64,000 bases of DNA from positions 1-64,000 of the forward strand of contig NZ_JAUNXI010000012.1 of assembly GCF_030539875.1 (NCBI RefSeq), read 5' to 3'. A program made the position numbers and the translations under genes. Position 1 is the first letter of the stretch, and each line of letters starts with the position of its first letter. Positions 1 through 64,000 of the stretch are shown here, piece after piece. Source of the DNA: Methanobrevibacter sp. Its GTDB lineage: Archaea > Methanobacteriota > Methanobacteria > Methanobacteriales > Methanobacteriaceae. Below the pieces are notes generated by a model. It saw only the letters and a list, made by a program, of their open reading frames with translations, did not search any database and was not told the origin of the DNA.

Positions 1-50
1 TCATCAAATCCACTAAATCGTAGTTTAGGTACTAACTTTTCTTCACTCAT
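1..50 (-). CDS. hsdS: Type I restriction enzyme specificity subunit HsdS (5' end only, cut by window edge)
   Basis: The reverse complement of the first 50 bases starts with ATG and reads MSEEKLVPKLRFSGFD, the usual N-terminus of type I S subunits (KLVPKLRF followed by an aromatic/acidic stretch). It begins 9 bp after the hsdM stop codon, so it should be co-transcribed with hsdM. Only 16 codons are visible, so neither its target-recognition domains nor its completeness can be judged. It would be the second specificity gene of this locus, beside the half-length one upstream of hsdM. Confidence 0.75.
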   Translation of the reverse strand, partial: MSEEKLVPKLRFSGFD

Positions 51-59
51 AAAACCAAC

Positions 60-1604
60 TCACTCGAATATTGGTGCTTGAATACCTAACTCATCACAGT
101 ACTTTTTAATTTCAGCATCAACTTCTTTCATTTCTTCATTTATCTTTTTAAGTTCAGATACAACTTTATCCAAGTCTATAGGTTCTTCTTCTTCGAAAGT
201 GTCAACATAACGTGGAATGTTTAAATTGAAATCATTTTCACGAATTTCATCAAGACTTGCTTTATGTGAATATTTATCAATCTCTTCACGATTTGCATAA
301 GTATTTATGATTTTTTCAATGTCTTCATGTCTTAATTTATTCTGATTTTTAACTTTTTCAAAGTCTTTACTTGCATCAATGAATAATACATCATAATCAT
401 CTTCACGGCACTTTTTGAATACTAAAATGACAGTGGGTATGCTTGTTCCATAAAATACATTAGCTGGAATGCCTATTACTGCATCTAAGTAGTTTTTCTC
501 ATCAATGAGATATTTACGTATTACACTTTCTGCAGCACCTCTAAACAAAACTCCGTGAGGTAAAACAATTGCCATTGTTCCATTTTCTTCCAGGTGATAA
601 ATCATGTGTTGTACAAATGCATAATCCGCTTTTGATTTTGGTGCAAGTTTACCATATGCTGCAAATCTTTCATCATCTAAAAATGATTTATCACTGGACC
701 ATTTTGCAGAAAATGGAGGATTAGCCACTATTGCTTCGAATTTAGTGTTGATGTGCTGAGGATATTTTAGTGAATCTCCTTGTTTAATATCAAAATCACC
801 ATATTTAACACCGTGAAGTATCATATTCATTCTTGCCAGGTTATATGTTGTTTGATTTAATTCCTGACCACAAAAATCACCTACTTGAGCTTCTTTAGAA
901 ACCCTTAGGAGCAATGAACCTGATCCGCATGTCGGGTCATAAACATTTCTAATTTTATTCTTTCCAAAAGTGACAATTTTTGCAAGTATTTTTGATACTT
1001 CTTGAGGAGTATAAAATTCCCCTGCTTTTTTACCGGCACTTGATGCAAATTGACTTATTAAATATTCATATGCATCCCCTAAAATGTCTGATTCATCATC
1101 ATCTAATTTAAAATCAATATCATTAAGATTTAATAAAATTCTTGAGATTAATTTATTTTTATCATCATCTGATTTTCCAAGTTTTGATGAGTTTAAGTCC
1201 ACATCTTCAAAAAGATTACTAAAGTCTTCCTGGCTTTTTGCACCCATTGAAGAATTACTGATGTAATTTAAAGATTTAATCAAATCTCCTAAAATAAATT
1301 CATTAACCTTTGCTTTTTCAATGACGCTACTAAATAAATATTGGGGCTCTAAAAAATAACCTAAAGATGAAATACCCTCATCCATTAAATCATCTTTGTA
1401 GTCCTCATCAACCCATGCCTGTTCAAAAGTTAAATCATCTTCTTTTAACTCTTCATTCATGTGTAATTCTAATTTTTCAGACAGGTATCTGTAAAAAATA
1501 AATCCAAGAATATAATTCTTGAATTCGTTTGCATCCATATTACCTCTTAATTCGTCTGCTATTGCCCAAAGTTTACTTTCCAAGCTATTTTGATAATTTG
1601 ACAT
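60..1604 (-). CDS. hsdM: Type I restriction-modification DNA methyltransferase subunit HsdM
   Basis: 514 aa, normal length for HsdM. It transfers a methyl group from S-adenosylmethionine to adenine N6 in the sequence chosen by HsdS. An N-terminal helical HsdM region (about 10-170) precedes the catalytic domain, with AdoMet motif I DPTCGSGSLLL near residues 223-233 and the adenine-methylase motif NPPF at about 295-298. The GEFYTP motif near 196-201 is typical of HsdM. The start codon directly follows the stop of the upstream half-hsdS (TAAATG), which implies translational coupling. A second hsdS starts 9 bp downstream. No damage is visible in the gene. Confidence 0.95.
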   Translation of the reverse strand: MSNYQNSLESKLWAIADELRGNMDANEFKNYILGFIFYRYLSEKLELHMNEELKEDDLTFEQAWVDEDYKDDLMDEGISSLGYFLEPQYLFSSVIEKAKVNEFILGDLIKSLNYISNSSMGAKSQEDFSNLFEDVDLNSSKLGKSDDDKNKLISRILLNLNDIDFKLDDDESDILGDAYEYLISQFASSAGKKAGEFYTPQEVSKILAKIVTFGKNKIRNVYDPTCGSGSLLLRVSKEAQVGDFCGQELNQTTYNLARMNMILHGVKYGDFDIKQGDSLKYPQHINTKFEAIVANPPFSAKWSSDKSFLDDERFAAYGKLAPKSKADYAFVQHMIYHLEENGTMAIVLPHGVLFRGAAESVIRKYLIDEKNYLDAVIGIPANVFYGTSIPTVILVFKKCREDDYDVLFIDASKDFEKVKNQNKLRHEDIEKIINTYANREEIDKYSHKASLDEIRENDFNLNIPRYVDTFEEEEPIDLDKVVSELKKINEEMKEVDAEIKKYCDELGIQAPIFE

Positions 1605-2159
1605 TTATTCACCTTTTATTTGAGTTTGAACTAAATACTCTTTAATCTTTTTATTATATTCTTTTTTATTTTCCAATAACCTATTTTTTTCATCGATTAA
1701 ATCAAAAAATTTGCCATATCCCTTCTGTTTTTCGAGATTTGGAATATTGATTTTCATTTTTTTTAAATCTGCAACTTTAATAACTTTTAAAGCACCGCCT
1801 TCAAGAAAAATGTGTAATTTTTTGTGAAAAGATTCGCTACTGATTAAATGATAAATAAAAGAATGATCATATCCTTCATTTAATCGGATAACCGCAAAAT
1901 ACATTGGAATGAGAAATCCCTCTTCTTTTAATATGCTAACCGTATTTGGTTGTGAGAGGGAAATTAAAATATCTCCCTTTTTTGAAAAATATTTTTTATT
2001 AATGCTTTTAGAAATATTTTCATTGTAATAATCTAAAATGTTTTCATTGATAAACTTATTTTTAATAATCGGAATCTTATTTCCATTTAAATCAATGAAT
2101 CTAGATATTTGCACTCCTGAAAATACATCAGCTATATCTTCTAGTTTTTTTACAATCAT
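1605..2159 (-). CDS. hsdS: Half-length type I specificity subunit HsdS (single target-recognition domain)
   Basis: 184 aa, about half of a standard HsdS (near 400 aa). It reads as one target-recognition domain starting MIVKKLEDIADVFSGVQISR, followed by one conserved helical spacer (EKQKGYGKFFDLIDEKNRLLENKKEY), which is the TRD-plus-coiled-coil order of half an S subunit. Its start overlaps the stop of the 214-aa gene (TAATG) and its stop abuts the hsdM start. It could be a relic of a full hsdS. It could also be a functional half-subunit that dimerises, since truncated S subunits of some type I systems are known to homodimerise and recognise palindromic bipartite sites. The coupled, in-frame arrangement favours an expressed gene. 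Confidence 0.8.
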   Translation of the reverse strand: MIVKKLEDIADVFSGVQISRFIDLNGNKIPIIKNKFINENILDYYNENISKSINKKYFSKKGDILISLSQPNTVSILKEEGFLIPMYFAVIRLNEGYDHSFIYHLISSESFHKKLHIFLEGGALKVIKVADLKKMKINIPNLEKQKGYGKFFDLIDEKNRLLENKKEYNKKIKEYLVQTQIKGE

Positions 2160-2803
2160 TATACAAAACCTTCATCTATAAGTTCACAGTCAAAAGCAGT
2201 GATTCTGTGAGTTTGTCCAGAACCTCCGGCTATGCGAGACCAACTATCTGAATACAATACATAATCACCATTTTCTATTGTTAAGAAATAATAAAATCCA
2301 CCATACATACCTGGAACTGGAAAACTTTCTTGTGAAAAGAAATCAGTCTTCACAGATAATTCCTGATTGATATGAGGTAACTCTATTTTAAATTTTTCAA
2401 TCAAATATCCTACTCTATGCATTATTACCTTGTGAAATCTCTTTTCTATCTCATTTAATTCATCAGATTGGTCTAAAACACCATCATTTTCAATGAATTC
2501 ATCAAAGTATTCCCTGTTTAATACTTTTTCAAATTGAGGATAACAATCAACCCAATCTACCAATAAGTTTATAATATCTTCGGGAAAATCCTCATCCAAT
2601 ACAGTTTCTTCAGAAGTTACCCATTCCTCTACGCTCTTAAATTCCTTTGCAAAAAATTCACTATTTTGTTTATTGTATTCAAAATATTCTTTAATTTTTT
2701 CATCAGATATGCATTCGAATATGCGGGAGGGAATAATATCTTCTATTTTAAGAATTTCTTCTTGATGATCCTGAACATATTTTATATTAATAACATCCTT
2801 CAT
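2159..2803 (-). CDS. Uncharacterised 214-aa protein at the head of the hsdS-hsdM operon
   Basis: I do not recognise a family. The protein is acidic and soluble, with no signal peptide or membrane segment. The first 140 residues look helical and rich in Glu/Asp. The C-terminal part has a Tyr/Gly-rich segment (VPGMYGGFYYFLTIENG, then WSRIAGGSGQTHRIT and DEGFV at the end), which suggests a compact beta-sheet domain. It is the first gene of a coupled set with half-hsdS and hsdM: its TAA overlaps the next ATG. The position suggests a role linked to the restriction system (control, anti-restriction or immunity-type protein), but that is context only. The promoter region upstream carries paired direct repeats. 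Confidence 0.7.
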   Translation of the reverse strand: MKDVINIKYVQDHQEEILKIEDIIPSRIFECISDEKIKEYFEYNKQNSEFFAKEFKSVEEWVTSEETVLDEDFPEDIINLLVDWVDCYPQFEKVLNREYFDEFIENDGVLDQSDELNEIEKRFHKVIMHRVGYLIEKFKIELPHINQELSVKTDFFSQESFPVPGMYGGFYYFLTIENGDYVLYSDSWSRIAGGSGQTHRITAFDCELIDEGFV

Positions 2804-2847
2804 TTTAAATCATTTCACAATATTTATTCATAAGCAACAAATTAATT

Positions 2848-2939
2848 GTAATTAATTACTAATGACAAATAATTATTTATGGAACAACAATATATAAACT
2901 TTTTGATTTTTTTAGTAATTAATTATTAATGACAAATAA
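2848..2939 (-). promoter_or_regulatory. Promoter of the hsdS-hsdM unit with flanking 25-bp direct repeats
   Basis: Two 25-bp direct repeats, at 2848-2872 and 2915-2939, differ at a single base. Both begin GTAATTAATTA and end TAATGACAAATAA. Between them, at about 2889-2900, is an AT-rich TATA-like element (TTTATATATTG on the minus strand), placed to start a transcript near 2865-2870 for the 214-aa gene that begins at 2803. One repeat therefore covers the expected start site and the other lies just upstream of the TATA/BRE side. This is a typical geometry for archaeal operators, inferred from sequence only. Confidence 0.5.
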
Positions 2940-2941
2940 AA

Positions 2942-5665
2942 TTAATAATTAAATCTTTCAAATAAGTCCATAATTTTAAATTTGATTGTGTTGACCTTAT
3001 TTTTACGTTCTTTAAACTTCAATTTATCAATGAATGATTGTTTAATTAAATCATCATCAAGTTTACCGGAAAATTCAAAAAGTTCAAAGACCTCACGAGC
3101 AACACCCTCATTTAAATGTTCTTCATCAACAATTTCGCACATAGCTTGTTTTTTTTCATATCTCATAAAGTTATCAAATTCCTCACCAACATTTGTAACT
3201 TTACTATCAATGTTGCCTAATCTTTCATTAATGAATTTTTCGATTAGATCAATCTTACTGCGCAAATTCTCATGTTCTTTCATAATACTGATAATGCGAT
3301 GTTTATCATGCTCAAAACTAGGACTATTCATATCCAAATCAGCTAATAAATTCAATATATAATCTACATTAATTTGATCAGTTCTAAGAAGTTCCAATTC
3401 AAAATCAATATCATCTAAAACAGATTCGCCGTCATTATCATGAGGTTTAAACTCATCATAAATATCTAAATAAGCACTTTTGAAATCATTGAATTCCTGT
3501 TCGTTAATTTTAACATCATCCCAAGTAAATTCCGTGAAGATATCTAATTTGTTTTTATTCCTAATTAAATCCCTAAATATTAATACAAAATTTTTCTTAT
3601 CATTTTCACTTTGAAGATTCAATGATTCAGCAGCAGTTTCGACAAGTTTAAATAATCTTTCAAGGCCTTCATTAAACCATTTAACAAATGTTTCATATGG
3701 AGGTAAAATAATATGGTCCAGTGCATCAGGATTAGAGAATAATGTAATGGATTTATCAACATTATCCTTTAAATTGGTAAAGCAAACAATATTGCCCTGG
3801 GATTTACGTTTGTTAAAGATACGATTTGTTCGGGAAAATGCTTGAAGTAATCCATGATACTGTAAATTCTTATCCACATAAAGCGTATTTAAAAATTTAC
3901 TATCGAATCCTGTTAAAAACATATCAACAACTAATAATAAATCAATTTCTCTGTTTTTCATTCTTTTAGAAACATCGGCATGATACTGTTTAAAATCATC
4001 ACTGGTGAAATTTGTTTCAAACATATTATTGTAATCTTGAATATATTTATCCAATAAATCCTGAGAGTGTTCACTTTCGCTTAAATCTTCATTAGCTTTA
4101 AAAGTAAATATAGTGGCGATTTTTAAATCATGATCCTTCTTTTTAAACAAATCATAATATTTATGTATCACTCCGCCTCTAGAAACAGTAAACATTGCAT
4201 TAAATTCCCTATTTCTAGTTTTACGGTCATAACTTTTAATAATATAATCCACAATTTGATTTAAACGATTATCCGATTCTAAGAATTCCTTAGTGTTGAT
4301 CTTATTAACTTCTTTATCCGTTTGTGTACTTAATTTAGCGCCACCAAAGTAATCAACAGAAAAACCTAAAACATTATTATCAGCAATTGCATCTTTAATA
4401 ACATATTCATGGAGTTTTTTACCAAAAATATCGCTTGTAGTTCTTGTTCCATCAGAATTATCGGCAAAAATAGGAGTACCTGTAAAACCAAATGACAGGG
4501 AATTTGTGAAAAAATCTGTAATTGTCCTATGCATTTCACCAAACTGACTTCTATGACACTCATCAAAAATTAAAATAATATTTTTATCTTTAATTTTTTG
4601 AAGTTTGGCTTTATCTCCTGCAGTTTTAACCGCTTTTGATAATTTTTGGATAGTTGTAGTTACTAATTTTCCCTTACCCTCAGTTGTTAAATTTTTAATT
4701 AGTGCACCAGTATGTTTTGTTGTATTAACACATCCATCACAGAAACTGTTAAATTCCTTATTTGTCTGTAAATCCAAATCACGCCTATCCACAACAAATA
4801 TCACTTTATAGATGGATTTATTTTCTGCAAGCAATTGGCTTACCTTATATGAGGTAATTGTTTTTCCACTGCCTGTCGTGTGCCAGACATAACCGTTCTG
4901 TTTAATTTCCAGTGCTTGATGTATTACCTCTTCAACAGCATACATCTGATAAGCTCTTAAAACCATTAGTCTTTTTGTAGACTCATTTAAAACCACATAT
5001 TTAGAAATCATCTTTGCAAGATTGCACTTCTCTAAAAATGTATCTGCAAAATCATCTAACGAACGGATATTATTATTCTTTTTGTCTTTCCAGAAAAAAG
5101 TAAACTCAAATTGAAGGTCTTTTTTTAATCCGTTAGCAAAATATTTTGTATTGATTCCATTACTTACAACAAATATCTGAATATAATTAAAAAGCCCTTT
5201 ATATGAATGTAACTTATATCTCGTAATTTGATCAAATGCTTCTTTTAAAGGCATACCTCTTCTTTTAAGTTCAATTTGAACTAATGGCAACCCATTAATC
5301 AATACAGTTACATCATATCTATTTTTATGTTTGCATTCCATTGTAATTTGATTAGAAACCTGAAAAATATTTTTACACCAATCCTTCTGGTTTAAAAATT
5401 TAATATAAAAAGGATCGTCTTTTCTGTCAATAAAATAATAGTCCCTTAGTTTTTTTGCTTTATCAAAAATCGAACCTTGATCCAAATATATTAAGATCTT
5501 GTCAAATTCCTCATCAGTCAATTTGCAATCATTTAACTTATTTAATTGAATTCTGAAATTTTCCAATAATTCATCTTCATTTTTAATTTTAACAAATTCA
5601 TATCCGTTTTCAGATAATCGCTTAATCAGATTATTCTCCAATACTGCTTCACTTTGAGTTGACAT
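2942..5665 (-). CDS. hsdR: Type I restriction enzyme motor/endonuclease subunit HsdR
   Basis: 907 aa, normal for HsdR. It translocates DNA with ATP hydrolysis and cuts unmodified DNA. The N-terminal nuclease domain has a PD-(D/E)xK-type signature (RYDVTVLINGLPLVQIELKRR, key residues near D118, E132 and K134). The SF2 helicase motor follows, with Walker A TTGSGKT near 264-270, DECHRS near 370, FTGTP for motif III, and a C-terminal helicase half (VVDMFLTGFDS, QAFSRTNR). The start codon has AAGGT seven bases upstream. The gene lies upstream of the rest of the hsd set, separated by 138 bp with an own promoter, so nuclease and methylase may be expressed separately. Confidence 0.95.
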   Translation of the reverse strand: MSTQSEAVLENNLIKRLSENGYEFVKIKNEDELLENFRIQLNKLNDCKLTDEEFDKILIYLDQGSIFDKAKKLRDYYFIDRKDDPFYIKFLNQKDWCKNIFQVSNQITMECKHKNRYDVTVLINGLPLVQIELKRRGMPLKEAFDQITRYKLHSYKGLFNYIQIFVVSNGINTKYFANGLKKDLQFEFTFFWKDKKNNNIRSLDDFADTFLEKCNLAKMISKYVVLNESTKRLMVLRAYQMYAVEEVIHQALEIKQNGYVWHTTGSGKTITSYKVSQLLAENKSIYKVIFVVDRRDLDLQTNKEFNSFCDGCVNTTKHTGALIKNLTTEGKGKLVTTTIQKLSKAVKTAGDKAKLQKIKDKNIILIFDECHRSQFGEMHRTITDFFTNSLSFGFTGTPIFADNSDGTRTTSDIFGKKLHEYVIKDAIADNNVLGFSVDYFGGAKLSTQTDKEVNKINTKEFLESDNRLNQIVDYIIKSYDRKTRNREFNAMFTVSRGGVIHKYYDLFKKKDHDLKIATIFTFKANEDLSESEHSQDLLDKYIQDYNNMFETNFTSDDFKQYHADVSKRMKNREIDLLLVVDMFLTGFDSKFLNTLYVDKNLQYHGLLQAFSRTNRIFNKRKSQGNIVCFTNLKDNVDKSITLFSNPDALDHIILPPYETFVKWFNEGLERLFKLVETAAESLNLQSENDKKNFVLIFRDLIRNKNKLDIFTEFTWDDVKINEQEFNDFKSAYLDIYDEFKPHDNDGESVLDDIDFELELLRTDQINVDYILNLLADLDMNSPSFEHDKHRIISIMKEHENLRSKIDLIEKFINERLGNIDSKVTNVGEEFDNFMRYEKKQAMCEIVDEEHLNEGVAREVFELFEFSGKLDDDLIKQSFIDKLKFKERKNKVNTIKFKIMDLFERFNY

Positions 5666-5859
5666 ACAAAATACCTTTAAAACAAATCACTAATCAAAAA
5701 TTACAACATTAAATCAATATTGCATTAGTAATAATTTTATAACAAGTAATATATTAAGTTAAAGGAAAAAAGAATAAATGACATTGAGTTTTTAAAAAAT
5801 ATTCGAAATAAACAATAAGAGAAAAATACACTACCTGCTAATAAATCAAATATTAAAGT

Positions 5860-5890
5860 AAAAAAAAAAAGAAAAGAAACAAGTCTTTTC
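5860..5890 (-). terminator. Hairpin plus T-run after the short-chain dehydrogenase gene
   Basis: Seven-base complementary arms (5871-5877 and 5884-5890) separated by six bases end immediately before the stop codon at 5891. On the transcribed strand they are followed by an uninterrupted run of ten T (plus-strand A at 5861-5870). This resembles an intrinsic terminator. Confidence 0.5.
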
Positions 5891-6655
5891 TTATGGTCTT
5901 AAACCGGATCCGCCTTGAAGGGTGATTGTCTCACCGGAAATATAGCTTGCAGCATCAGAAGCAAGGAATAGACAGGTTCCACCAATATCCCCTTCAGCAT
6001 CACCGAATCTTTGTAGCGGAATGCCCTGAATGGTTTTTTCATAAATTTCAGGATATTCTTCTCTCCACTGTTCTAGCTGTGCAGTCATTACAAGAGGACA
6101 TACAACATTGATATTGATGCCGTCCTGACCCCATTCTGTTGCTGCTACTCTGGACAATCCTCTGATTCCTTCTTTTGCAGCTGCATATGATGATTGTCCG
6201 TCTCTTCCGAACAATCCTGCACCGGATGCGAAGTTGATTACAGAACCTTTTGATTCTTTAAGATACGGATGGGCGTATTTCATGAAATTGAATACTGCAT
6301 ATAATCCGGAGTTGATGGCCAAATCGAAATCTTCTTTGGAATGCTCCACAAGTTTTAATCCTGACTTGGAAGCCTGTGCATTGTTAATCAGTACATCGAT
6401 TCTTCCGAATTCATCAGCGATTTTCTCGATTGCATCTTTTACTTGGTCTTCATATCCTCCATCAGCAACAATCGCAAGAACTTTTATGCCATATTCATTT
6501 TCAAGTTCTTCCTTCGCTTTTTGGAGTGTTGATTCTGTTCTGCCGGTGATTACCAGATTTGATCCTGCTTTTGCAAATGCGCTAGCTATTCCGAATCCTA
6601 TTCCTTTTCCACCGCCAGTTACTATTGTTACTTTTCCGCTCATATCAAAACTCAC
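5891..6655 (-). CDS. Short-chain dehydrogenase/reductase (SDR family)
   Basis: 254 aa, a classical SDR length. It has the NAD(P)-binding glycine motif TGGGKGIGFG near residues 13-22, the NNAQ variant of the NNAG motif, a Ser then YAAAK catalytic pair, and the usual C-terminal GETITLQGGSGL. It should reduce or oxidise a carbonyl/alcohol; the substrate cannot be told, although the layout resembles 3-oxoacyl-ACP reductase and sugar dehydrogenase-like SDRs. The start at 6655 is a GTG preceded by AAGGTGA. An internal ATG four codons later is a possible alternative. A TATA-like TATATAAAAG lies about 45 bp upstream. It appears to be a single-gene unit. Confidence 0.88.
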   Translation of the reverse strand: MSFDMSGKVTIVTGGGKGIGFGIASAFAKAGSNLVITGRTESTLQKAKEELENEYGIKVLAIVADGGYEDQVKDAIEKIADEFGRIDVLINNAQASKSGLKLVEHSKEDFDLAINSGLYAVFNFMKYAHPYLKESKGSVINFASGAGLFGRDGQSSYAAAKEGIRGLSRVAATEWGQDGININVVCPLVMTAQLEQWREEYPEIYEKTIQGIPLQRFGDAEGDIGGTCLFLASDAASYISGETITLQGGSGLRP

Positions 6656-7163
6656 GATTTCACCTTCATATATTTATAATGATTTATAATATACTGATTC
6701 TTTTATATATAATTTTCTTATTTAATTCCCCCATAATCTGATTAGACAAGCTATTTTCATAAATAACTAATGTTATAATTTTTTTAAGGTCAATAACAAA
6801 TTTTAATCCAATGGTTTAAAATTTAAAACACAAAAAATCTAAATGAATTTCAGCAATTTTCACTAAAAACTGTCCAGTAATGGAAAAAGTGAAATTATTT
6901 TTGTGGCGATAGAATAATTTATTTTAAAAACCATGCATGTTTAATTAAAATTATAAATGGTAAAAATAATTTACACGAATCTGGTGAACTTATTTACCAG
7001 CATGCCAGCCAGCAGTGATTTATTTAAGACACGGCGTTTAAAGAAATCCTCCCGGCAGTTCAACTAAAACCGGATTAAAATAAAGAAAATCTTAAAAGCG
7101 CAACAGAAAAGCAGTCCAAAAACAGCAGTTATGAATCTGAATGCGTTTAAGACACTAAAAAAA
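6656..7163. other. Intergenic stretch without a recognisable gene
   Basis: About 500 bp, very AT-rich on the left, less so from 6990 to 7140. The left end holds the promoter of the short-chain dehydrogenase. On the minus strand, 6990-7110 has a stretch with few stops (fragments such as FKRRVLNKSLLAG), which might be gene debris, but I could not match it to a family. No RNA gene was seen. Confidence 0.4.
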
Positions 7164-7790
7164 TTAAATATTTTGTTTTAAAATGTATCCCAGATATACT
7201 CCAAGGTAGGATGAAACCGGAATCAGCAAAACAAATAATACCAACTTAAAAACAAAGCTCAAGTCAACTGAGGGAGAAAATCCCGGAGATGCAGGCTGAT
7301 ATGCCGGAGAATAGGAATTGCCTGACATGCCTGATGAGAAAATTGAACTTAAAGCTGAGAGTATTCCCATCAGGAATGTGAATATCAATCCAATTCCACA
7401 TAAAACAACTGCAAACATGCTTCCAAGATACATTGAAATGTTTGGAACAATATATGTCTCATCCCTACATCCGAAGTATCCGACAAAAACTCCTCCGAAG
7501 AATACTGAAAATACAACAGTCAGTAAAAGATATGTCATAAGGTCGATTGAACCGTTAGCCATAAATGATGACCAAAGTATTGCGCCGATAAATAAAAAGA
7601 TCCCGAATATTATAAATGAAAATACGATAACAGGAAAGCTTGTTTTTTCACAGATATTATCGAAAAATCCTTTTGAGCTGTTTTTCATAGGAATAAATTT
7701 ATCAGATAGTTTGTGTCCGCATTCAGTACAGAATTCAATATCCTCATCACCAATCTCATTTCCGCATTTTGGACAGTTTTTAATAGTCAT
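7164..7790 (-). CDS. Zinc-ribbon integral membrane protein
   Basis: 208 aa from the preferred start. The N-terminus is a zinc ribbon with two Cys pairs (CPKCGNEIGDEDIEFCTECG). After a basic linker come about four hydrophobic segments (roughly residues 45-70, 80-100, 115-145 and 185-205), with a Ser/Pro/Tyr-rich loop before the last. Similar zinc_ribbon-plus-membrane proteins are common and uncharacterised in Methanobrevibacter. I chose the ATG at 7790 rather than 7799 because AAGGTG lies at the proper distance before it. Function unknown; no operon partner. Confidence 0.7.
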   Translation of the reverse strand: MTIKNCPKCGNEIGDEDIEFCTECGHKLSDKFIPMKNSSKGFFDNICEKTSFPVIVFSFIIFGIFLFIGAILWSSFMANGSIDLMTYLLLTVVFSVFFGGVFVGYFGCRDETYIVPNISMYLGSMFAVVLCGIGLIFTFLMGILSALSSIFSSGMSGNSYSPAYQPASPGFSPSVDLSFVFKLVLFVLLIPVSSYLGVYLGYILKQNI

Positions 7791-7840
7791 TAATAACACC
7801 TTGTTATTAATTTAGTGTAAAAGGAATAAATAAATTTCGT

Positions 7841-7866
7841 AAAAAAAAAGTTGGGAATTAAATCCC
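7841..7866 (-). terminator. Weak hairpin plus T-run after the DUF1002 gene
   Basis: A short GGGA/TCCC stem (7853-7866) spans the stop codon at 7858-7860 and is followed on the transcribed strand by nine T (plus-strand A 7841-7849). The stem is only four base pairs, so termination would rest mainly on the T-run. Confidence 0.4.
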
Positions 7867-8718
7867 GTTTATAAAGGATTTAATCCAGTCGAAAAGTCCG
7901 TCAAGTGAAAATCCGCCGGTTGAGTTATCGCCTAAAATCTCATTCAGCTGATTTTTATATTGGTTTACATCACCTTGGACGTTTTGTACCTGTTCTATTG
8001 AATCGGCCAGGTTTTCTATATCATTATTTGTTATGTTAATGTTGTTGTTTTCAACATAATTGTTGATTATATTTACAATTGTGTTGTGGTCTGTAATATT
8101 GCCTTTGGATACTTCGTCCTTTACCTGGCTTACCAGACTGGCCAATTCGTCTCCACTTACACCGGAATTATTAATAATTTCAGCTTGTGTGTAAATTTCG
8201 TCGTTTGCTGCCTCTTTTACATTATATGGAATTACAACATCAGTTACATCTTCATATGAATTCATAATTCCTGCAAGAGCAGATTCTCCGGTTGACTGAA
8301 CCGGACTGGTTACGTATACATGTCCGTTTGTTATTCCAGCTGATTTTAAAGCTGAAAGGTACATTTCACCAGTTATTGTGGTGATTTTTGATTTGTCAAC
8401 ACTTACCGCCAAATCACTGTTGACGCTTAAGTCCACAAGTGCCGAGGACAATATCTGGTTTGAGTTGTAATATTTGCCTGTTATGCCGCTTGACACCTGA
8501 TTTACCTGATCAGCAGTGATTGTTTTTATACCAACATCATTATCAATATCAACGTTTGCTTGTTTTACAAAGAAGTTATCAACAAATGCCTTATAATTCG
8601 AATTTGAATAAGTTGTCTCACCATAAGTTATTACTATATTGGGCTCTGTTGCAAATCCGGTTGGAATTAGCATTCCGATGAGAACCAGGCCCAATAACAG
8701 CACAGTAATCTTACGCAT
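7858..8718 (-). CDS. Secreted DUF1002 family protein
   Basis: 286 aa. Residues 1-24 form a signal peptide (hydrophobic core VLLLGLVLIGMLIP, likely cleavage after GFATE or nearby). The mature part matches the DUF1002 layout: a YGETTY-like start, an alternating sequence with the conserved ITGEMYLSALKSAGITNG and VYVTSPVQSTGESALAGI segments, and a helical Asn-rich C-terminal region ending in SLDGLFDWIKSFINGI. DUF1002 proteins occur in Firmicutes and gut methanogens and have no known function; a cell-surface role is likely. The start has a good GAGGTGAT site. It is transcribed divergently from the DUF169 gene across a 124-bp gap. Confidence 0.8.
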   Translation of the reverse strand: MRKITVLLLGLVLIGMLIPTGFATEPNIVITYGETTYSNSNYKAFVDNFFVKQANVDIDNDVGIKTITADQVNQVSSGITGKYYNSNQILSSALVDLSVNSDLAVSVDKSKITTITGEMYLSALKSAGITNGHVYVTSPVQSTGESALAGIMNSYEDVTDVVIPYNVKEAANDEIYTQAEIINNSGVSGDELASLVSQVKDEVSKGNITDHNTIVNIINNYVENNNINITNNDIENLADSIEQVQNVQGDVNQYKNQLNEILGDNSTGGFSLDGLFDWIKSFINGI

Positions 8719-8842
8719 AATTTATCACCTCTTATAAATTCTTATTAAAGATTATCATAAGTAGTATTTAAATGTTATAGTTTTTTTTTAAAAATCAATA
8801 TTTAATATAAAAATCAAACATTAATAGCAAGGAGTTGTTATT

Positions 8843-9652
8843 ATGAAGAGCAGCATATCTGAAGAACTAGAAATGAAATTTCCGCCAATCGTTCTGATTA
8901 AAAGTGACGCCAAACCGGAAGATGCAGTATCTCCAAAATCCGGTAAAGGAGGTTGTGCAATGAGTTTTATTGCTCAGACAATTGCCAAACGTAAAACAAC
9001 TTGTTTCGGCCGTGAAAATGTTACTTGCGGAGGAGTATCAGCAGGTTTTGGTTGGGGAGACGGATTTATAGATGAAGATGCAATTGATTTTCAGGCATCA
9101 TTCTTATCCTGCGGAGCTGAATCCGCACCTGACAGAGAGGAATATATTGAAAAGATAAGCGGCATGGCAAAACCGACACGTGAAATGTTTGAGCATGGAG
9201 AGCGGATATATACTGATTTTGAAACTGCAAAGAAAGGCATAAAAGCAAGGCCTGTTTATGACAGCGAAGATTATGTGATTTTTAAAGGACTGGAAAATCT
9301 AAAAGAGGGAGAAATACCTGATTCAGTTATATTTACAGCAAATCCTATTGAACTAACTGCATTAGTTCAAATAAACACTTCATTTAGACTCAAGGACACA
9401 TATCTTTTGACTCCACAGGCATCAGGATGTCAGGCTATCGGATGCTTTACCTTTAGAGAAAATGAAAGCGACAATCCGAAACCTGTTTTAAGTCCGATTG
9501 ACTTTGCAGGAAGAAGCAAGATGAAACACTTCATTCCAAATGATTATTTGATGCTTTCCATGCCCTGGAAACTATTCCTAAAGTTAGAAGAGGCAAGTGA
9601 GAAAAGTGTTCTTCAAACTGGAATGTGGAAAAGGTTTACACAGCAAGATTGA
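8843..9652 (+). CDS. DUF169 family protein
   Basis: 269 aa, cytoplasmic, no signal or membrane segment. The sequence fits DUF169: PPIVLIKSDAKP near the start, a Cys-containing core (KGGCAMSFIAQTIAKRKTTC, TCGGVSAGFGWG), ARPVYDSEDYVIFKGLENL in the middle, and QASGCQAIG with MLSMPWKLFLKLEEA near the end. Conserved cysteines suggest metal or cofactor binding, but the biochemical role of DUF169 is not established. AAGGAG lies before the ATG. It is a single gene divergent from the DUF1002 gene. Confidence 0.82.
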   Translation: MKSSISEELEMKFPPIVLIKSDAKPEDAVSPKSGKGGCAMSFIAQTIAKRKTTCFGRENVTCGGVSAGFGWGDGFIDEDAIDFQASFLSCGAESAPDREEYIEKISGMAKPTREMFEHGERIYTDFETAKKGIKARPVYDSEDYVIFKGLENLKEGEIPDSVIFTANPIELTALVQINTSFRLKDTYLLTPQASGCQAIGCFTFRENESDNPKPVLSPIDFAGRSKMKHFIPNDYLMLSMPWKLFLKLEEASEKSVLQTGMWKRFTQQD

Positions 9653-10037
9653 AATTTCAGGATTTTTTAAAACCGGATGATGTTTATATGTTCACCCCAT
9701 CAGGACAGGCTTATTAATCCATACACTGCATATAACATTATCCTCCTGTTTTTCATGAGAAATGCATGATTGCATCATGAAGTGAGAGAATGTCAACAAT
9801 AATCAGTTATGTGACCTATCGGCAGATAATCCTGCAGCCATTCCGCTATTCCCATATGAAATATCCTCACAGATTTTAAAAAATAAACTCCCAATTATAG
9901 CGCCTATGGATTTAAAAATGAAAACATCTCCTATTTTAAATTTTTCAAAAGCAGTTTATCCATAGCCATTCACTTTTAAACAAAAATCAGCACACCTCTA
10001 AAACGTTTATAAACATTGAAACTCTTAATATTATACG
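9653..10037 (+). promoter_or_regulatory. Gap ahead of the ABC exporter, with its promoter
   Basis: This 385-bp gap has no supported gene. Its right end has a TATA-like TTTATAAA at 10006-10013, about 28 bp from the exporter's ATG at 10038. The transcript would begin at or very near the start codon, so the exporter mRNA is probably leaderless or nearly so. The minus strand of 9834-9965 has a 45-codon stop-free stretch (with FKIGDVFIFKSIGAIIG) that could be a gene fragment, but it lacks a start and a family match. Confidence 0.45.
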
Positions 10038-11744
10038 ATGAAAAAACTAATAGCTCCAATAAAAAATAGAATCGGACAGGTCTTTGCGATATTTTTATTT
10101 TTGCTTGTTCAGGTGTACTGTGACTTGACATTGCCCCAATATACTGCAGATATTGTGGATATAGGTATTCAAAACGCTGATTTGCAGTTTATTGTAAATA
10201 TCGGAGCAATCATGCTTTTGATGGTTGCGGCATCTGCTCTTGCAACAGTTGGAGTGTCTTATTTTTCAAGCAGGGTATCATCCGGCTATGCCAAGGATTT
10301 AAGAAAAACTGTTTACGGGAAAGTTTTAAAATTCTCAAATCATGAGCTTAATGAAATTTCAAGGTCTTCTTTAATTACCAGGTCAACAAACGACATAAAC
10401 CAGCTCCAGAGCGTCCTTGGAATGATTTTTACAACAATATTGTTCGCACCTCTTCTGGGAATTGGAAGTATAATAAAAGCCTTTGAACTTAAAACAAACC
10501 TTTCATGGATTATTTTTGTCACATTTATTGCAGTCGTGCTTCTTTTAATTATTGTTATTGTAAGGGTGCTTCCTTACTTTAAAGTAATTCAGGAAATTAT
10601 TGATAGAATCAATAAAACATCAAGAGAAATTTTAATTGGAATTCCTGTAATTAAGGCATTTGTAAGACAGGATTTTGAAGAAGAAAAATTCAGGAAAATA
10701 AATAAAGAGTTTTACGACGTCAATATCTACGTTTTCAGAAATATGCTTATCATGCTTCCATTGATGACGCTGATTATGAATTTGATGATTGTCCTAATCC
10801 TATATTTCGGAGCCTATGATGCATTAAAGGGATCTGTTCTGACAGGAGACATTATTGCGTTTATCCAATATTCAACCCAGGTTGTAACTTCATTTTTAAT
10901 GATCGGCGCATTTTTCATTATCCTTCCAAGAATACTTGTTTCCGGAAGACGTGTAAATGAAGTGTTAAACACCGAATTAACAATAACAGACGGCGAACTT
11001 GCAGACATTTCAAACAATGCAACAATCGAGTTTAAAAATGTTTCATACAGCTATCCAAACAGTGAAAAAGAAACCCTTAAAGACATTAATTTTTCACTGA
11101 AACCCGGAAAAACCACTGCAATCATTGGTGGAACCGGAAGCGGAAAATCAACAATCCTCAATTTGATTCCCCGCCTTCAGGACCCGAGCTCCGGCGAAAT
11201 CTTAATCGATGGTGAAAATATTAAAAACTTGAAATTAAAAAGTTTAAGGGATAAAATCAGTTTTACACCTCAAAAAGCATTGCTGTTCCAGGGAGACATT
11301 AAATCAAACATGCTGATTGGAAAAAGCGATGCTACAGATGAAGAAATCGAAAATGCTCTCAGCCAGGCCCAGGTCGATTTTGTATCTGACCTTAAAGATG
11401 AGGTGGCTCAAGGAGGATCCAACTTTTCAGGGGGTCAAAAGCAACGCCTATCAATCGCAAGAGCTCTTATTGACAAACATGATTTTTACATTTTTGACGA
11501 TTGTTTCTCAGCGCTTGACATGAATACAGAACGGAAAATAAAGAATAATCTGAAAAATTTAAAGGAATCCGCTATTCTGATTGTATCCCAGAGGATTTCA
11601 ACCATTATGGATGCTGATGAGATACTTGTAATTGATAATGGAGAGATTGTTGAGAGAGGAACACATCAAACCTTGGCTGAAAGCTGTGAAATCTATAAAG
11701 AAATCGTCAATACTCAAATCGACAGCATGGAGGGGATTTTATGA
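10038..11744 (+). CDS. ABC exporter half-transporter, subunit with degenerate ATPase catalytic residues
   Basis: 568 aa: six-helix exporter membrane domain (about 1-310) followed by an ATP-binding domain. Walker A is GGTGSGKST near residue 370 and the signature is canonical (FSGGQKQR). However, Walker B is followed by Asp instead of Glu (YIFDDCFSALD) and the switch His is Gln (VSQRIST). This is the pattern of the degenerate partner in heterodimeric ABCB-type exporters such as TM287/288. The stop overlaps the start of the second subunit (ATGA), so the two are made together. Substrate unknown: lipid, peptide or drug export are all possible. Confidence 0.9.
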   Translation: MKKLIAPIKNRIGQVFAIFLFLLVQVYCDLTLPQYTADIVDIGIQNADLQFIVNIGAIMLLMVAASALATVGVSYFSSRVSSGYAKDLRKTVYGKVLKFSNHELNEISRSSLITRSTNDINQLQSVLGMIFTTILFAPLLGIGSIIKAFELKTNLSWIIFVTFIAVVLLLIIVIVRVLPYFKVIQEIIDRINKTSREILIGIPVIKAFVRQDFEEEKFRKINKEFYDVNIYVFRNMLIMLPLMTLIMNLMIVLILYFGAYDALKGSVLTGDIIAFIQYSTQVVTSFLMIGAFFIILPRILVSGRRVNEVLNTELTITDGELADISNNATIEFKNVSYSYPNSEKETLKDINFSLKPGKTTAIIGGTGSGKSTILNLIPRLQDPSSGEILIDGENIKNLKLKSLRDKISFTPQKALLFQGDIKSNMLIGKSDATDEEIENALSQAQVDFVSDLKDEVAQGGSNFSGGQKQRLSIARALIDKHDFYIFDDCFSALDMNTERKIKNNLKNLKESAILIVSQRISTIMDADEILVIDNGEIVERGTHQTLAESCEIYKEIVNTQIDSMEGIL

Positions 11745-13546
11745 GTCCAAGACCAATCAGAAGAAGACCTCCCGAAAAAGCCGCCGATAATAAAAAAGCC
11801 ATTGAAAATATACTCACTATCTTAAAAGACCATAAATTTAAATTGTCCCTAACAGTTATCTGCGCGGTAATTTCAACATTATTTACAATTGTAGCCCCTC
11901 TGCTTATAGGCAGAGCCACAACAACAATTTTTGATGGAATAAACAGTATCGCCCAGCACACAGGAACAATTGACTTCGCCGTCTTGTTTAATCTTTTAAC
12001 AATGGTTGTCATACTATATGTCATCAGTTCCATATTTTCATACCTTCAAAGCTTCTTTTTAATTAAAGTCTCTACAAAAATAAGTTATGACTTAAGGGAA
12101 AGGATGGTTGACAAGATTCTGCACCTGCCGATGGAAAGTGTTGATGAAAATAAAAGAGGAGACATATTATCAAGAATTACAAATGATGTTGACTCGCTCC
12201 AGCACGGAATCACACAGTCATTTATACAGCTAACTACTGCTGTGATTACCCTTATCGGAGTGTTTGTCATGATGCTGAGCATAAACATCTGGATGACACT
12301 AACAACAGTCATTCTTATTCCAATTGCGTTTTTAATAATCAGATTTATTACAAAATATTCTCAAGGTTACTTCCTAAAGCAATTAGTCTTTAAAGGATCT
12401 CTAAATGCTCAAATTGAAGAAAGCTTTACAGGCCATGACATTATCCGTGCGTTCAACCAGGAGGACATGTCCATGGAGAAATTTGAAAGGGATAATGAAA
12501 ACTGGTATGAACAGGAATGGAAATCACAGTTTTACTCAAGCCTGAACGGACCTTTAATGAACTTCATTTCAAACTTCACCTATGTCATAGTCGCGGTTTT
12601 AGGTGCCGTATTTGTTCTTCAAAAAGCAATAGCAGTGGGAGACATACTTGCATTTTTCCAGTACACACAAAGCTTTACAAGACCTATACAGCAGATTACA
12701 AAAGTCATGAACCAGATACAAACCGCAATGGCTGCAAGCGAACGTATTTTTGAGTTTTTAGATTATGACGATGAGGAAAACACATCAGATAAAAAGCTGG
12801 GAGAAATAAAAGAGGGAATTGCCTTTGAAAATGTGAGTTTCAGCTACAGTCCTGATGAAAAGATAATCAAGGACCTGTCCTTTGATGTTAAAAAGGGTCA
12901 GAAAATAGCTATTGTTGGCGAAACAGGAGCGGGAAAAACAACAATTGTCAAACTGCTTATGAGATTTTATGAAATCGATTCGGGAAAAATAAAAATCGAC
13001 GGCGTTGATATTGAAGAATACGACAAGAATTCCCTCAGGTCCCACATAGGAATGGTCCTGCAGGATTCATGGCTATTTTCAGCCAGCATCAAAAGCAACA
13101 TACGTTATGGAAACTTAGATGTTAGTGATGAAGATTTAATTGATGCTTCAAAACAGGTCTATGTGGACAATTTTGTAAAACAGCTGCCGAATGGTTATAA
13201 AACCGTTTTAAATGAAGATTCAGACAATATTTCACATGGGCAAAAACAGTTATTAACAATAGCCAGAACAATCCTTTCATCTAAAGAGGTTTTAATTCTG
13301 GATGAAGCAACCTCAAGTGTCGATACAAGAACCGAAAAGCTAATTCAGAAAGCCATGGATAAGCTGATGGAAAACAAAACCAGTTTAATCATAGCCCACA
13401 GATTATCAACAATTAGAAATGCAGATAAAATCATTGTAATCGAAGACGGTGAAATAATTGAGGAGGGAACACATGAAGAACTTCTTGAGCTAAAAGGATA
13501 TTACTACAATACCTTAAACACACAAGCAAAAGAAAATATTCATTAA
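11741..13546 (+). CDS. ABC exporter half-transporter, catalytic partner subunit
   Basis: 601 aa. A basic, proline-rich N-terminal tail (about 25 residues) precedes six membrane helices (about 40-320) and an ATP-binding domain. Walker A is GETGAGKTT, Walker B is LILDEATSSVD with the catalytic Glu, and the switch His is present (IAHRLST). The signature is altered (ISHGQKQ instead of LSGGQ). Combined with the first subunit, this gives one fully canonical ATP site (Walker A/B here plus FSGGQ there) and one degenerate site, as expected of an asymmetric heterodimer. GGAGGGG precedes the ATG inside the end of the first gene. Confidence 0.92.
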   Translation: MSPRPIRRRPPEKAADNKKAIENILTILKDHKFKLSLTVICAVISTLFTIVAPLLIGRATTTIFDGINSIAQHTGTIDFAVLFNLLTMVVILYVISSIFSYLQSFFLIKVSTKISYDLRERMVDKILHLPMESVDENKRGDILSRITNDVDSLQHGITQSFIQLTTAVITLIGVFVMMLSINIWMTLTTVILIPIAFLIIRFITKYSQGYFLKQLVFKGSLNAQIEESFTGHDIIRAFNQEDMSMEKFERDNENWYEQEWKSQFYSSLNGPLMNFISNFTYVIVAVLGAVFVLQKAIAVGDILAFFQYTQSFTRPIQQITKVMNQIQTAMAASERIFEFLDYDDEENTSDKKLGEIKEGIAFENVSFSYSPDEKIIKDLSFDVKKGQKIAIVGETGAGKTTIVKLLMRFYEIDSGKIKIDGVDIEEYDKNSLRSHIGMVLQDSWLFSASIKSNIRYGNLDVSDEDLIDASKQVYVDNFVKQLPNGYKTVLNEDSDNISHGQKQLLTIARTILSSKEVLILDEATSSVDTRTEKLIQKAMDKLMENKTSLIIAHRLSTIRNADKIIVIEDGEIIEEGTHEELLELKGYYYNTLNTQAKENIH

Positions 13547-13794
13547 AAAAATGGATTTGCAGGAATCTTGTTTGACTTTTGAAAATAAAATTTCAAAAAT
13601 CCCATTTCATCATGTGCGCAGATATATCATCAGTTCCAAATTTTAATATTGTTCCGGAACAGTCCATTAAATCAATATAATGTGCAATAAAAAAACAACA
13701 AAACAAAACAAACAGGAGAATAATTCAAGATATATTCAACAAAATGAAAGTGCGAAAATGGTCGCCGCATCTGGCAGGTTATGGGAAAAGTGAT

Positions 13795-13833
13795 GAAAAA
13801 AAGAAGAGAATAGGGTTGAAAATTAAACCCTAT
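13795..13833 (-). terminator. Stop-codon-embedded hairpin plus T-run after the DUF3344 gene
   Basis: Arms ATAGGGTT (13810-13817) and AACCCTAT (13826-13833) with an eight-base loop. The second arm contains the stop codon of the DUF3344 gene. A T-rich tract follows on the transcribed strand. Confidence 0.55.
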
Positions 13834-16412
13834 CTTTTAACTTTAATTAAACTTTTTGAACTGATAGTGTATTTGGAGTTGCCTGAGTATAAAACAACTT
13901 TATGACTACCTACTTTCAAGTTCTTGGTTTTCAAACTGGCAGTACCGTGTTTGTTGGTTTTAATTTTGTAGACTTTGTATTTTTTACCTGTGAAAACCTT
14001 TACTTTAACTACAATATTTTTAACAACTTTTTTAGTTGCTTTGTTTTTGACAGTTACCTTGAAGTATTTGGATTTTTTATATTTAACAGTTACTTTAGGC
14101 GCTTTGACAATTGTTTTAGCTTTAGCTACTTTAATAGATGATGTGGTCTTTTTAACAACATAATTTTTATTATTAGCAGTAATTTCCACTTTATGATTTC
14201 CGATTGATAAGAGGGAAGCTTTTTTAAAGCTGGCAATGCCTTTTGAATCAGTAGTCACATAATAAGTAGCGTATTTTTTACCTGTGAAAACCTTTAATGT
14301 GAGTTTTAAGCCTTTAACCGGTTTTTTGTCATTATCTAAAACTTTAATATTGAAGTATTTGCCTGAATCGTAAGTAGTAGACAACATTGTCGGAGTCACA
14401 ACGGTTTTTATTGGAGCTTTCTGAGTAGTTACAATAAATTGCTGTAAAGCCAAGATTGTAGACCCTGTGGCAACAAAACTAATATCATTTGAACTTTTTA
14501 CAATATCTGTTATATCAGCAGCAAACATGTCTGTAGTTTTACTAGTTCCATTCCAAACATTTTCAAATAATTTATTATTCACAATGAGATTTCCTTCACC
14601 GGTCTGAGCACCGGAAGCAAATACATATAATTTTGCATTAACAATATCTTTAGAATTAATCATAATATTTGAATTTGCTTGAACAACTCTTCCAGCATTA
14701 TTATTTGCATTTGTAAGCAAATCTGCATCATTCATAATGTAAATCTTTTTAATTACATCACTATTAGTTGTGTTGTACATATAAATTAAAGTGCTTGGAT
14801 AAATAGCTGGTGTAGGGTTGATTTTATTTAAAACAAATGTATTATTACCCTTTTTAAGCAATTTTGTTACATCATAAACTACAACTCCATAACCGTATTT
14901 GCCGTAAGATCCCAAGTTGCTTTGGTCTCTGTAAAATCCAACAGGATAAACTGTTTGGTTATTGAATGTTACATTAAACATTGATTCATTTTCAATGTAT
15001 GTTTTTCCATTAAACCAGTTGTATGGAACATAAATAAATCCTTTTACAATAGTAGAACCGCTGCTTAAGTCAACATTCCAGATTTCAGTTGTACCTGCAG
15101 CACCGGATTTATATGAACTTTCGTTTTTAGTATCAATTACAATGTCTCCTGTAAATGAAATATTTGCAAATGATTCAAATCCTCCGGATGGATAAGCAAA
15201 GTCCTTTCCAAGGTTACCATTGTATAAAACAGGTACAGTTTTATTTGAACTGGTAACAGCAACATCATTATATTTAACATTCACAACATAGATTACCTGA
15301 GGATTATCTGCCCCATTAACAGTTGATGCATCAACTGAACGAATAGTAGGGTCAGTTAATAATAAGGTTGTTTGATTTTCACCATCCAAATCCATTTCAG
15401 TACTATTTACAACAATTCCATCAGCAACTAACTCAATTAAATATTTTCCTTTTTTATCGGAGTTAACGTTAATTGTAATTGTATTGTTAGTACCAGCATA
15501 ACAAGTATTGGAATATTCGGTTGTTAGTGAAACCGCTGCATTAATGTGATTAACCTTCAGGACAGTTAAAACATTTTTAAGGGATGAATAGGTACCTGAC
15601 CCAACATTCATAGACAGCAGCTCTGTATTTTGACCATTTTTCATATTACCGGATATATCCCATGAATTATATTGGTAGTAATTACCGGATTCATGCACAG
15701 TAGGGTCTCCGATCAGTTCACCATTAACTCTAAAACTTCCATCAGCACTTGAAAGAGCAACATTAATTAAATTAGCACCATTGATGTTTGATATGTTTTC
15801 TGTATTGAATACAGTTGTAACATTGGTTTTTGTCCACTTTTGAGTAGAATCCACCCAATAATTAATTACATCACTGTCACCGTCATCATATGCTAAAATT
15901 AAAGCAATTAACTTAATTCTACCATCAAATGTTTTATTAGGCATCATGAAAGTATTTACATTAATTGTAATTGAGGAACCATTCAATCCCTTTACAGAAT
16001 CAGTAATATCATAATGCATTTGATAATCTGAATAACATTTATTGACATGGTCATTTACAATATAAATAGTTCCATCAGTACTTCCTTCTTCAGTCCATAA
16101 CGATTCGCTAGCTATTTGATTTTCACCGTCTTTAGTTTTTAAACTCACATTGGCATTTGCCCCATGAGTATTTTTAGCACTGCCTCCATAAACATTAACA
16201 TAAATGTCTGCATGCTTGATATCCTTAGCTTCGGAAGGAATATCATATGTTAAACTGCCACTAGTCTCCCACGGATTAACCGTAGCCACATCAACATCCC
16301 CTGAAACTTCTCCAGAATAAGTTGTTTGTAAATCATCAGCAGAAACAGAACTAATTGACAAAACCATCATGAAAATCAATACAAATAAAAAAATAAAAGA
16401 TTTATTTTTCAT
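13830..16412 (-). CDS. Secreted DUF3344 surface protein with lysine-rich Ig-like tail
   Basis: 860 aa from ATG at 16412, which has GGGGA eight bases upstream; a TTG four codons further up is less likely. Residues 1-25 are a signal peptide (FIFLFVLIFMMVLSISSVSA). The body has DUF3344 features: two beta-rich repeats with DIYVNVYGGSAKNTHGANAN and YDITDSVKG in the first, and the related VYDVTKLLKKGNNTFVLNK and ADITDIVKSSNDISF later. The last 200 residues are two Ig-like, Lys-rich repeats (FTGKKYATYYVTTDSKGIA and FTGKKYKVYKIKTNKHGTA), probably binding the cell wall. It lies downstream of the CobN/ExbB-like genes, and its upstream region shares their heptamer motif. Its role is probably metal-related surface binding; this is inference. 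Confidence 0.78.
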   Translation of the reverse strand: MKNKSFIFLFVLIFMMVLSISSVSADDLQTTYSGEVSGDVDVATVNPWETSGSLTYDIPSEAKDIKHADIYVNVYGGSAKNTHGANANVSLKTKDGENQIASESLWTEEGSTDGTIYIVNDHVNKCYSDYQMHYDITDSVKGLNGSSITINVNTFMMPNKTFDGRIKLIALILAYDDGDSDVINYWVDSTQKWTKTNVTTVFNTENISNINGANLINVALSSADGSFRVNGELIGDPTVHESGNYYQYNSWDISGNMKNGQNTELLSMNVGSGTYSSLKNVLTVLKVNHINAAVSLTTEYSNTCYAGTNNTITINVNSDKKGKYLIELVADGIVVNSTEMDLDGENQTTLLLTDPTIRSVDASTVNGADNPQVIYVVNVKYNDVAVTSSNKTVPVLYNGNLGKDFAYPSGGFESFANISFTGDIVIDTKNESSYKSGAAGTTEIWNVDLSSGSTIVKGFIYVPYNWFNGKTYIENESMFNVTFNNQTVYPVGFYRDQSNLGSYGKYGYGVVVYDVTKLLKKGNNTFVLNKINPTPAIYPSTLIYMYNTTNSDVIKKIYIMNDADLLTNANNNAGRVVQANSNIMINSKDIVNAKLYVFASGAQTGEGNLIVNNKLFENVWNGTSKTTDMFAADITDIVKSSNDISFVATGSTILALQQFIVTTQKAPIKTVVTPTMLSTTYDSGKYFNIKVLDNDKKPVKGLKLTLKVFTGKKYATYYVTTDSKGIASFKKASLLSIGNHKVEITANNKNYVVKKTTSSIKVAKAKTIVKAPKVTVKYKKSKYFKVTVKNKATKKVVKNIVVKVKVFTGKKYKVYKIKTNKHGTASLKTKNLKVGSHKVVLYSGNSKYTISSKSLIKVKR

Positions 16413-16424
16413 AAATATCCCCAA

Positions 16425-16684
16425 TTAATTTTTAAGGCAATCATTTAAAGTTCGAGACAATAACTATATTGAAATGCAAACAAGAAACTTTAAATAAACA
16501 AACCTTAATTAAAGTGAAGGAGTAATACAAATATAAAGATTATCTTAATACCATTTTTGTCATAAACAGTGAAAAAGTATTACTTTTGATTAAAAGTAAT
16601 AAAAAACCCCACAATATGGGAAAAAAGTAATATTTAATTGAAAAAAGTAAAAAATAAAAAGTAATACTATGTAAGAAATATATA
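16425..16684 (-). promoter_or_regulatory. Regulatory region of the DUF3344 gene with repeated GTAATAC/GTATTAC heptamers
   Basis: In 260 bp there are exact heptamers GTAATAC at 16522-16528 and 16661-16667, GTATTAC at 16577-16583, and near matches GTAATAA at 16596, GTAATAT at 16627 and TTAATAC at 16545. The 16577/16596 pair forms a perfect inverted repeat: TATTACTTTT (16578-16587), spacer GATT, AAAAGTAATA (16592-16601). A TATA-like TTTATTTAAAG on the minus strand lies near 16490. The same heptamer recurs upstream of the cobN-like gene. The half-site resembles published NikR-type operators (GTNTTAC...GTAANAC), but the regulator is not in this window. Confidence 0.6.
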
Positions 16685-17020
16685 TTATCCTTCAACCATT
16701 ATTAGCTTTCCGGTTGACGGGTCCCTATACACTTTTCCCAATTCCACATAACCTTGACCAGAACTTTCCCTGGATTCCGGAGTGTCATTTAGCGGGTTGC
16801 CTTCAGTTACCTCAGTAACATTCAATGGAGATTCCTGAACATTTTGGGATTGGTCCTGTGATGTGTCTGAAAACACTATACTTTGTATGTTCCAGCTTAT
16901 TACAACAAAAATCAATAATCCTACAGCAATTACAAGCATTGCATCTACCAGATTCGTAGTTCCAGCCATCGGGTCTTCTTCAACATCGCTAAATCGTTTT
17001 TTGCATTTTCTCCTAACCAT
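16685..17020 (-). CDS. DUF2149 protein, ExbD/TolR-like stator partner
   Basis: 111 aa. A basic cytoplasmic N-terminus (about 20 residues) precedes one membrane helix (about 24-45: NLVDAMLVIAVGLLIFVVIS). This matches the ExbD/TolR pattern, in which an Asp near the start of the helix carries protons (here D26, in VDAML compared with FIDVML of ExbD). The rest is a short, acidic, extracytoplasmic tail ending in a beta-like YVELGKVYRDPSTGKLIMVEG. It is far shorter than ExbD, lacking most of the periplasmic domain. The start is 13 bp after the exbB-like stop, so the pair should form one channel complex. Confidence 0.82.
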   Translation of the reverse strand: MVRRKCKKRFSDVEEDPMAGTTNLVDAMLVIAVGLLIFVVISWNIQSIVFSDTSQDQSQNVQESPLNVTEVTEGNPLNDTPESRESSGQGYVELGKVYRDPSTGKLIMVEG

Positions 17021-17033
17021 GATAAAAACTCCA

Positions 17034-17678
17034 CTATCGGCTTAATTTATCAAGTAATGCATCAGCCAAAGAATCCAAATTCGATAAATCCTCTTCATAC
17101 CATCTGCGCCTTACCTTAGATACAAAATAGCCTATTGCCCCTGCACCGATACCAACAACAGTCGTATCAAATGCAACAATAATAGCACTTGCCAATGTGT
17201 TTACATCACCAGCACCTAAAGCGGCAAGCCCTGGGCCCATAGGGATTAAAGTTCCCATCAAACCCAAAGTCGGACCAATTCTAGTAACAATATCTGTTCG
17301 CTCTATTGTTTTTCCAAGTTTAGTTTCTTCAAATTCGATTAATTTTCTAGCTAGAGTTTCTCTTGTTTTATTGTTTAATGAATCTGCACGCAATATTTTA
17401 ACTAGAACTACCTTTTGATTCTCATATAGTTTTGCATTTTTAACAATACTCATTAATTCCTCACTGGAGTTAGCTTTAGAAATTGAATAAATCAGTTTCT
17501 CAAGCAGTTCTGGAGATATTTTTTTACGTGAAGTATACTCCGAGATAAGACTTCCCAAAGTAACTACTGCAAAAAATGCAAAAATTATTAAAAATATGAT
17601 TACAGGAATCTGTAAACTTTGAGAGATTATATTTAAACCGGAAGTTAATATTTCACTTCCAGGAATTGTTGTCACCAT
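17034..17678 (-). CDS. MotA/TolQ/ExbB family proton-channel protein
   Basis: 214 aa. Three membrane segments: about 20-45 (PVIIFLIIFAFFAVVTLGS), and two in the C-terminal half where the TolQ/ExbB signature lies (RIGPTLGLMGTLIPMGPGL, then IIVAFDTTVVGIGAGAIGYF). A cytoplasmic helical segment (50-125) separates them, as in ExbB. Together with the DUF2149 protein it should conduct protons or sodium and drive a mechanical cycle in an envelope partner. In Gram-negative bacteria that partner is TonB or TolA. Here no outer membrane is expected, and the obvious candidate is the anchored CobN-like protein. It starts 11 bp after the DUF2162 gene. Confidence 0.9.
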   Translation of the reverse strand: MVTTIPGSEILTSGLNIISQSLQIPVIIFLIIFAFFAVVTLGSLISEYTSRKKISPELLEKLIYSISKANSSEELMSIVKNAKLYENQKVVLVKILRADSLNNKTRETLARKLIEFEETKLGKTIERTDIVTRIGPTLGLMGTLIPMGPGLAALGAGDVNTLASAIIVAFDTTVVGIGAGAIGYFVSKVRRRWYEEDLSNLDSLADALLDKLSR

Positions 17679-17689
17679 TAATAATCACC

Positions 17690-18397
17690 TTAATCCAAAT
17701 AGCTGTTATTCTTAAAGTAAAATCCGCCTAAAAACATTATCATAATCATCAATACCAGTACCGCGATTAAATATTCGGGAGATGCAATTTTTATTGCATC
17801 CATAGGATTCTGCATCATAGAAGTGATGTTCGGTAAAAATAATGCAGATAATAAAAAGTAAATTCCTAAAAATAGCATAAAATTTCCCAAAACAATAGGA
17901 TACGGTTTATTGATAAACTTGATAAGATAATTTGATGCAAAATATGTTAAAACAATAGTTAAGACTAGTGCAGCTGCAACGTAAACACTTAAGTTTAAAA
18001 GGCCCAAACCTATACTTGGAGCCACCAACATGATACTTACAATAATTGATCCAAAGCAGCATGGGCAAGGAGCTACAATCGCCATACATGTGGCAGTGGC
18101 AGTATTCTTTTCAAAAACTTTATATTCTCTAATTGTGAAAATCCCTGCTAAAATCATTATAATGGCCATGATTAAAAAGAACTCAAAATTATAAGAATAA
18201 ATTAAATCTGTAATTTGTTCTGTGAAAAATGATGATATTTCTGTCAATATTAAAACACCACCACCATAGCCTAGTGAAACTAAAGCCAAATATTTTTTTG
18301 ACATGTTGGCCAGTCCTGTAGCCAGCCCCAATTTAATTCCGAATATCAATACAGCAGATAAAATTCCCAGCTGCCATAATACATTAATTACATCCAT
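17690..18397 (-). CDS. DUF2162 multi-span membrane protein (candidate transporter)
   Basis: 235 aa with six or seven hydrophobic segments spread over the whole length, which fits the DUF2162 'predicted transporter' family found in methanogens. The most distinctive site is APCPCCFGS near residues 108-118, three Cys within or at the edge of a membrane helix, a plausible metal-binding or gating site. The ATG has GAGGG at the proper distance. It sits between the CobN-like gene and the channel pair, so it is likely the permease of the same system. A hairpin and T-run precede its ribosome binding site. Transport of nickel, cobalt or a metal-cofactor is inferred only. Confidence 0.75.
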   Translation of the reverse strand: MDVINVLWQLGILSAVLIFGIKLGLATGLANMSKKYLALVSLGYGGGVLILTEISSFFTEQITDLIYSYNFEFFLIMAIIMILAGIFTIREYKVFEKNTATATCMAIVAPCPCCFGSIIVSIMLVAPSIGLGLLNLSVYVAAALVLTIVLTYFASNYLIKFINKPYPIVLGNFMLFLGIYFLLSALFLPNITSMMQNPMDAIKIASPEYLIAVLVLMIMIMFLGGFYFKNNSYLD

Positions 18398-18409
18398 TTT
18401 TTCCCTCTT

Positions 18410-18442
18410 TAAAAAAAATAAAAAAAGATGAACAAATCATCT
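18410..18442 (-). terminator. Intrinsic-terminator-like hairpin between the cobN-like and DUF2162 genes
   Basis: Arms AGATGA (18426-18431) and TCATCT (18437-18442) with a five-base loop lie 4 bp after the cobN-like stop codon. On the transcribed strand they are followed by T-runs of seven and eight (plus-strand A at 18411-18426). The ribosome binding site of the DUF2162 gene comes directly afterwards. Partial termination here would make the downstream channel and permease genes less abundant than the CobN-like protein. Confidence 0.5.
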
Positions 18443-18446
18443 AATT

Positions 18447-21400
18447 TTATAATTTCTCATTGAAAAGTTCATCTAAATTATTGCCTTTTTTATCTTTCTC
18501 ATCATCTCTAAAATAACCGACTCCAATTATAAGAATCAGACATATGACTCCTAAAACAGCAAGCAAGCTCATTCCAACTTCACTTGCAGATTGTTGAGTT
18601 ACAGGATTGATTTCAATAGCTTTTTTAACATCTGCACCTTCATAACTAGAAGCACCTGCACTTTCACTTGAACTGTCTTTTCCCACATCAGAAACAGCGT
18701 TTCCTTGTGAATTTTGACTATTGCTTAATGAAAATTTATTGGAACTTGTGGAAGTTGCATTACTGGACATTGTTGAACTGGATGAAGAACCTTCCACAGG
18801 ATTTGGAGTTGAAGGGTCTGCTTTAGGATTATCAGTATTTTCAGGTTTGACATTTGGGTTATGAGTATTATTTAAAAATACGGGATTTTCAGTTGCATCA
18901 TATAATTTTGGCAATAGCTGTGCTAAAATATCAGGGTTTACATATCTAACCGCCCATTCCATCATTGCTATATTGCCGCAGCTACAGTCACAACATGCAA
19001 CACCATTTTTAACTGTTGCCTGTGCCCATGTATTTGCAATATCCCTTATTGTTGCCTCATCAGCATTCCAATATCCTTCATGAATTGAATTTAACATTGT
19101 TCCACTCATAGAAATAAGAGAATATGCATTATTTCCACTCATTAACCACTCTTTAACGCCAAGATTATGTTTATCCTTAAAATAGGTATTATACACCCTA
19201 TTCCATAAATCATCTGAAACTGAGCTTGGCCTTGTTACTTGCCATCCGAATAAATTGCTGATGAATTTATTTGACATGTAACGGGCACCTCCATATCCTT
19301 CTTTCATCATTGCCTTAATCCATTCCGGATTGTCATATCTTGAAGCGATTTCACGATACATGACTTCTTCAAGTGAAGAGATATATGCATTATTCTTATC
19401 GGCATACATCAAAACATTCATTTTTGGGTTTTTGCCGGAAATATGTCCAACAGCCATTGATAAGCCTCCCCAATAATCAAAGAAATCATCATTGTCCAAT
19501 ACGCCATACTGATTGGTATTACGGCTTGTTATGATTGTATCTGAATTTGACAGTGCTCTTAAAAATACTAAAGGATTTGTATCTCCCCAGTACTTTTTGG
19601 AATACATGTTTCCCATTCTTCCCAAATAGAATTGGGCTAATTCATCAGTGTTGTTCCAAGTCCATGACATTGACACCAGTTTTGATATTCCAGCACCATA
19701 ATCCCCATTAGGCGGAGCAAATATGCGGGTAATTGCACATTCTCCTGCATAGGATGCATTATAACCATTATCCAAATAGAACAAACAATAATTAATCCAA
19801 TGCTGAGCAATATAATTGGTTTCTAAGGCTTCATTTGAAGCACCATAATAATTTATGCTCTCCATGACTTCGTCCAATGCTTGTTTTAACTCCATGCCAT
19901 ATTTTCCATTCATCAGAGTTTTATTGTTAATCAATGTCAAATATGATCTTGCCAAGGTTACTCTAAATGCATTATCCATTAAAATTGATTGGGAAGAATA
20001 CAAATCTCTGAATAATCCGCTAGTAATTACAGTAACATCTATTCTTTTTTTAGCCCATCCGTCAGGACGGATTAAGTCATTTAATTTGATAACTTCAGGC
20101 ATTGCTCCGACTTTTTTTCCGGTAGGATTTCCTTCGTCATCAAAACCTGCACTTGATGAATCTGTCCAGACAGGTTTCATACCCAATAAATAAAGAACAG
20201 TTGAAACTAAAGCACCATCATCCCTTGCGGTTTCAACACACCAAATTCCCATAATGATTTTTTCGGTAGTGTCATTCAAATCAGCCAAAGTTAATAATGC
20301 AAGAGTTTTTGCATAATTCCATGCATCCTGTGTTGGAAGCTCAGATGACTGATCCTGAAACATGTTTGTACCTGTCGGAAGAACACTTGGCTTTGCAACA
20401 ATTTCTCCCCCTTCACCGGTAGGAATATATCTGCCGTTTAAACCATCAAGCATTGCATTTAATTCATTGGAAATGCTTTGATTAATTAAATTTATATAAC
20501 TTTTAGCTAAATTCAAGCAAGCATAGAAGTTAGAATTATCAAACTTAACATTTTCATTAATCAATACCTTATTTACAGTATCAACATCCCAATAAATCAG
20601 CGCTTTACATATATCATAAGATTTATCCAATACGAATTCCCTTTCAAATGCAGTTAAATCACCATATGATTTTGAATAGTAATAATTAGAAAGTTCCCTA
20701 AATAAATTAAGTGTTCCTTGATTATTTTCTAAAACTAAATCACGGGAAAGCATTGCAGAAACTGTACTGGCAATATCCTTTTCATTCCAATATTCGCCTA
20801 ATGCATGAAGACCCAATGGATAGAGAGTGTCTTGAGTTGATTTTAGAAATGTATTGATTTTTTCTATTAACAAGCCAATAGATATGCCCTTTATCTGGCT
20901 TTTGTTAAGTCCCAAATTGGCAGAATAATCATTGGCAATTATCAAATCCTGTATTTTTTTCTCCAATCTTGTTTTTTCAGAACTGCTTCCCGCTTTTTGA
21001 TAATCATTTACCAGATTGGCAAGAACAGTTAAATTGCCGTATAAATGAGTATAGGACATTGGAGAAGTCAGATGAGAAATAATAACTGCAAAACCTCTTC
21101 TTTTAGCTTGAATGGCTTCACCTAAACCGTCGCTAATATAGAAATACAATTGAGGCACATCACCAACAACAACTGATCCATAATCAGTTGCGGATAAAAG
21201 AATTTCTTTACCTGGTAACCATTCATGTGTCGCATGTCTTCCAGTGAAAATCATCGCATTTGGGTTTCTGGTTTGCATGTAATAATATGCCGCCAAATAT
21301 TGATGTGTTGGAGCAACAGCAGTACAATGGTAAAGGTTTTTAATATCAGACTCCCATCCTCTTTGAGGTTCTGGAGCTACAAATATATTTCCAAAAGTCA

Positions 21401-23561
21401 ATCCCGGAATGACAAAGTAATCAGTGCCGTTTTTGTTAACTACCATAACATTTCCCGGAGCTTCACCCCATCCATTTAAACCTTGGATGTTCAATTTCTT
21501 AAATTCATCAAAATATTTTAGATATGATTCATAATCGCCTTGCAAATGAGAATTTGCATAATCTTTTAAAGATTTAACAATATTGGATAAAACCTCTTTT
21601 GCTTCAGCTGATTTTTCATCGGGAAGTAAAGAGACTACCTGATTATACCAATCGTCAATTGTGCTTCCGATTGTTTTGGTATAATTTAACTCAACTGCCC
21701 TTTTAGTTAACTCACCAATATATGCAACGGTCCCGTTAGAAACTTGTATTTTAACAATGTCGTCCAATGAGTTAAACCATGATGTGTATTCACTTACTGA
21801 AAGTAAAGTTACACCCGGCCGGTTAGACAGTTTTTCAAGTTCTCCAGGCGCCCATGTAGCGACATTTATGCCGCAAGAAATCATTAAATTTTCAAGTTCG
21901 CTAACATTAGTTGGCAAAGTTCCAACTGAATATCCTGCAGCTTTCAAAGTATAAAGCATGTTGTAAATACTTTTTATTACATCCAAATAACTTGAACCTA
22001 TATTTTGTTTTCCAGGAGGATAATTATAATAAATTATTGAAACTAATTTATCTTTGTTTAAAGTGTATCTTAAGTCTACCCATGAATTGATTCTATCAGC
22101 AAGCAGCTCGATATTTCTTTCATGGGAAATATAAGTAGTAATTTGAGCCCCAGTTAAATTAGACATATAACTTGAAGCGCCACCAATGAATGTAGCGTCA
22201 ATTATTCCTTGTGTCTCGGCAATGGTAATATGCCACCATTTATCACTTTTTTCTGTTGTCAAACCAGTAGAACCTAATTCCCACTGTTCATTTGAAACAT
22301 AATCTGAATGAACTGCTCTAAATACTGGAACACCTGCCTCTTCAAAAAAGGATGTTGCCTTTGTGAAGTTTTCTCCGCCGACTCCATAAGCCACCATCGA
22401 TACTATTGCATCAACATAAACATCAAAATTAGAAGAATTAGATAAAAATCCGGAAATGTCATTTCCCGCACTTGTCCATGATTCAACCATAACCATTAAC
22501 TGTTCAGCAGAACCTCCTGCAGCAAAAACAGGAATTACATTATAACCTCTTGACTCTAAAGATTCAATAATTGAATAGCAAGTGTGCAGCTGCTGAGATT
22601 CAATATACATGGTACTTTCTAAAATTCCAACTGTCCTGTTATTGGATGGGTTGAAAAAAGTAGCCGTATATTCCTCTAAGGAGTACCACCTATCCCTATA
22701 AATACCATAGCTTTTACTGCCTGTAAATGTTGGCTGTTCATATTCAACATTAACACCCAAATAATTTAAGACAAATAAAATCTGATTTTTTAAATTGTTT
22801 TTATCATTTAAATCCTTATAAAGGACTAACTGATTTAAAATCGGATTGAAATTTTTTCCGTCCTTATTTGTCAAATAATCATTAATGTTAGAATATGAAT
22901 TGCCTCTTTTAGTATTTTTAAAATAGTTGATCAGCTCTTCATTAGAGTTGTTTATAAATATTCTATTATAGTTCAAGGTATTGTTTCTAATCAGATTCAA
23001 GGAACTAGATCCTGAATTTAAATTGCCTGAAGGAGGTTCCAGTATAAGGAATAGCTTCTTATTTGACAAATCAGGATTTTTTACCAATACACTGGTCAAT
23101 ACAGAATCAACATCACTACTTATCCATTCACCAATAAATGCGTCACAGTCGGATAATAAATGAATCAATTCCTGTTCATTCATTGATTTTACCTGATTTC
23201 CATTTCTGATAATTAATTTTACTCCATTTAACCTGCTTTCATTGTCAAGTTCAAAACTAGCTTTATCCAGAATATTTGTTCCGGGATTATCGCTGATTAT
23301 AAATACAGTAATATTTTGAGAATTCTTTAAATTTTCATTTGGATTTTCTATTGAAATCTTATTAGAGACATTACAACCACCATCATCTGAAACTTCTAAC
23401 AAATCATGAGCGACTACCTCATCGGCTGATGCATTTTCAAGCTCTGCATTGCCAATAACGTCGTTACTCTCAGCAAAAGCTAGCTGTGAAAAAAAACAAA
23501 AACAAAAGACTGCAATTAGAAGTATCACAAACATTTTTGGTTTATTTCTAAAAAATTTCAT
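18447..23561 (-). CDS. cobN: CobN-like chelatase large subunit, predicted secreted and membrane-anchored
   Basis: 1704 aa. CobN is the large, porphyrin-binding subunit of aerobic cobaltochelatase, related to Mg-chelatase BchH. The chelatase region is clear: TGRHATHEWLPGK near 772-784 (CobN usually GTHGTLEWLPGK), then LYFYISDGLGEAIQAKRRG and AVIISHLTSPM, and later GWQVTRP and a Cys cluster CCDCSCGN near 1523. Unlike cytoplasmic CobN, it starts with a signal peptide (1-30, VILLIAVFCFCFFSQLAFA). It ends with a Ser/Asn/Pro-rich linker (about 1565-1655), one membrane helix (about 1660-1682, LLAVLGVICLILIIGVGYF) and a charged tail. The catalytic part should therefore face outside, away from ATP. 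No ATPase partner (CobS/CobT-like) is nearby; ExbB-like genes follow instead. Confidence 0.88.
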   Translation of the reverse strand: MKFFRNKPKMFVILLIAVFCFCFFSQLAFAESNDVIGNAELENASADEVVAHDLLEVSDDGGCNVSNKISIENPNENLKNSQNITVFIISDNPGTNILDKASFELDNESRLNGVKLIIRNGNQVKSMNEQELIHLLSDCDAFIGEWISSDVDSVLTSVLVKNPDLSNKKLFLILEPPSGNLNSGSSSLNLIRNNTLNYNRIFINNSNEELINYFKNTKRGNSYSNINDYLTNKDGKNFNPILNQLVLYKDLNDKNNLKNQILFVLNYLGVNVEYEQPTFTGSKSYGIYRDRWYSLEEYTATFFNPSNNRTVGILESTMYIESQQLHTCYSIIESLESRGYNVIPVFAAGGSAEQLMVMVESWTSAGNDISGFLSNSSNFDVYVDAIVSMVAYGVGGENFTKATSFFEEAGVPVFRAVHSDYVSNEQWELGSTGLTTEKSDKWWHITIAETQGIIDATFIGGASSYMSNLTGAQITTYISHERNIELLADRINSWVDLRYTLNKDKLVSIIYYNYPPGKQNIGSSYLDVIKSIYNMLYTLKAAGYSVGTLPTNVSELENLMISCGINVATWAPGELEKLSNRPGVTLLSVSEYTSWFNSLDDIVKIQVSNGTVAYIGELTKRAVELNYTKTIGSTIDDWYNQVVSLLPDEKSAEAKEVLSNIVKSLKDYANSHLQGDYESYLKYFDEFKKLNIQGLNGWGEAPGNVMVVNKNGTDYFVIPGLTFGNIFVAPEPQRGWESDIKNLYHCTAVAPTHQYLAAYYYMQTRNPNAMIFTGRHATHEWLPGKEILLSATDYGSVVVGDVPQLYFYISDGLGEAIQAKRRGFAVIISHLTSPMSYTHLYGNLTVLANLVNDYQKAGSSSEKTRLEKKIQDLIIANDYSANLGLNKSQIKGISIGLLIEKINTFLKSTQDTLYPLGLHALGEYWNEKDIASTVSAMLSRDLVLENNQGTLNLFRELSNYYYSKSYGDLTAFEREFVLDKSYDICKALIYWDVDTVNKVLINENVKFDNSNFYACLNLAKSYINLINQSISNELNAMLDGLNGRYIPTGEGGEIVAKPSVLPTGTNMFQDQSSELPTQDAWNYAKTLALLTLADLNDTTEKIIMGIWCVETARDDGALVSTVLYLLGMKPVWTDSSSAGFDDEGNPTGKKVGAMPEVIKLNDLIRPDGWAKKRIDVTVITSGLFRDLYSSQSILMDNAFRVTLARSYLTLINNKTLMNGKYGMELKQALDEVMESINYYGASNEALETNYIAQHWINYCLFYLDNGYNASYAGECAITRIFAPPNGDYGAGISKLVSMSWTWNNTDELAQFYLGRMGNMYSKKYWGDTNPLVFLRALSNSDTIITSRNTNQYGVLDNDDFFDYWGGLSMAVGHISGKNPKMNVLMYADKNNAYISSLEEVMYREIASRYDNPEWIKAMMKEGYGGARYMSNKFISNLFGWQVTRPSSVSDDLWNRVYNTYFKDKHNLGVKEWLMSGNNAYSLISMSGTMLNSIHEGYWNADEATIRDIANTWAQATVKNGVACCDCSCGNIAMMEWAVRYVNPDILAQLLPKLYDATENPVFLNNTHNPNVKPENTDNPKADPSTPNPVEGSSSSSTMSSNATSTSSNKFSLSNSQNSQGNAVSDVGKDSSSESAGASSYEGADVKKAIEINPVTQQSASEVGMSLLAVLGVICLILIIGVGYFRDDEKDKKGNNLDELFNEKL

Positions 23562-23830
23562 TTAAATTTCTCCTTTAAGATTAAAGGTAAAAAATTTTAA
23601 GTAGTAAATCTAATTAGAAAAATATTACTACCATGAATAGGTTTATAATAAAATCAATATATATTTTTCTAAAAAAAGTATTACTAAAAGGCTTTAAATC
23701 AAAAAAATCGTAATAACAGTCCTCTAAATTTATAAACAATAATACAAAGTTCATAAATAAGTAAAATAAAAGTAATACTAATCTAATAGTAATACCAAAT
23801 CCATTAAATTAATAAAAAAAGTAATACTCT
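23562..23830 (-). promoter_or_regulatory. Promoter region of the cobN-like operon with repeated GTAATAC/GTATTAC heptamers
   Basis: AAAGGAG precedes the ATG at 23561, and a TATA-like AAATATATATTG (minus strand) lies at about 23655-23668. Exact heptamers are GTATTAC at 23678-23684, just upstream of the TATA element, and GTAATAC at 23772-23778, 23789-23795 and 23821-23827. Near matches occur at 23622 (ATATTAC), 23710 (GTAATAA) and 23739 (ATAATAC). The rightmost copy lies directly beside the end of the MATE gene. The same word is repeated before the DUF3344 gene, which indicates shared control, probably by a metal-sensing repressor. Confidence 0.6.
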
Positions 23831-25195
23831 TCAGCGGGAAAATTCCTTTCTGAATTTCAGATTAAATATCCATATGCAGATAAAGCCAAGCAATGAGCCG
23901 ATATTCATTCCTATTATTGCTCCAAGATATACTCCAAAGATTCCCATGCCAAAGGTGATTCCCATCAAGTAAGCAAATGCCATACTTAAAACTAACTCCC
24001 TAAGTATTGTAAGGGCAAGTGATTTGAACCCTGAGCCGACACCCTGATAGGCATAGGCCGCAGTTGCTCCAAAAGGAATTAAAAAGTTATAGAAAACCAG
24101 CAATTGCAGAATCTCTGCTGAACGATGAACCAATTCAGAGTTGTTTGATGTGAAAGTGAATATGTCGCAGATAGGATAAGCGAAAAAGAAAAATACCCCG
24201 CTAAATATTAATGTAATGGCCAAGCTAAGCAATGTTGAGTATTTGATTGTTTCATCAAAATTTGAACCGTTACGGGCGCCATAAGCAACACCTGAAACAG
24301 TTATAGTGGCAATTCCAATGGCCATACATGGCAAAAATGCCATTGACATGAATCTCCAGGCTATTGTGAAAGCCGCAACCTCACTAACTCCTGCAGTAAT
24401 CATAATCAAATAATTTAAGATTATTGCAACAACAGCAAATATGATTTCTTCTGTTCCTGCAGGAAGTGAAACAACAAGGATTTCCTTATATATTTTCCAT
24501 TTGGCCCTGTAGTAGTCAAACTTAAACTTGAAATATGTGTCTTTTTTAATATAAATCCAGTAAAGCATCCACAAAAGTCCGATAAATGAAGCTATTACAG
24601 TTGCAAAACCTGCTCCGAAAATTCCAAGATCAAGTGTGTAGATAAAAATCGGATCAAGAATCATGTTTAAAACAGCCGTCAGGATTAAAGGATTGGTTGC
24701 CCGTTTTACATCTCCCTCTGCCCTAAATATGCTGGCAGTCACATTAGGAAGCAAAAACACGATATTGAGCAGAAATATGATTTTCCCATAGCTTAGGCAA
24801 TATGAACTTACGCTACCTGCACCGAGCAATATGACCAGGTCCTCTAAAAAGAACAATCCGATTATTAAAACAAGAACAGAAACAATAACAGTCACTATTA
24901 TTGAGTGCATGACTGCATTGTTTGCATCGTCACTCCTCTGCTCTCCAATGTATCTTGAAATTAATGAATTAGCACCTGCACCGACACCGCTTCCAAGACC
25001 GATGATGACCAGGTAAAGCGGAGATATAAATCCAAGCGCCGCAAGAGCATCTGCATTGATTCCTGCAACCCAAAAGCTATCAATTAGATTATTTAAAAAC
25101 ATCAAAAGCATTGACAATATAGTCGGAAAAGCCAATTTATTAATGGCTTTTCTAGGACTTCCAATTATCGATTCGATGTTTTCATTGGTTTGCAT
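23831..25195 (-). CDS. MATE family multidrug/sodium exporter
   Basis: 454 aa from MQTNENIES at 25195; an upstream in-frame start at 25228 would add 11 residues and has no better ribosome site. About twelve membrane segments. MATE/NorM features include PTILSMLLMFLNNLIDSFWVAG in the first helix, GVGAGANSLISRYIGE near residue 60, and the repeat of this motif in the second half (AIGIATITVSGVAYGARNG). It exchanges a cation (Na+ or H+) for drugs or metabolites across the cytoplasmic membrane. It lies directly upstream of the cobN-like operon with 269 bp between, but there is no sign of co-regulation beyond proximity. Confidence 0.9.
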   Translation of the reverse strand: MQTNENIESIIGSPRKAINKLAFPTILSMLLMFLNNLIDSFWVAGINADALAALGFISPLYLVIIGLGSGVGAGANSLISRYIGEQRSDDANNAVMHSIIVTVIVSVLVLIIGLFFLEDLVILLGAGSVSSYCLSYGKIIFLLNIVFLLPNVTASIFRAEGDVKRATNPLILTAVLNMILDPIFIYTLDLGIFGAGFATVIASFIGLLWMLYWIYIKKDTYFKFKFDYYRAKWKIYKEILVVSLPAGTEEIIFAVVAIILNYLIMITAGVSEVAAFTIAWRFMSMAFLPCMAIGIATITVSGVAYGARNGSNFDETIKYSTLLSLAITLIFSGVFFFFAYPICDIFTFTSNNSELVHRSAEILQLLVFYNFLIPFGATAAYAYQGVGSGFKSLALTILRELVLSMAFAYLMGITFGMGIFGVYLGAIIGMNIGSLLGFICIWIFNLKFRKEFSR

Positions 25196-25429
25196 AACTA
25201 TTATATATTGAATTTTAACCTTAAACAATTATCGAAAAAAAGTTTCTGCACAAATATCTTTGATTAATAATGCCTGCACCATCTTCCTTAAAAGTTTTTT
25301 TAATATCCTAATTTGAATTATTTTCTAGATACGAATAATTTTTCCAGTTAATATATCATTTAAATACATTTAAAGCTTAATAAAGCCTATACTAATCATT
25401 TTCTTTAAAAATCGCATATCCGTTGAAAT

Positions 25430-25468
25430 AATAAAAAAAATAGAGTTTGAAAGTTAAAAAACCTTCAA
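25430..25468 (-). terminator. Hairpin plus T-run after the sulfhydrylase gene
   Basis: TTGAA/TTCAA arms within 25447-25468 lie next to the stop codon at 25470. On the transcribed strand an eight-T run follows (plus-strand A around 25432-25440). The stem is short and AT-rich. Confidence 0.4.
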
Positions 25469-25469
25469 T

Positions 25470-26756
25470 TTAAATTTTATCTAAAGCCTGTCCCACATCA
25501 GCCAAAATGTCTTCAATATCTTCAATACCGACAGAAAATCTTATTAAATCAGGTGTTACGCCGGTAGCTAACTGCTGCTCTTCAGACAATTGAGAATGGG
25601 TAGTTGATGCAGGATGGGTAACTAATGATTTTGCATCGCCAATATTTGCCAGAAATGAAATCAATTCCACATTTTCAATGAACTTTAAAGCTCCTTCATA
25701 ACCTGCTTTAAGACCAAATGATACGATTCCGCCATAACCTTTCTCTGCATATTTTTTAGCCACCTCATGGTTCGGAGAGGATTCCAAACCTGAATAGGTT
25801 ACCCATGCCACTTTAGGATGCGCTTCCAGATATTGGGCAACATCCATTGCGTTTGAAGCATGCCTTTCGATTCTAAGTCCGAGGGTTTCCAAACCCTGCA
25901 AAAGCAAAAATGAGCCGAATGGAGAAGGAACAGCACCAGTATCTCTTCCAATGACAGTTCTGATTCTTGTTGTAAAAGCAGACCCTTTAAAGGATTCTCC
26001 AAATATCAGTCCATTATAAGTTTCATCAGGTTCAGACAAGGTGGGAAATTTTCCGCTCATCCAGTCAAAGTCGCCTTTTTCAATGACGATTCCTCCAAGA
26101 GTGGTGCCGTGACCTCCAATATATTTGGTTGCAGATGATGCGATAATGTCAGCTCCATGATCAAATGGCCTTACAGACCCAATACCTACAGTATTATCTG
26201 CAATTAAAGGAATTTCATGAGAATGTGCAATTTCTGCCAGTTTATCAAAGTCAGGAATATCCAATTTTGGATTTCCGATAGATTCCACATAAATTGCCTT
26301 TGTTTTATCATCAATAGCATCTTCGAATAATTCCGGAGACTGGGAATCCACAAAAGTTACACTGCGGCCCAATTCTTCCAAAGTGTTTTCAAACAATTCA
26401 TATGTGCCCCCATATAAATTATCTGCTGAGACAATATTGTCTCCTACTTGAGTTAAATTGATAATTGCATAAAAAATAGCTGACATTCCGCTGGCAGTTG
26501 CATATGCTGCAGTTCCTCCTTCAATAGCAGCCATCCTTTTTTCAAAAGCTTCAGTGGTAGGGTTTGAAAGTCTTGTGTAAATGTTTCCTTCTTCCTTAAG
26601 TGCAAATCTATTTGCAGCCTGACTGGATGAATCAAATACATAAGAAGTGGTTTGATAAATTGGAGTTACACGTGAACCGGTCTCGTCAACCTCTTCCTGA
26701 CCGGCATGTACGCCAATTGTTGAAATGTTTTTCTTGTTTTTAATTTCATATGCCAT
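25470..26756 (-). CDS. metY: O-acetylhomoserine (thiol)-lyase, PLP-dependent sulfhydrylase
   Basis: 428 aa, the length typical of MetY-type enzymes, longer than cystathionine gamma-synthases (near 380). It binds pyridoxal phosphate through the Lys of SSATKYIGGHGT and has TPIYQTTSYVF, YTRLSNPTTEAFEKRMAAIEGG and ATASGMSAIFYAI as family blocks. It should convert O-acetyl-L-homoserine plus sulfide to homocysteine, and may also accept O-acetylserine. It acts in the cytoplasm in methionine/cysteine synthesis. No acetyltransferase (metX) lies next to it. The ribosome site is weak. The gene appears monocistronic. Confidence 0.9.
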   Translation of the reverse strand: MAYEIKNKKNISTIGVHAGQEEVDETGSRVTPIYQTTSYVFDSSSQAANRFALKEEGNIYTRLSNPTTEAFEKRMAAIEGGTAAYATASGMSAIFYAIINLTQVGDNIVSADNLYGGTYELFENTLEELGRSVTFVDSQSPELFEDAIDDKTKAIYVESIGNPKLDIPDFDKLAEIAHSHEIPLIADNTVGIGSVRPFDHGADIIASSATKYIGGHGTTLGGIVIEKGDFDWMSGKFPTLSEPDETYNGLIFGESFKGSAFTTRIRTVIGRDTGAVPSPFGSFLLLQGLETLGLRIERHASNAMDVAQYLEAHPKVAWVTYSGLESSPNHEVAKKYAEKGYGGIVSFGLKAGYEGALKFIENVELISFLANIGDAKSLVTHPASTTHSQLSEEQQLATGVTPDLIRFSVGIEDIEDILADVGQALDKI

Positions 26757-26814
26757 AGTAATCAGTTAAATTATTTGTGGTTTCATCATATTAAATCATA
26801 TCATTAAATCTCTC

Positions 26815-27040
26815 AAAGGCTTTAGAGACTGATGGTTGAAAAACAGGCACTGCCCTTATCCAAATTCTTGACTGATTTGAAAAATTACTCTGCAGCTAAA
26901 CAAGCAGATATCAGACAGCATATCCGAATTGAAGTTAGATGCACCTATTCCTTTTGTAAATCCCAATTCGGATAATTCTTCTAAAGCCCTGCCTGTGCCG
27001 TAATAATCTGAAAACGGTTGGCTGATAAAAACTTTTTTGA
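26815..27040 (-). pseudogene. Remnant of an aldo/keto reductase gene
   Basis: The minus strand reads QPFSDYYGTGRALEELSE then LGFTKGIGASNFNSDMLSD, the standard aldo/keto reductase block around the catalytic-His region and the IGVSNF motif. The frame stops at TAA at 26856. A shifted frame continues with NQSRIWIRAVPVFQPS, which recalls the following NQ(VETHP)FxQ motif, so a frameshift is likely. No start codon or upstream TIM-barrel portion remains before the adhesin stop at 27141. It is a decayed fragment, and it belongs to a different subfamily from the Fe-S aldo/keto reductase at 48.5-49.7 kb. Confidence 0.7.
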
Positions 27041-27117
27041 CGAATATGAATTCTTGAAATTCCTTTAAAACACCAATTATATGTGTAACGCCAACAATGC
27101 GGTTTAATTGAAACTAA

Positions 27118-27145
27118 AAATAATGAGATTTGATAAAATCTCATT
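27118..27145 (-). terminator. Stop-codon-embedded hairpin after the 1710-aa adhesin gene
   Basis: Perfect 10-bp arms AATGAGATTT (27122-27131) and AAATCTCATT (27136-27145) with a GATA loop. The distal arm contains the stop codon at 27141-27143. A short T-run (TATTTTTAG) follows on the transcribed strand. Confidence 0.55.
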
Positions 27146-30100
27146 TAACTACCAATGACTTTTTAACAGTGTCTTTCAGGTAAGTTACTGTTAAAGTATA
27201 TTTTTTGCCTATTTTAAGATTTTTAGCAATTGAATTCTTGATTTTAAATGTTGCAACGCCTTTCTTGTTGGTCTTGGCTGTGATTTTTTTGCCTGCAATT
27301 TTTAGAGTTAGCTTTTTGTCTTTCATGTATTTCTTATTCACCTTTTTTAAAGAAACCTTGACTATTTTAGCAGACTTTTCCACCTTAATATTTTTGATGA
27401 TGGACTTAACAACAACCTTGTTTTTAACAGTTACTCCACCATAATTGGCTGTTATGGCATATGTTCCAGGTTTCAAATTGATTTTCAAACCTGCATAACC
27501 GTTTTTATCGGTTACTACAGTATATGTTTTACCTGCTATTTTGAATTTAACATTTATTCCAGTACCTACAGGCTTGCCATTGTTTGTGTATGCCCTAACC
27601 TTATAATACTTGTTTTCACAATAGTTCTTAGCCAAATCATTATTTCCCATCAACCTGTTGAAGATGTAAATTCTGTTTTTGGCGATTTCTCCTGTTTTTG
27701 GATTGATTGCCTGAATGAGGTAGTTGCCCGGCTTGAAATTAATGTTCAACCTGGAAATACCATTTGGCAGTGTAGTTGCAGTGAATGTCTTGTCGCCTAT
27801 CTTAAATTTGACCTTTGTATCTGCCAGCGCCCTTCCGTTGGAATCCAGGAAAATTGCAAAGTACTGGGTTGAGGTTCCATAGAGTTTAGTAACATCAATT
27901 CCGGTTACGGTGGTTTTAACTTCAATTGAGATGTTCAATTCCTTTGACAAGTATTTCTCAGAGCCGTTATACATGACTGATGCAATATAATTGCCTACTT
28001 TAAGATTTAAATCCAGATAAACCTTACCATCATCATCTGTTGTTAACTGGTAAACCTTATTATTTAATTTAATGTTTATGATTTGATTTTTCAACGGATT
28101 ATTGCTTGCATCAGTTAAAACTGCTTCAAGCTTCTTGTCTGCCCCGTAATACATTGTAATGTTTCTGGAGTTCAGATTTACGCCAATCATTTCATCGACT
28201 CTAAAAGATCCGCTTACCCTTTCATGAGTGTAGTTTTCATTGCCTTCATAAATGGCTTCATAATTGTATGTTCCGATTGGAAGTCTGCCTATGACAAGAC
28301 TGCCTTTGCCGTCACGCACATTAACTCTATATTCACGGGAATGTAATTTAACAATAACCTTATCAGTTAAATTCACATTTCCTGAAGTCAGTCTAACGCT
28401 GACAGTTACCCTTTCATTGACAGTGACATCCTTGATTTCAACATGCAATCTGGTTTTCTTTTGTGAAATGTTGATTACATAACTGGCATTTGATGCATGA
28501 TAATTGTTATCGCCTTTATAATAGGCCTTAACAGTATATACTCCAGTATCCAGTGGTGAAATATACCACAATGCAATCGCTTCATCAATCACCTTGTCCC
28601 TTGATGTGTAATATCCTGGCATGCTGAATGAAACAACACCAGTTGCTTTTGGGGACAAGTAAGCGTAAATCAAAATATTCTCCCCAAGACCTGCATCAGC
28701 CTCAATGCGAATAGCTGACTCTGCTTTAAACACATCAAATCTGGTCGAACTGGATGAGCTGATATAGTAAGCATTTCCTTCATAGACGGCAGTCAGATTA
28801 TAACTGCCTGCATTCAAATCACCTAACTCCAGAACCGCTTCACCATTGCCGATACTGACAGTTTTGGTAATGTTTCCTATTGTGAATGTTACATTACCTG
28901 TTGTGTTACTGTCAAGTTTGGCGGTGGCCTTGAATATTTCACCATAGACAATATTATTTAATGTTAATGAAACTGGACTTCTTAAATCCCTGATGTAAAA
29001 ACTGGAATTCAGTGAATTCATGTTGTAGTTAGCATCACCGCCATAGGAAACGTTTATTGTGTGGTTTGCCCCAGAAATGTTTGATACAAACAGAACTGCA
29101 CGATTATCTTTAATTTCAACTACATATTCCACTCCGTCCAAAACAAACATTACATCACCACTGGCGTTATTGGATAGTGTCAATGTAATGTTTGCATCTT
29201 CACCAGAGATTACATTACTAACAGCCAAATCAAATAGGGAATCTGCTTTCCTGACATTGAATTGTGAAGATTTACTAGAAGAGTTGAAGTAATCATTAGT
29301 ATAATGGGCATTTAAAGTATATGTGCCGGCATTGACATATTCAGCGATTAATACAGCCTTTCCATTGACAATATCAACAATTTCACTTAAAACATTGGAA
29401 ATTGTAAAATTGACTCTTCCATTTACGTCCTTATCAAAGCTTGCAGTAAATGTTACTTGATTGGCGTAAGTGGCATTGGTTGATGTAAGGTTAAAACTGA
29501 TTTTTTTAACTTCGACAACATTAGTTACCGTTTGATTTTTATAATTTGCCTTAACTGTGTAGTTGCCTTTTTCCAGATTTAGCTTAAAGTATCCGTAACC
29601 GTCATCATTTGTTGTAACATTGTATAATCTATTTTCGAAGTTGACTGTTACTATTCTTGAGGGCAGCGGCACACCGCTAGGTTCAATCAATCTAACTGAA
29701 TAATTAAAGTCATTGTGTTCATATGATACCACATCACCACCAATCAGTATGGCCTCATCGGCAATGCCTATTGTTGTATTCCAATCCGCTTCTGCCCAGT
29801 AGCCATCACCCTCATAGTAAACGTAAATGTAATTGGTTCCCTTATCATAAGTTACCTGGAAATTGGCCTGTCCATTTGTCAGATTCAATTTGTATATTTT
29901 ATAGTTAATTATGACACGTACTTCACCGGTACAGTTCACGTTGCTGGTTTTAACAAGAATACTGCCTTTAAAAGTAGTTTCATTATAGTTTACTTTAACA
30001 TCCAATGTTGTCGGATATTTCAGGACACTGAATGATGCTGTGGACATGGCTTTTGAAAACTTGGCATTTCCGTCAAAAATCAATTTTAAATTATATTTTC

Positions 30101-32273
30101 CATCTTTTAAATTAGAAACAGTAATGGAAGTTGTTGTATCATTCAAAAATATCAGATAATTGTTGCCGTTGATATTTAAGATTGCCTCTCCTCTCAAATC
30201 ATCTGGTGTAACTGTGATTTTAATGGTCTGTGTCTCACCAAGCATTATATCCGGTGCTGTGATATTAAACACCGGCGTGTATTTCTTGATTTTTAAAATG
30301 CCGCTGATATTGCATGCTTTGAAAAATGCGTTTTCCATGTAGGCTATTGTAATATTGTACTCTCCCTCACCAAAACCTGTCAATGAAATCTTATTTACCT
30401 GATTGTCATATAGATAAATCATTTTCTTTCTGATGCCGTCAACATATAATACTGCTGTTGATTTGGATCCTTCAGGCTGGAGCTGAACATTAACATAGAA
30501 ACTTTCATCAATGAAAAACTCAGGAATTTCCAGATTCATGTAGGTGTCTCTTTTATTGACAGCGACCTTTGAAGTATGGTATGATTTAAAATAATTTTCA
30601 GTACCATTAAATGATATTTTTAACTCATAATTTCCAGGATTTAAATTGCATATTGTATAATTTGCACATCCATTTTCTAGCGACATATTGTACTGATTAT
30701 CGCCAATACTGAGTATAATCATTCCATCCGGATTTAAATTATCATCACCCTTAACATTGATATTAATGTTTAAATCATCCATATAACTTAGATTATTATT
30801 TACATCAACTATGATGTTTGTTTTTATTTTTCCCACATCAACTTCAACGATTTTGGTAAAATCATTTAAAATCACAGGTATCCTATATAATCCTTTCACC
30901 TGAGTATCACTATAAGTATAGAATAGCTGATCTGTTAAATTGTAAATGCCACTGTTGATGTTGATTTCTACTTTTGGAATAAAATCCATATTTAAGACAC
31001 CCTGATTGTTTGATGTCCATTTGACAGTGATAGTAGCAGATTGGTCAATATTTAAAGAAGAATAATCTGGACTTATGTTTAAAACCAGCCAACTGTTGAG
31101 TTTTTCATCCAAATTAACGGCATTTGTAACATATGGATTTTCATTTGAACCCCACCAGTTATTGTCAAGAGAAATCATATCTCCGCTGCTGATATAAACA
31201 TCCTTTGATACTCCTTCAAAAGGAGCGTTTCCCAAAAAGAGATTATAGGACAAGTTTAATTTGCCTGAACTGTAGATTGTAGGTGAACCCCTGGTCGGTG
31301 TTGAGTAAACTCCAGTGTTGTTTCTAAAAATATTGCCATGTGCAGTTAATGTTCCTGCATTATAAATTGCACCATAGACATACTGGAAATTAGCCTTAGA
31401 AACGACACTGTTCTCAATTATTGAATTGGTTAATTTGAATTTGCCAACATTATAAATCACCCCTCCCCTTGACTCCTGTGCAGAGCGGGAGTTAGTAATT
31501 AATGTGTTATCCATTATCAAATCATTGTTGTTGTAGATTACACCTCCGTATGAAAAATCATCACTGTCTGATTTTAGAAATTGGGACTGATTGATTACCA
31601 GTTTTCCATTGTTGTAGATGCTTCCGCCATGGGAAAATAGCCCAGAGGTGGAATGTGCGATATTTGAGATGAATTTGGAATTGACAATTGTTAAAGTGCC
31701 GTTGTTGCTTATTGCACCACCATAAATGTACTTGTTGTTGGCACTGTAATCCAGAACATTTGACTGGAAAGTACAATTATCAAGCATGACAATTGCATTT
31801 CTTATTTCCAGTGAAGAACCATAAACAGAATCAGGATAATTTATACTGTAAGATTCAGGAGATTTGTAAGCATTAATAAACTTAATATTTTTAAAAGTGA
31901 CTTTAACATTGCCAGTTATTGTAAACAAGTAGTTTTTAGACTCCCCATCGATAACTGTATTGTTTCCAATGAAATTTAGTGATTTATCAATAGTGATTCT
32001 TGTGTTTTTATCACCTCTGTAAGTATCGCTGCTTAAATATATGTCCGTGTTGTTTTCTGCATTGTCTACTGCCTGACTGATTGACTTAACTGGTGTTTGA
32101 ATATCACCATTATTTAAATCATTGCCTCCTTGATTATCAACATAAATTGATGAATCCTGATTAATATCCTCTAATTCCATTGCATCATTCGTTTCAGCAC
32201 TTACATGTGAAATGCTTAATACCAATGTAAGTAAGAGGAATATCAGTATTGTTTTTCTTAAAATCTTTAACAC
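27141..32273 (-). CDS. Adhesin-like protein: beta-helix plus many Ig-like repeats (1710 aa)
   Basis: 1710 aa. Signal peptide at residues 1-26 (TILIFLLLTLVLSISHVSA). Residues about 40-400 are a right-handed beta-helix (VDNQGGNDLNNGDIQTPVKS, then repeated 'GGAIYNNGxL' type turns). From about 470 to 1490 there are tandem Ig-like domains of roughly 90 residues with recurring endings such as YNLTAVYEGNAYY and YNYEAIYEGNENY. The Lys-rich tail (about 1550-1710) ends GKKYTLTVTYLKDTVKKSLVVK, nearly the same type as in the 998-aa paralogue. No membrane anchor; the basic tail probably holds the protein to the cell wall. The only in-frame start codon ahead of the signal peptide is a GTG that is itself part of GAGGTG, so the exact start is uncertain. 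Confidence 0.88.
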   Translation of the reverse strand: MLKILRKTILIFLLLTLVLSISHVSAETNDAMELEDINQDSSIYVDNQGGNDLNNGDIQTPVKSISQAVDNAENNTDIYLSSDTYRGDKNTRITIDKSLNFIGNNTVIDGESKNYLFTITGNVKVTFKNIKFINAYKSPESYSINYPDSVYGSSLEIRNAIVMLDNCTFQSNVLDYSANNKYIYGGAISNNGTLTIVNSKFISNIAHSTSGLFSHGGSIYNNGKLVINQSQFLKSDSDDFSYGGVIYNNNDLIMDNTLITNSRSAQESRGGVIYNVGKFKLTNSIIENSVVSKANFQYVYGAIYNAGTLTAHGNIFRNNTGVYSTPTRGSPTIYSSGKLNLSYNLFLGNAPFEGVSKDVYISSGDMISLDNNWWGSNENPYVTNAVNLDEKLNSWLVLNISPDYSSLNIDQSATITVKWTSNNQGVLNMDFIPKVEININSGIYNLTDQLFYTYSDTQVKGLYRIPVILNDFTKIVEVDVGKIKTNIIVDVNNNLSYMDDLNININVKGDDNLNPDGMIILSIGDNQYNMSLENGCANYTICNLNPGNYELKISFNGTENYFKSYHTSKVAVNKRDTYMNLEIPEFFIDESFYVNVQLQPEGSKSTAVLYVDGIRKKMIYLYDNQVNKISLTGFGEGEYNITIAYMENAFFKACNISGILKIKKYTPVFNITAPDIMLGETQTIKITVTPDDLRGEAILNINGNNYLIFLNDTTTSITVSNLKDGKYNLKLIFDGNAKFSKAMSTASFSVLKYPTTLDVKVNYNETTFKGSILVKTSNVNCTGEVRVIINYKIYKLNLTNGQANFQVTYDKGTNYIYVYYEGDGYWAEADWNTTIGIADEAILIGGDVVSYEHNDFNYSVRLIEPSGVPLPSRIVTVNFENRLYNVTTNDDGYGYFKLNLEKGNYTVKANYKNQTVTNVVEVKKISFNLTSTNATYANQVTFTASFDKDVNGRVNFTISNVLSEIVDIVNGKAVLIAEYVNAGTYTLNAHYTNDYFNSSSKSSQFNVRKADSLFDLAVSNVISGEDANITLTLSNNASGDVMFVLDGVEYVVEIKDNRAVLFVSNISGANHTINVSYGGDANYNMNSLNSSFYIRDLRSPVSLTLNNIVYGEIFKATAKLDSNTTGNVTFTIGNITKTVSIGNGEAVLELGDLNAGSYNLTAVYEGNAYYISSSSSTRFDVFKAESAIRIEADAGLGENILIYAYLSPKATGVVSFSMPGYYTSRDKVIDEAIALWYISPLDTGVYTVKAYYKGDNNYHASNASYVINISQKKTRLHVEIKDVTVNERVTVSVRLTSGNVNLTDKVIVKLHSREYRVNVRDGKGSLVIGRLPIGTYNYEAIYEGNENYTHERVSGSFRVDEMIGVNLNSRNITMYYGADKKLEAVLTDASNNPLKNQIINIKLNNKVYQLTTDDDGKVYLDLNLKVGNYIASVMYNGSEKYLSKELNISIEVKTTVTGIDVTKLYGTSTQYFAIFLDSNGRALADTKVKFKIGDKTFTATTLPNGISRLNINFKPGNYLIQAINPKTGEIAKNRIYIFNRLMGNNDLAKNYCENKYYKVRAYTNNGKPVGTGINVKFKIAGKTYTVVTDKNGYAGLKINLKPGTYAITANYGGVTVKNKVVVKSIIKNIKVEKSAKIVKVSLKKVNKKYMKDKKLTLKIAGKKITAKTNKKGVATFKIKNSIAKNLKIGKKYTLTVTYLKDTVKKSLVVK

Positions 32274-32339
32274 CTCAGAAATTTATCGCCAATGTTTTAA
32301 TTTTTGTTAAAGATATTATATAAAAATATTGAAAAAAAG

Positions 32340-32371
32340 TAGAACAATTAGTCAAAAATATTTTTGACTAA
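32340..32371 (-). terminator. Perfect palindrome plus T-run at the end of the 696-aa adhesin gene
   Basis: A 24-bp perfect palindrome at 32348-32371 (arm TTAGTCAAAAAT) contains the stop codon at 32368-32370 and is followed on the transcribed strand by TTGTTCTACTTTTTTTC. It could form a 12-bp hairpin. Confidence 0.6.
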
Positions 32372-34458
32372 TCGAAATTTGAATTTTTACGTCTATAACC
32401 AACAATGAATAATATCAATATAGCTATTACATAAAATATTGAAGGTATAAACTCACTCTTGGTTAAATCTTCAAGTTCATATGCTTTTTTGGAAACACTT
32501 GGAGATTCACCACCGGATTCTGATGTGGCGACTAATGATTCCAACCCTGCATCTGACGGGGTTGCATCAGTATTGTTAGATAGATAATCAGATGAAGTAG
32601 TGACCGTTATCAGGTTGGATGAATTGCTATACGAATTAGAATTGCCTCCATTAGATACTTCACCATTAACACCATTACCATTCCCATTATGGCCATTGTC
32701 TGTCGATGTGTTGATGATTCCTGGTGTGTACAACCCACTATTGTGTGAAGATGTTCCCGGAATCAGCGGATTATAGTTCGGCTTATCCTTATTGTTTATA
32801 GGATTAATGGATGAACCCTCAATAACATTGGAAATTCCATTATTGTTGACTGGAGTAGTATATGAATACTCCCCACCATTGTCAATCTTATTGTTTTGAT
32901 TTGCAAAGTAATCAAAAGCCCTTATGACCTGGTTGTTTTCGAAATTGATGTTGTCATGATTTGACAAGTCACCATATCCAAAACCGTCATAGCCGTTTTT
33001 TGCCTTATCATTATATGATACCAGCAAATTATCTGCAACAGTTGAATTTACAGAATTCAACAGATACACTGATTTAAAACCGTCACTGAATACAGTATTG
33101 TTTTTAATTGAATACTTATGATCACCATCTGTAGACTGACGATAGCTTACACCAAAGATATTGTCATCAACATTAACTGGACCTACACTGTGCACTTCAA
33201 TAATATTGTTTTCAATTATTGCATTTGAATCCTGGGATTCGATGCCTGCCACCAATGCCCATTCATGGGTTCCTGCAAGACCTGTAACATTAATGCGATT
33301 ATATGTTATTGACAACTCCGTACTGCCATGATAGTTCTGAGAATATATTCCAATGTTTGGACCGTTTGAAAATGAATACAGGTTGTTTTTTGTTATATTC
33401 ACTTTAGTAATTGGCCCTGAAATCTGTATCGGATAAGCAGTTCCCGCAGCCAGTCTTCCACCAGTAGTTACCATTGAAATGTCATTATTCATCACAGTTA
33501 GATTATTCAAATTATAAATGTCAATCCCATATAAATAATTATCAAGACCTGGATATGTGACAAAATCACTCATGTGAATGGAATTGTTTGCAATTAATGC
33601 ATTGTCACACTTACTAATCAGTAAACCATCTAAAGTAGGATATAATGAATCCGGACGGTAGTTGACTTCAGATATAATCTTATTGTTAATGAACTTTAAA
33701 CGATTGCAGTTTTCAAAACCTACTGAAAGAACAAAGTCAGAGTCTAGACTTGTACCATGAACACCATGATTAACATCCTTTAAAGGCAATGCAGTTGTAA
33801 TAGTATTGTTCTCCATGAGAAAATCATCATAGTTGATTACTTTAACTGCATAGTTGTAAACTTTGGCATTGTTGTTGTGTCCTTCGAAGTTTATTCTTGA
33901 ATTTGTCAATCGCAAATTCATTGAAGATGGTCTGTTGCCAACTCCGCAGATTGCATAAGCCTCAGTATTTAAAGGAACATTGTAGTTGATGTCAAGATTG
34001 TCCAGATTCAAATTGTTGCCGTTGAACAATATTGCAGCACCATCATTATCACTGAAATCAGAATCCAAATCAAACTTGAGATTGGCCAATGAAACGTTGT
34101 CCTTTGAGATGTCGAAGACAGTGTTTTTAAGGATTGCATTTTCACCTTTTATTGTGACATTTTTGGCATTTACGGATAACTTGCCAATATTATTGAAGCT
34201 GCCCTCAAAGACAAAAGTCTTGCCATCATAATCCTCTGTTAAAGTATTGTCCTTGAAATACTCATCAATATTGTTTGGTGTAATGTAAACCGTATCGTTT
34301 ACCACCAAATCGGGTTTATCGGGAGTGTCAGGTACAACAGGTGCTTTAAGAACTTCCGTTGAATTGTCAGTCAAATTGACCTCACCTGCCTGAACAAAAG
34401 ACATTGCCAAAATCATTAAAAGCAATCCGAAGATTAATTTTCTTCTGAAACCTATCAC
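32368..34458 (-). CDS. Beta-helix surface protein with C-terminal membrane anchor (696 aa)
   Basis: 696 aa. Signal peptide (1-24, LIFGLLLMILAMSFVQAG). Residues about 55-500 form a right-handed parallel beta-helix with Asn-rich rungs (NVTIKGENAIL, IENNIIEVHS). A low-complexity Asn/Gly/Ser linker (about 510-640) leads to one membrane helix (about 668-687, IPSIFYVIAILILFIVGY) and a short basic tail (RRKNSNFD). Unlike its neighbours it is therefore anchored through the membrane and has no Lys-rich Ig tail. The N-terminal module resembles the 538-aa protein at 45.8-47.4 kb. Its start is a GTG embedded in AGGAGGTG, with no other start before the signal peptide. Confidence 0.85.
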   Translation of the reverse strand: MIGFRRKLIFGLLLMILAMSFVQAGEVNLTDNSTEVLKAPVVPDTPDKPDLVVNDTVYITPNNIDEYFKDNTLTEDYDGKTFVFEGSFNNIGKLSVNAKNVTIKGENAILKNTVFDISKDNVSLANLKFDLDSDFSDNDGAAILFNGNNLNLDNLDINYNVPLNTEAYAICGVGNRPSSMNLRLTNSRINFEGHNNNAKVYNYAVKVINYDDFLMENNTITTALPLKDVNHGVHGTSLDSDFVLSVGFENCNRLKFINNKIISEVNYRPDSLYPTLDGLLISKCDNALIANNSIHMSDFVTYPGLDNYLYGIDIYNLNNLTVMNNDISMVTTGGRLAAGTAYPIQISGPITKVNITKNNLYSFSNGPNIGIYSQNYHGSTELSITYNRINVTGLAGTHEWALVAGIESQDSNAIIENNIIEVHSVGPVNVDDNIFGVSYRQSTDGDHKYSIKNNTVFSDGFKSVYLLNSVNSTVADNLLVSYNDKAKNGYDGFGYGDLSNHDNINFENNQVIRAFDYFANQNNKIDNGGEYSYTTPVNNNGISNVIEGSSINPINNKDKPNYNPLIPGTSSHNSGLYTPGIINTSTDNGHNGNGNGVNGEVSNGGNSNSYSNSSNLITVTTSSDYLSNNTDATPSDAGLESLVATSESGGESPSVSKKAYELEDLTKSEFIPSIFYVIAILILFIVGYRRKNSNFD

Positions 34459-34548
34459 CTCCTAATAATTTAAAAAAAAATTGAATAAATATAATATATA
34501 ATTTAGTAAATAATGATTTATATTTTATTATATATAAATTATTTTTTT

Positions 34549-34583
34549 ATAAAAAAAGAAGTTAGGGATTTAGAAAATCCCCT
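34549..34583 (-). terminator. Hairpin plus T-run after the 1802-aa adhesin gene
   Basis: Arms GGGATTT (34565-34571) and AAATCCC (34575-34581) with a three-base loop lie just after the stop codon, followed by seven T on the transcribed strand. This is the most convincing intrinsic-type terminator of the adhesin block. Confidence 0.6.
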
Positions 34584-37500
34584 TATTTAACAACGATTTT
34601 AACTTTTTTGCTTGCGGCCTTGTAACTCTTGTTTCCGGCGAATTTGATTGTTGCAGTGTATTGTCCTTTTTTGTTTAGCTTATTGATTTTGAAAGTGGCC
34701 TTACCTTTACTGTTAGTGGTTGCCTTGTAGGTTTTGTTTTTGATTTTAATGGTAAGTTTGACTTTCTTGATTGCGGTCTTGCCTGACTTTAGAGTTACGG
34801 TGTATTTTTTGGTTTTTGCTTTTGCTTTAAAAGTTTTCTTTTGGGCAGTTATCTTTGACGGCTTTTTAACTATTTTAACTGGCTTTTTGACAGTTACCTT
34901 AACGGTTTTGGTAAAACCTACGTATTTGCTGTCACCTGAGTAGGTTACAACTGCACTGTAGGTGCCGTCAGCTAATGAGATAGCTGCCTTTCCATTAGCC
35001 AAGGTTCTGGAGTATGTCTTGCCATTTACTTTAATAGTTAATGTTCCAGTAGCATCACCAGGTAATCGGAGTGTCACTGCAGAACCAGACACCTGTGTTG
35101 ATAAAGAGGCGATTGCCTTAACTGTGAATGTGGCACTTTTACTTGTACTGTTGAAACGCAAGTCACCAGGATAAGTTACATTGACAATGTAAGTTCCAGC
35201 ACTTAAATTAGGAATTGTCTTAAGAATTGTACCGTTAGATATTTCAAAAGAATAAACAATATCATTTAAAGTGAATGATACATTTCCAGTGGTCCGATTG
35301 TTGATTTTGATGGTTATTAATGCATCTTCACCTTCAACAATATCCGATACAGAAACTTCCAAATCAGGATCAGTTAAAGTAGCATCGCTTAAGGCAAACA
35401 GCCTATTGTCTTCGCTTGTAACATAAATGATTCCATCCTTATTCATGACAGGAGTTCCGGTGATTTTAGATCCTAAATCGGATTTCCACAACACAATGCC
35501 TTCCGGACTGATACCATAGAACATCTCGTTCGAAGCGAAGTATAAATTGTGATTGCCATCAATCAGGATGCCTGAAGTAATGTTCAAATCACTGATTAAG
35601 GTTTCCTCACCTGTGAAAATATCATATCTGAATAGATTGCCTTTGCTGTTGGTGGCATATACTCCTATTTCATCATCGATTAGCAATTTATTCCCTGCAC
35701 CACCAGTGATTATTGTATCCCATACGTGAGCACCGTCCTTTGTGTAAGCAATTATCGAATCATCCAAAATAGCATAGATGATATTGCCTTCGCCGATTAC
35801 AGGGCGGACATTCTTAAAATCACCACTTTTAATAAAAATAGGCCTCTTATTGTGTGCATCTATAACCATAATACTGTTCACGCCAATGACCACATACATG
35901 TCATCATTGACACTAGGAGAAGCAGCTGGTTTGAAATTGCCTAAGCTGACTAAAACCGGATCACCTCCATTTTTCCATAAGCTGTAAGGAGTGATGACAA
36001 GATTATAGCTTGAGCTTTCATACTGGTATTCGCTTACTGAGTAGATATTGGCATTTGAATCTATTATCGGTGCAAATAGGCTTGATGCCTGATAGATATT
36101 TGAATAACCATATTTTTCACCATTGCTTTGGTTGACAAAGTATACTGTGTCTCCGGCTCTTGGTGAGATAATTACATCACGTCCAATTGCAAGACCTGTG
36201 AAATTACCCATACTGCCATGGGATGCATAAATCCATCTCAGATTACCTTCATTATCATATGAATATATCCCATCTGCTGTTGCAACATAAATGTTGCCTT
36301 TGCTGTCAATTACAATATTAGAAACAACAGTGCTGTTGAGTTTAGCTACCCATGAAACACCACCATCGCAGATACTAATATCTTCAGATTTTTGAGTGTT
36401 TTGACTATTTGCTCCATCACTAACCCACTGAGGCAAATCAAATTCTTTTACCTCAAATGAAGTGCTATTGCATACAGTATTATAATTATCACCATTGAAA
36501 ATAGCCGAGATTGTATAATTGCCAATATTTAGATTTTTAAGAGTGTAGGTTACCTCACCAGACATTGGAATAACTAAAACATTCCCATCAATAGTGAAAT
36601 TACCTTTAGTTCTAGCGGGAACATTAATAGTAATAACTGCATCATGCCCAATATAAATGTCTTGAGAGTTCATAGTAAATGATAAATCACCACGAGAAAC
36701 ATTCATATTAGCTGTTGTGGTTTTATTATAATAATTGTCATCTCCAGTATAGAATACTGATACCTTATGATTATCTCCAACATCAACCCCATAAATTGAA
36801 ATCATAGCATGACCATTCTCAACTTTAGAGGAATTGGTAATGTCTCCAACAGTTGCAGTTACAAAACCGCTAGCATCACTGTTTAATGTAACATTAACAA
36901 TACTTGCTTCCCCATAACTACTATTATCAATTGAAACACTAATATTTGGTTCTAAGTTATCTACTTCAAGTAAAATCGAATCTTGACTAACAGCATACTG
37001 TTCATTACCATTATAAACTGCTTTTATGTAATAATCTCCGCGAGTAATATTATTGATAGTGTAGGTAGCCTGAGCATTATCTAAAATTAAAGTTTCTGTT
37101 ATGTTATTAACAGTTAATGTGATATTGCCTGCTGTATTTTGAGAAGTTGTAATAGTAATTTTTAAATCATCTCCAACAACAATAGGGTCAGTTGTAATTT
37201 TAGTTGTTGTAGCATATTTGTTTACACTAACTTTAGATGTTAGTGTTTTATTTGCATATTTTTTATTTCCTGAAAATACAACCGTAATTTCATAATCCCC
37301 CGCACTTAACCCATCAAATTTAAATGAGTTATATTGGGTTAATTTAGTTAATGATTTTCCACCAACACTAACTTTATAAGTACCACTACTTTCGGCAATG
37401 TCACTAGGAGCAAGAATTAAAACTTCTAAACTTTGACCACACATAATATCTGAAGCTTTAATAACTAAGTCTGGACTGACTTTGGCGAAATCAAAATACA

Positions 37501-39991
37501 AATCAAAGGATATGTCATTATATCTTGCAGTTAAAACACCTCTGCCACTATCGGTTTGAGTATAAATAACATTAGAATTATAATTCACCAAATTCTTATT
37601 AACCGTACCATTCAAAGCACTAATTTCTAAATTAAACTTAACCAAATAATCATATTTGCTGATGGAGTTATCTTCAACAAGATAACAATTAAATTGGATA
37701 TTGCTAGATTTCCCTAATTCCAATACATTAACATCACTACTTGCATTTAAGTACAACCAATTATTAATATTTAAATTGGTTGGTTTAGAAATGTTGTTTA
37801 AAGTATTACCCCACCAATTATAATTCAAATCAATATTATCTACATTATTATCAATAACTTTACTATTATTTAATAAAATAGAATTTTCAATACTGGCAAA
37901 TCCATTATTGTAAACAACAACATTATTATTAGTGAAAATTGATTTTACAATATTTACATTGTCCGCATCAATAATAGCAGAAACATTACAATTATTGAAA
38001 ATACAATTGCTAATGCTTAAATTGCCTTTAGATTGTTTAACAAAATACTCCCCAGTCAGATTACAAATATTAATATTTTTTAAAGCAAAATTGTTAGCAT
38101 TGACAAGGAATGAAGTATTATTAATTAATATTACATCACTACTTCCAAAAATTGTTAAATCATGAGTGATTTGGAAATTTTCTTCATCATAAACACCATC
38201 CAGTATTACAATATTAGAATTATTATTTAAAAGTTCAAAAGCTCTTTTAAGAGTATTTACAGGAAACTCTCTTAAACTACCGTTGTTGTCATCATTACCT
38301 ATGCTTTTAGAAACATAGATGTAACTACCTGTAGAAGCAACAGTTTCCACATTAGATTTTTGATTAGAAATAGTCGGAATAACATAAACATCACACATGG
38401 TAAAACCATCAAAATCAACATCAAAAATATTACTATCAACAGTTTTAACATATTCCCCATTTACATAAACCTCAAATAACGTTTTATTTAAAATATCCAA
38501 ATCATAATATTGGGGATTAGTTAAACTAACAGTGACTTGTAAGGTGGCCTGATTTTTACCTTCTTTAATTTTTCTAAGATTTAAACTAGAAAATTCAATA
38601 GAATTACCATAAAAATAATTATCCTCAATAATAGCTGAAGACCCTTCTAGATTAACATATAAAACATCACCCACTCGAGTGTGATTAATGAAAATATTAT
38701 TTTTAATAATTACATCTGGAGAACCATATTCCCCAGCAGCATTAGCTGATATTGCAGTACCATGAGCTGCAGAATTAGCAATAAATGTAGAATTTAATAC
38801 AACAATAGAACCTTCATCCATAAATGCAATTGCACCTCCTGCACCAGTACCTTCAGTAGACAATTCATCCAATGCCCAGCATAAATTCTCATTTTTTTCA
38901 AATAAACAGTTTTCAATATAAATATGCGGTTTGGATAAGTACGCACATGCACCTATTGCGCCTCCACCACTATTTGTAGTACAATTATTACCCCTGAAAA
39001 CAGAATTATAAATTTGTAAGTAACTATAGGTGTATAATGCTCCACCATTCCATCCTGCTACATTATCTGTGAAATTTGAATCATAAATTGTAGTATTGCC
39101 ATTACTATGAGTATGTATTGCTCCAGCCCACCAGAAAGACCTGTTTTTAACAAAAGTAGTGTTATAAACAGTTAATTTACCACAATTATTAATACAACCA
39201 GGTTCCGTTTTAGCATAATTGCCTTCAAAATAACAATTTCGAATAACCATGTCTGTAGTTTTAACACTATTTGGGTCATAAATACTTACAGCACCAAAAT
39301 CAGTGGTACAATTAATAAAAGAACAATTATCTAATGAAGCAGTTCCCTTTTTAAGATATAAAATAGATGAATGACCTTTAGAAGTTTTCACATAACTAAA
39401 TTGACAATTTTTAAAAGTATTGGTTCTTTTACCTCCCATGCGAAGAAATACCCCATCTGGACCATAATCAACAGATATCCATTTAAACTCTACATTTTCC
39501 ATACTGATACCAGATTTATAATTATCCGGTACGACTATCGCAGCATACTTAATTGACGGAGCATTAGAAGAATTATAACCTATATAAGAACCTTCACTTC
39601 CAATAATTTTTACTTTATTATAAACTTTTATTTGATAATTTGAATCATCAGGATCAGTTGGATAGAAACTGGTATTCTCTTTCAATTTTAAAGTATAATC
39701 ATCATCCTTAAGTGAACAATAATACTGCAATTCATCCCAATTATTTACAACAATTACATCAGAGCCCCCATCTTTCAAATATTCCTGAGAATTACTTGAT
39801 TTAAGAACAGGACTTTGATTATCCACATCTTCTTGAAAATCATCTAAATTAACCGAAGCTAATTCATTTTGAGTATTAACAGATACTTCCTGTGATACTG
39901 CAGTATTTGCATCATCAACTTCACTAGCCGATACACAATTAATTCCAACAAGTAACAACAATAATATCAAAATGAAAAATTTAGAATTCAT
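34583..39991 (-). CDS. Giant adhesin-like protein with two beta-helices, Ig-like repeats and a PQQ-like propeller (1802 aa)
   Basis: 1802 aa. Signal peptide 1-22 (FFILILLLLLVGINCVSA). First beta-helix about 60-480; second about 560-790, starting at YIYVSKSIGNDDNNGSLREFP. Four Ig-like domains about 840-1190 (YTINNITRGDYYIKAVYNGN). Residues about 1210-1530 form a PQQ/beta-propeller domain with repeated blades (IDSKGNIYVATADGIYSYDN, MNKDGIIYVTSEDNRLFALS). Two more Ig-like domains and a Lys-rich tail (TYKATTNSKGKATFKINKL) follow; the tail is shared with the 869-aa protein. GGGGGT is placed 9 bases before the ATG and overlaps the TAG stop of the upstream adhesin, so the two form an operon. Wall-attached surface protein; ligand unknown. 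Confidence 0.9.
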   Translation of the reverse strand: MNSKFFILILLLLLVGINCVSASEVDDANTAVSQEVSVNTQNELASVNLDDFQEDVDNQSPVLKSSNSQEYLKDGGSDVIVVNNWDELQYYCSLKDDDYTLKLKENTSFYPTDPDDSNYQIKVYNKVKIIGSEGSYIGYNSSNAPSIKYAAIVVPDNYKSGISMENVEFKWISVDYGPDGVFLRMGGKRTNTFKNCQFSYVKTSKGHSSILYLKKGTASLDNCSFINCTTDFGAVSIYDPNSVKTTDMVIRNCYFEGNYAKTEPGCINNCGKLTVYNTTFVKNRSFWWAGAIHTHSNGNTTIYDSNFTDNVAGWNGGALYTYSYLQIYNSVFRGNNCTTNSGGGAIGACAYLSKPHIYIENCLFEKNENLCWALDELSTEGTGAGGAIAFMDEGSIVVLNSTFIANSAAHGTAISANAAGEYGSPDVIIKNNIFINHTRVGDVLYVNLEGSSAIIEDNYFYGNSIEFSSLNLRKIKEGKNQATLQVTVSLTNPQYYDLDILNKTLFEVYVNGEYVKTVDSNIFDVDFDGFTMCDVYVIPTISNQKSNVETVASTGSYIYVSKSIGNDDNNGSLREFPVNTLKRAFELLNNNSNIVILDGVYDEENFQITHDLTIFGSSDVILINNTSFLVNANNFALKNINICNLTGEYFVKQSKGNLSISNCIFNNCNVSAIIDADNVNIVKSIFTNNNVVVYNNGFASIENSILLNNSKVIDNNVDNIDLNYNWWGNTLNNISKPTNLNINNWLYLNASSDVNVLELGKSSNIQFNCYLVEDNSISKYDYLVKFNLEISALNGTVNKNLVNYNSNVIYTQTDSGRGVLTARYNDISFDLYFDFAKVSPDLVIKASDIMCGQSLEVLILAPSDIAESSGTYKVSVGGKSLTKLTQYNSFKFDGLSAGDYEITVVFSGNKKYANKTLTSKVSVNKYATTTKITTDPIVVGDDLKITITTSQNTAGNITLTVNNITETLILDNAQATYTINNITRGDYYIKAVYNGNEQYAVSQDSILLEVDNLEPNISVSIDNSSYGEASIVNVTLNSDASGFVTATVGDITNSSKVENGHAMISIYGVDVGDNHKVSVFYTGDDNYYNKTTTANMNVSRGDLSFTMNSQDIYIGHDAVITINVPARTKGNFTIDGNVLVIPMSGEVTYTLKNLNIGNYTISAIFNGDNYNTVCNSTSFEVKEFDLPQWVSDGANSQNTQKSEDISICDGGVSWVAKLNSTVVSNIVIDSKGNIYVATADGIYSYDNEGNLRWIYASHGSMGNFTGLAIGRDVIISPRAGDTVYFVNQSNGEKYGYSNIYQASSLFAPIIDSNANIYSVSEYQYESSSYNLVITPYSLWKNGGDPVLVSLGNFKPAASPSVNDDMYVVIGVNSIMVIDAHNKRPIFIKSGDFKNVRPVIGEGNIIYAILDDSIIAYTKDGAHVWDTIITGGAGNKLLIDDEIGVYATNSKGNLFRYDIFTGEETLISDLNITSGILIDGNHNLYFASNEMFYGISPEGIVLWKSDLGSKITGTPVMNKDGIIYVTSEDNRLFALSDATLTDPDLEVSVSDIVEGEDALITIKINNRTTGNVSFTLNDIVYSFEISNGTILKTIPNLSAGTYIVNVTYPGDLRFNSTSKSATFTVKAIASLSTQVSGSAVTLRLPGDATGTLTIKVNGKTYSRTLANGKAAISLADGTYSAVVTYSGDSKYVGFTKTVKVTVKKPVKIVKKPSKITAQKKTFKAKAKTKKYTVTLKSGKTAIKKVKLTIKIKNKTYKATTNSKGKATFKINKLNKKGQYTATIKFAGNKSYKAASKKVKIVVK

Positions 39992-40005
39992 GATTGGAAA
40001 ACCCC

Positions 40006-43002
40006 CTACTTTTTAACTTTTATCTCCATATTTAAACTATCTTTTAAGTAATTAACTTGATAGTTATACTTTTTACCTACTTTAAGCTTTTTAATAGTAT
40101 TCTTATTAATTTTAAATATAGCAATACCATTTTTATTAGTTTTAACCGTGTATTTTTTACCCTTGAATTTTAAAGTTATTTTTTTACCTTTAAGATATTT
40201 TTTGTTTATTTTTTTCAAAGAAACTTTAATTTTGAGTGTTTTCGCTGATTTTTTAACATTCAAATTTTTAGCTTGAAGTATACTATTTACCTTGACTTTA
40301 CTAGTTATTTTGACTCCTTGATATTGGGCCACAACAGAATATTTTGTAGATTTTGGAGGTAAATTTATTTTAACACTAGCATAACCTTTATTATCTGTTA
40401 TTGCAGTTGTTTTTTTACCGTTGATAATTAAAGTAATTTTTTTACCAATAACAGGAGTGCCACCAGCAGTAACATGAACTTTATATTTTAAACCGCTTGT
40501 ATAAAGCATGTTAATGTTATTTGCCTTTAAAACAGGTTTAGGGACAGAAAACTTAGCGTTGATGCTAAATTGATTGTATTTTCCATTACCTTGATAAGCA
40601 ACAATAGCATTATATTCTCCAGGCATCAAATCATAGATTTTAAAACTCGCACTACCATTAACTAATGATTCAATATATTCTTTACCATTAATTATAAGGG
40701 TTACATTGCCATAAACATCATTAGGTAAATGAATTTCAAAATTAGGATTTGTATGATTAACTACCAGAATGTTTATTTCATTAGATGAAATATCCCATTT
40801 TTCAACTGTGACATTAATTAGTTGTGAATGGGAATGATACTTATCATTTCCATTATAAGTTACATTTACATAATTAATTCCAGCAACTGAAGATGAAATA
40901 TTAATGATTGTGCATTCCCCAGCAATATTTATTAAGTAATTTTCATTAATAGATAAATTACCTGATGCATCTTCAGGCAAACTTATTTCTATAGTTATAT
41001 TTTCTCCAATTTTAACAACACTTTGATTTGAATTAACGGCCATTATTGGCATTTGTTTATCAACATATATTGTTTCCTTTTTTATTTGACTATCCCAAAA
41101 ATCATCCCCCGAATATCTTAGAGATATTGAGTTAAAACCAGTATTTAACAAAACAGAAACAGCTATAATATTTTCACCAGAAACATTATTAATTGATAAA
41201 TTTTTATCCCCAGCGGCAACTATTATCCTTCCTGAAGCATTTAAAGGAAGTGAAACAGTGATATTGATTTCATCTCCAATAGTAGGTTTTAATGGTTTTG
41301 TGATGTTTATATTTGGATAAATTTTGTTTACAAATATTTTAATGTATTTAGTTTGACTTAAATACTTTTTATTACCTGAATAGATTACAGTAATATCATT
41401 TTCACCAGAATTTATCAATGAGAGAACATCTATTTCAATATTTTGACCATAACATTCTTTTGTAATATTTTTGTTTCCAGAAAGAACTGTGATATTTCCT
41501 GAAGCATCTTTTTCCAGCAAAACTGTTATATTTAAAGATGTATCTGTAATGTAACTCTTAGCAGGAGTAACAACCATCATGTCTTTGTTAATTTTTGATA
41601 TTGTCCAATTAGTTGAATCAAAACCATATACATGATTTTCTGTGTCAATAATGCTTACATCAACTTGATAATTCCCTGCAAGTAATTCATCAGGAATTGT
41701 GAAATTAAATACGGATAAATCATTTGACTGGGCTTCATAAGTTTTATTATTAACTGTAATATTGACAATTCCATTGATAGATTGTGGCAATATTACAGTA
41801 ATTGTCTGTTCATCACCAACATATATTTGATTTGCAACTACATTTACTCCATTTTTAAATTCCAATATAATTTCCTGTGAATCTAATTCAATTTCAATAG
41901 AATTATCTTTAGAATTACTTTTATAAACTAAATTAAATGCGCCATTTTTTAGAATTGTGGTTTTTTGTATTTCTCCTGTTCTTGATGAAATTTTTACATC
42001 CATCGGATTTAACAATTCAATTCCATCAGATGTGCTGTCATTCCAGGTTAATTTACCTATGATTTCATAAGTATCATTTCCCAAATAATGTTCATGTGCA
42101 GAAAAAACTGCATATTTAATTAAGTTTGCTTTAGCTTGAATAGACAAACCACTTAAATCAAGTGCATTATAATATAAATATTCATCAATTCTATTAGAAC
42201 CTAACCACACTTTATTATAAGTGAGATTAAGACTACCCTTTGATGGAATTCCAATAAATAAACTATTTGGAATAATACAATATTCAAAATCAATCATTAA
42301 TCCATCATACCAACGATTAAGTGAAATATAATATGTGTCTATAAAATTACAACGTATAAATTTCTTATCAAACTGATTAGAAAACATCATTGTATCATTG
42401 AAACCTCTGAATGTGCAATTATAAAGTGTTCCTAAATTTGCCATTCCTTTAAAAACATTAAAAGTAGGTTTACTTCCAGAAACTGAAGAAATTGAAGTGC
42501 AATTTGATCCGTCAAAGATAAGATTTGAAAAAGTGAAATTTCCATTAGAAGAAATTAATCCAAAAGAAGCATGGCACCCATCTTTATTTTCTAAGTTTTT
42601 GATTAAAACTTTTCCCATTCCGTTTATTAATAGATTGCTTGTGTTAAATTTTAAATCTGAATTTAAGTAATATGTCCCGTTATAAACATTTATTTCGACG
42701 TTTTCTTCCCCTTTTAAATTATTACATGCAATTTGAAATGATCCAAATGGATTATCATGTGTTCCATTTCCCCCATCATTCGTTTTATTTTGACCTACAT
42801 AGATTATGTGAGAATCCCTATCTTGTGAAACTATTTGATTATTTTGTGTGATTTCTAAATTATCACATCCCTGTTCATTTACTCCGCAAAATTGTGTTAT
42901 AATCTCTGTCGTTGTATCATTCAAATCTGATGCAGAAACCATGTTCATTGAAATTAGTATTGAAACTAATATAATTAAACAGAAAATTCTTTTAAAATAC
43001 AT
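40006..43002 (-). CDS. Adhesin-like protein with beta-helix, Ig-like repeats and lysine-rich tail (998 aa)
   Basis: 998 aa from ATG at 43002, chosen because GGAGGA lies at the right spacing; a start six codons upstream is inside that site. Signal peptide about 1-25 (IFCLIILVSILISMNMVSA). Beta-helix domain about 60-330 starting HIIYVGQNKTND, then five Ig-like domains with motif DASGNITV/DASGRIIV and a 'YSGNKKYLSQ' ending. The tail (about 830-998) is Lys-rich and ends GKKYNYQVNYLKDSLNMEIKVKK, close to the tail of the 1710-aa protein. The N-terminal module is paralogous to the 869-aa protein upstream. The stop codon overlaps the ribosome site of the 1802-aa gene. Confidence 0.88.
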   Translation of the reverse strand: MYFKRIFCLIILVSILISMNMVSASDLNDTTTEIITQFCGVNEQGCDNLEITQNNQIVSQDRDSHIIYVGQNKTNDGGNGTHDNPFGSFQIACNNLKGEENVEINVYNGTYYLNSDLKFNTSNLLINGMGKVLIKNLENKDGCHASFGLISSNGNFTFSNLIFDGSNCTSISSVSGSKPTFNVFKGMANLGTLYNCTFRGFNDTMMFSNQFDKKFIRCNFIDTYYISLNRWYDGLMIDFEYCIIPNSLFIGIPSKGSLNLTYNKVWLGSNRIDEYLYYNALDLSGLSIQAKANLIKYAVFSAHEHYLGNDTYEIIGKLTWNDSTSDGIELLNPMDVKISSRTGEIQKTTILKNGAFNLVYKSNSKDNSIEIELDSQEIILEFKNGVNVVANQIYVGDEQTITVILPQSINGIVNITVNNKTYEAQSNDLSVFNFTIPDELLAGNYQVDVSIIDTENHVYGFDSTNWTISKINKDMMVVTPAKSYITDTSLNITVLLEKDASGNITVLSGNKNITKECYGQNIEIDVLSLINSGENDITVIYSGNKKYLSQTKYIKIFVNKIYPNINITKPLKPTIGDEINITVSLPLNASGRIIVAAGDKNLSINNVSGENIIAVSVLLNTGFNSISLRYSGDDFWDSQIKKETIYVDKQMPIMAVNSNQSVVKIGENITIEISLPEDASGNLSINENYLINIAGECTIINISSSVAGINYVNVTYNGNDKYHSHSQLINVTVEKWDISSNEINILVVNHTNPNFEIHLPNDVYGNVTLIINGKEYIESLVNGSASFKIYDLMPGEYNAIVAYQGNGKYNQFSINAKFSVPKPVLKANNINMLYTSGLKYKVHVTAGGTPVIGKKITLIINGKKTTAITDNKGYASVKINLPPKSTKYSVVAQYQGVKITSKVKVNSILQAKNLNVKKSAKTLKIKVSLKKINKKYLKGKKITLKFKGKKYTVKTNKNGIAIFKINKNTIKKLKVGKKYNYQVNYLKDSLNMEIKVKK

Positions 43003-43086
43003 AATTCTCAATTCCTCCATTTGATTTTAAGCATACCACAATACTTATAAACATGAATTTTTTTAATTATAAAAAAAAAATAAAAT

Positions 43087-43116
43087 AAAAATAGAGAAGC
43101 TTAATCCTCTATTTTT
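43087..43116 (-). terminator. Hairpin overlapping the stop of the 869-aa adhesin gene
   Basis: Ten-base arms at 43087-43096 and 43107-43116 (ATAGAG/CTCTAT core flanked by A and T tracts) with a ten-base loop. The second arm contains the stop codon at 43109. A long T-rich tract follows on the transcribed strand (plus-strand A from 43071). Confidence 0.5.
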
Positions 43117-45718
43117 TAACTGTTAATTTTATTCCTTTTTTGGTTACTGCTTTGTATAGATTGTTTCCTGCAAATTTGATTGTTGAAGTATGTTTACCTT
43201 TTTTAGATAATTTGGTTATTTTAAAGGTTGCTTTACCTTTGGAATTTGTGGTTGCCTTGTAGGTTTTTCCTTTAACTTTTAAAGTAACTTTTGCTTTTTT
43301 AATTACTTTTCCTTTATTATCTTTCAAGGTTATTGTGTATTTTTTGGTTTTTGTTTTTGCTTTAAATGTAGTTTCTTTAGCAATTATTTTTGGTGTTGCT
43401 TTACTTACACTGACTTTTGCGGTGTTTGATGAGTCTGCGTAAATTGTGTCTTTTGCAAATGTGAATTTTGCTGTGTAAGTTTTTGGAGTTAACTTTGATA
43501 TGTCAACTGCAACTTGACCTTTAGTATTTGTAGTTAAAGTTTTTGAAATTGATCCGACTTTAACGGATACTTTTTTATTTGCTAAAATATTACCATTAAC
43601 ATCTTTTAAAGTAATTACTAATTTTTTAGCTACATTGTATATAGTGCTTACTTTTGGTGAAGTTAATGAAGATGCAATCTTATTTATAATTACCTTTGCA
43701 GTTGCATTGGATTTGACATAGGCATCATCACCAGCAAAAGCAATATTAGCAACATAAGTATTAGGAGCTAAAGTAGAAACATCAATACTAACTTGACCAC
43801 TAGCATTAGTGGTTAAATTTTCATTGATAGTGCCTACAACAACATTAATTGTTTTATTAGCTAAAACTTCACCATTAGCAGTTAAAGTAACAACTAAATA
43901 TTTAGCAACATTATATATGGTGGTTACATTAGTAGTTGTAATTGTTGTTTTTGCAGATGCAACAACATTTTTTACAATGCTTTTTGAATCATATTTTTCA
44001 TTGCCGTTATAGGTAATGTTGACCACATTGGCTCCAGCTACAAAATTATTTATGTTAATCACATCATTAACATTGAATGTTATGGCTTCATTTTCCCCTA
44101 TTTTTATGGATACAGTGCCATTAGCATCATTAGGTAAGTTTAGAGTTACAGTTGCATTATCTCCAAGATAAATAGAGTCTGTGACTGTTGCATCAAATTC
44201 ATAATTTGAAACTTTTGAAACTGTGATTGTGGTTGTATTAAAACCATAAATGGTGCAATTTTCATTGTCAATCTTATCAACAAATGTTACATTTACATCA
44301 TAAGTTCCAGCAGGCAAAACATCAGAAATATCGATTGTGACTACACTTGTAAACTCAATATCTTTCTTATAAGTTTTGTTATTAACTGTAACATAAATAA
44401 CACCATTGTATTCGCTTGGCAAGGTTACAGTAATATTTTGTTTATCTCCATAAGTAATGCTAGGAGAGTCTAAAGATATATTTATACTTTGGAATTCAAT
44501 TGATTCAACAGCATTATCTAATGTTGCAGTAATTTTATGACTTGCTGAATTACTAGTATACAATACTTTAAAAGTACCATTTTCTAAAATAGCTGTTGTT
44601 TGATTTAAGTCACCAGTATCTGACATTAATAATACGGCCATGTTCCCTAAGTTTCCAATTCCATCAGATGAAGTATCATTCCACAATAATTTTCCAATAA
44701 TTTCATAAGTTTTATCACCTATTTTTTCTTCAGAAATTGAAAATATTGCATATTTATTTATATTCATTCCAATGTATTCACCAATATTACCTGCTTCATG
44801 ATAAAAAAGATAACTTGGTAATAAATTCTGACTAAACCAACAATTATTCATAGTATAATTTTTAGAAGAGGAACCCAAATCCAAACCAAGAATATTAGTT
44901 AGATTAAATATACAATACTCAAAACTAACATTATTTTTGCATACTCCAAAATACCCAGTTTTTTCTATATTCCCTTCAAATTTACAACGATTAAATGAAA
45001 ATTTATTATTATGTACAACATTATTATTTAGTGTATTTTGAGGCAACATAGAATAATATTGCAAAAAAGTACAATTATTAAATATAACATCATTACTGCT
45101 TAAACCATTGTAAAAAATGAAGAAATAAGTTGTTCTTTTAGGATTTGGTGTAATTAAATTAGATTGGGTCCAACCTGATCCATCAACAATAATATTTGAC
45201 ATTGAAAAAGTTCCATTAAGAGATGTTAAACCAAACGATTGTTTTGACCCATCGACTGTACTAGTTCCTTTAATATTATATTGATTTTTAATTATTACAT
45301 TACTGTTGATTCCTTGAATATGAATATTACTACAGTTAAATTTCAAAATTGAACCTAAATAATATGTTCCTTCATAAACATTTATAGTGACATTTGCTTT
45401 TTCATCATTGACTCCATCACATGCTAAAGAAAAATTTTTATAAGGATTTTCTGGAGATCCATCTCCATTTTCTTCATTTTGACCAACATAAATCACATGA
45501 GTTCCATTATTAAATTCAGAACCTTGTGATAGAATTTCATCATCATTTGAATCTAAATTCAAAGAAGACAAATTAATTTCTGAAATATCATTAATAATAT
45601 TTTGATTGTTGCTTTCTAAAGTACTGTTGAAATTCATATCTTCAGTTGCAGAAATAGAACTAATAGAAAACAGCACAATTAAAAGCAACCCTATAATAAA
45701 TATGTTTTTAAAATTCAT
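43109..45718 (-). CDS. Adhesin-like protein with beta-helix, Ig-like repeats and lysine-rich tail (869 aa)
   Basis: 869 aa from ATG at 45718. Signal peptide about 1-24 (IFIIGLLLIVLFSISSISA). Beta-helix about 70-330, starting HVIYVGQNEENGDGSPENPY, clearly paralogous to the 998-aa protein. Ig-like domains follow, including two nearly identical ones (TTIYNVAKYLVVTL and STIYNVAKKLVITL) that suggest recent internal duplication. The Lys-rich tail (about 780-869) contains TYKATTNSKGKATFKITKL, the type found in the 1802-aa protein. No good ribosome site is visible: the bases before the ATG are the T-run of the preceding gene's hairpin. The gap to the upstream 538-aa gene is only 50 bp. Confidence 0.88.
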   Translation of the reverse strand: MNFKNIFIIGLLLIVLFSISSISATEDMNFNSTLESNNQNIINDISEINLSSLNLDSNDDEILSQGSEFNNGTHVIYVGQNEENGDGSPENPYKNFSLACDGVNDEKANVTINVYEGTYYLGSILKFNCSNIHIQGINSNVIIKNQYNIKGTSTVDGSKQSFGLTSLNGTFSMSNIIVDGSGWTQSNLITPNPKRTTYFFIFYNGLSSNDVIFNNCTFLQYYSMLPQNTLNNNVVHNNKFSFNRCKFEGNIEKTGYFGVCKNNVSFEYCIFNLTNILGLDLGSSSKNYTMNNCWFSQNLLPSYLFYHEAGNIGEYIGMNINKYAIFSISEEKIGDKTYEIIGKLLWNDTSSDGIGNLGNMAVLLMSDTGDLNQTTAILENGTFKVLYTSNSASHKITATLDNAVESIEFQSINISLDSPSITYGDKQNITVTLPSEYNGVIYVTVNNKTYKKDIEFTSVVTIDISDVLPAGTYDVNVTFVDKIDNENCTIYGFNTTTITVSKVSNYEFDATVTDSIYLGDNATVTLNLPNDANGTVSIKIGENEAITFNVNDVININNFVAGANVVNITYNGNEKYDSKSIVKNVVASAKTTITTTNVTTIYNVAKYLVVTLTANGEVLANKTINVVVGTINENLTTNASGQVSIDVSTLAPNTYVANIAFAGDDAYVKSNATAKVIINKIASSLTSPKVSTIYNVAKKLVITLKDVNGNILANKKVSVKVGSISKTLTTNTKGQVAVDISKLTPKTYTAKFTFAKDTIYADSSNTAKVSVSKATPKIIAKETTFKAKTKTKKYTITLKDNKGKVIKKAKVTLKVKGKTYKATTNSKGKATFKITKLSKKGKHTSTIKFAGNNLYKAVTKKGIKLTVKK

Positions 45719-45721
45719 AAA

Positions 45722-45756
45722 AATCAAAAAAAGAGAATATTTTTGGAAATATTCTC
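45722..45756 (-). terminator. Hairpin plus T-run between the 538-aa and 869-aa surface-protein genes
   Basis: Perfect 10-bp arms GAGAATATTT (45733-45742) and AAATATTCTC (45747-45756), loop TTGG, then seven T on the transcribed strand. The structure ends about 10 bp before the start codon of the next gene. It could end the 538-aa transcript or act as a leader structure of the 869-aa gene. Confidence 0.55.
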
Positions 45757-45768
45757 ATCTAAATTGAA

Positions 45769-47385
45769 CTAAGGGTTACTACCCACATAATTATTAGTTC
45801 CTTGAATATAAACTGTCTCATTACCCTCAAACACATAACCTGAATATGTAGAAAATAGTGTATTGCCATAAACAGAGCTGTTAATAGCATTCATTATATA
45901 AATTGTATACTTACCATTTTCAACTTCAATATTATTATTAATAATAATATAAGTATGGTCTCTAGGACTATATTGGCAGTAACTTATACCATACACATTA
46001 TAATTATTACCATAACTACCCACATTATTAACACTAATCGTATTACCTGATACATATGCATAGTCATCTTGTAATTCCATACCAGTAAGTAAATCCCAAT
46101 TAGATGAAGTACCTTTACCAGTAACAGAAATAGTATTGCCAGTTACAGTTATGTTTGTTTCACCATCATAGTTTTGGGAATAGATTGCAGTATTCGGACC
46201 ATAATTTCGAGTGGTTAAAACATTATTAGATACTGTTACTCCGGTGTATGGGCCAGTGAATTGCACACAGTATGCTGCACCAGTTCCATTACCTCCAACA
46301 TATCCGCCAGATTGATTTGCATTCATATTTATAGTATTATTATGAACGTTGACATTGTTTGATCTATAAACATCGACTCCGTAAATGTAACTGTATTGAT
46401 TTGAAGCAGTTATAATATCTTTTTCGGTTATGATATTTTGACCGACATATGAGTTATGTGATTGCCAAATGATTAATGCGTCTAATGTTGGATAACTTCC
46501 AGAACGAAGGTTGCCAGTTACATCTAATTTATTTTTTGTAAAATTGAAATAATTTGAATCTCCTACTGCAACACCAGCCACATAATCTCTTTCAAGACCA
46601 GTATTTGAGTACTCTACAGTTTTTAAAGGCAAAGTTGCAGTTATATTATTGCTATCAACTTTTACATTAGAACTGTTTTTTACTTTGATTGCGTAATTAT
46701 ATTTATTTTCATTTGCATATCCGCATTGATATGTAATTGCACAATTTGATATTCGAGTATTATTTGCATTTAATACATCTATTGCATAACAGTTTTTGTT
46801 GGATGGTGCACTAACATTAATGTTTACATTATTAATTGTAATGCCATTAGCACCTGCATAAACAGCCGCTTCATTTGGAGCACCTGTAGTCATTGTGAAA
46901 GTTGCACCATCAATACTTAATCCAGGATATAATAATTTAAATCCTACATTGTTAAAGTTTGCATTTCCAAAACTTAATACTACATTCCTGTTAATTATAA
47001 AGTTCGCAAAACCAACATTGTTGAAGTTACCTGAAAATTGTAAACCTGTAGGAGCAGAGCTTTTAATATATCCATTACTATCAAAATATGTTGAAATAGT
47101 AGTTGGAGTTACTTGATTCTGACTTCCCCTTGTTTCATTTATTTTTTCATCTGCAACAACATCATCACTATTATCGCCGATTTCTGAATCAATCAGTTCA
47201 TCAATGATATTATCACTAGTGCCATCTTCTTCTAAAACATCAACTGAATCTGCTATATCATTCGTTACAATAATATCTGCATCATCAGGTACCACAATGT
47301 TGTCAACATCTGTTGCACTAGCTGCACTAATGCAACATATTAACATGACAAACATTAACAGACAAAGTTTCTTATTAAACTTCAT
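45769..47385 (-). CDS. Secreted beta-helix protein without anchor (538 aa)
   Basis: 538 aa. Signal peptide 1-25 (LCLLMFVMLICCISAASA). After an acidic segment (about 27-90) the whole protein is a right-handed parallel beta-helix with Asn-rich rungs (ISNCAITYQCGY, VTVSNNVLTTRNYGPNTAIY). The order of elements is as in the N-terminal module of the 696-aa protein (TPTTISTYFD compared with TPNNIDEYFK). It ends directly after the helix (ETVYIQGTNNYVGSNP) with no membrane helix, Ig domains or Lys-rich tail, so it may be released or held by another protein. GAGGT is well placed before the ATG. The leader contains a 10-bp-arm hairpin (47416-47442). Confidence 0.82.
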   Translation of the reverse strand: MKFNKKLCLLMFVMLICCISAASATDVDNIVVPDDADIIVTNDIADSVDVLEEDGTSDNIIDELIDSEIGDNSDDVVADEKINETRGSQNQVTPTTISTYFDSNGYIKSSAPTGLQFSGNFNNVGFANFIINRNVVLSFGNANFNNVGFKLLYPGLSIDGATFTMTTGAPNEAAVYAGANGITINNVNINVSAPSNKNCYAIDVLNANNTRISNCAITYQCGYANENKYNYAIKVKNSSNVKVDSNNITATLPLKTVEYSNTGLERDYVAGVAVGDSNYFNFTKNKLDVTGNLRSGSYPTLDALIIWQSHNSYVGQNIITEKDIITASNQYSYIYGVDVYRSNNVNVHNNTINMNANQSGGYVGGNGTGAAYCVQFTGPYTGVTVSNNVLTTRNYGPNTAIYSQNYDGETNITVTGNTISVTGKGTSSNWDLLTGMELQDDYAYVSGNTISVNNVGSYGNNYNVYGISYCQYSPRDHTYIIINNNIEVENGKYTIYIMNAINSSVYGNTLFSTYSGYVFEGNETVYIQGTNNYVGSNP

Positions 47386-47415
47386 TGATTAACCTCTTTT
47401 TTTGAATTTTTAAAA

Positions 47416-47442
47416 TGCAAATTTTTTTCTAGAAAATTTGCA
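47416..47442 (-). repeat. Inverted repeat in the leader of the 538-aa surface-protein gene
   Basis: Arms TGCAAATTTT (47416-47425) and AAAATTTGCA (47433-47442) with a seven-base spacer lie 31 bp upstream of the start codon at 47385. It would form a leader hairpin or an operator; no further evidence. Confidence 0.4.
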
Positions 47443-47640
47443 AAAACTATATAATTTCAAAAAAGGAGTGAACCATTTTCCCCTGAATTATATCAATCTC
47501 ACAGATTTTTGAGTTCGAATAGAACCCCCCTTGAAATTATTAAAATTAAGCCTTAATTAATGTTAGTTTCTTAAAGTAAACCTAATAATTTTTAAAGCTT
47601 AATTTAGTAAAGTTTAATTGATTAAACATACATATTTTAT

Positions 47641-47668
47641 GGTATATCATACTAGTATATATAAACCT
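47641..47668. promoter_or_regulatory. Symmetrical TATA-rich element, possible divergent promoter
   Basis: A near-palindromic AT-rich segment (GGTATATCATACTAGTATAT followed by ATAAACC) centred on ATACTAGTAT holds TATA-like elements on both strands. Rightward, TATATATAAA is about 23 bp before a possible small ORF at 47684. Leftward, it could serve the 538-aa surface-protein gene, which would then have a long leader of about 230 bp. Confidence 0.35.
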
Positions 47669-47683
47669 TTCTAATTATCAATT

Positions 47684-47836
47684 ATGATTGAATTTATTAA
47701 AAGCTTACAAAATTACAAAATACCCTATATAATTTTTGTAAAAAGCAAAGATAACACTGTTAAGATATTTTTTAAAAACAAACCGTATAAAATAAGTGTT
47801 ATCAGGAATTTAGATAACAATTCATTCATATTATAA
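47684..47836 (+). CDS. Possible 50-aa leaderless small protein
   Basis: ATG at 47684 opens a 50-codon frame (MIEFIKSLQNYKIPYIIF, then a Lys/Asn-rich second half ending NLDNNSFIL). It ends in TAA at 47836. The protein is small, basic and amphipathic. There is no ribosome site, but a TATA-like element 20-28 bp upstream fits a leaderless transcript. No family recognised. It could easily be chance in AT-rich DNA. Confidence 0.3.
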   Translation: MIEFIKSLQNYKIPYIIFVKSKDNTVKIFFKNKPYKISVIRNLDNNSFIL

Positions 47837-48065
47837 AATCTATCTTAAAAAACATATTTTACGGATATAATTCTGTTGATGAAAAAAACAGTAAAATATA
47901 AACTGTTTTAAACAGATGAATATATATTAATCAAGAGTATAAGGACGAGTAAAAGATGTAAAAGACAAGACATCAGAGCAGCATTTTGTGCAGATTAAAA
48001 AGTCTATAAAAAATCAATGAATCCATCATTTAATAATCCGATGATGAGAATTGAACTTCAATTGA

Positions 48066-48290
48066 CTATATATCCCCCAACAATACGCACCAAGTAATTG
48101 GTTTTATAGAAAATATCATAATCATTACATTTCTATGGGAAATAATGTCATTAATCTCTTCAATTGTCAAGGGATATGAGTTTTCCCAGACTATGAATTC
48201 AATGGAACTTGAGAATATTTCATAACTTCCATGTACTAATGCATTGATAATTGCCTCACGATAGCTTTAATTGAAAATTCCCAACCATTT
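48066..48290 (-). pseudogene. Frameshifted remnant of an AlbA_2/HATPase_c_4-type regulator
   Basis: The minus strand reads SYREAIINALVHGSYEIFSS then SIEFIVWENSYPLTIEEIND, which matches the 'REAlvNAlvHRdY...IEI...NPG' block of ATP-binding HATPase_c_4 proteins, usually fused to an AlbA_2 DNA-binding domain. A shifted frame then gives DIFYKTNYLVRIVGGY (48067-48118), the following block of the same family, so at least one frameshift is present. The AlbA_2 part is missing: upstream codons soon hit stops. The rest of the 47.8-48.5 kb stretch shows no intact gene. Confidence 0.65.
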
Positions 48291-48501
48291 ATTCTTTTGG
48301 TTCATTAAATGTAATTCAGAACTAGTGTTATTTTAAAAATGTTTTCAAACTAAATCAAAAATATTGAAAGTGAACAGCTTGAGTCCAGTTGCCAATTGCA
48401 TCAGGCACACCTGTTGTCTCAGCAAATATATTTTAGATGTGCCAAATCCTAAAATCAGCATTTAAACTCCATTGTCTAAATTTAAATATTGCATATCTCA
48501 C

Positions 48502-49653
48502 CTACAAGTCAAATAAATCCTGTGCATCAAGCATTATATCTACAATATGAACATTAAACGGACATCGCTCTTCGCAGTCCCCGCATGCAATACAGTCAGT
48601 TGCATTATATTCCAAATTGTTATAATGTTCCTTAACACTTTCAGGAACATTATCATGATTTTTTGCAAGGTCAAAGAATTTGATTACCATCGAAATATCG
48701 ATTTCGGAATTACAGGGACTGCAATGGCCGCAATATGTACATTGTCCTTTAAATGAATGCTTTGGAGCATTTTTTAAAACATCAGCATAATCCTTTTCTT
48801 CTTCAGCCGCATCACAGTATTTTAATGATTCGTTAAGTTCAGAAACATCATTTACACCAACAAAAATGCTTGAAACTCCTTTTTGTTCTAATGCATAGTG
48901 AATACATTGGACAGGAGTTAATGCAACACCGAACGGGGAAGTTTTATCATCCAGCAAATTTCCACCTGCAAATCCTTTCATTACAGTTAATGCAGTTCCT
49001 GTTTTTTCACACAATTCATATAACTGAGCTCTTTTAGGATTGATGGAAGCCAATTCATCATCATCAAAAGCATCCTCTTTTCTGTATTCCTCAATGTCAT
49101 CCATAGAACCGAACATGTCAAATGCCGGGTTGATTGAAAACATTAATGATTCAATTTCAGGATTTTGAGCGGCCAAAAACCCGATATCAGGGTTGTGGGT
49201 ACTTAATCCTATGTGATCTATTGTTCCGTCCTCTTTTAATCTGCGGACATAATCCATAAAAGGACCGTTCATTATCCCGTTATAATCATCGGCCAAATCA
49301 ACATAATGAATCATTCCAAAATCAAGCGTGTCGATTTGAAATCTTTTCATAAAGTCTTCAAAAGCAGGAACCACCTTATCCATCTCACGTGTTCTGACAT
49401 ATTGGTTATTTTGCCAGGTTGCTCCGATATGGCCCTGAATTACCCAATTTTCACGATTAGGTTTAATGGCCCTTCCTAAATGGGAACGCACATCCGGTTC
49501 GCTCATCCAACAGTCAACAAAATTAATTCCATTTTCTTCACATGCTTTAATTAAGCTATGGGTATCTTCATAAGGTCTTTCAACTAAATATTCAGCACCA
49601 AATGCTATCTGAGATACTTCAATACCAGTATTACCTAACTTTCTATATTTCAT
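48502..49653 (-). CDS. Aldo/keto reductase-like protein with C-terminal 4Fe-4S ferredoxin domain
   Basis: 383 aa: a TIM-barrel aldo/keto reductase domain (about 1-285) and an Fe-S tail with CTYCGHCSPC near residue 315 and CIACGDCEERCPF near 355. This is a known archaeal/clostridial fusion family of unknown substrate. The barrel keeps the tetrad Asp (NFVDCW, D47) and His (GMIHYVD, H116). However, the usual Tyr after the Asp is absent (WMSEPDVRSHLGRAI), and the usual Lys position reads His (WVIQGHIG, H75). Normal NADPH-dependent carbonyl reduction is therefore doubtful. GAGGG precedes the ATG. The gene is divergent from the PP-loop gene. Confidence 0.85.
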   Translation of the reverse strand: MKYRKLGNTGIEVSQIAFGAEYLVERPYEDTHSLIKACEENGINFVDCWMSEPDVRSHLGRAIKPNRENWVIQGHIGATWQNNQYVRTREMDKVVPAFEDFMKRFQIDTLDFGMIHYVDLADDYNGIMNGPFMDYVRRLKEDGTIDHIGLSTHNPDIGFLAAQNPEIESLMFSINPAFDMFGSMDDIEEYRKEDAFDDDELASINPKRAQLYELCEKTGTALTVMKGFAGGNLLDDKTSPFGVALTPVQCIHYALEQKGVSSIFVGVNDVSELNESLKYCDAAEEEKDYADVLKNAPKHSFKGQCTYCGHCSPCNSEIDISMVIKFFDLAKNHDNVPESVKEHYNNLEYNATDCIACGDCEERCPFNVHIVDIMLDAQDLFDL

Positions 49654-49945
49654 TTAATTTTTCCCTCAAAATAGTATTATATTTATTTCCCATTAAGTAT
49701 TTTATCTAATTTCAGGATTAAAGAATGATAAGGCGAAAACATGATGCTTTTTTTAAATCCCAACTTTCATCAAATGCAAAATATCCCCTATTATTTAACA
49801 TTATAATATTACCAGGATATCAAACAGGATAAGAATGTTTACTAAAACCAGCAAGTATCTTCCATTCAAGCAGCAAAATTAATATAAAAACATTAATTAA
49901 CGTTTAACCTACATAATTCTAATTAATATTTAAAATGTGAAAGCC

Positions 49946-50962
49946 ATGTATACAGAAGAATTTATTTTAAATGAAATCAGCGCCATAAGAGATGACATTG
50001 GTCATGATAAAGTCAATATCTTTATTGAAGAGATTTATTTTAATGAAAATACCAATGAATTATGGATTATTACAGAGGACAGACCAGATAAATCCGCCAT
50101 TATTGGAAAAGGAGGATGGGTTGTTGGAAAGCTTAGGGAAAAATTAGGTCTTGAAAGCATTCATGTTGAATCATATGGTGATTTTTTAAATAAAGAATAT
50201 AAGCTAAAGCTATCAAAAAAAACCGTCAACAGCCTCAATTCAGATTTAATCGGATTGGAAAACTTGAAAAAAGCTATTGATGATAAATTATCCAACATTT
50301 ACAGTTTTAACTTTGAAAATTATATAAATGAAAATGAATTTGTAGAGTCAGATAATCATGAAGCGGCAGTTGCCCTGTCAGGCGGTGTTGACAGCAGCTT
50401 TTCACTAATTTTGGCTAAAAAGCTTGGTTTTAATCCGATTGCAGTTACTGTTGATCCGGGAACAATTATCCTGCCTAATCAGTTTAAAAGAAATATTAAA
50501 GTTCTATGTGATAAATTAGACATTGACCATGAATATATTGAAAGTGACTATTCAGAAATCATAAAAGAATCATTTACAGGCAATGTCCATCCATGCGGAA
50601 GATGTTCTAAAAACACATCAGAAATTGTAAAGGAATATGCAAAGTCAAAGGAAATTCCGATTATTATCTTTGGAGATATGCTTGCAACCGGCAGTCAGTG
50701 CATCAATTTACAGGAAGACTCATTATATCGCCTGAATCTTCCAGCAAGTTTATGCGTCAGCAAGCAGGAGATAAAATCCCTAATAGTAAACTATAATTTG
50801 TCCGCTTTTAAAGGATTTGGCTGTCCGCTTCTCTATGAAGTCCACAGAAAGTTTCCATATATGAAAAAATTCTCAATACAGAGAATTCTTAGAGAAACAC
50901 GTTCAAGTGCACTTGAACCGGGTGAAGCATTAGATTTAATATGGAGTTTCTACAACATTTAA
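49946..50962 (+). CDS. PP-loop ATPase with N-terminal KH-like RNA-binding domain
   Basis: 338 aa from ATG at 49946, with GTGA upstream; a GTG three codons earlier is an alternative. An N-terminal KH-like segment (SAIIGKGGWVVGKLREKLG, about 55-73) is followed by an adenine-nucleotide alpha-hydrolase (PP-loop) domain with VALSGGVDSSFSL near 145-157 and PCGRCSKNT further on. PP-loop proteins adenylate substrates for thiolation or amidation, often of tRNA. The KH domain supports an RNA substrate, but the reaction is unknown. The 60-aa zinc ribbon gene follows after 4 bp, suggesting a two-gene operon. Confidence 0.82.
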   Translation: MYTEEFILNEISAIRDDIGHDKVNIFIEEIYFNENTNELWIITEDRPDKSAIIGKGGWVVGKLREKLGLESIHVESYGDFLNKEYKLKLSKKTVNSLNSDLIGLENLKKAIDDKLSNIYSFNFENYINENEFVESDNHEAAVALSGGVDSSFSLILAKKLGFNPIAVTVDPGTIILPNQFKRNIKVLCDKLDIDHEYIESDYSEIIKESFTGNVHPCGRCSKNTSEIVKEYAKSKEIPIIIFGDMLATGSQCINLQEDSLYRLNLPASLCVSKQEIKSLIVNYNLSAFKGFGCPLLYEVHRKFPYMKKFSIQRILRETRSSALEPGEALDLIWSFYNI

Positions 50963-50966
50963 TTAT

Positions 50967-51149
50967 ATGATGCACAAAATTTGTCCTAGATGCGGATCTA
51001 GAAAAGTAAAATGGATTATACCGCAAAATTGGTCTCAATGGATCTGCTATGACTGTGATTATACAGGACCCATCATTGAGGGCAATGAGGATTTGGCCGA
51101 ACAGATTCAGGAAAATTACAAAAAGTCCAAAAAAGAAGAAAAAGAATAA
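50967..51149 (+). CDS. Small zinc-ribbon protein (60 aa)
   Basis: 60 aa: two Cys pairs (CPRCGSRKVKW and CYDCDYTG) form a zinc ribbon; then an acidic and basic tail (IIEGNEDLAEQIQENYKKSKKE). ATGATG offers two starts (50967, 50970). It begins 4 bp after the PP-loop gene and is probably a partner or regulator of that protein; archaeal genomes have many such uncharacterised ribbons. Confidence 0.75.
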   Translation: MMHKICPRCGSRKVKWIIPQNWSQWICYDCDYTGPIIEGNEDLAEQIQENYKKSKKEEKE

Positions 51150-51163
51150 AATAAAGCATTATG

Positions 51164-51184
51164 ATTAAGAAATGACTTCTTAAT
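51164..51184. terminator. Hairpin between convergent zinc-ribbon and argH genes
   Basis: Eight-base arms ATTAAGAA (51164-51171) and TTCTTAAT (51177-51184) with a five-base loop lie midway between the convergent stop codons at 51149 and 51221. There is no strong T-run on either side, so the role as a two-way terminator is tentative. Confidence 0.4.
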
Positions 51185-51220
51185 ATAAATTACTTTATTC
51201 ATCAATAAACAGAAATATGA

Positions 51221-52642
51221 TTAAATTCCATGTTTTTCAAATTCCGCATTTAAAAAATCTTTAATATTACGGCGTGCAGTTTCAACCATTTCCGGCGCAG
51301 GTCCGCCAGGAACAGATCTAATTCTTACATTTTCAGCAGGATTTAAAGCTCTCTGAATTAAATCATCAGCTAAATTTAATTTATCGAATCCCAATTCAAC
51401 TGCAACATCGTCAATAAATTTAGAAGTTATGTCCTCTTCAGCCATATTATTTTCTGTTGCTTCATTAACAATCCTTCCAACAATTTTATGAGCAGTTCTA
51501 AACGGAATTTGTTTTTCACGAACCATAATGTCTGCCAAATCGGTTGCAGTAGCAAAATTCTTACCTGCAAGCTCAGCACACCTGTCTGTTTTGAATTCAA
51601 CAGACAACAACATTTTAGTTACAATAGATAATGTATCCTGAGTTACCTTAATAGAATTCCATAAGTGAGGAGTGATTTCTTGTAAATCCCTATTGTATGT
51701 GTATGGAATAGCTTTAAGAATAGTTAAAATAGTGACTAATTCGCCATTGACAATTGCACATTTGCCTCTTGCAAGTTCGGCCACATCAGGATTTTTCTTT
51801 TGAGGCATAATAGAAGAAGTGGATGAGTATTCATCAGCCATTTCAATAACGCCGAATTCATAAGTGCTCCATAAAACCAATTCCTCACAAATTTTGGACA
51901 AGGTAGTGCACAAGGACACCAAATCAAAAACACTCTCAGCAATAAAATCCCTTGCTGAAACACCATCCATTGAATTTTCCAAGTAAGCGTCGAAACCTAA
52001 TAAATCGGTTGTCAATTGCCTGTTGATTGGAAAACTGGTAGTTGCCATTGCAGCAGAGCCTAATGGGTTTAAATTGACACGTTTATAAGTATCCCCTAAA
52101 CGTTCATAATCCCTTTTAAGTGCCTGCACATGCGCCATTAAATGATGGGCAACTGTAATCGGTTGAGCATGCTGCAGGTGAGTAAAACCGATAAAGACAT
52201 CTTCCAAATGCTCACCGGCCATTTCAACAAGACCTTCCATAAATTCCAAAATACCTATCTGAATTTCAGAAATTTTTTCTCTTAAAACCAATCTGACATC
52301 ACAAGCCACCTGATCGTTACGTGATTTAGCAGTATGCATAAAACCTGCTTCAGGACCAATTTTGGAAGTAACATAATTTTCAATAGCCATATGAACATCT
52401 TCAACAGAATGGTCAAATACTAACGCAACGTAACCCTCTTCTTTAAGAGAATCAAGAGCGCATAAAATTTTATCTGCAATTTCCTCATCAACAATACCTT
52501 CATGTTTAAGCATTGAAGTATGTGCAAAATTAGTTTTGATATCCGCTTCAAAAAGAAGCTTATCTGCTTCAAGAGAGGAAGTATAAATAGTAGCTTCATC
52601 AGTCATTCCAGTTTTAAAACGACCATTTCTAATATTATCCAC
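51221..52642 (-). CDS. argH: Argininosuccinate lyase
   Basis: 473 aa, normal length. It splits argininosuccinate into arginine and fumarate, the last step of arginine synthesis. Fumarase/aspartase superfamily blocks are present: [37 protein letters not shown] with the catalytic His region, and the flexible signature loop [19 protein letters not shown]. It lies at the end of the translation gene cluster in the same direction, 68 bp after the S27ae stop, but is functionally separate. Confidence 0.96.
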
Positions 52643-52710
52643 AAAAATCCCTTCCTAAAAATGATTAAAAAATAAAAATAAATAAAAAAAGAAAATAAAA
52701 GTTAAAAATC

Positions 52711-52863
52711 TTATTTTTTCATTTCAGTGTATCCGCATTTACCACAAGCGAACCTGTCACCGTGGTCAGCCATGAATACACCTTCACCACAACGAGGACA
52801 AATAGGATTTTTTCTCTCAACTTTATTCCCATCTACAGTGTAAAGACTAGATTTTCTTACCAT
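52711..52863 (-). CDS. rps27ae: 30S ribosomal protein S27ae
   Basis: 50 aa, read directly from the minus strand: [20 protein letters not shown], then a C4 zinc finger CPRCG...CGKCG and ending GYTEMKK. This is the archaeal S27ae without the ubiquitin fusion of eukaryotes. It starts 8 bp after the S24e gene, the usual order in Methanobacteria. Confidence 0.95.
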
Positions 52864-52871
52864 AAAATCAC

Positions 52872-53189
52872 CTATTCTTCTGATTCTGCTTCTTCATCAG
52901 CAGCGTCTTCAGGTTCTTCATTTTTAGCTAATACATGTTTAGCTTCAATGTATTCCAAATCATCTACAGTGTCATAAACTTTAGCATAACCTAAAGCTTT
53001 AGGTTCACCGTAGTGAGGTTGTACATTATCAACAACGAGTAATTCTTTTTTGGTGTTTAATAAAGCAACTAATTTAGATTTAACATCTAAGATTTTAGGA
53101 GTTGCTTCACCGTCATAATCAACATAAAATTTAACTTCTTTTCTATTAAATAATTTATTTTCCTTTTCTTCAATAAATTCAATTTCCAT
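52872..53189 (-). CDS. rps24e: 30S ribosomal protein S24e
   Basis: 105 aa, archaeal/eukaryotic S24e. [19 protein letters not shown] is the typical N-terminus, with [21 protein letters not shown] in the middle. An acidic tail ([15 protein letters not shown]) is common in this lineage. A good GAGGT site precedes the ATG. It lies between the DUF359 gene and rps27ae. Confidence 0.96.
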
Positions 53190-53207
53190 AATAATACCTC
53201 ATTTAAT

Positions 53208-53714
53208 TTATTCTTCAATAAATCCATCAATAAGCTTTTGAGCTTTATTTTTTAAATCAGAAACTTTTAAAAGCACCAAACCTTCATTAGGTTGACCATA
53301 TAAAATGGTAGTTTCCGGATTTGCCATTATGATACAAGGAAGAACTGCAAGATCTTCTTCCCCCGCCACATCAATTACATAACACTCGCCAGGGTTAGAT
53401 AATTCAAGAGCTTTGCCTATGGTTTCCCATAGATCATCAGTAATAGTTCCTGCCGGATTATCGGCCTTTAAAATGTGATCTGCACGTATAACATCATGAG
53501 TATGATTTTTTCTTTGAATTAAATTATCAATTATACCAATATTCGGATATAATTCATATTTAGTAAGATTATTGAATGTTGCATCACCAACAGAAATTAA
53601 AAACTTAGAAGATCTGATTTCTTCAATAGCATCTTCAAAGTTAGGATATAATTTGCCTAAAGGTCTTTTAAGTTCAAACATTATATCTTCGTTTTCTGTA
53701 TCTAAGCGTAACAC
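53208..53714 (-). CDS. DUF359 protein, GTP-dependent dephospho-CoA kinase family
   Basis: 168 aa. The sequence fits DUF359 (LISVGDATFNNL, DNLIQRKNH, ITDDLWETIGKAL, CYVIDVAGEEDLAVLP, LYGQPNEGLVLLKV). This archaeal family was shown in Thermococcus to phosphorylate dephospho-CoA with GTP, the last step of coenzyme A synthesis, replacing CoaE. The start is GTG at 53714 with GAGGT eight bases upstream. It sits within the ribosomal/RNA polymerase cluster, where archaea often keep it. Confidence 0.9.
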   Translation of the reverse strand: MLRLDTENEDIMFELKRPLGKLYPNFEDAIEEIRSSKFLISVGDATFNNLTKYELYPNIGIIDNLIQRKNHTHDVIRADHILKADNPAGTITDDLWETIGKALELSNPGECYVIDVAGEEDLAVLPCIIMANPETTILYGQPNEGLVLLKVSDLKNKAQKLIDGFIEE

Positions 53715-53724
53715 AATAAAACCT

Positions 53725-53901
53725 CTATCTAACTCTTAAACAGTATTCGCCCGGAACAGTAATATTTAATTCGCGAGCAACTTTTGATTCTTCAGGATCA
53801 GTTATAATTAAAAGACCGCTCCAATTATCAGAAGTCGGATTTCCACAGTTAGGACAATGATCATTATTTGAAATCATTTTACAAGCAGTACAAGCCTTCA
53901 T
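53725..53901 (-). CDS. spt4: Transcription elongation factor Spt4 (RNA polymerase subunit E'')
   Basis: 58 aa. [20 protein letters not shown] gives the C4 zinc finger of archaeal Spt4, and [19 protein letters not shown] with GEYCLRVR is the conserved body. Spt4 pairs with Spt5 to keep RNA polymerase processive. Its ATG overlaps the end of the rpoE gene by 4 bp (ATGA), the usual archaeal pairing. Confidence 0.95.
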
Positions 53902-54482
53902 GTTTTACCCTTCTTACTTTTTTGTTTAGCTTCTTCAATCCATTCGAATCTGCCTAAATTATTTTGTCTCATTGTAAGACCGATTTTAGAATTCCTGCTA
54001 TTTTCATTATTATTGCTAGATTCATCTTTAATAGAAAGACTGACGACTCTAGCTCTAACTAAATCTCCTTCTTCTAAAACCTTATTAGATTCTCTTGCGA
54101 TTAAAGCGCCTCTTTTAGCATCATAAGTAATGTAATCATCAGTTACCTGGGAAACGTGTATTAAACCATCCATAGGTCCAATTCTCACAAATGCTCCAAA
54201 ATCAACAATTTCAATTACTTCACCATCAACTACTTCAAATTGTTCTGGTTTAAAGAAAATTGCTTCGAAAACAACATCATGGTAGGTGGCACCATCACCA
54301 ATAATGAGTTTACCTTCGCCGATTTCAACAATATGATTAACACAAATGAGCAATCCTAATTTCTTATCTAAACGACCACCATAAGTTTCGTTTAAAGTTT
54401 GAATAGCAACTTGTTCAAGAGGATATTCAAATCTGTAAGGTGGTATTCTTACAGTATCCCTAATCTTTGTTCTATAATACAA
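53898..54482 (-). CDS. rpoE: DNA-directed RNA polymerase subunit E' (Rpo7)
   Basis: 194 aa. It has the N-terminal tip domain ([19 protein letters not shown]) and a C-terminal S1/OB RNA-binding domain ([32 protein letters not shown]). Rpo7 forms the stalk with Rpo4 and helps promoter opening and transcript exit. The start codon is TTG at 54482, with GAGGG placed ahead. The stop overlaps spt4. Confidence 0.95.
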
Positions 54483-54518
54483 AATAATCCCTCATTTCAT
54501 TAATAAGTTTAATTAATA

Positions 54519-54911
54519 TTATATTTTACCTTCAACAGCAATATATTTTTTTTGTCTTAAATATGCAACGGTTATACCTTTCTTTTTTGCACGATTTTTT
54601 AATTCAATATCATTCGTAGCTAAAACTTCTGAAACTCTAAGCAATCCATCATCCACAGTTTCATTTTCAAGTAATGAAATATCCTTTATTTCAACTTTTG
54701 AAGAATTAGCTAATTTCAAGGCCATATTAGCATTTAACCTTATATTTCTATTTTTATTTCTTTTCAAACCCTTCAATTCATTGATAACAAAGCTTGGAGT
54801 TGTTAATTTATAAGAAGGTAATAAATTTTCAAGTTCACTGATAACATCAACATTGAACTGAAAAGGAACCATAAAAAAATTGGCATCTATTACAACTTCT
54901 TTAGAATCCAT
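54519..54911 (-). CDS. PIN-domain RNase-like protein (FCF1/Utp23-type)
   Basis: 130 aa from the ATG at 54911, which has GAGGG upstream inside the end of the aIF2-gamma gene; an earlier start at 54944 is less likely. PIN-domain acidic residues are visible: VIDANFF at the start, FVINELKGLKR, and VATNDIEL near the end (LATNDIELKNRA). Archaeal proteins of this type in the aIF2-gamma/rpoE cluster are thought to act in rRNA processing. No antitoxin partner is next to it, so it is unlikely to be a VapC toxin. Confidence 0.88.
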   Translation of the reverse strand: MDSKEVVIDANFFMVPFQFNVDVISELENLLPSYKLTTPSFVINELKGLKRNKNRNIRLNANMALKLANSSKVEIKDISLLENETVDDGLLRVSEVLATNDIELKNRAKKKGITVAYLRQKKYIAVEGKI

Positions 54912-54921
54912 TACTTTCCCT

Positions 54922-56136
54922 CTACTTAATAATACCGTAACCAATCAATCTCCAACGAGCTCCAACCCTACGGCTTAAAGCCACTCTATCACCAGAGCTT
55001 GCACATACCGGTAACTTAAGAACAACTTCAACGTCTTTTTTCTTGGTAGATGTGACAACACCGATTGTAGTTGTAGTTCCGCAATTAATCATCAAAGGCT
55101 CTTTAATTTTAATTGGAGCAACTTCACGTTCCTCTTTAGTACCAACAACACGATCAAGTAAATTAACATCCATTTTGAAACTGTCCAATATTTCAGGCAA
55201 AGTACCTTCCTCACCGGCGACAGTACCTGACAATGAATCTGATTTAGTTAATGACGGATCCAATTTAGTCGCAATAGCTATAAGGCCACCAGGACCAATT
55301 TCTTCAACTTGCTGACCATTAGCTTCAAGGCCGATAATTTCTGAGGTTAGAGTAATTCTTTTACCATCATTAGTAGGGCCAGGTCTAATTTCAATAGTGT
55401 CTCCAAGTTTAAATTTACCTTGAATCAAAGTACCTCCGATGACTCCTCCTTTGATTTTTTTAGCACCTGAACCTGGCTTATTAATATCAAAAGACCTTGC
55501 CACATGCATTAATGCAGTGTCATCAACATTCCTTTCCGGAGGTTGGATTTGTTTAAGCATTGTTTCAATTAGTATATCAACATTAGCTCCTTGTTGAGCA
55601 GAAACAGGTATTATCAAAGCATCTTCAGCACAAGTGCCTTTAACAAAATCCTTAATTTCGTTATAACTTTCAATAGCTCTTTCTTTTGAAACAATATCGA
55701 TTTTATTTTGAACTACGATAACATCTTTAACACCAATAACGTCAAGTGCCATTAGATGCTCTTTAGTTTGTGGCTGTGGGCAAGTTTCATTTGCAGCAAT
55801 AACCAAAACTGCACCATCCATAATTGCGGCACCAGATAACATAGTTGCCATAAGAGTCTCGTGACCTGGAGCATCAACAAATGATACTTTTCTAATTAAT
55901 TCAGTTTCACTTCCACAGATTTCACATTTATCAGAAGTAGTGTAACATTCAGGTTCGCCACAGTTAGGACATTTCCTAAATTCGATATCAGCATAACCTA
56001 AACGAATGGAAATACCTCTTTTTGTTTCTTCACTGTGAGTATCAGTCCATATTCCTGATAATGCTTTAGTAAGAGTGGTCTTACCATGATCTACGTGACC
56101 AACTAAACCAATGTTAACATCTGACTGTATGTTCAC
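54922..56136 (-). CDS. eif2g: Translation initiation factor aIF2 subunit gamma
   Basis: 404 aa. GTPase that carries initiator Met-tRNA to the small ribosomal subunit as part of aIF2. G1 motif [12 protein letters not shown]3 [10 protein letters not shown]4 NKID, and the aIF2-gamma zinc knuckle ([20 protein letters not shown]) at about 58-77. Domains II and III follow ([16 protein letters not shown]). Start is GTG at 56136, eight bases after AAGGTGG. The stop overlaps the region upstream of the PIN gene. Confidence 0.97.
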
Positions 56137-56198
56137 AGATAACCACCTTTTTAATAATTTTAATTCGACTTAAAAGTAAAATAAGAAAAATAGTAAAA

Positions 56199-56582
56199 CT
56201 ATTCTTCCTCTTCTTCACCAGCACCAAGAATATCAGCTATTGATTTACTTCCAGCTTGAGTAACTACAGTGTTGATTTGTACAATATCTTCAGCAATAGT
56301 GTTTCCTCTAACAGTTTTTCTTCTTTTAACACCATCAGCTTTAGGATGATAACCGATACCACCAGTTAATAAACTTTTGATTCTTCTAGTACCTGAAACA
56401 TCTTTTTTCATAGCAAAACCGTTTTTATCACTACCACCAGTAATTTTTAAGGTATAGCCATCCAAACCAACGATTCCACCATCAAATTCATCGCCAATGA
56501 CTAAACCATTGAAAACTTTTGTTTCATCAACTTCAATTTGATGAGTTTCAGCATTTTGAGATACAACAACTTTGAATGCCAT
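56199..56582 (-). CDS. rps6e: 30S ribosomal protein S6e
   Basis: 127 aa, the short archaeal S6e. It has MAFKVVVSQNAETHQIEVD, GGSDKNGFAMKKDVSGTRR and the basic KRRKTVRGNTIAEDIVQIN segment, then an acidic end. AAGGAGG is optimally placed before the ATG. It lies between infB and eif2g, as in other Methanobacteria. Confidence 0.96.
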   Translation of the reverse strand: MAFKVVVSQNAETHQIEVDETKVFNGLVIGDEFDGGIVGLDGYTLKITGGSDKNGFAMKKDVSGTRRIKSLLTGGIGYHPKADGVKRRKTVRGNTIAEDIVQINTVVTQAGSKSIADILGAGEEEEE

Positions 56583-56621
56583 GGTATTCCTCCTTAATTA
56601 TTTTTATATAATGTAAATTTA

Positions 56622-58412
56622 TTATTCGAAAAGACCAAATTTTCCCCAATCAGGATCTTTTTTACGTTTGATTTCTACCAATTCATAAAGAGTTTCAAAT
56701 TCATCTTCAGTTAATTTGTCTTTGAATTCTCTTTCAATGAATTTATAATGTTTTTCAGAAACATCAACGAACAGTTCGTCCCCTTCTTCGAAATGTTTTC
56801 CAACAAAAGCGTCTTTAATAGCCATAGCCACCCTTTGACCTCTTGAGATAGATGGTAATGTTTCACCTTTGTCTTCCATACTGGTAATCACACCAACATA
56901 TTCGCCATTTTTATTAATTAATGTTTGACCTTGTTTAATTGTGCCGCTAATTGACTCGATTCCAATAATAGCAGGTTTACTTTGACGAAAAACTAACTTA
57001 GGCAATGCAACGAACTTCGCAGGTTTGACAATAGCATCATAAAATGCTTTCTTCTTAGCTCTTTCAAGTTCATCAGTCCACTCCTGATAATCTTCGATGA
57101 TTTGATATATAACGTCACCTTTGAAAAGTTTAATATCGGAATTATTTAAATCATCAACGGAATTCGGATGAACATCTACATTAAAAGCGATTATAGCTCC
57201 ATGTGCATCATTTTCATTTATTGCAATATTGGAGTTAATAATGTCCCTACGGCTTACATCACCAATATCCGCTTCGCGAATAGGAATATTCAATTCTTTT
57301 AGAAGTTTAACTACAGCTTCAAGAGAACCTAATGTGTCTGCTTTAACTAAAATACCTTCATCATCGGTATTGATAGTAATATCTTCAATTTCCTTTAAGA
57401 GTTCCTCTTCAACATTTTCATCATCGCTTAATACTCTAAGCGGTGAGCCGGAAACAACATCTTCCAAATTAGGAGCAGCTATCTTAATACCTGCAGCTGC
57501 AACAACTTCATCAAATTTTCTGAATTTCTTTTTAGAGTCTCTCATTTCTTCAAGTGGAAGGGGTCTTAAAATAGACCTGACTTTACTTGTTGAAACTTCA
57601 TTTGAAGAATTGATAAAAGCGATTTCGTCATTAGTTCGTAAAACACCGTCATAAATAATACTATCAATAGTGAGGCCTAATCCTACTTCTTCTTTAACTT
57701 CCAGTATAGTGCCCTTAGCAGGAGCATTTTCATTGATTTCCAGCTGTTCTGTTAAATACTCTTGAGCCAATCCAAGTAACATTGCCAGTACTTCTATAAT
57801 GCCTTCACCGGATTTAGCACTAATAGGAATAATACTAATCTGTGAAGCAAAATTACTAACTCTATCAAATCTTTCGGATTGGAAACCTTCTTTGTGAAGC
57901 TCACCAACAAGCTCATAGACTTTTATGTCCAACTCCTGTTTGACACTTTGAGCCTGATTACTGTAAGATTCTTTAAAAGAAGAATGCTCATGTGTTTCCC
58001 AACCAAAAATTCTATCTATTTTATTAGCTACAACAATAAATGGAGTCCTGTACATCTTAAGAATATTCAATGCTTCGAAAGTTTGCGGTTTGAACCCATC
58101 ATTAATATCAACAATTAAAACTGCTAAATCAGCTAATGCACCCCCACGTTTTCTCAAACTGGTAAATGCAGCATGTCCTGGAGTATCAATAAAGAATAAA
58201 CCTGGTATTAAATCTTTGATAGTTAGTTTTGATATAAAATTTCCACAGATTTCTTCAATAGTATCATTTGGAATCTCAGTAGCACCAATATGTTGAGTAA
58301 TACCTCCTGCCTCTTTATCTGCAATGGTACTTCCTCTAATATAATCTAACAATGTAGTTTTACCATGGTCTACATGTCCTAAAACTGATACAATCGGGGA
58401 TCTGATTTTCAT
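56622..58412 (-). CDS. infB: Translation initiation factor aIF5B (IF-2-like)
   Basis: 596 aa, archaeal length, with no bacterial N-terminal extension and no intein. GTPase motifs [27 protein letters not shown] and NKIDR. Later domains include [20 protein letters not shown] and the C-terminal [18 protein letters not shown]. It promotes ribosomal subunit joining. The ribosome site is weak. It is 38 bp downstream of ndk and likely co-transcribed. Confidence 0.97.
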
Positions 58413-58450
58413 AATATCGTCTTTGATAATAAATTTTCTAAAATCTAAAT

Positions 58451-58903
58451 TTATTCATAAATTAAATCGTTATCAACAATTTGATAATCGCAAATTTCAT
58501 TTTCATTAAAGAAAAGGCCAATTTCTCTTTCAGCAGATTCAGGAGCATCAGATGCATGGATAATGTTTCTGCCTGTATCCATAGCAAAGTCTCCTCTAAT
58601 AGTTCCAAGGTCTGCTTCTAAAGGATTGGTTGCGCCAACTAATTTCCTAATAGTAGTAATAGCTTCTTCTCCTTCAATTACCATAGCTAATGACGGTGAA
58701 GAAGTAATGTATTCAACTAAACTTGGGAAAAATGGTTTTTCAGCATGTTCTCCATAATGAGTTTTTGCTAACTCTTCATCAATTTGAATTAATTTACAAG
58801 CAACAATTTTGAGACCTTTTTGCTCAAAACGAGACAAAATTTCACCCATAAGACGTCTTTGAACAGCGTCGGGTTTCATCATTACAAAACTTTTTTGAAT
58901 CAT
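58451..58903 (-). CDS. ndk: Nucleoside diphosphate kinase
   Basis: 150 aa. It transfers the gamma phosphate of ATP to nucleoside diphosphates through a phospho-His. [22 protein letters not shown], the [17 protein letters not shown] block and the active-site [16 protein letters not shown] are all present. The start overlaps the stop of rpl24e by 4 bp. Confidence 0.97.
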
Positions 58904-59061
58904 TCTTTAACCCATTTAACTTTTCTTGGAACTCTTCCAAGCTTAATCATATTTTTTTCACATTTACTGCTACAAAAGAAATAAATTGAGCCATCTCTTT
59001 TGACGTACATTTTACCTGTACCTTCTTCAATTTCTTTATTACAGAATGAACAGATTCTCAT
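58900..59061 (-). CDS. rpl24e: 50S ribosomal protein L24e
   Basis: 53 aa, read on the minus strand: [20 protein letters not shown], then [16 protein letters not shown] and the basic end [13 protein letters not shown]2-C2 zinc finger typical of L24e. AAGGTG precedes the ATG. Its TGA overlaps the ndk start. Confidence 0.95.
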
Positions 59062-59075
59062 GTTCTTACACCTTC

Positions 59076-59282
59076 TTAAGGAGTTCTAATTTCCTTAGCT
59101 TCTCTAATAGTATCAAGTAACATTAAAATGTCGCCTTCTCTTACAGGTCCCATAATGTTTCTTGTTAAAATTCTTCCTTTATCTCTACCATCGAGGATTC
59201 TGCATTTAATTTGCATTACCTCACCAGTCATACCAGTTCTTTTTAAAACTTTAATGACTTCAGCAGGAGTTCCTTCTTCCAT
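59076..59282 (-). CDS. rps28e: 30S ribosomal protein S28e
   Basis: 68 aa from the ATG at 59282 (an in-frame ATG at 59294 lies too close to the GGTGAT site). [20 protein letters not shown] and the C-terminal [19 protein letters not shown] mark S28e. It sits between rpl7ae and rpl24e, the standard order. Confidence 0.95.
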
Positions 59283-59311
59283 GTAAATCACCATGATTCA
59301 ATTAAAAGAAT

Positions 59312-59680
59312 TTATTCTTTTAATTCAGCAACTTTTTCAGCAATTTCAGCAACAGCAGCTTCAGCATCACCAGCATCTACAATACATGCGGATGCAGTTC
59401 CAACAGTTAAACCAGCAGCTCCACCAACTTGTTCTTTGGTAGGTAAGTAAACGTAAGGAATTTCTTTTTCATCAGCTAAAACAGGGATGTGTGCAACAAT
59501 TTCAGCAGGATCAACATCTTCTGCAATAACAACTAATGCTGCATCTCCTCTTTCGATGAATTTGGTTACTTCGTTAGTACCTTTTGCTACTTTACCAGTA
59601 TTGTACGCGGTTTCTAATGCTTCTTCAGCTTGCTTAGCTAATTCTTCAGGTGTGTCAAATTTTACATAAATGTTTGCCAT
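59312..59680 (-). CDS. rpl7ae: 50S ribosomal protein L7Ae
   Basis: 122 aa from the ATG at 59680. An in-frame ATG at 59701 overlaps the strong AAGGAGGT site and is not the start. [37 protein letters not shown] and [18 protein letters not shown] are the L7Ae blocks. Besides the ribosome, archaeal L7Ae binds kink-turns in box C/D and H/ACA RNAs and in RNase P. It is the first gene of the cluster, and its leader holds hairpins. Confidence 0.96.
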
Positions 59681-59699
59681 AAAATATACCTCCTTTTTC

Positions 59700-59745
59700 A
59701 TCTGGCTATGCCATCCATCGGCAGATATTATAATTCCTTGAATTA
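59700..59745 (-). promoter_or_regulatory. Structured leader of the L7Ae gene
   Basis: Between the ribosome site and the putative promoter lie two short inverted repeats: ATCTG (59700-59704) with CAGAT (59722-59726) enclosing a G/C-richer 17-base internal region, and TAATTC/GAATTA (59731-59736 and 59740-59745). L7Ae binds kink-turns and represses its own mRNA in some archaea, so a leader structure is plausible. A clear kink-turn consensus is not visible by eye. Confidence 0.3.
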
Positions 59746-60164
59746 TAATATTCGTAATTATATATAGTTATATTATTTTAACTATAGAAATTACTCAAAT
59801 TATTCAATGAGCGAATAATTTTATAGTTTTTAATAATACTAATTCTTGAATACATTCATATATCACTAAATATAATCCCATTAAATAAAAAAAAGAGGGA
59901 TTAAACTTTCAATACAAATACTTCTGAATTTCATATAATTTTTAGCAAAACTAAAAATAAAAATTTAGTAATTAATGAAATAATTCTAGAGAACTAGACA
60001 TTATATAGATATGTTAACATACTATATAAATGTTTTTAAAAATAGGACAATATAAGCAATTTTTGAAAATAAATAAAATTCTTAATTATAAATAAAAATC
60101 AGACAATTTAAAAAAATGTAAAAGAGATAGTAAAAAATTACTATCGGGATGAACATCAGAAAAT
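59746..60164 (-). other. AT-rich gap upstream of the L7Ae gene
   Basis: About 420 bp without a gene. TATA-like stretches on the minus strand near 59757-59790 (ATATATAATT) probably serve the ribosomal cluster. The right end contains the 3' trailer of the histone gene, including an imperfect inverted repeat (GATAGTAAAAAATTACTATC, 60126-60145) that may end the histone transcript. No RNA gene was recognised. Confidence 0.4.
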
Positions 60165-60365
60165 CTATTTGATTGCTAATTTTACATCTTCAGCTTTTAC
60201 AGTTTTTCTACCAGCGTGACGAGCAAAACCTACAGCTTTACCTGCAATTTCATTTCCGTAATCTTCGATTGCTTCGGTTAAAGCAATTTTTGCATCATCA
60301 CTTACTCTTTGTGCACCTGCGTTTTTTAATATTCTTGCTACAGGAGCGAATGGTAATTCTGTCAT
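60165..60365 (-). CDS. Archaeal histone (HMf-type)
   Basis: 66 aa from the ATG at 60365, with GAGGTG properly spaced; an in-frame ATG at 60380 overlaps that site. [34 protein letters not shown], and [20 protein letters not shown] form the three-helix histone fold with the conserved RKTVKAEDV loop. It wraps DNA as dimers and multimers. Single-gene unit with its own promoter region. Confidence 0.96.
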
Positions 60366-60404
60366 AATTAAACACCTCATTTTTTTGATAATAATAATTA
60401 TAAT

Positions 60405-60469
60405 TTGCTTATATATAAATATATTGGTGCATTAGTGTTAAATTTTGATAATTTCAACATTTAACACTA
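60405..60469 (-). promoter_or_regulatory. Histone promoter with upstream inverted repeat
   Basis: On the minus strand a TATA-like element (ATTTATATATAAGC) lies at 60408-60421, about 45-55 bp before the histone ATG. Immediately upstream is an inverted repeat with 11-bp perfect arms: TAGTGTTAAAT (60433-60443) and ATTTAACACTA (60459-60469), spacer 15 bp. The position next to the BRE/TATA suits a regulator binding site. Confidence 0.5.
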
Positions 60470-60611
60470 CACTAAAATAACATGAAAATTGACATTAGTA
60501 TCTTTAAAAATGTTTTTCATAGGTTAGGTTAAATAAAAAAAGTAAAATTTTAATTAACAATAAAAAGAATTAAAAGAAAAAATTAAAATAAAATGAGTTT
60601 TAAAGCCCAAA

Positions 60612-61808
60612 TTATTTATTCATTAGAATTTTTCTTAAAGTGTCAATATCTGCATCCACCTGAGTAGGTTGAGTGCATGCATCAATGGCAGTATTAGGAT
60701 CTTTTAATAAATGTCCTGTAACAACACAAGTTATGGTTTCTCCTTTGTCAACTACTCCTTCATCAACAAGTTTTTTAAGACCTGCAATTGAAGCTGCAGA
60801 AGCAGGTTCGACACCAATACCTTCAGTTCTTGCAAGCAACTTTTGTGCATCGAGTATTTCTTCATCACTTACAGTTTCAGAATAACCATTCGAATCATAA
60901 ATTGCATTTAATGCTTTAATATCACTTACAGGAGCGCCAATACGGATGGCTGTTGCTATTGTTTCAGGATTTTCCACAGGAACAACCCTTTTATCTCCTT
61001 TTTTAAATGCATTTGTAACAGGACATGCTCCTTCAGCCTGAATACCAGTCATCATCGGCAACTCTTTAATAAATCCTGCATCGTAGAATTCTTTAACTCC
61101 CTTCCAGATTGCGGAAATGTTTCCGGCGTTTCCGACAGGTAAAATGATTCTGTCAGGAGATTGCCATCCCAAATCACGAACGATTTCATATCCTATAGTT
61201 TTTTGCCCTTCCAGCCTGTATGGATTAATTGAGTTTAACAAGTAAAGATGTTTTTCCAGTGCAAGAGCAGTCATTGCTTCGAGAGCTTCATCAAAGTTTC
61301 CATTAATAGACATTACTTCAGCCCCATGGAACATTGCCTGAGCCAGTTTTCCCAAAGCGACCTTGCCTGAAGGTAAAAATACAATACATCTCAATCCTGC
61401 ACGGGCCGCATAAGCTGATAGGGATGCGGAAGTATTTCCGGTTGAAGCACAACCAACTGTGTGTACTCCAAGTTCCATTGCTTTTGTCATACCTACAGTC
61501 ATTCCCCTATCCTTGAAACTTCCGGTAGGATTTGAACCTTCCACTTTAACATATAAGTTTACGCCAAGCTCCTCTCCCAGTTTGTCGCATCTGCAAAATG
61601 GGGTTCCTCCTTCATCAAGGGAAACGATTTTACTTTCATCTACAGGAATGCATTCTTTAAATTTCCACAAATTATCTTTTCTACCATCGAAAATATCTTT
61701 AGAAACATTGATTTCATTTACAAGCTCAAGTACGGATCCGCACTTTCCGCAAGTGTAAATTACTTCATCATCATCGTATTCTTCACCACAAGAAACACAT
61801 CTTATCAT
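60612..61808 (-). CDS. thrC: Threonine synthase
   Basis: 398 aa. PLP enzyme making threonine from O-phosphohomoserine. The PLP Lys lies in GSNPTGSFKDRGMTVGM; phosphate-binding VGNAGNISAIWKG and CASTGNTSASLSAYAARAG are present. The N-terminus is a zinc ribbon (CVSCGEEYDDDEVIYTCGKC), common in archaeal/class II-like ThrC. It follows trpS by 38 bp in the same direction, so the two may share a transcript. Confidence 0.95.
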   Translation of the reverse strand: MIRCVSCGEEYDDDEVIYTCGKCGSVLELVNEINVSKDIFDGRKDNLWKFKECIPVDESKIVSLDEGGTPFCRCDKLGEELGVNLYVKVEGSNPTGSFKDRGMTVGMTKAMELGVHTVGCASTGNTSASLSAYAARAGLRCIVFLPSGKVALGKLAQAMFHGAEVMSINGNFDEALEAMTALALEKHLYLLNSINPYRLEGQKTIGYEIVRDLGWQSPDRIILPVGNAGNISAIWKGVKEFYDAGFIKELPMMTGIQAEGACPVTNAFKKGDKRVVPVENPETIATAIRIGAPVSDIKALNAIYDSNGYSETVSDEEILDAQKLLARTEGIGVEPASAASIAGLKKLVDEGVVDKGETITCVVTGHLLKDPNTAIDACTQPTQVDADIDTLRKILMNK

Positions 61809-61846
61809 AAAATCACAACCATATTTTTAATAATTATTAATAAACG

Positions 61847-62944
61847 TTATATTAAAGTTTTAGCTATTTCACGAGCTTCAACCTGTTTTTCTTTTAAGTC
61901 CTGCATAAACTCTTCCATCAGTTCTGCTGTTCTTACCTTACAGTCACCGCAGCGGAGAGTTCCATTTAGACAATCATGCCTTATTTTTTCAAGTTCACCG
62001 TCATCATCAATAAAATGATATAACATCATTTCATAAATCACACATTTATCTACTTCTCCACCAAGCTCCTGTTGCTCTTTTAAACTTTCCCTTCCACCGG
62101 TTTTAGCTGATTTTACTTTTTTAACAGCAGATTTTACATCATCGTTGAGATATATTGCAGTGGATGGTTTGGAGCTGCTCATTTTATCTCCGGTCAAACC
62201 GGTCAGGAATCTGTGATATGTAGATGCAGGAGTTAAAAATCCCAAATCCTCATGAAGCTTTTGAGCAATATCTCTTGTTAAACGAATATGAGGGTCCTGG
62301 TCTATTCCAACAGGGACAACAACCTTTTTTGGACCTCCAAATTCTTCAATCTGAGGAAGTAAAATATCTGCAACCTGAACTAAAGGTGCCTGAATATGGG
62401 CAATATTTGTAGACGGGCTGAAACCATAAATTGCTTTGAGCTGATTGAAATTGGTTTTACCGGCTGCTTTGAAAGCCAGATCCTGAAGAGGTTTATTTTG
62501 AGATTGAAGATAAACATTCACATTGTCCTTTTCAAGATCCAGACCAAGTGCAATCCAATTTGACAAATACTCATTAATTGCAATTTCACGGCCTTCTTCA
62601 AAACTCATTCCCCTGGCAGCATAGGATTCCAAATCTGCAATCGGAAGAGACAGCATTGCTCCTTTTTCCTGATACCATTTTAACTGGTCCACAATCATTT
62701 TATGACCTATATGCATTTGACCGCTTGGCATCATACCGGTTACAACTGCAAAATCTTTATTTTGATTGATTAAATTATTGATTTCACCAAATTCCCTATG
62801 TCCGAATATTACTCCTCTTTTCATTAATCTTTGAGGATTTTCAACTTCATTTAGGATGTCTGAAAATTTTCCAATACCAAACTGATTAACTAACTTATCA
62901 TAATCTAAGCTAAATGATGCCCATGGATTAATTAAATCTGCCAT
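61847..62944 (-). CDS. trpS: Tryptophanyl-tRNA synthetase
   Basis: 365 aa from the ATG at 62944 (MADLINPWASF). Class I synthetase of the archaeal/eukaryotic TrpRS type: HIGH-like MMPSGQMHIGHKM, KMSSS in GDKMSSSKPST, and VPVGIDQDPHIRLTRDIA. The C-terminal CGDCKVRTAELMEEFMQDL is typical of archaeal forms. It lies between endA and thrC, in the same direction. Confidence 0.96.
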   Translation of the reverse strand: MADLINPWASFSLDYDKLVNQFGIGKFSDILNEVENPQRLMKRGVIFGHREFGEINNLINQNKDFAVVTGMMPSGQMHIGHKMIVDQLKWYQEKGAMLSLPIADLESYAARGMSFEEGREIAINEYLSNWIALGLDLEKDNVNVYLQSQNKPLQDLAFKAAGKTNFNQLKAIYGFSPSTNIAHIQAPLVQVADILLPQIEEFGGPKKVVVPVGIDQDPHIRLTRDIAQKLHEDLGFLTPASTYHRFLTGLTGDKMSSSKPSTAIYLNDDVKSAVKKVKSAKTGGRESLKEQQELGGEVDKCVIYEMMLYHFIDDDGELEKIRHDCLNGTLRCGDCKVRTAELMEEFMQDLKEKQVEAREIAKTLI

Positions 62945-63042
62945 ATTATCACACACAATCACGTTAAATCATACTTATGATTAAAAATTATTACAATAAA
63001 TTCATTCTATAATAAAAATATAATAGATTCCTTTAATTAAAT

Positions 63043-63558
63043 CTAAGGTCGAGTCCATTCAATATTATAGTAGGTAATATCGAAATCATCATCTACAATA
63101 GCCAACAACAATTTTTTGTTAACACCATGTGAAACTCTAACATAACTTGCAAAATCAAGAGCATTAATCTCATAATTTTCAAAAATAATTTTAACTAAAT
63201 AATCAGAATGTCCTTGTCCAGGACCTCTTCCACGATCATATAATCTAAATTCGGACCCATATTTAAAACCTGTTTTAATTACGAACCCACGATCCTTTAA
63301 ATCACGATAAACAACATACTTCCCATATAAATCCTGTTCTTTTAAAATATCTATGATATAGCCAATACTGCATTCGGCATCATCTTCATAAATATCCAAA
63401 CGATCTTTTTCTAATAAATAGCAAGCTTCAATTAAAGAAAGATTTAATGTATCAGCCTCAATTTTACCAAATAAACTTTTTTCATGTAAAGCAATCGGTT
63501 TTTTGCTTCCTTCTTCAATTTTAACAGAAACAATATCATTCGATAAATTACCACGCAT
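63043..63558 (-). CDS. endA: tRNA-splicing endonuclease EndA
   Basis: 171 aa, the homotetrameric one-domain type. It cuts bulge-helix-bulge motifs in tRNA and rRNA precursors. Catalytic residues can be placed as Y107 (FRLYDRG), H117 (GPGQGHSDY) and K148 (HGVNKKLLL); the spacing matches the Methanocaldococcus enzyme (Tyr-His 10, His-Lys 31). GGTG lies before the ATG. It is upstream of trpS. Confidence 0.95.
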   Translation of the reverse strand: MRGNLSNDIVSVKIEEGSKKPIALHEKSLFGKIEADTLNLSLIEACYLLEKDRLDIYEDDAECSIGYIIDILKEQDLYGKYVVYRDLKDRGFVIKTGFKYGSEFRLYDRGRGPGQGHSDYLVKIIFENYEINALDFASYVRVSHGVNKKLLLAIVDDDFDITYYNIEWTRP

Positions 63559-63644
63559 TAAAACACCGTAAAAAGAAATAAATTATATTTAATGATATTA
63601 TTTTGATAGAAATATTATATATATTTTTGTAAAAAAAAGAAAAT

Positions 63645-64000
63645 TTAAATCCCAATAAAAATATTATTGGCCATTTCTACAGGAATATCAAGTTTTTTAT
63701 CATCAACAGTAATCAGATAATGATTTTCACCATCATTATCATTGACTTCATATTTCAAATGAGCGCCAACACGAATATTCAAGTTTAAAATTTCATCTAA
63801 AAGTTCATCATTACCGCGAATAAATGAAATTGTTCCTTCAATATCAGAAGTCAATTCCGAAACTGACAATAAATTAAATTTTCTATTAATGATTTTATCA
63901 AAGTCTGTTTGAGAATAACATTCCTTACAACTGTTAAAATCAAAATCACAAGCAGGAATAACATTATTATCAGGACACAAATCAGGATTGTGCAACATAG
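63645..64000 (-). CDS. DtxR-family metal-dependent regulator with FeoA domain (5' end beyond window)
   Basis: At least 117 residues of the C-terminal part are visible. The reading frame runs off the window, so the Met near the edge need not be the start. NPDLCPDNNVIP corresponds to the metal-binding 'hP..CPhGnpIP' block of DtxR/MntR/IdeR repressors, followed by Cys residues (CDFDFNSCKECY). The FeoA/SH3-like domain comes next (LLSVSELTSDIEGTISFIRG, LLDEILNLNIRVGAHL). Such regulators control iron or manganese uptake. The N-terminal winged helix lies outside the window. Confidence 0.8.
   Translation of the reverse strand, partial: MLHNPDLCPDNNVIPACDFDFNSCKECYSQTDFDKIINRKFNLLSVSELTSDIEGTISFIRGNDELLDEILNLNIRVGAHLKYEVNDNDGENHYLITVDDKKLDIPVEMANNIFIGI

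Follow-up and report, generated by a model that had tools for sequence, protein, structure and literature searches.

Gene organization and repeated dyads at the locus

The stretch of DNA analyzed here (the window, 64 kb) is part of a genome designated G000; other genomes compared are given G-numbers and the loci fetched from them L-numbers. The window begins at a contig edge, just past the end of hsdM. The genes of a type I restriction-modification locus lie on the minus strand in the order hsdR (5665–2942, 907 aa), an intergenic region, a 214-aa gene (2803–2159), a gene for a short specificity subunit of 184 aa (half-HsdS, 2159–1605) and hsdM (1604–60), which encodes the type I methyltransferase subunit of 514 aa. 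The intergenic region between hsdR and the 214-aa gene contains two direct repeats of 25 nt (2848–2872 and 2915–2939, minus strand), which are 24/25 identical and lie 67 nt apart from start to start, in agreement with the initial annotation. The conserved core within the repeats is not the entire 25-mer, but an imperfect palindrome of 19 bp, GTMATTARTNAYTAATKAC, with the consensus dyad GTMATTA-N5-TAATKAC. Read along the coding strand, the upstream dyad GTCATTAATAATTAATTAC (2933–2915) ends 16 nt ahead of the TATA box TTTATATA (2898–2891, an 8/8 TATA match), and the downstream dyad GTCATTAGTAATTAATTAC (2866–2848) starts 32 nt past the start of the TATA box. Archaeal promoter rules place the start site approximately at the downstream dyad, which would then lie over the first bases of the transcript; transcription is expected to start at about position 2867. 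The geometry thereby bears out the placement proposed earlier, with one site upstream of the TATA element and one over the expected start, the start position itself being deduced.

When the 400 nt preceding the 214-aa gene were searched in an unsupervised way for two dyads resembling each other, exactly these two sites were returned, with a score that was not reached in any of 200 shuffles (p 0.005, z 4.7). The operator pattern occurs twice in the window and in none of 100 shuffles, a comparison that is partly circular because the pattern was derived from the sites themselves. In the G000 assembly (1.82 Mb, 40 contigs) no further copy of the 25-bp repeat was found at up to 3 mismatches, and the possibility of a common dispersed element, raised with the initial annotation, was rejected on this basis. 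The degenerate 19-bp dyad likewise had no further match in the assembly at fewer than 2 mismatches; among loose matches, a reversed control pattern gave more hits per strand than the real dyad pattern (70 and 35, respectively). The 5′ side of hsdR showed no match to the operator at up to 3 mismatches.

At E 0.001, the product of the 214-aa gene has no hit among the Pfam, NCBIfam or PADLOC families, including those with a helix-turn-helix (HTH). Its homologue in G015 has a sub-threshold match to DUF7018, and its AlphaFold model (pLDDT 42) was left unused. The half-HsdS protein contains one Methylase_S domain (PF01420, at 7.2e-14 in Pfam), the recognition domain of type I HsdS proteins, in a chain of 184 aa that has one such domain and not the two per chain of a type I HsdS. 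The predicted structure (pLDDT 88.6) consists of this single recognition domain and a C-terminal helix of 40 residues. With one recognition domain and one long helix, two copies of half-HsdS can pair and could read a palindrome. A Foldseek search with the model retrieved HsdS structures and, as the best match, Esub1, which we take to be an orphan streptococcal S-type subunit. The matched Esub1 chains (PDB 8vsq, 8vsr; 184–196 residues) are likewise short, and the titles of these entries give binding by Prx. No HTH family was found for half-HsdS at E 0.001 in Pfam, NCBIfam or the best 25 of 60 PADLOC families. Neither half-HsdS nor the 214-aa protein is thus a small HTH protein of the C-protein type, and the palindromic sites at the promoter of the encoding operon, as known for C proteins, are present.

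Conservation of the dyad pair and its spacing to the TATA box

The same dyad pair and TATA geometry were found in G000, G001, G015, G044, G098, and G075. In G015 and G001 the two dyads, their TATA box and the spacing are retained amid flanking sequences that have drifted. When 137 genomes of the family were scanned with the pattern, 37 had a match within 2 mismatches; the zero-mismatch places (7, in 5 genomes) were all located upstream of half-HsdS genes of the window type. The related locus in G072 contains four dyads; that in G075 has dyads before half-HsdS and another pair in front of an SseB-domain gene. Among the 17 loci whose HsdM reaches 60% identity or more by nearest match, 16 have two or more dyads, the sole exception being L131, where none were found.

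The gene that constantly neighbors the dyads, upstream of hsdM, is the one for half-HsdS. A downstream hsdM-like match on the same strand as half-HsdS was observed in 30/30 loci (L013–L042), although in L039, L040, and L042 it starts approximately 600 nt on, inside a distant HsdM. Of the half-HsdS loci in named genomes (n = 20), 19 belong to Methanobrevibacter or Methanosphaera and one to a genome named only as "archaeon."

Spacing was tabulated for 20 loci, comprising only loci in which dyads had already been found and with operators listed by hand. The distance from the start of the TATA box to the downstream dyad is 30–34 nt in 17 of these loci, and 16, 36, and 42 nt in the others. In the six window-type loci, 16 nt separate the end of the upstream dyad from the TATA box, compared with 3–7 nt in the remaining 14 loci, a shift of roughly one turn of the DNA; the TATA box itself is an 8/8 match in 16 of the 20. 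In L133 (G071), operator and spacer are repeated in tandem upstream of half-HsdS with a period of 62 nt. Single dyads, at the thresholds used, on contig C1 of G075 and contig C63 of G072 were set aside.

Dyad pairs at other half-HsdS promoters and covariation

Reading of the sites by half-HsdS predicts that different recognition domains go with different dyads, and this holds for many half-HsdS genes. Divergent half-HsdS genes carry, at the same promoter position, GTCTTT-N7-AAAGAC, GTCCTA..TATGAC, GTCTTAG-N5-CTAAGAC, GTCATA-N6-TATGAC or TGTCCTA..TAGGACA. The operator of G002 differs from that of G001, and the half-HsdS of G002 is 33% identical to that of the window. Three genomes (G124, G115, and G123) have two half-HsdS loci each, with different dyads, which points to readers encoded by the loci. 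The half-sites GTCCTA and GTCATA recur alongside rather different half-HsdS proteins, which counts against reading by half-HsdS, as does a comparable dyad pair in front of a stress-protein gene in G135.

For a survey of half-HsdS promoters, a locus was required to encode a half-HsdS of 140–260 aa with an hsdM match no more than 2500 nt downstream; 43 of 47 loci were kept (L134, L139, L140, and L148 were dropped). Promoters were searched for two similar dyads 45–85 nt apart within 400 nt, and scores were compared with 200 shuffles (floor p 0.005). The region before the cargo gene was used for the window, L089 and L091, and the start was set by hand for L126; control promoters (n = 100) were drawn from the fetched loci. 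Dyad pairs at the floor value were found in 17/43 half-HsdS promoters versus 2/100 other promoters (Fisher p 1e-8), one of the two control hits falling on the second operator pair of G075 and the other on a simple tandem repeat. At p ≤ 0.05 the counts were 22/43 and 12/100, a background above the nominal level, and therefore only strong hits carry weight. In the remaining 21 half-HsdS promoters, the 400 nt searched contained no pair reaching p 0.05; four of these loci (L091, L093, L128, and L138) have dyads farther upstream. No convincing dyad pair was detected in the half-HsdS lineage at approximately 30% identity or in the g9 lineage. The former lineage includes a second half-HsdS of G000 (L125, contig C17:25661–26191), present in many genomes of the genus and located beside a distant HsdM. 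The dyad pair detected in the L125 promoter, at p 0.010, is not placed around a clear TATA box, and other tested members of the lineage gave none.

We further compared operator similarity with protein similarity in 22 loci, again limited to loci with dyads found and operators listed by hand. This set includes L091, L133, and L145, which are not among the loci tabulated for spacing, and lacks L123, which is. The HsdM sequences were assembled from tblastn pieces; that of L126 holds runs of N, and that of L142 is too long (836 aa), so that its HsdM identities are unreliable. The partial rank correlation of operator similarity was 0.25 with half-HsdS given HsdM (p 0.008) and 0.21 with HsdM given half-HsdS (p 0.072). 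For the 16 closest loci the corresponding values were 0.14 (p 0.089) versus 0.19 (p 0.037), and for 7-base half-sites in 20 loci 0.41 versus 0.22. Half-HsdS and HsdM diverge in parallel, and the covariation statistics do not separate one from the other as the partner of the operators. A natural swap in G009, in which an HsdM of 95% identity is combined with a different half-HsdS, was weakened as an argument because this identity covers 38 residues only; over the 178 residues recovered, HsdM identity is approximately 81%.

Candidate readers of the dyads and relation to known controllers

Judged from sequence, half-HsdS, alone or with HsdM, probably binds both sites and represses its own operon. 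The repeats would then be operators through which a type I restriction-modification locus regulates itself, read by the half-HsdS whose gene directly precedes hsdM in that operon. With both operators filled, one at the start site and one on the TATA/BRE side, access of TBP, TFB or RNA polymerase to the promoter would be blocked, and half-HsdS, HsdM and HsdS subunits (and cargo genes) would be held at a set level; hsdR, upstream of the operators, would be under a promoter of its own. Binding by half-HsdS, by itself or in complex with HsdM, is suggested because it is a product of the locus built to read sequence, its position is constant, its domain is variable, and two copies fit a palindrome. 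Repression rather than activation is the expected outcome because one site covers the start. According to a review on type I enzymes, S and M do not bind DNA individually, and HsdM may therefore be needed (PMC3874165). More generally, we lean toward the view that HsdS proteins with a single domain constitute a family of dedicated regulators of transcription, in which a methylation-directing domain would have been turned into a self-binding operon controller, each lineage with a matched pair of domain and operator at fixed positions around the archaeal TATA box.

The same complex could act on the promoter as an enzyme, with HsdM and half-HsdS methylating the dyads and methylation, not occupancy, setting transcription. 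Dimers of half-HsdS give active methyltransferases that recognize palindromes, both in M.AhdI and in engineered enzymes (PMC2878638, PMC6158711), and a recent review lists AhdI and CfrBI as controlled by promoter methylation (PMC12707154). Type I enzymes methylate an adenine in the 5′ half of the top strand (PMC3874165), whereas GTCTTT-N7-AAAGAC would offer no top-strand adenine in this half, and the spacing between symmetric adenines, as deduced from the operators, varies by lineage. Methylation as such also needs no strict spacing to the TATA box, and we regard this explanation as unlikely, if worth keeping in mind. Dyads of 18–20 bp are typical for HTH dimers, and an ArsR-type gene adjoins the operators in G072, which would fit binding by a conventional transcription factor encoded elsewhere. 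However, several genomes contain two loci with different dyads, so that one transcription factor per locus would be needed. In addition, gene maps judged by eye, in which only the G072 neighbor was identified by Pfam, revealed no HTH-type gene common to the loci, and the G000 dyad has no perfect match outside the promoter of the half-HsdS operon; a factor of this kind is rather improbable.

The initial annotation had favored the 214-aa protein as the controller, and its gene is indeed the first one after the operators in the window and in G015. In G001, however, it is a remnant with a stop codon, in G044 and G098 it is missing between the operators and half-HsdS, and its place is taken by an unrelated 273-aa gene in G002 and an unrelated SseB-domain gene in G072. 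The operators are intact in all these loci, which makes a controlling role very improbable and marks the gene as dispensable cargo of the operon. Half-HsdS would on sequence grounds be the better candidate binder; of the earlier interpretation, the part on operator-like sites on either side of the modification operon's TATA box stands, extended by their conservation in related loci, and the proposed binder does not. The repeats could alternatively serve as sites for the integrase that shuffles hsdS, or lead to promoter loss by recombination between them, as such loci include an integrase and direct repeats can recombine. This is disfavored and has very little probability: G001 and G002 have different dyads although their integrases share 75% identity, the positions of the dyads are fixed relative to the TATA box, and contig C8 of G000 breaks within an hsdS repeat, at its edge, and not at the operators.

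A phase-variable type I set (hsdM, more than one hsdS and a tyrosine recombinase) is present in G001 and G002, in which several full-length HsdS genes are located after hsdM. The integrase of G000 lies on contig C8:1–1281 (L161, L164) and shares 94% identity with the integrase of the G001 locus. A search of G000 with the G001 hsdS found only half-HsdS, so that hsdS cassettes, if present, must lie in an assembly gap; those of the G000 system are probably located between contigs C12 and C8.

Control by half-HsdS would resemble type II C proteins (PMC12707154) and the type I HsdC of Mycoplasma gallisepticum (PMC9681074), which are likewise locus-encoded autoregulators with operators at their own promoter. 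The type II C proteins are described there as HTH proteins (PMC12707154), whereas the candidate is a specificity subunit without an HTH match, at an archaeal promoter. RptR is likewise a first-gene repressor in a type I island, but it is a bacterial 9-kDa helical protein that binds 6-bp TAGCTA palindromes (NAR 2025, gkaf645); the dyads described here are 17–20 bp and have other sequences. M.AhdI and engineered half-HsdS proteins share one recognition domain per chain and a dimer on a palindrome, but are methyltransferase specificity subunits, with no promoter role described in the excerpts of these papers (PMC2878638, PMC6158711). In one of them, half-HsdS dimers are compared with BmrR-like repressors in an evolutionary argument, the nearest published idea that we found (PMC6158711). 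Restriction-modification controllers described in the sources consulted comprise HTH C proteins, M. gallisepticum HsdC, RptR, methyltransferase-HTH fusions, antisense transcripts and promoter methylation, and the 2025 review describes type I transcriptional control as little known (PMC12707154). No report of an HsdS-type protein binding its own promoter was found among open-licence papers, judged by title and the start of the abstract.

If true, half-HsdS control would be a new way to build a restriction-modification controller. A specificity subunit in this role would tie expression of the operon to the supply of HsdM and of the full-length, shuffling HsdS, because all could compete for the same partner. 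The loci would also provide natural pairs of recognition domain and target, and a repressor set for work in methanogens.

SseB-domain genes with the same operators are located in or beside the restriction locus at L093:5473–6661 (G075) and L091:5261–6441 (G072), as if these cargo genes had been put under the control of the restriction locus. In G135, where no close match to half-HsdS was found, a TATA-like box is surrounded by two similar dyads at a distance of 66 nt (L097:5367–5450); the gene that follows was named by eye as universal-stress-type.
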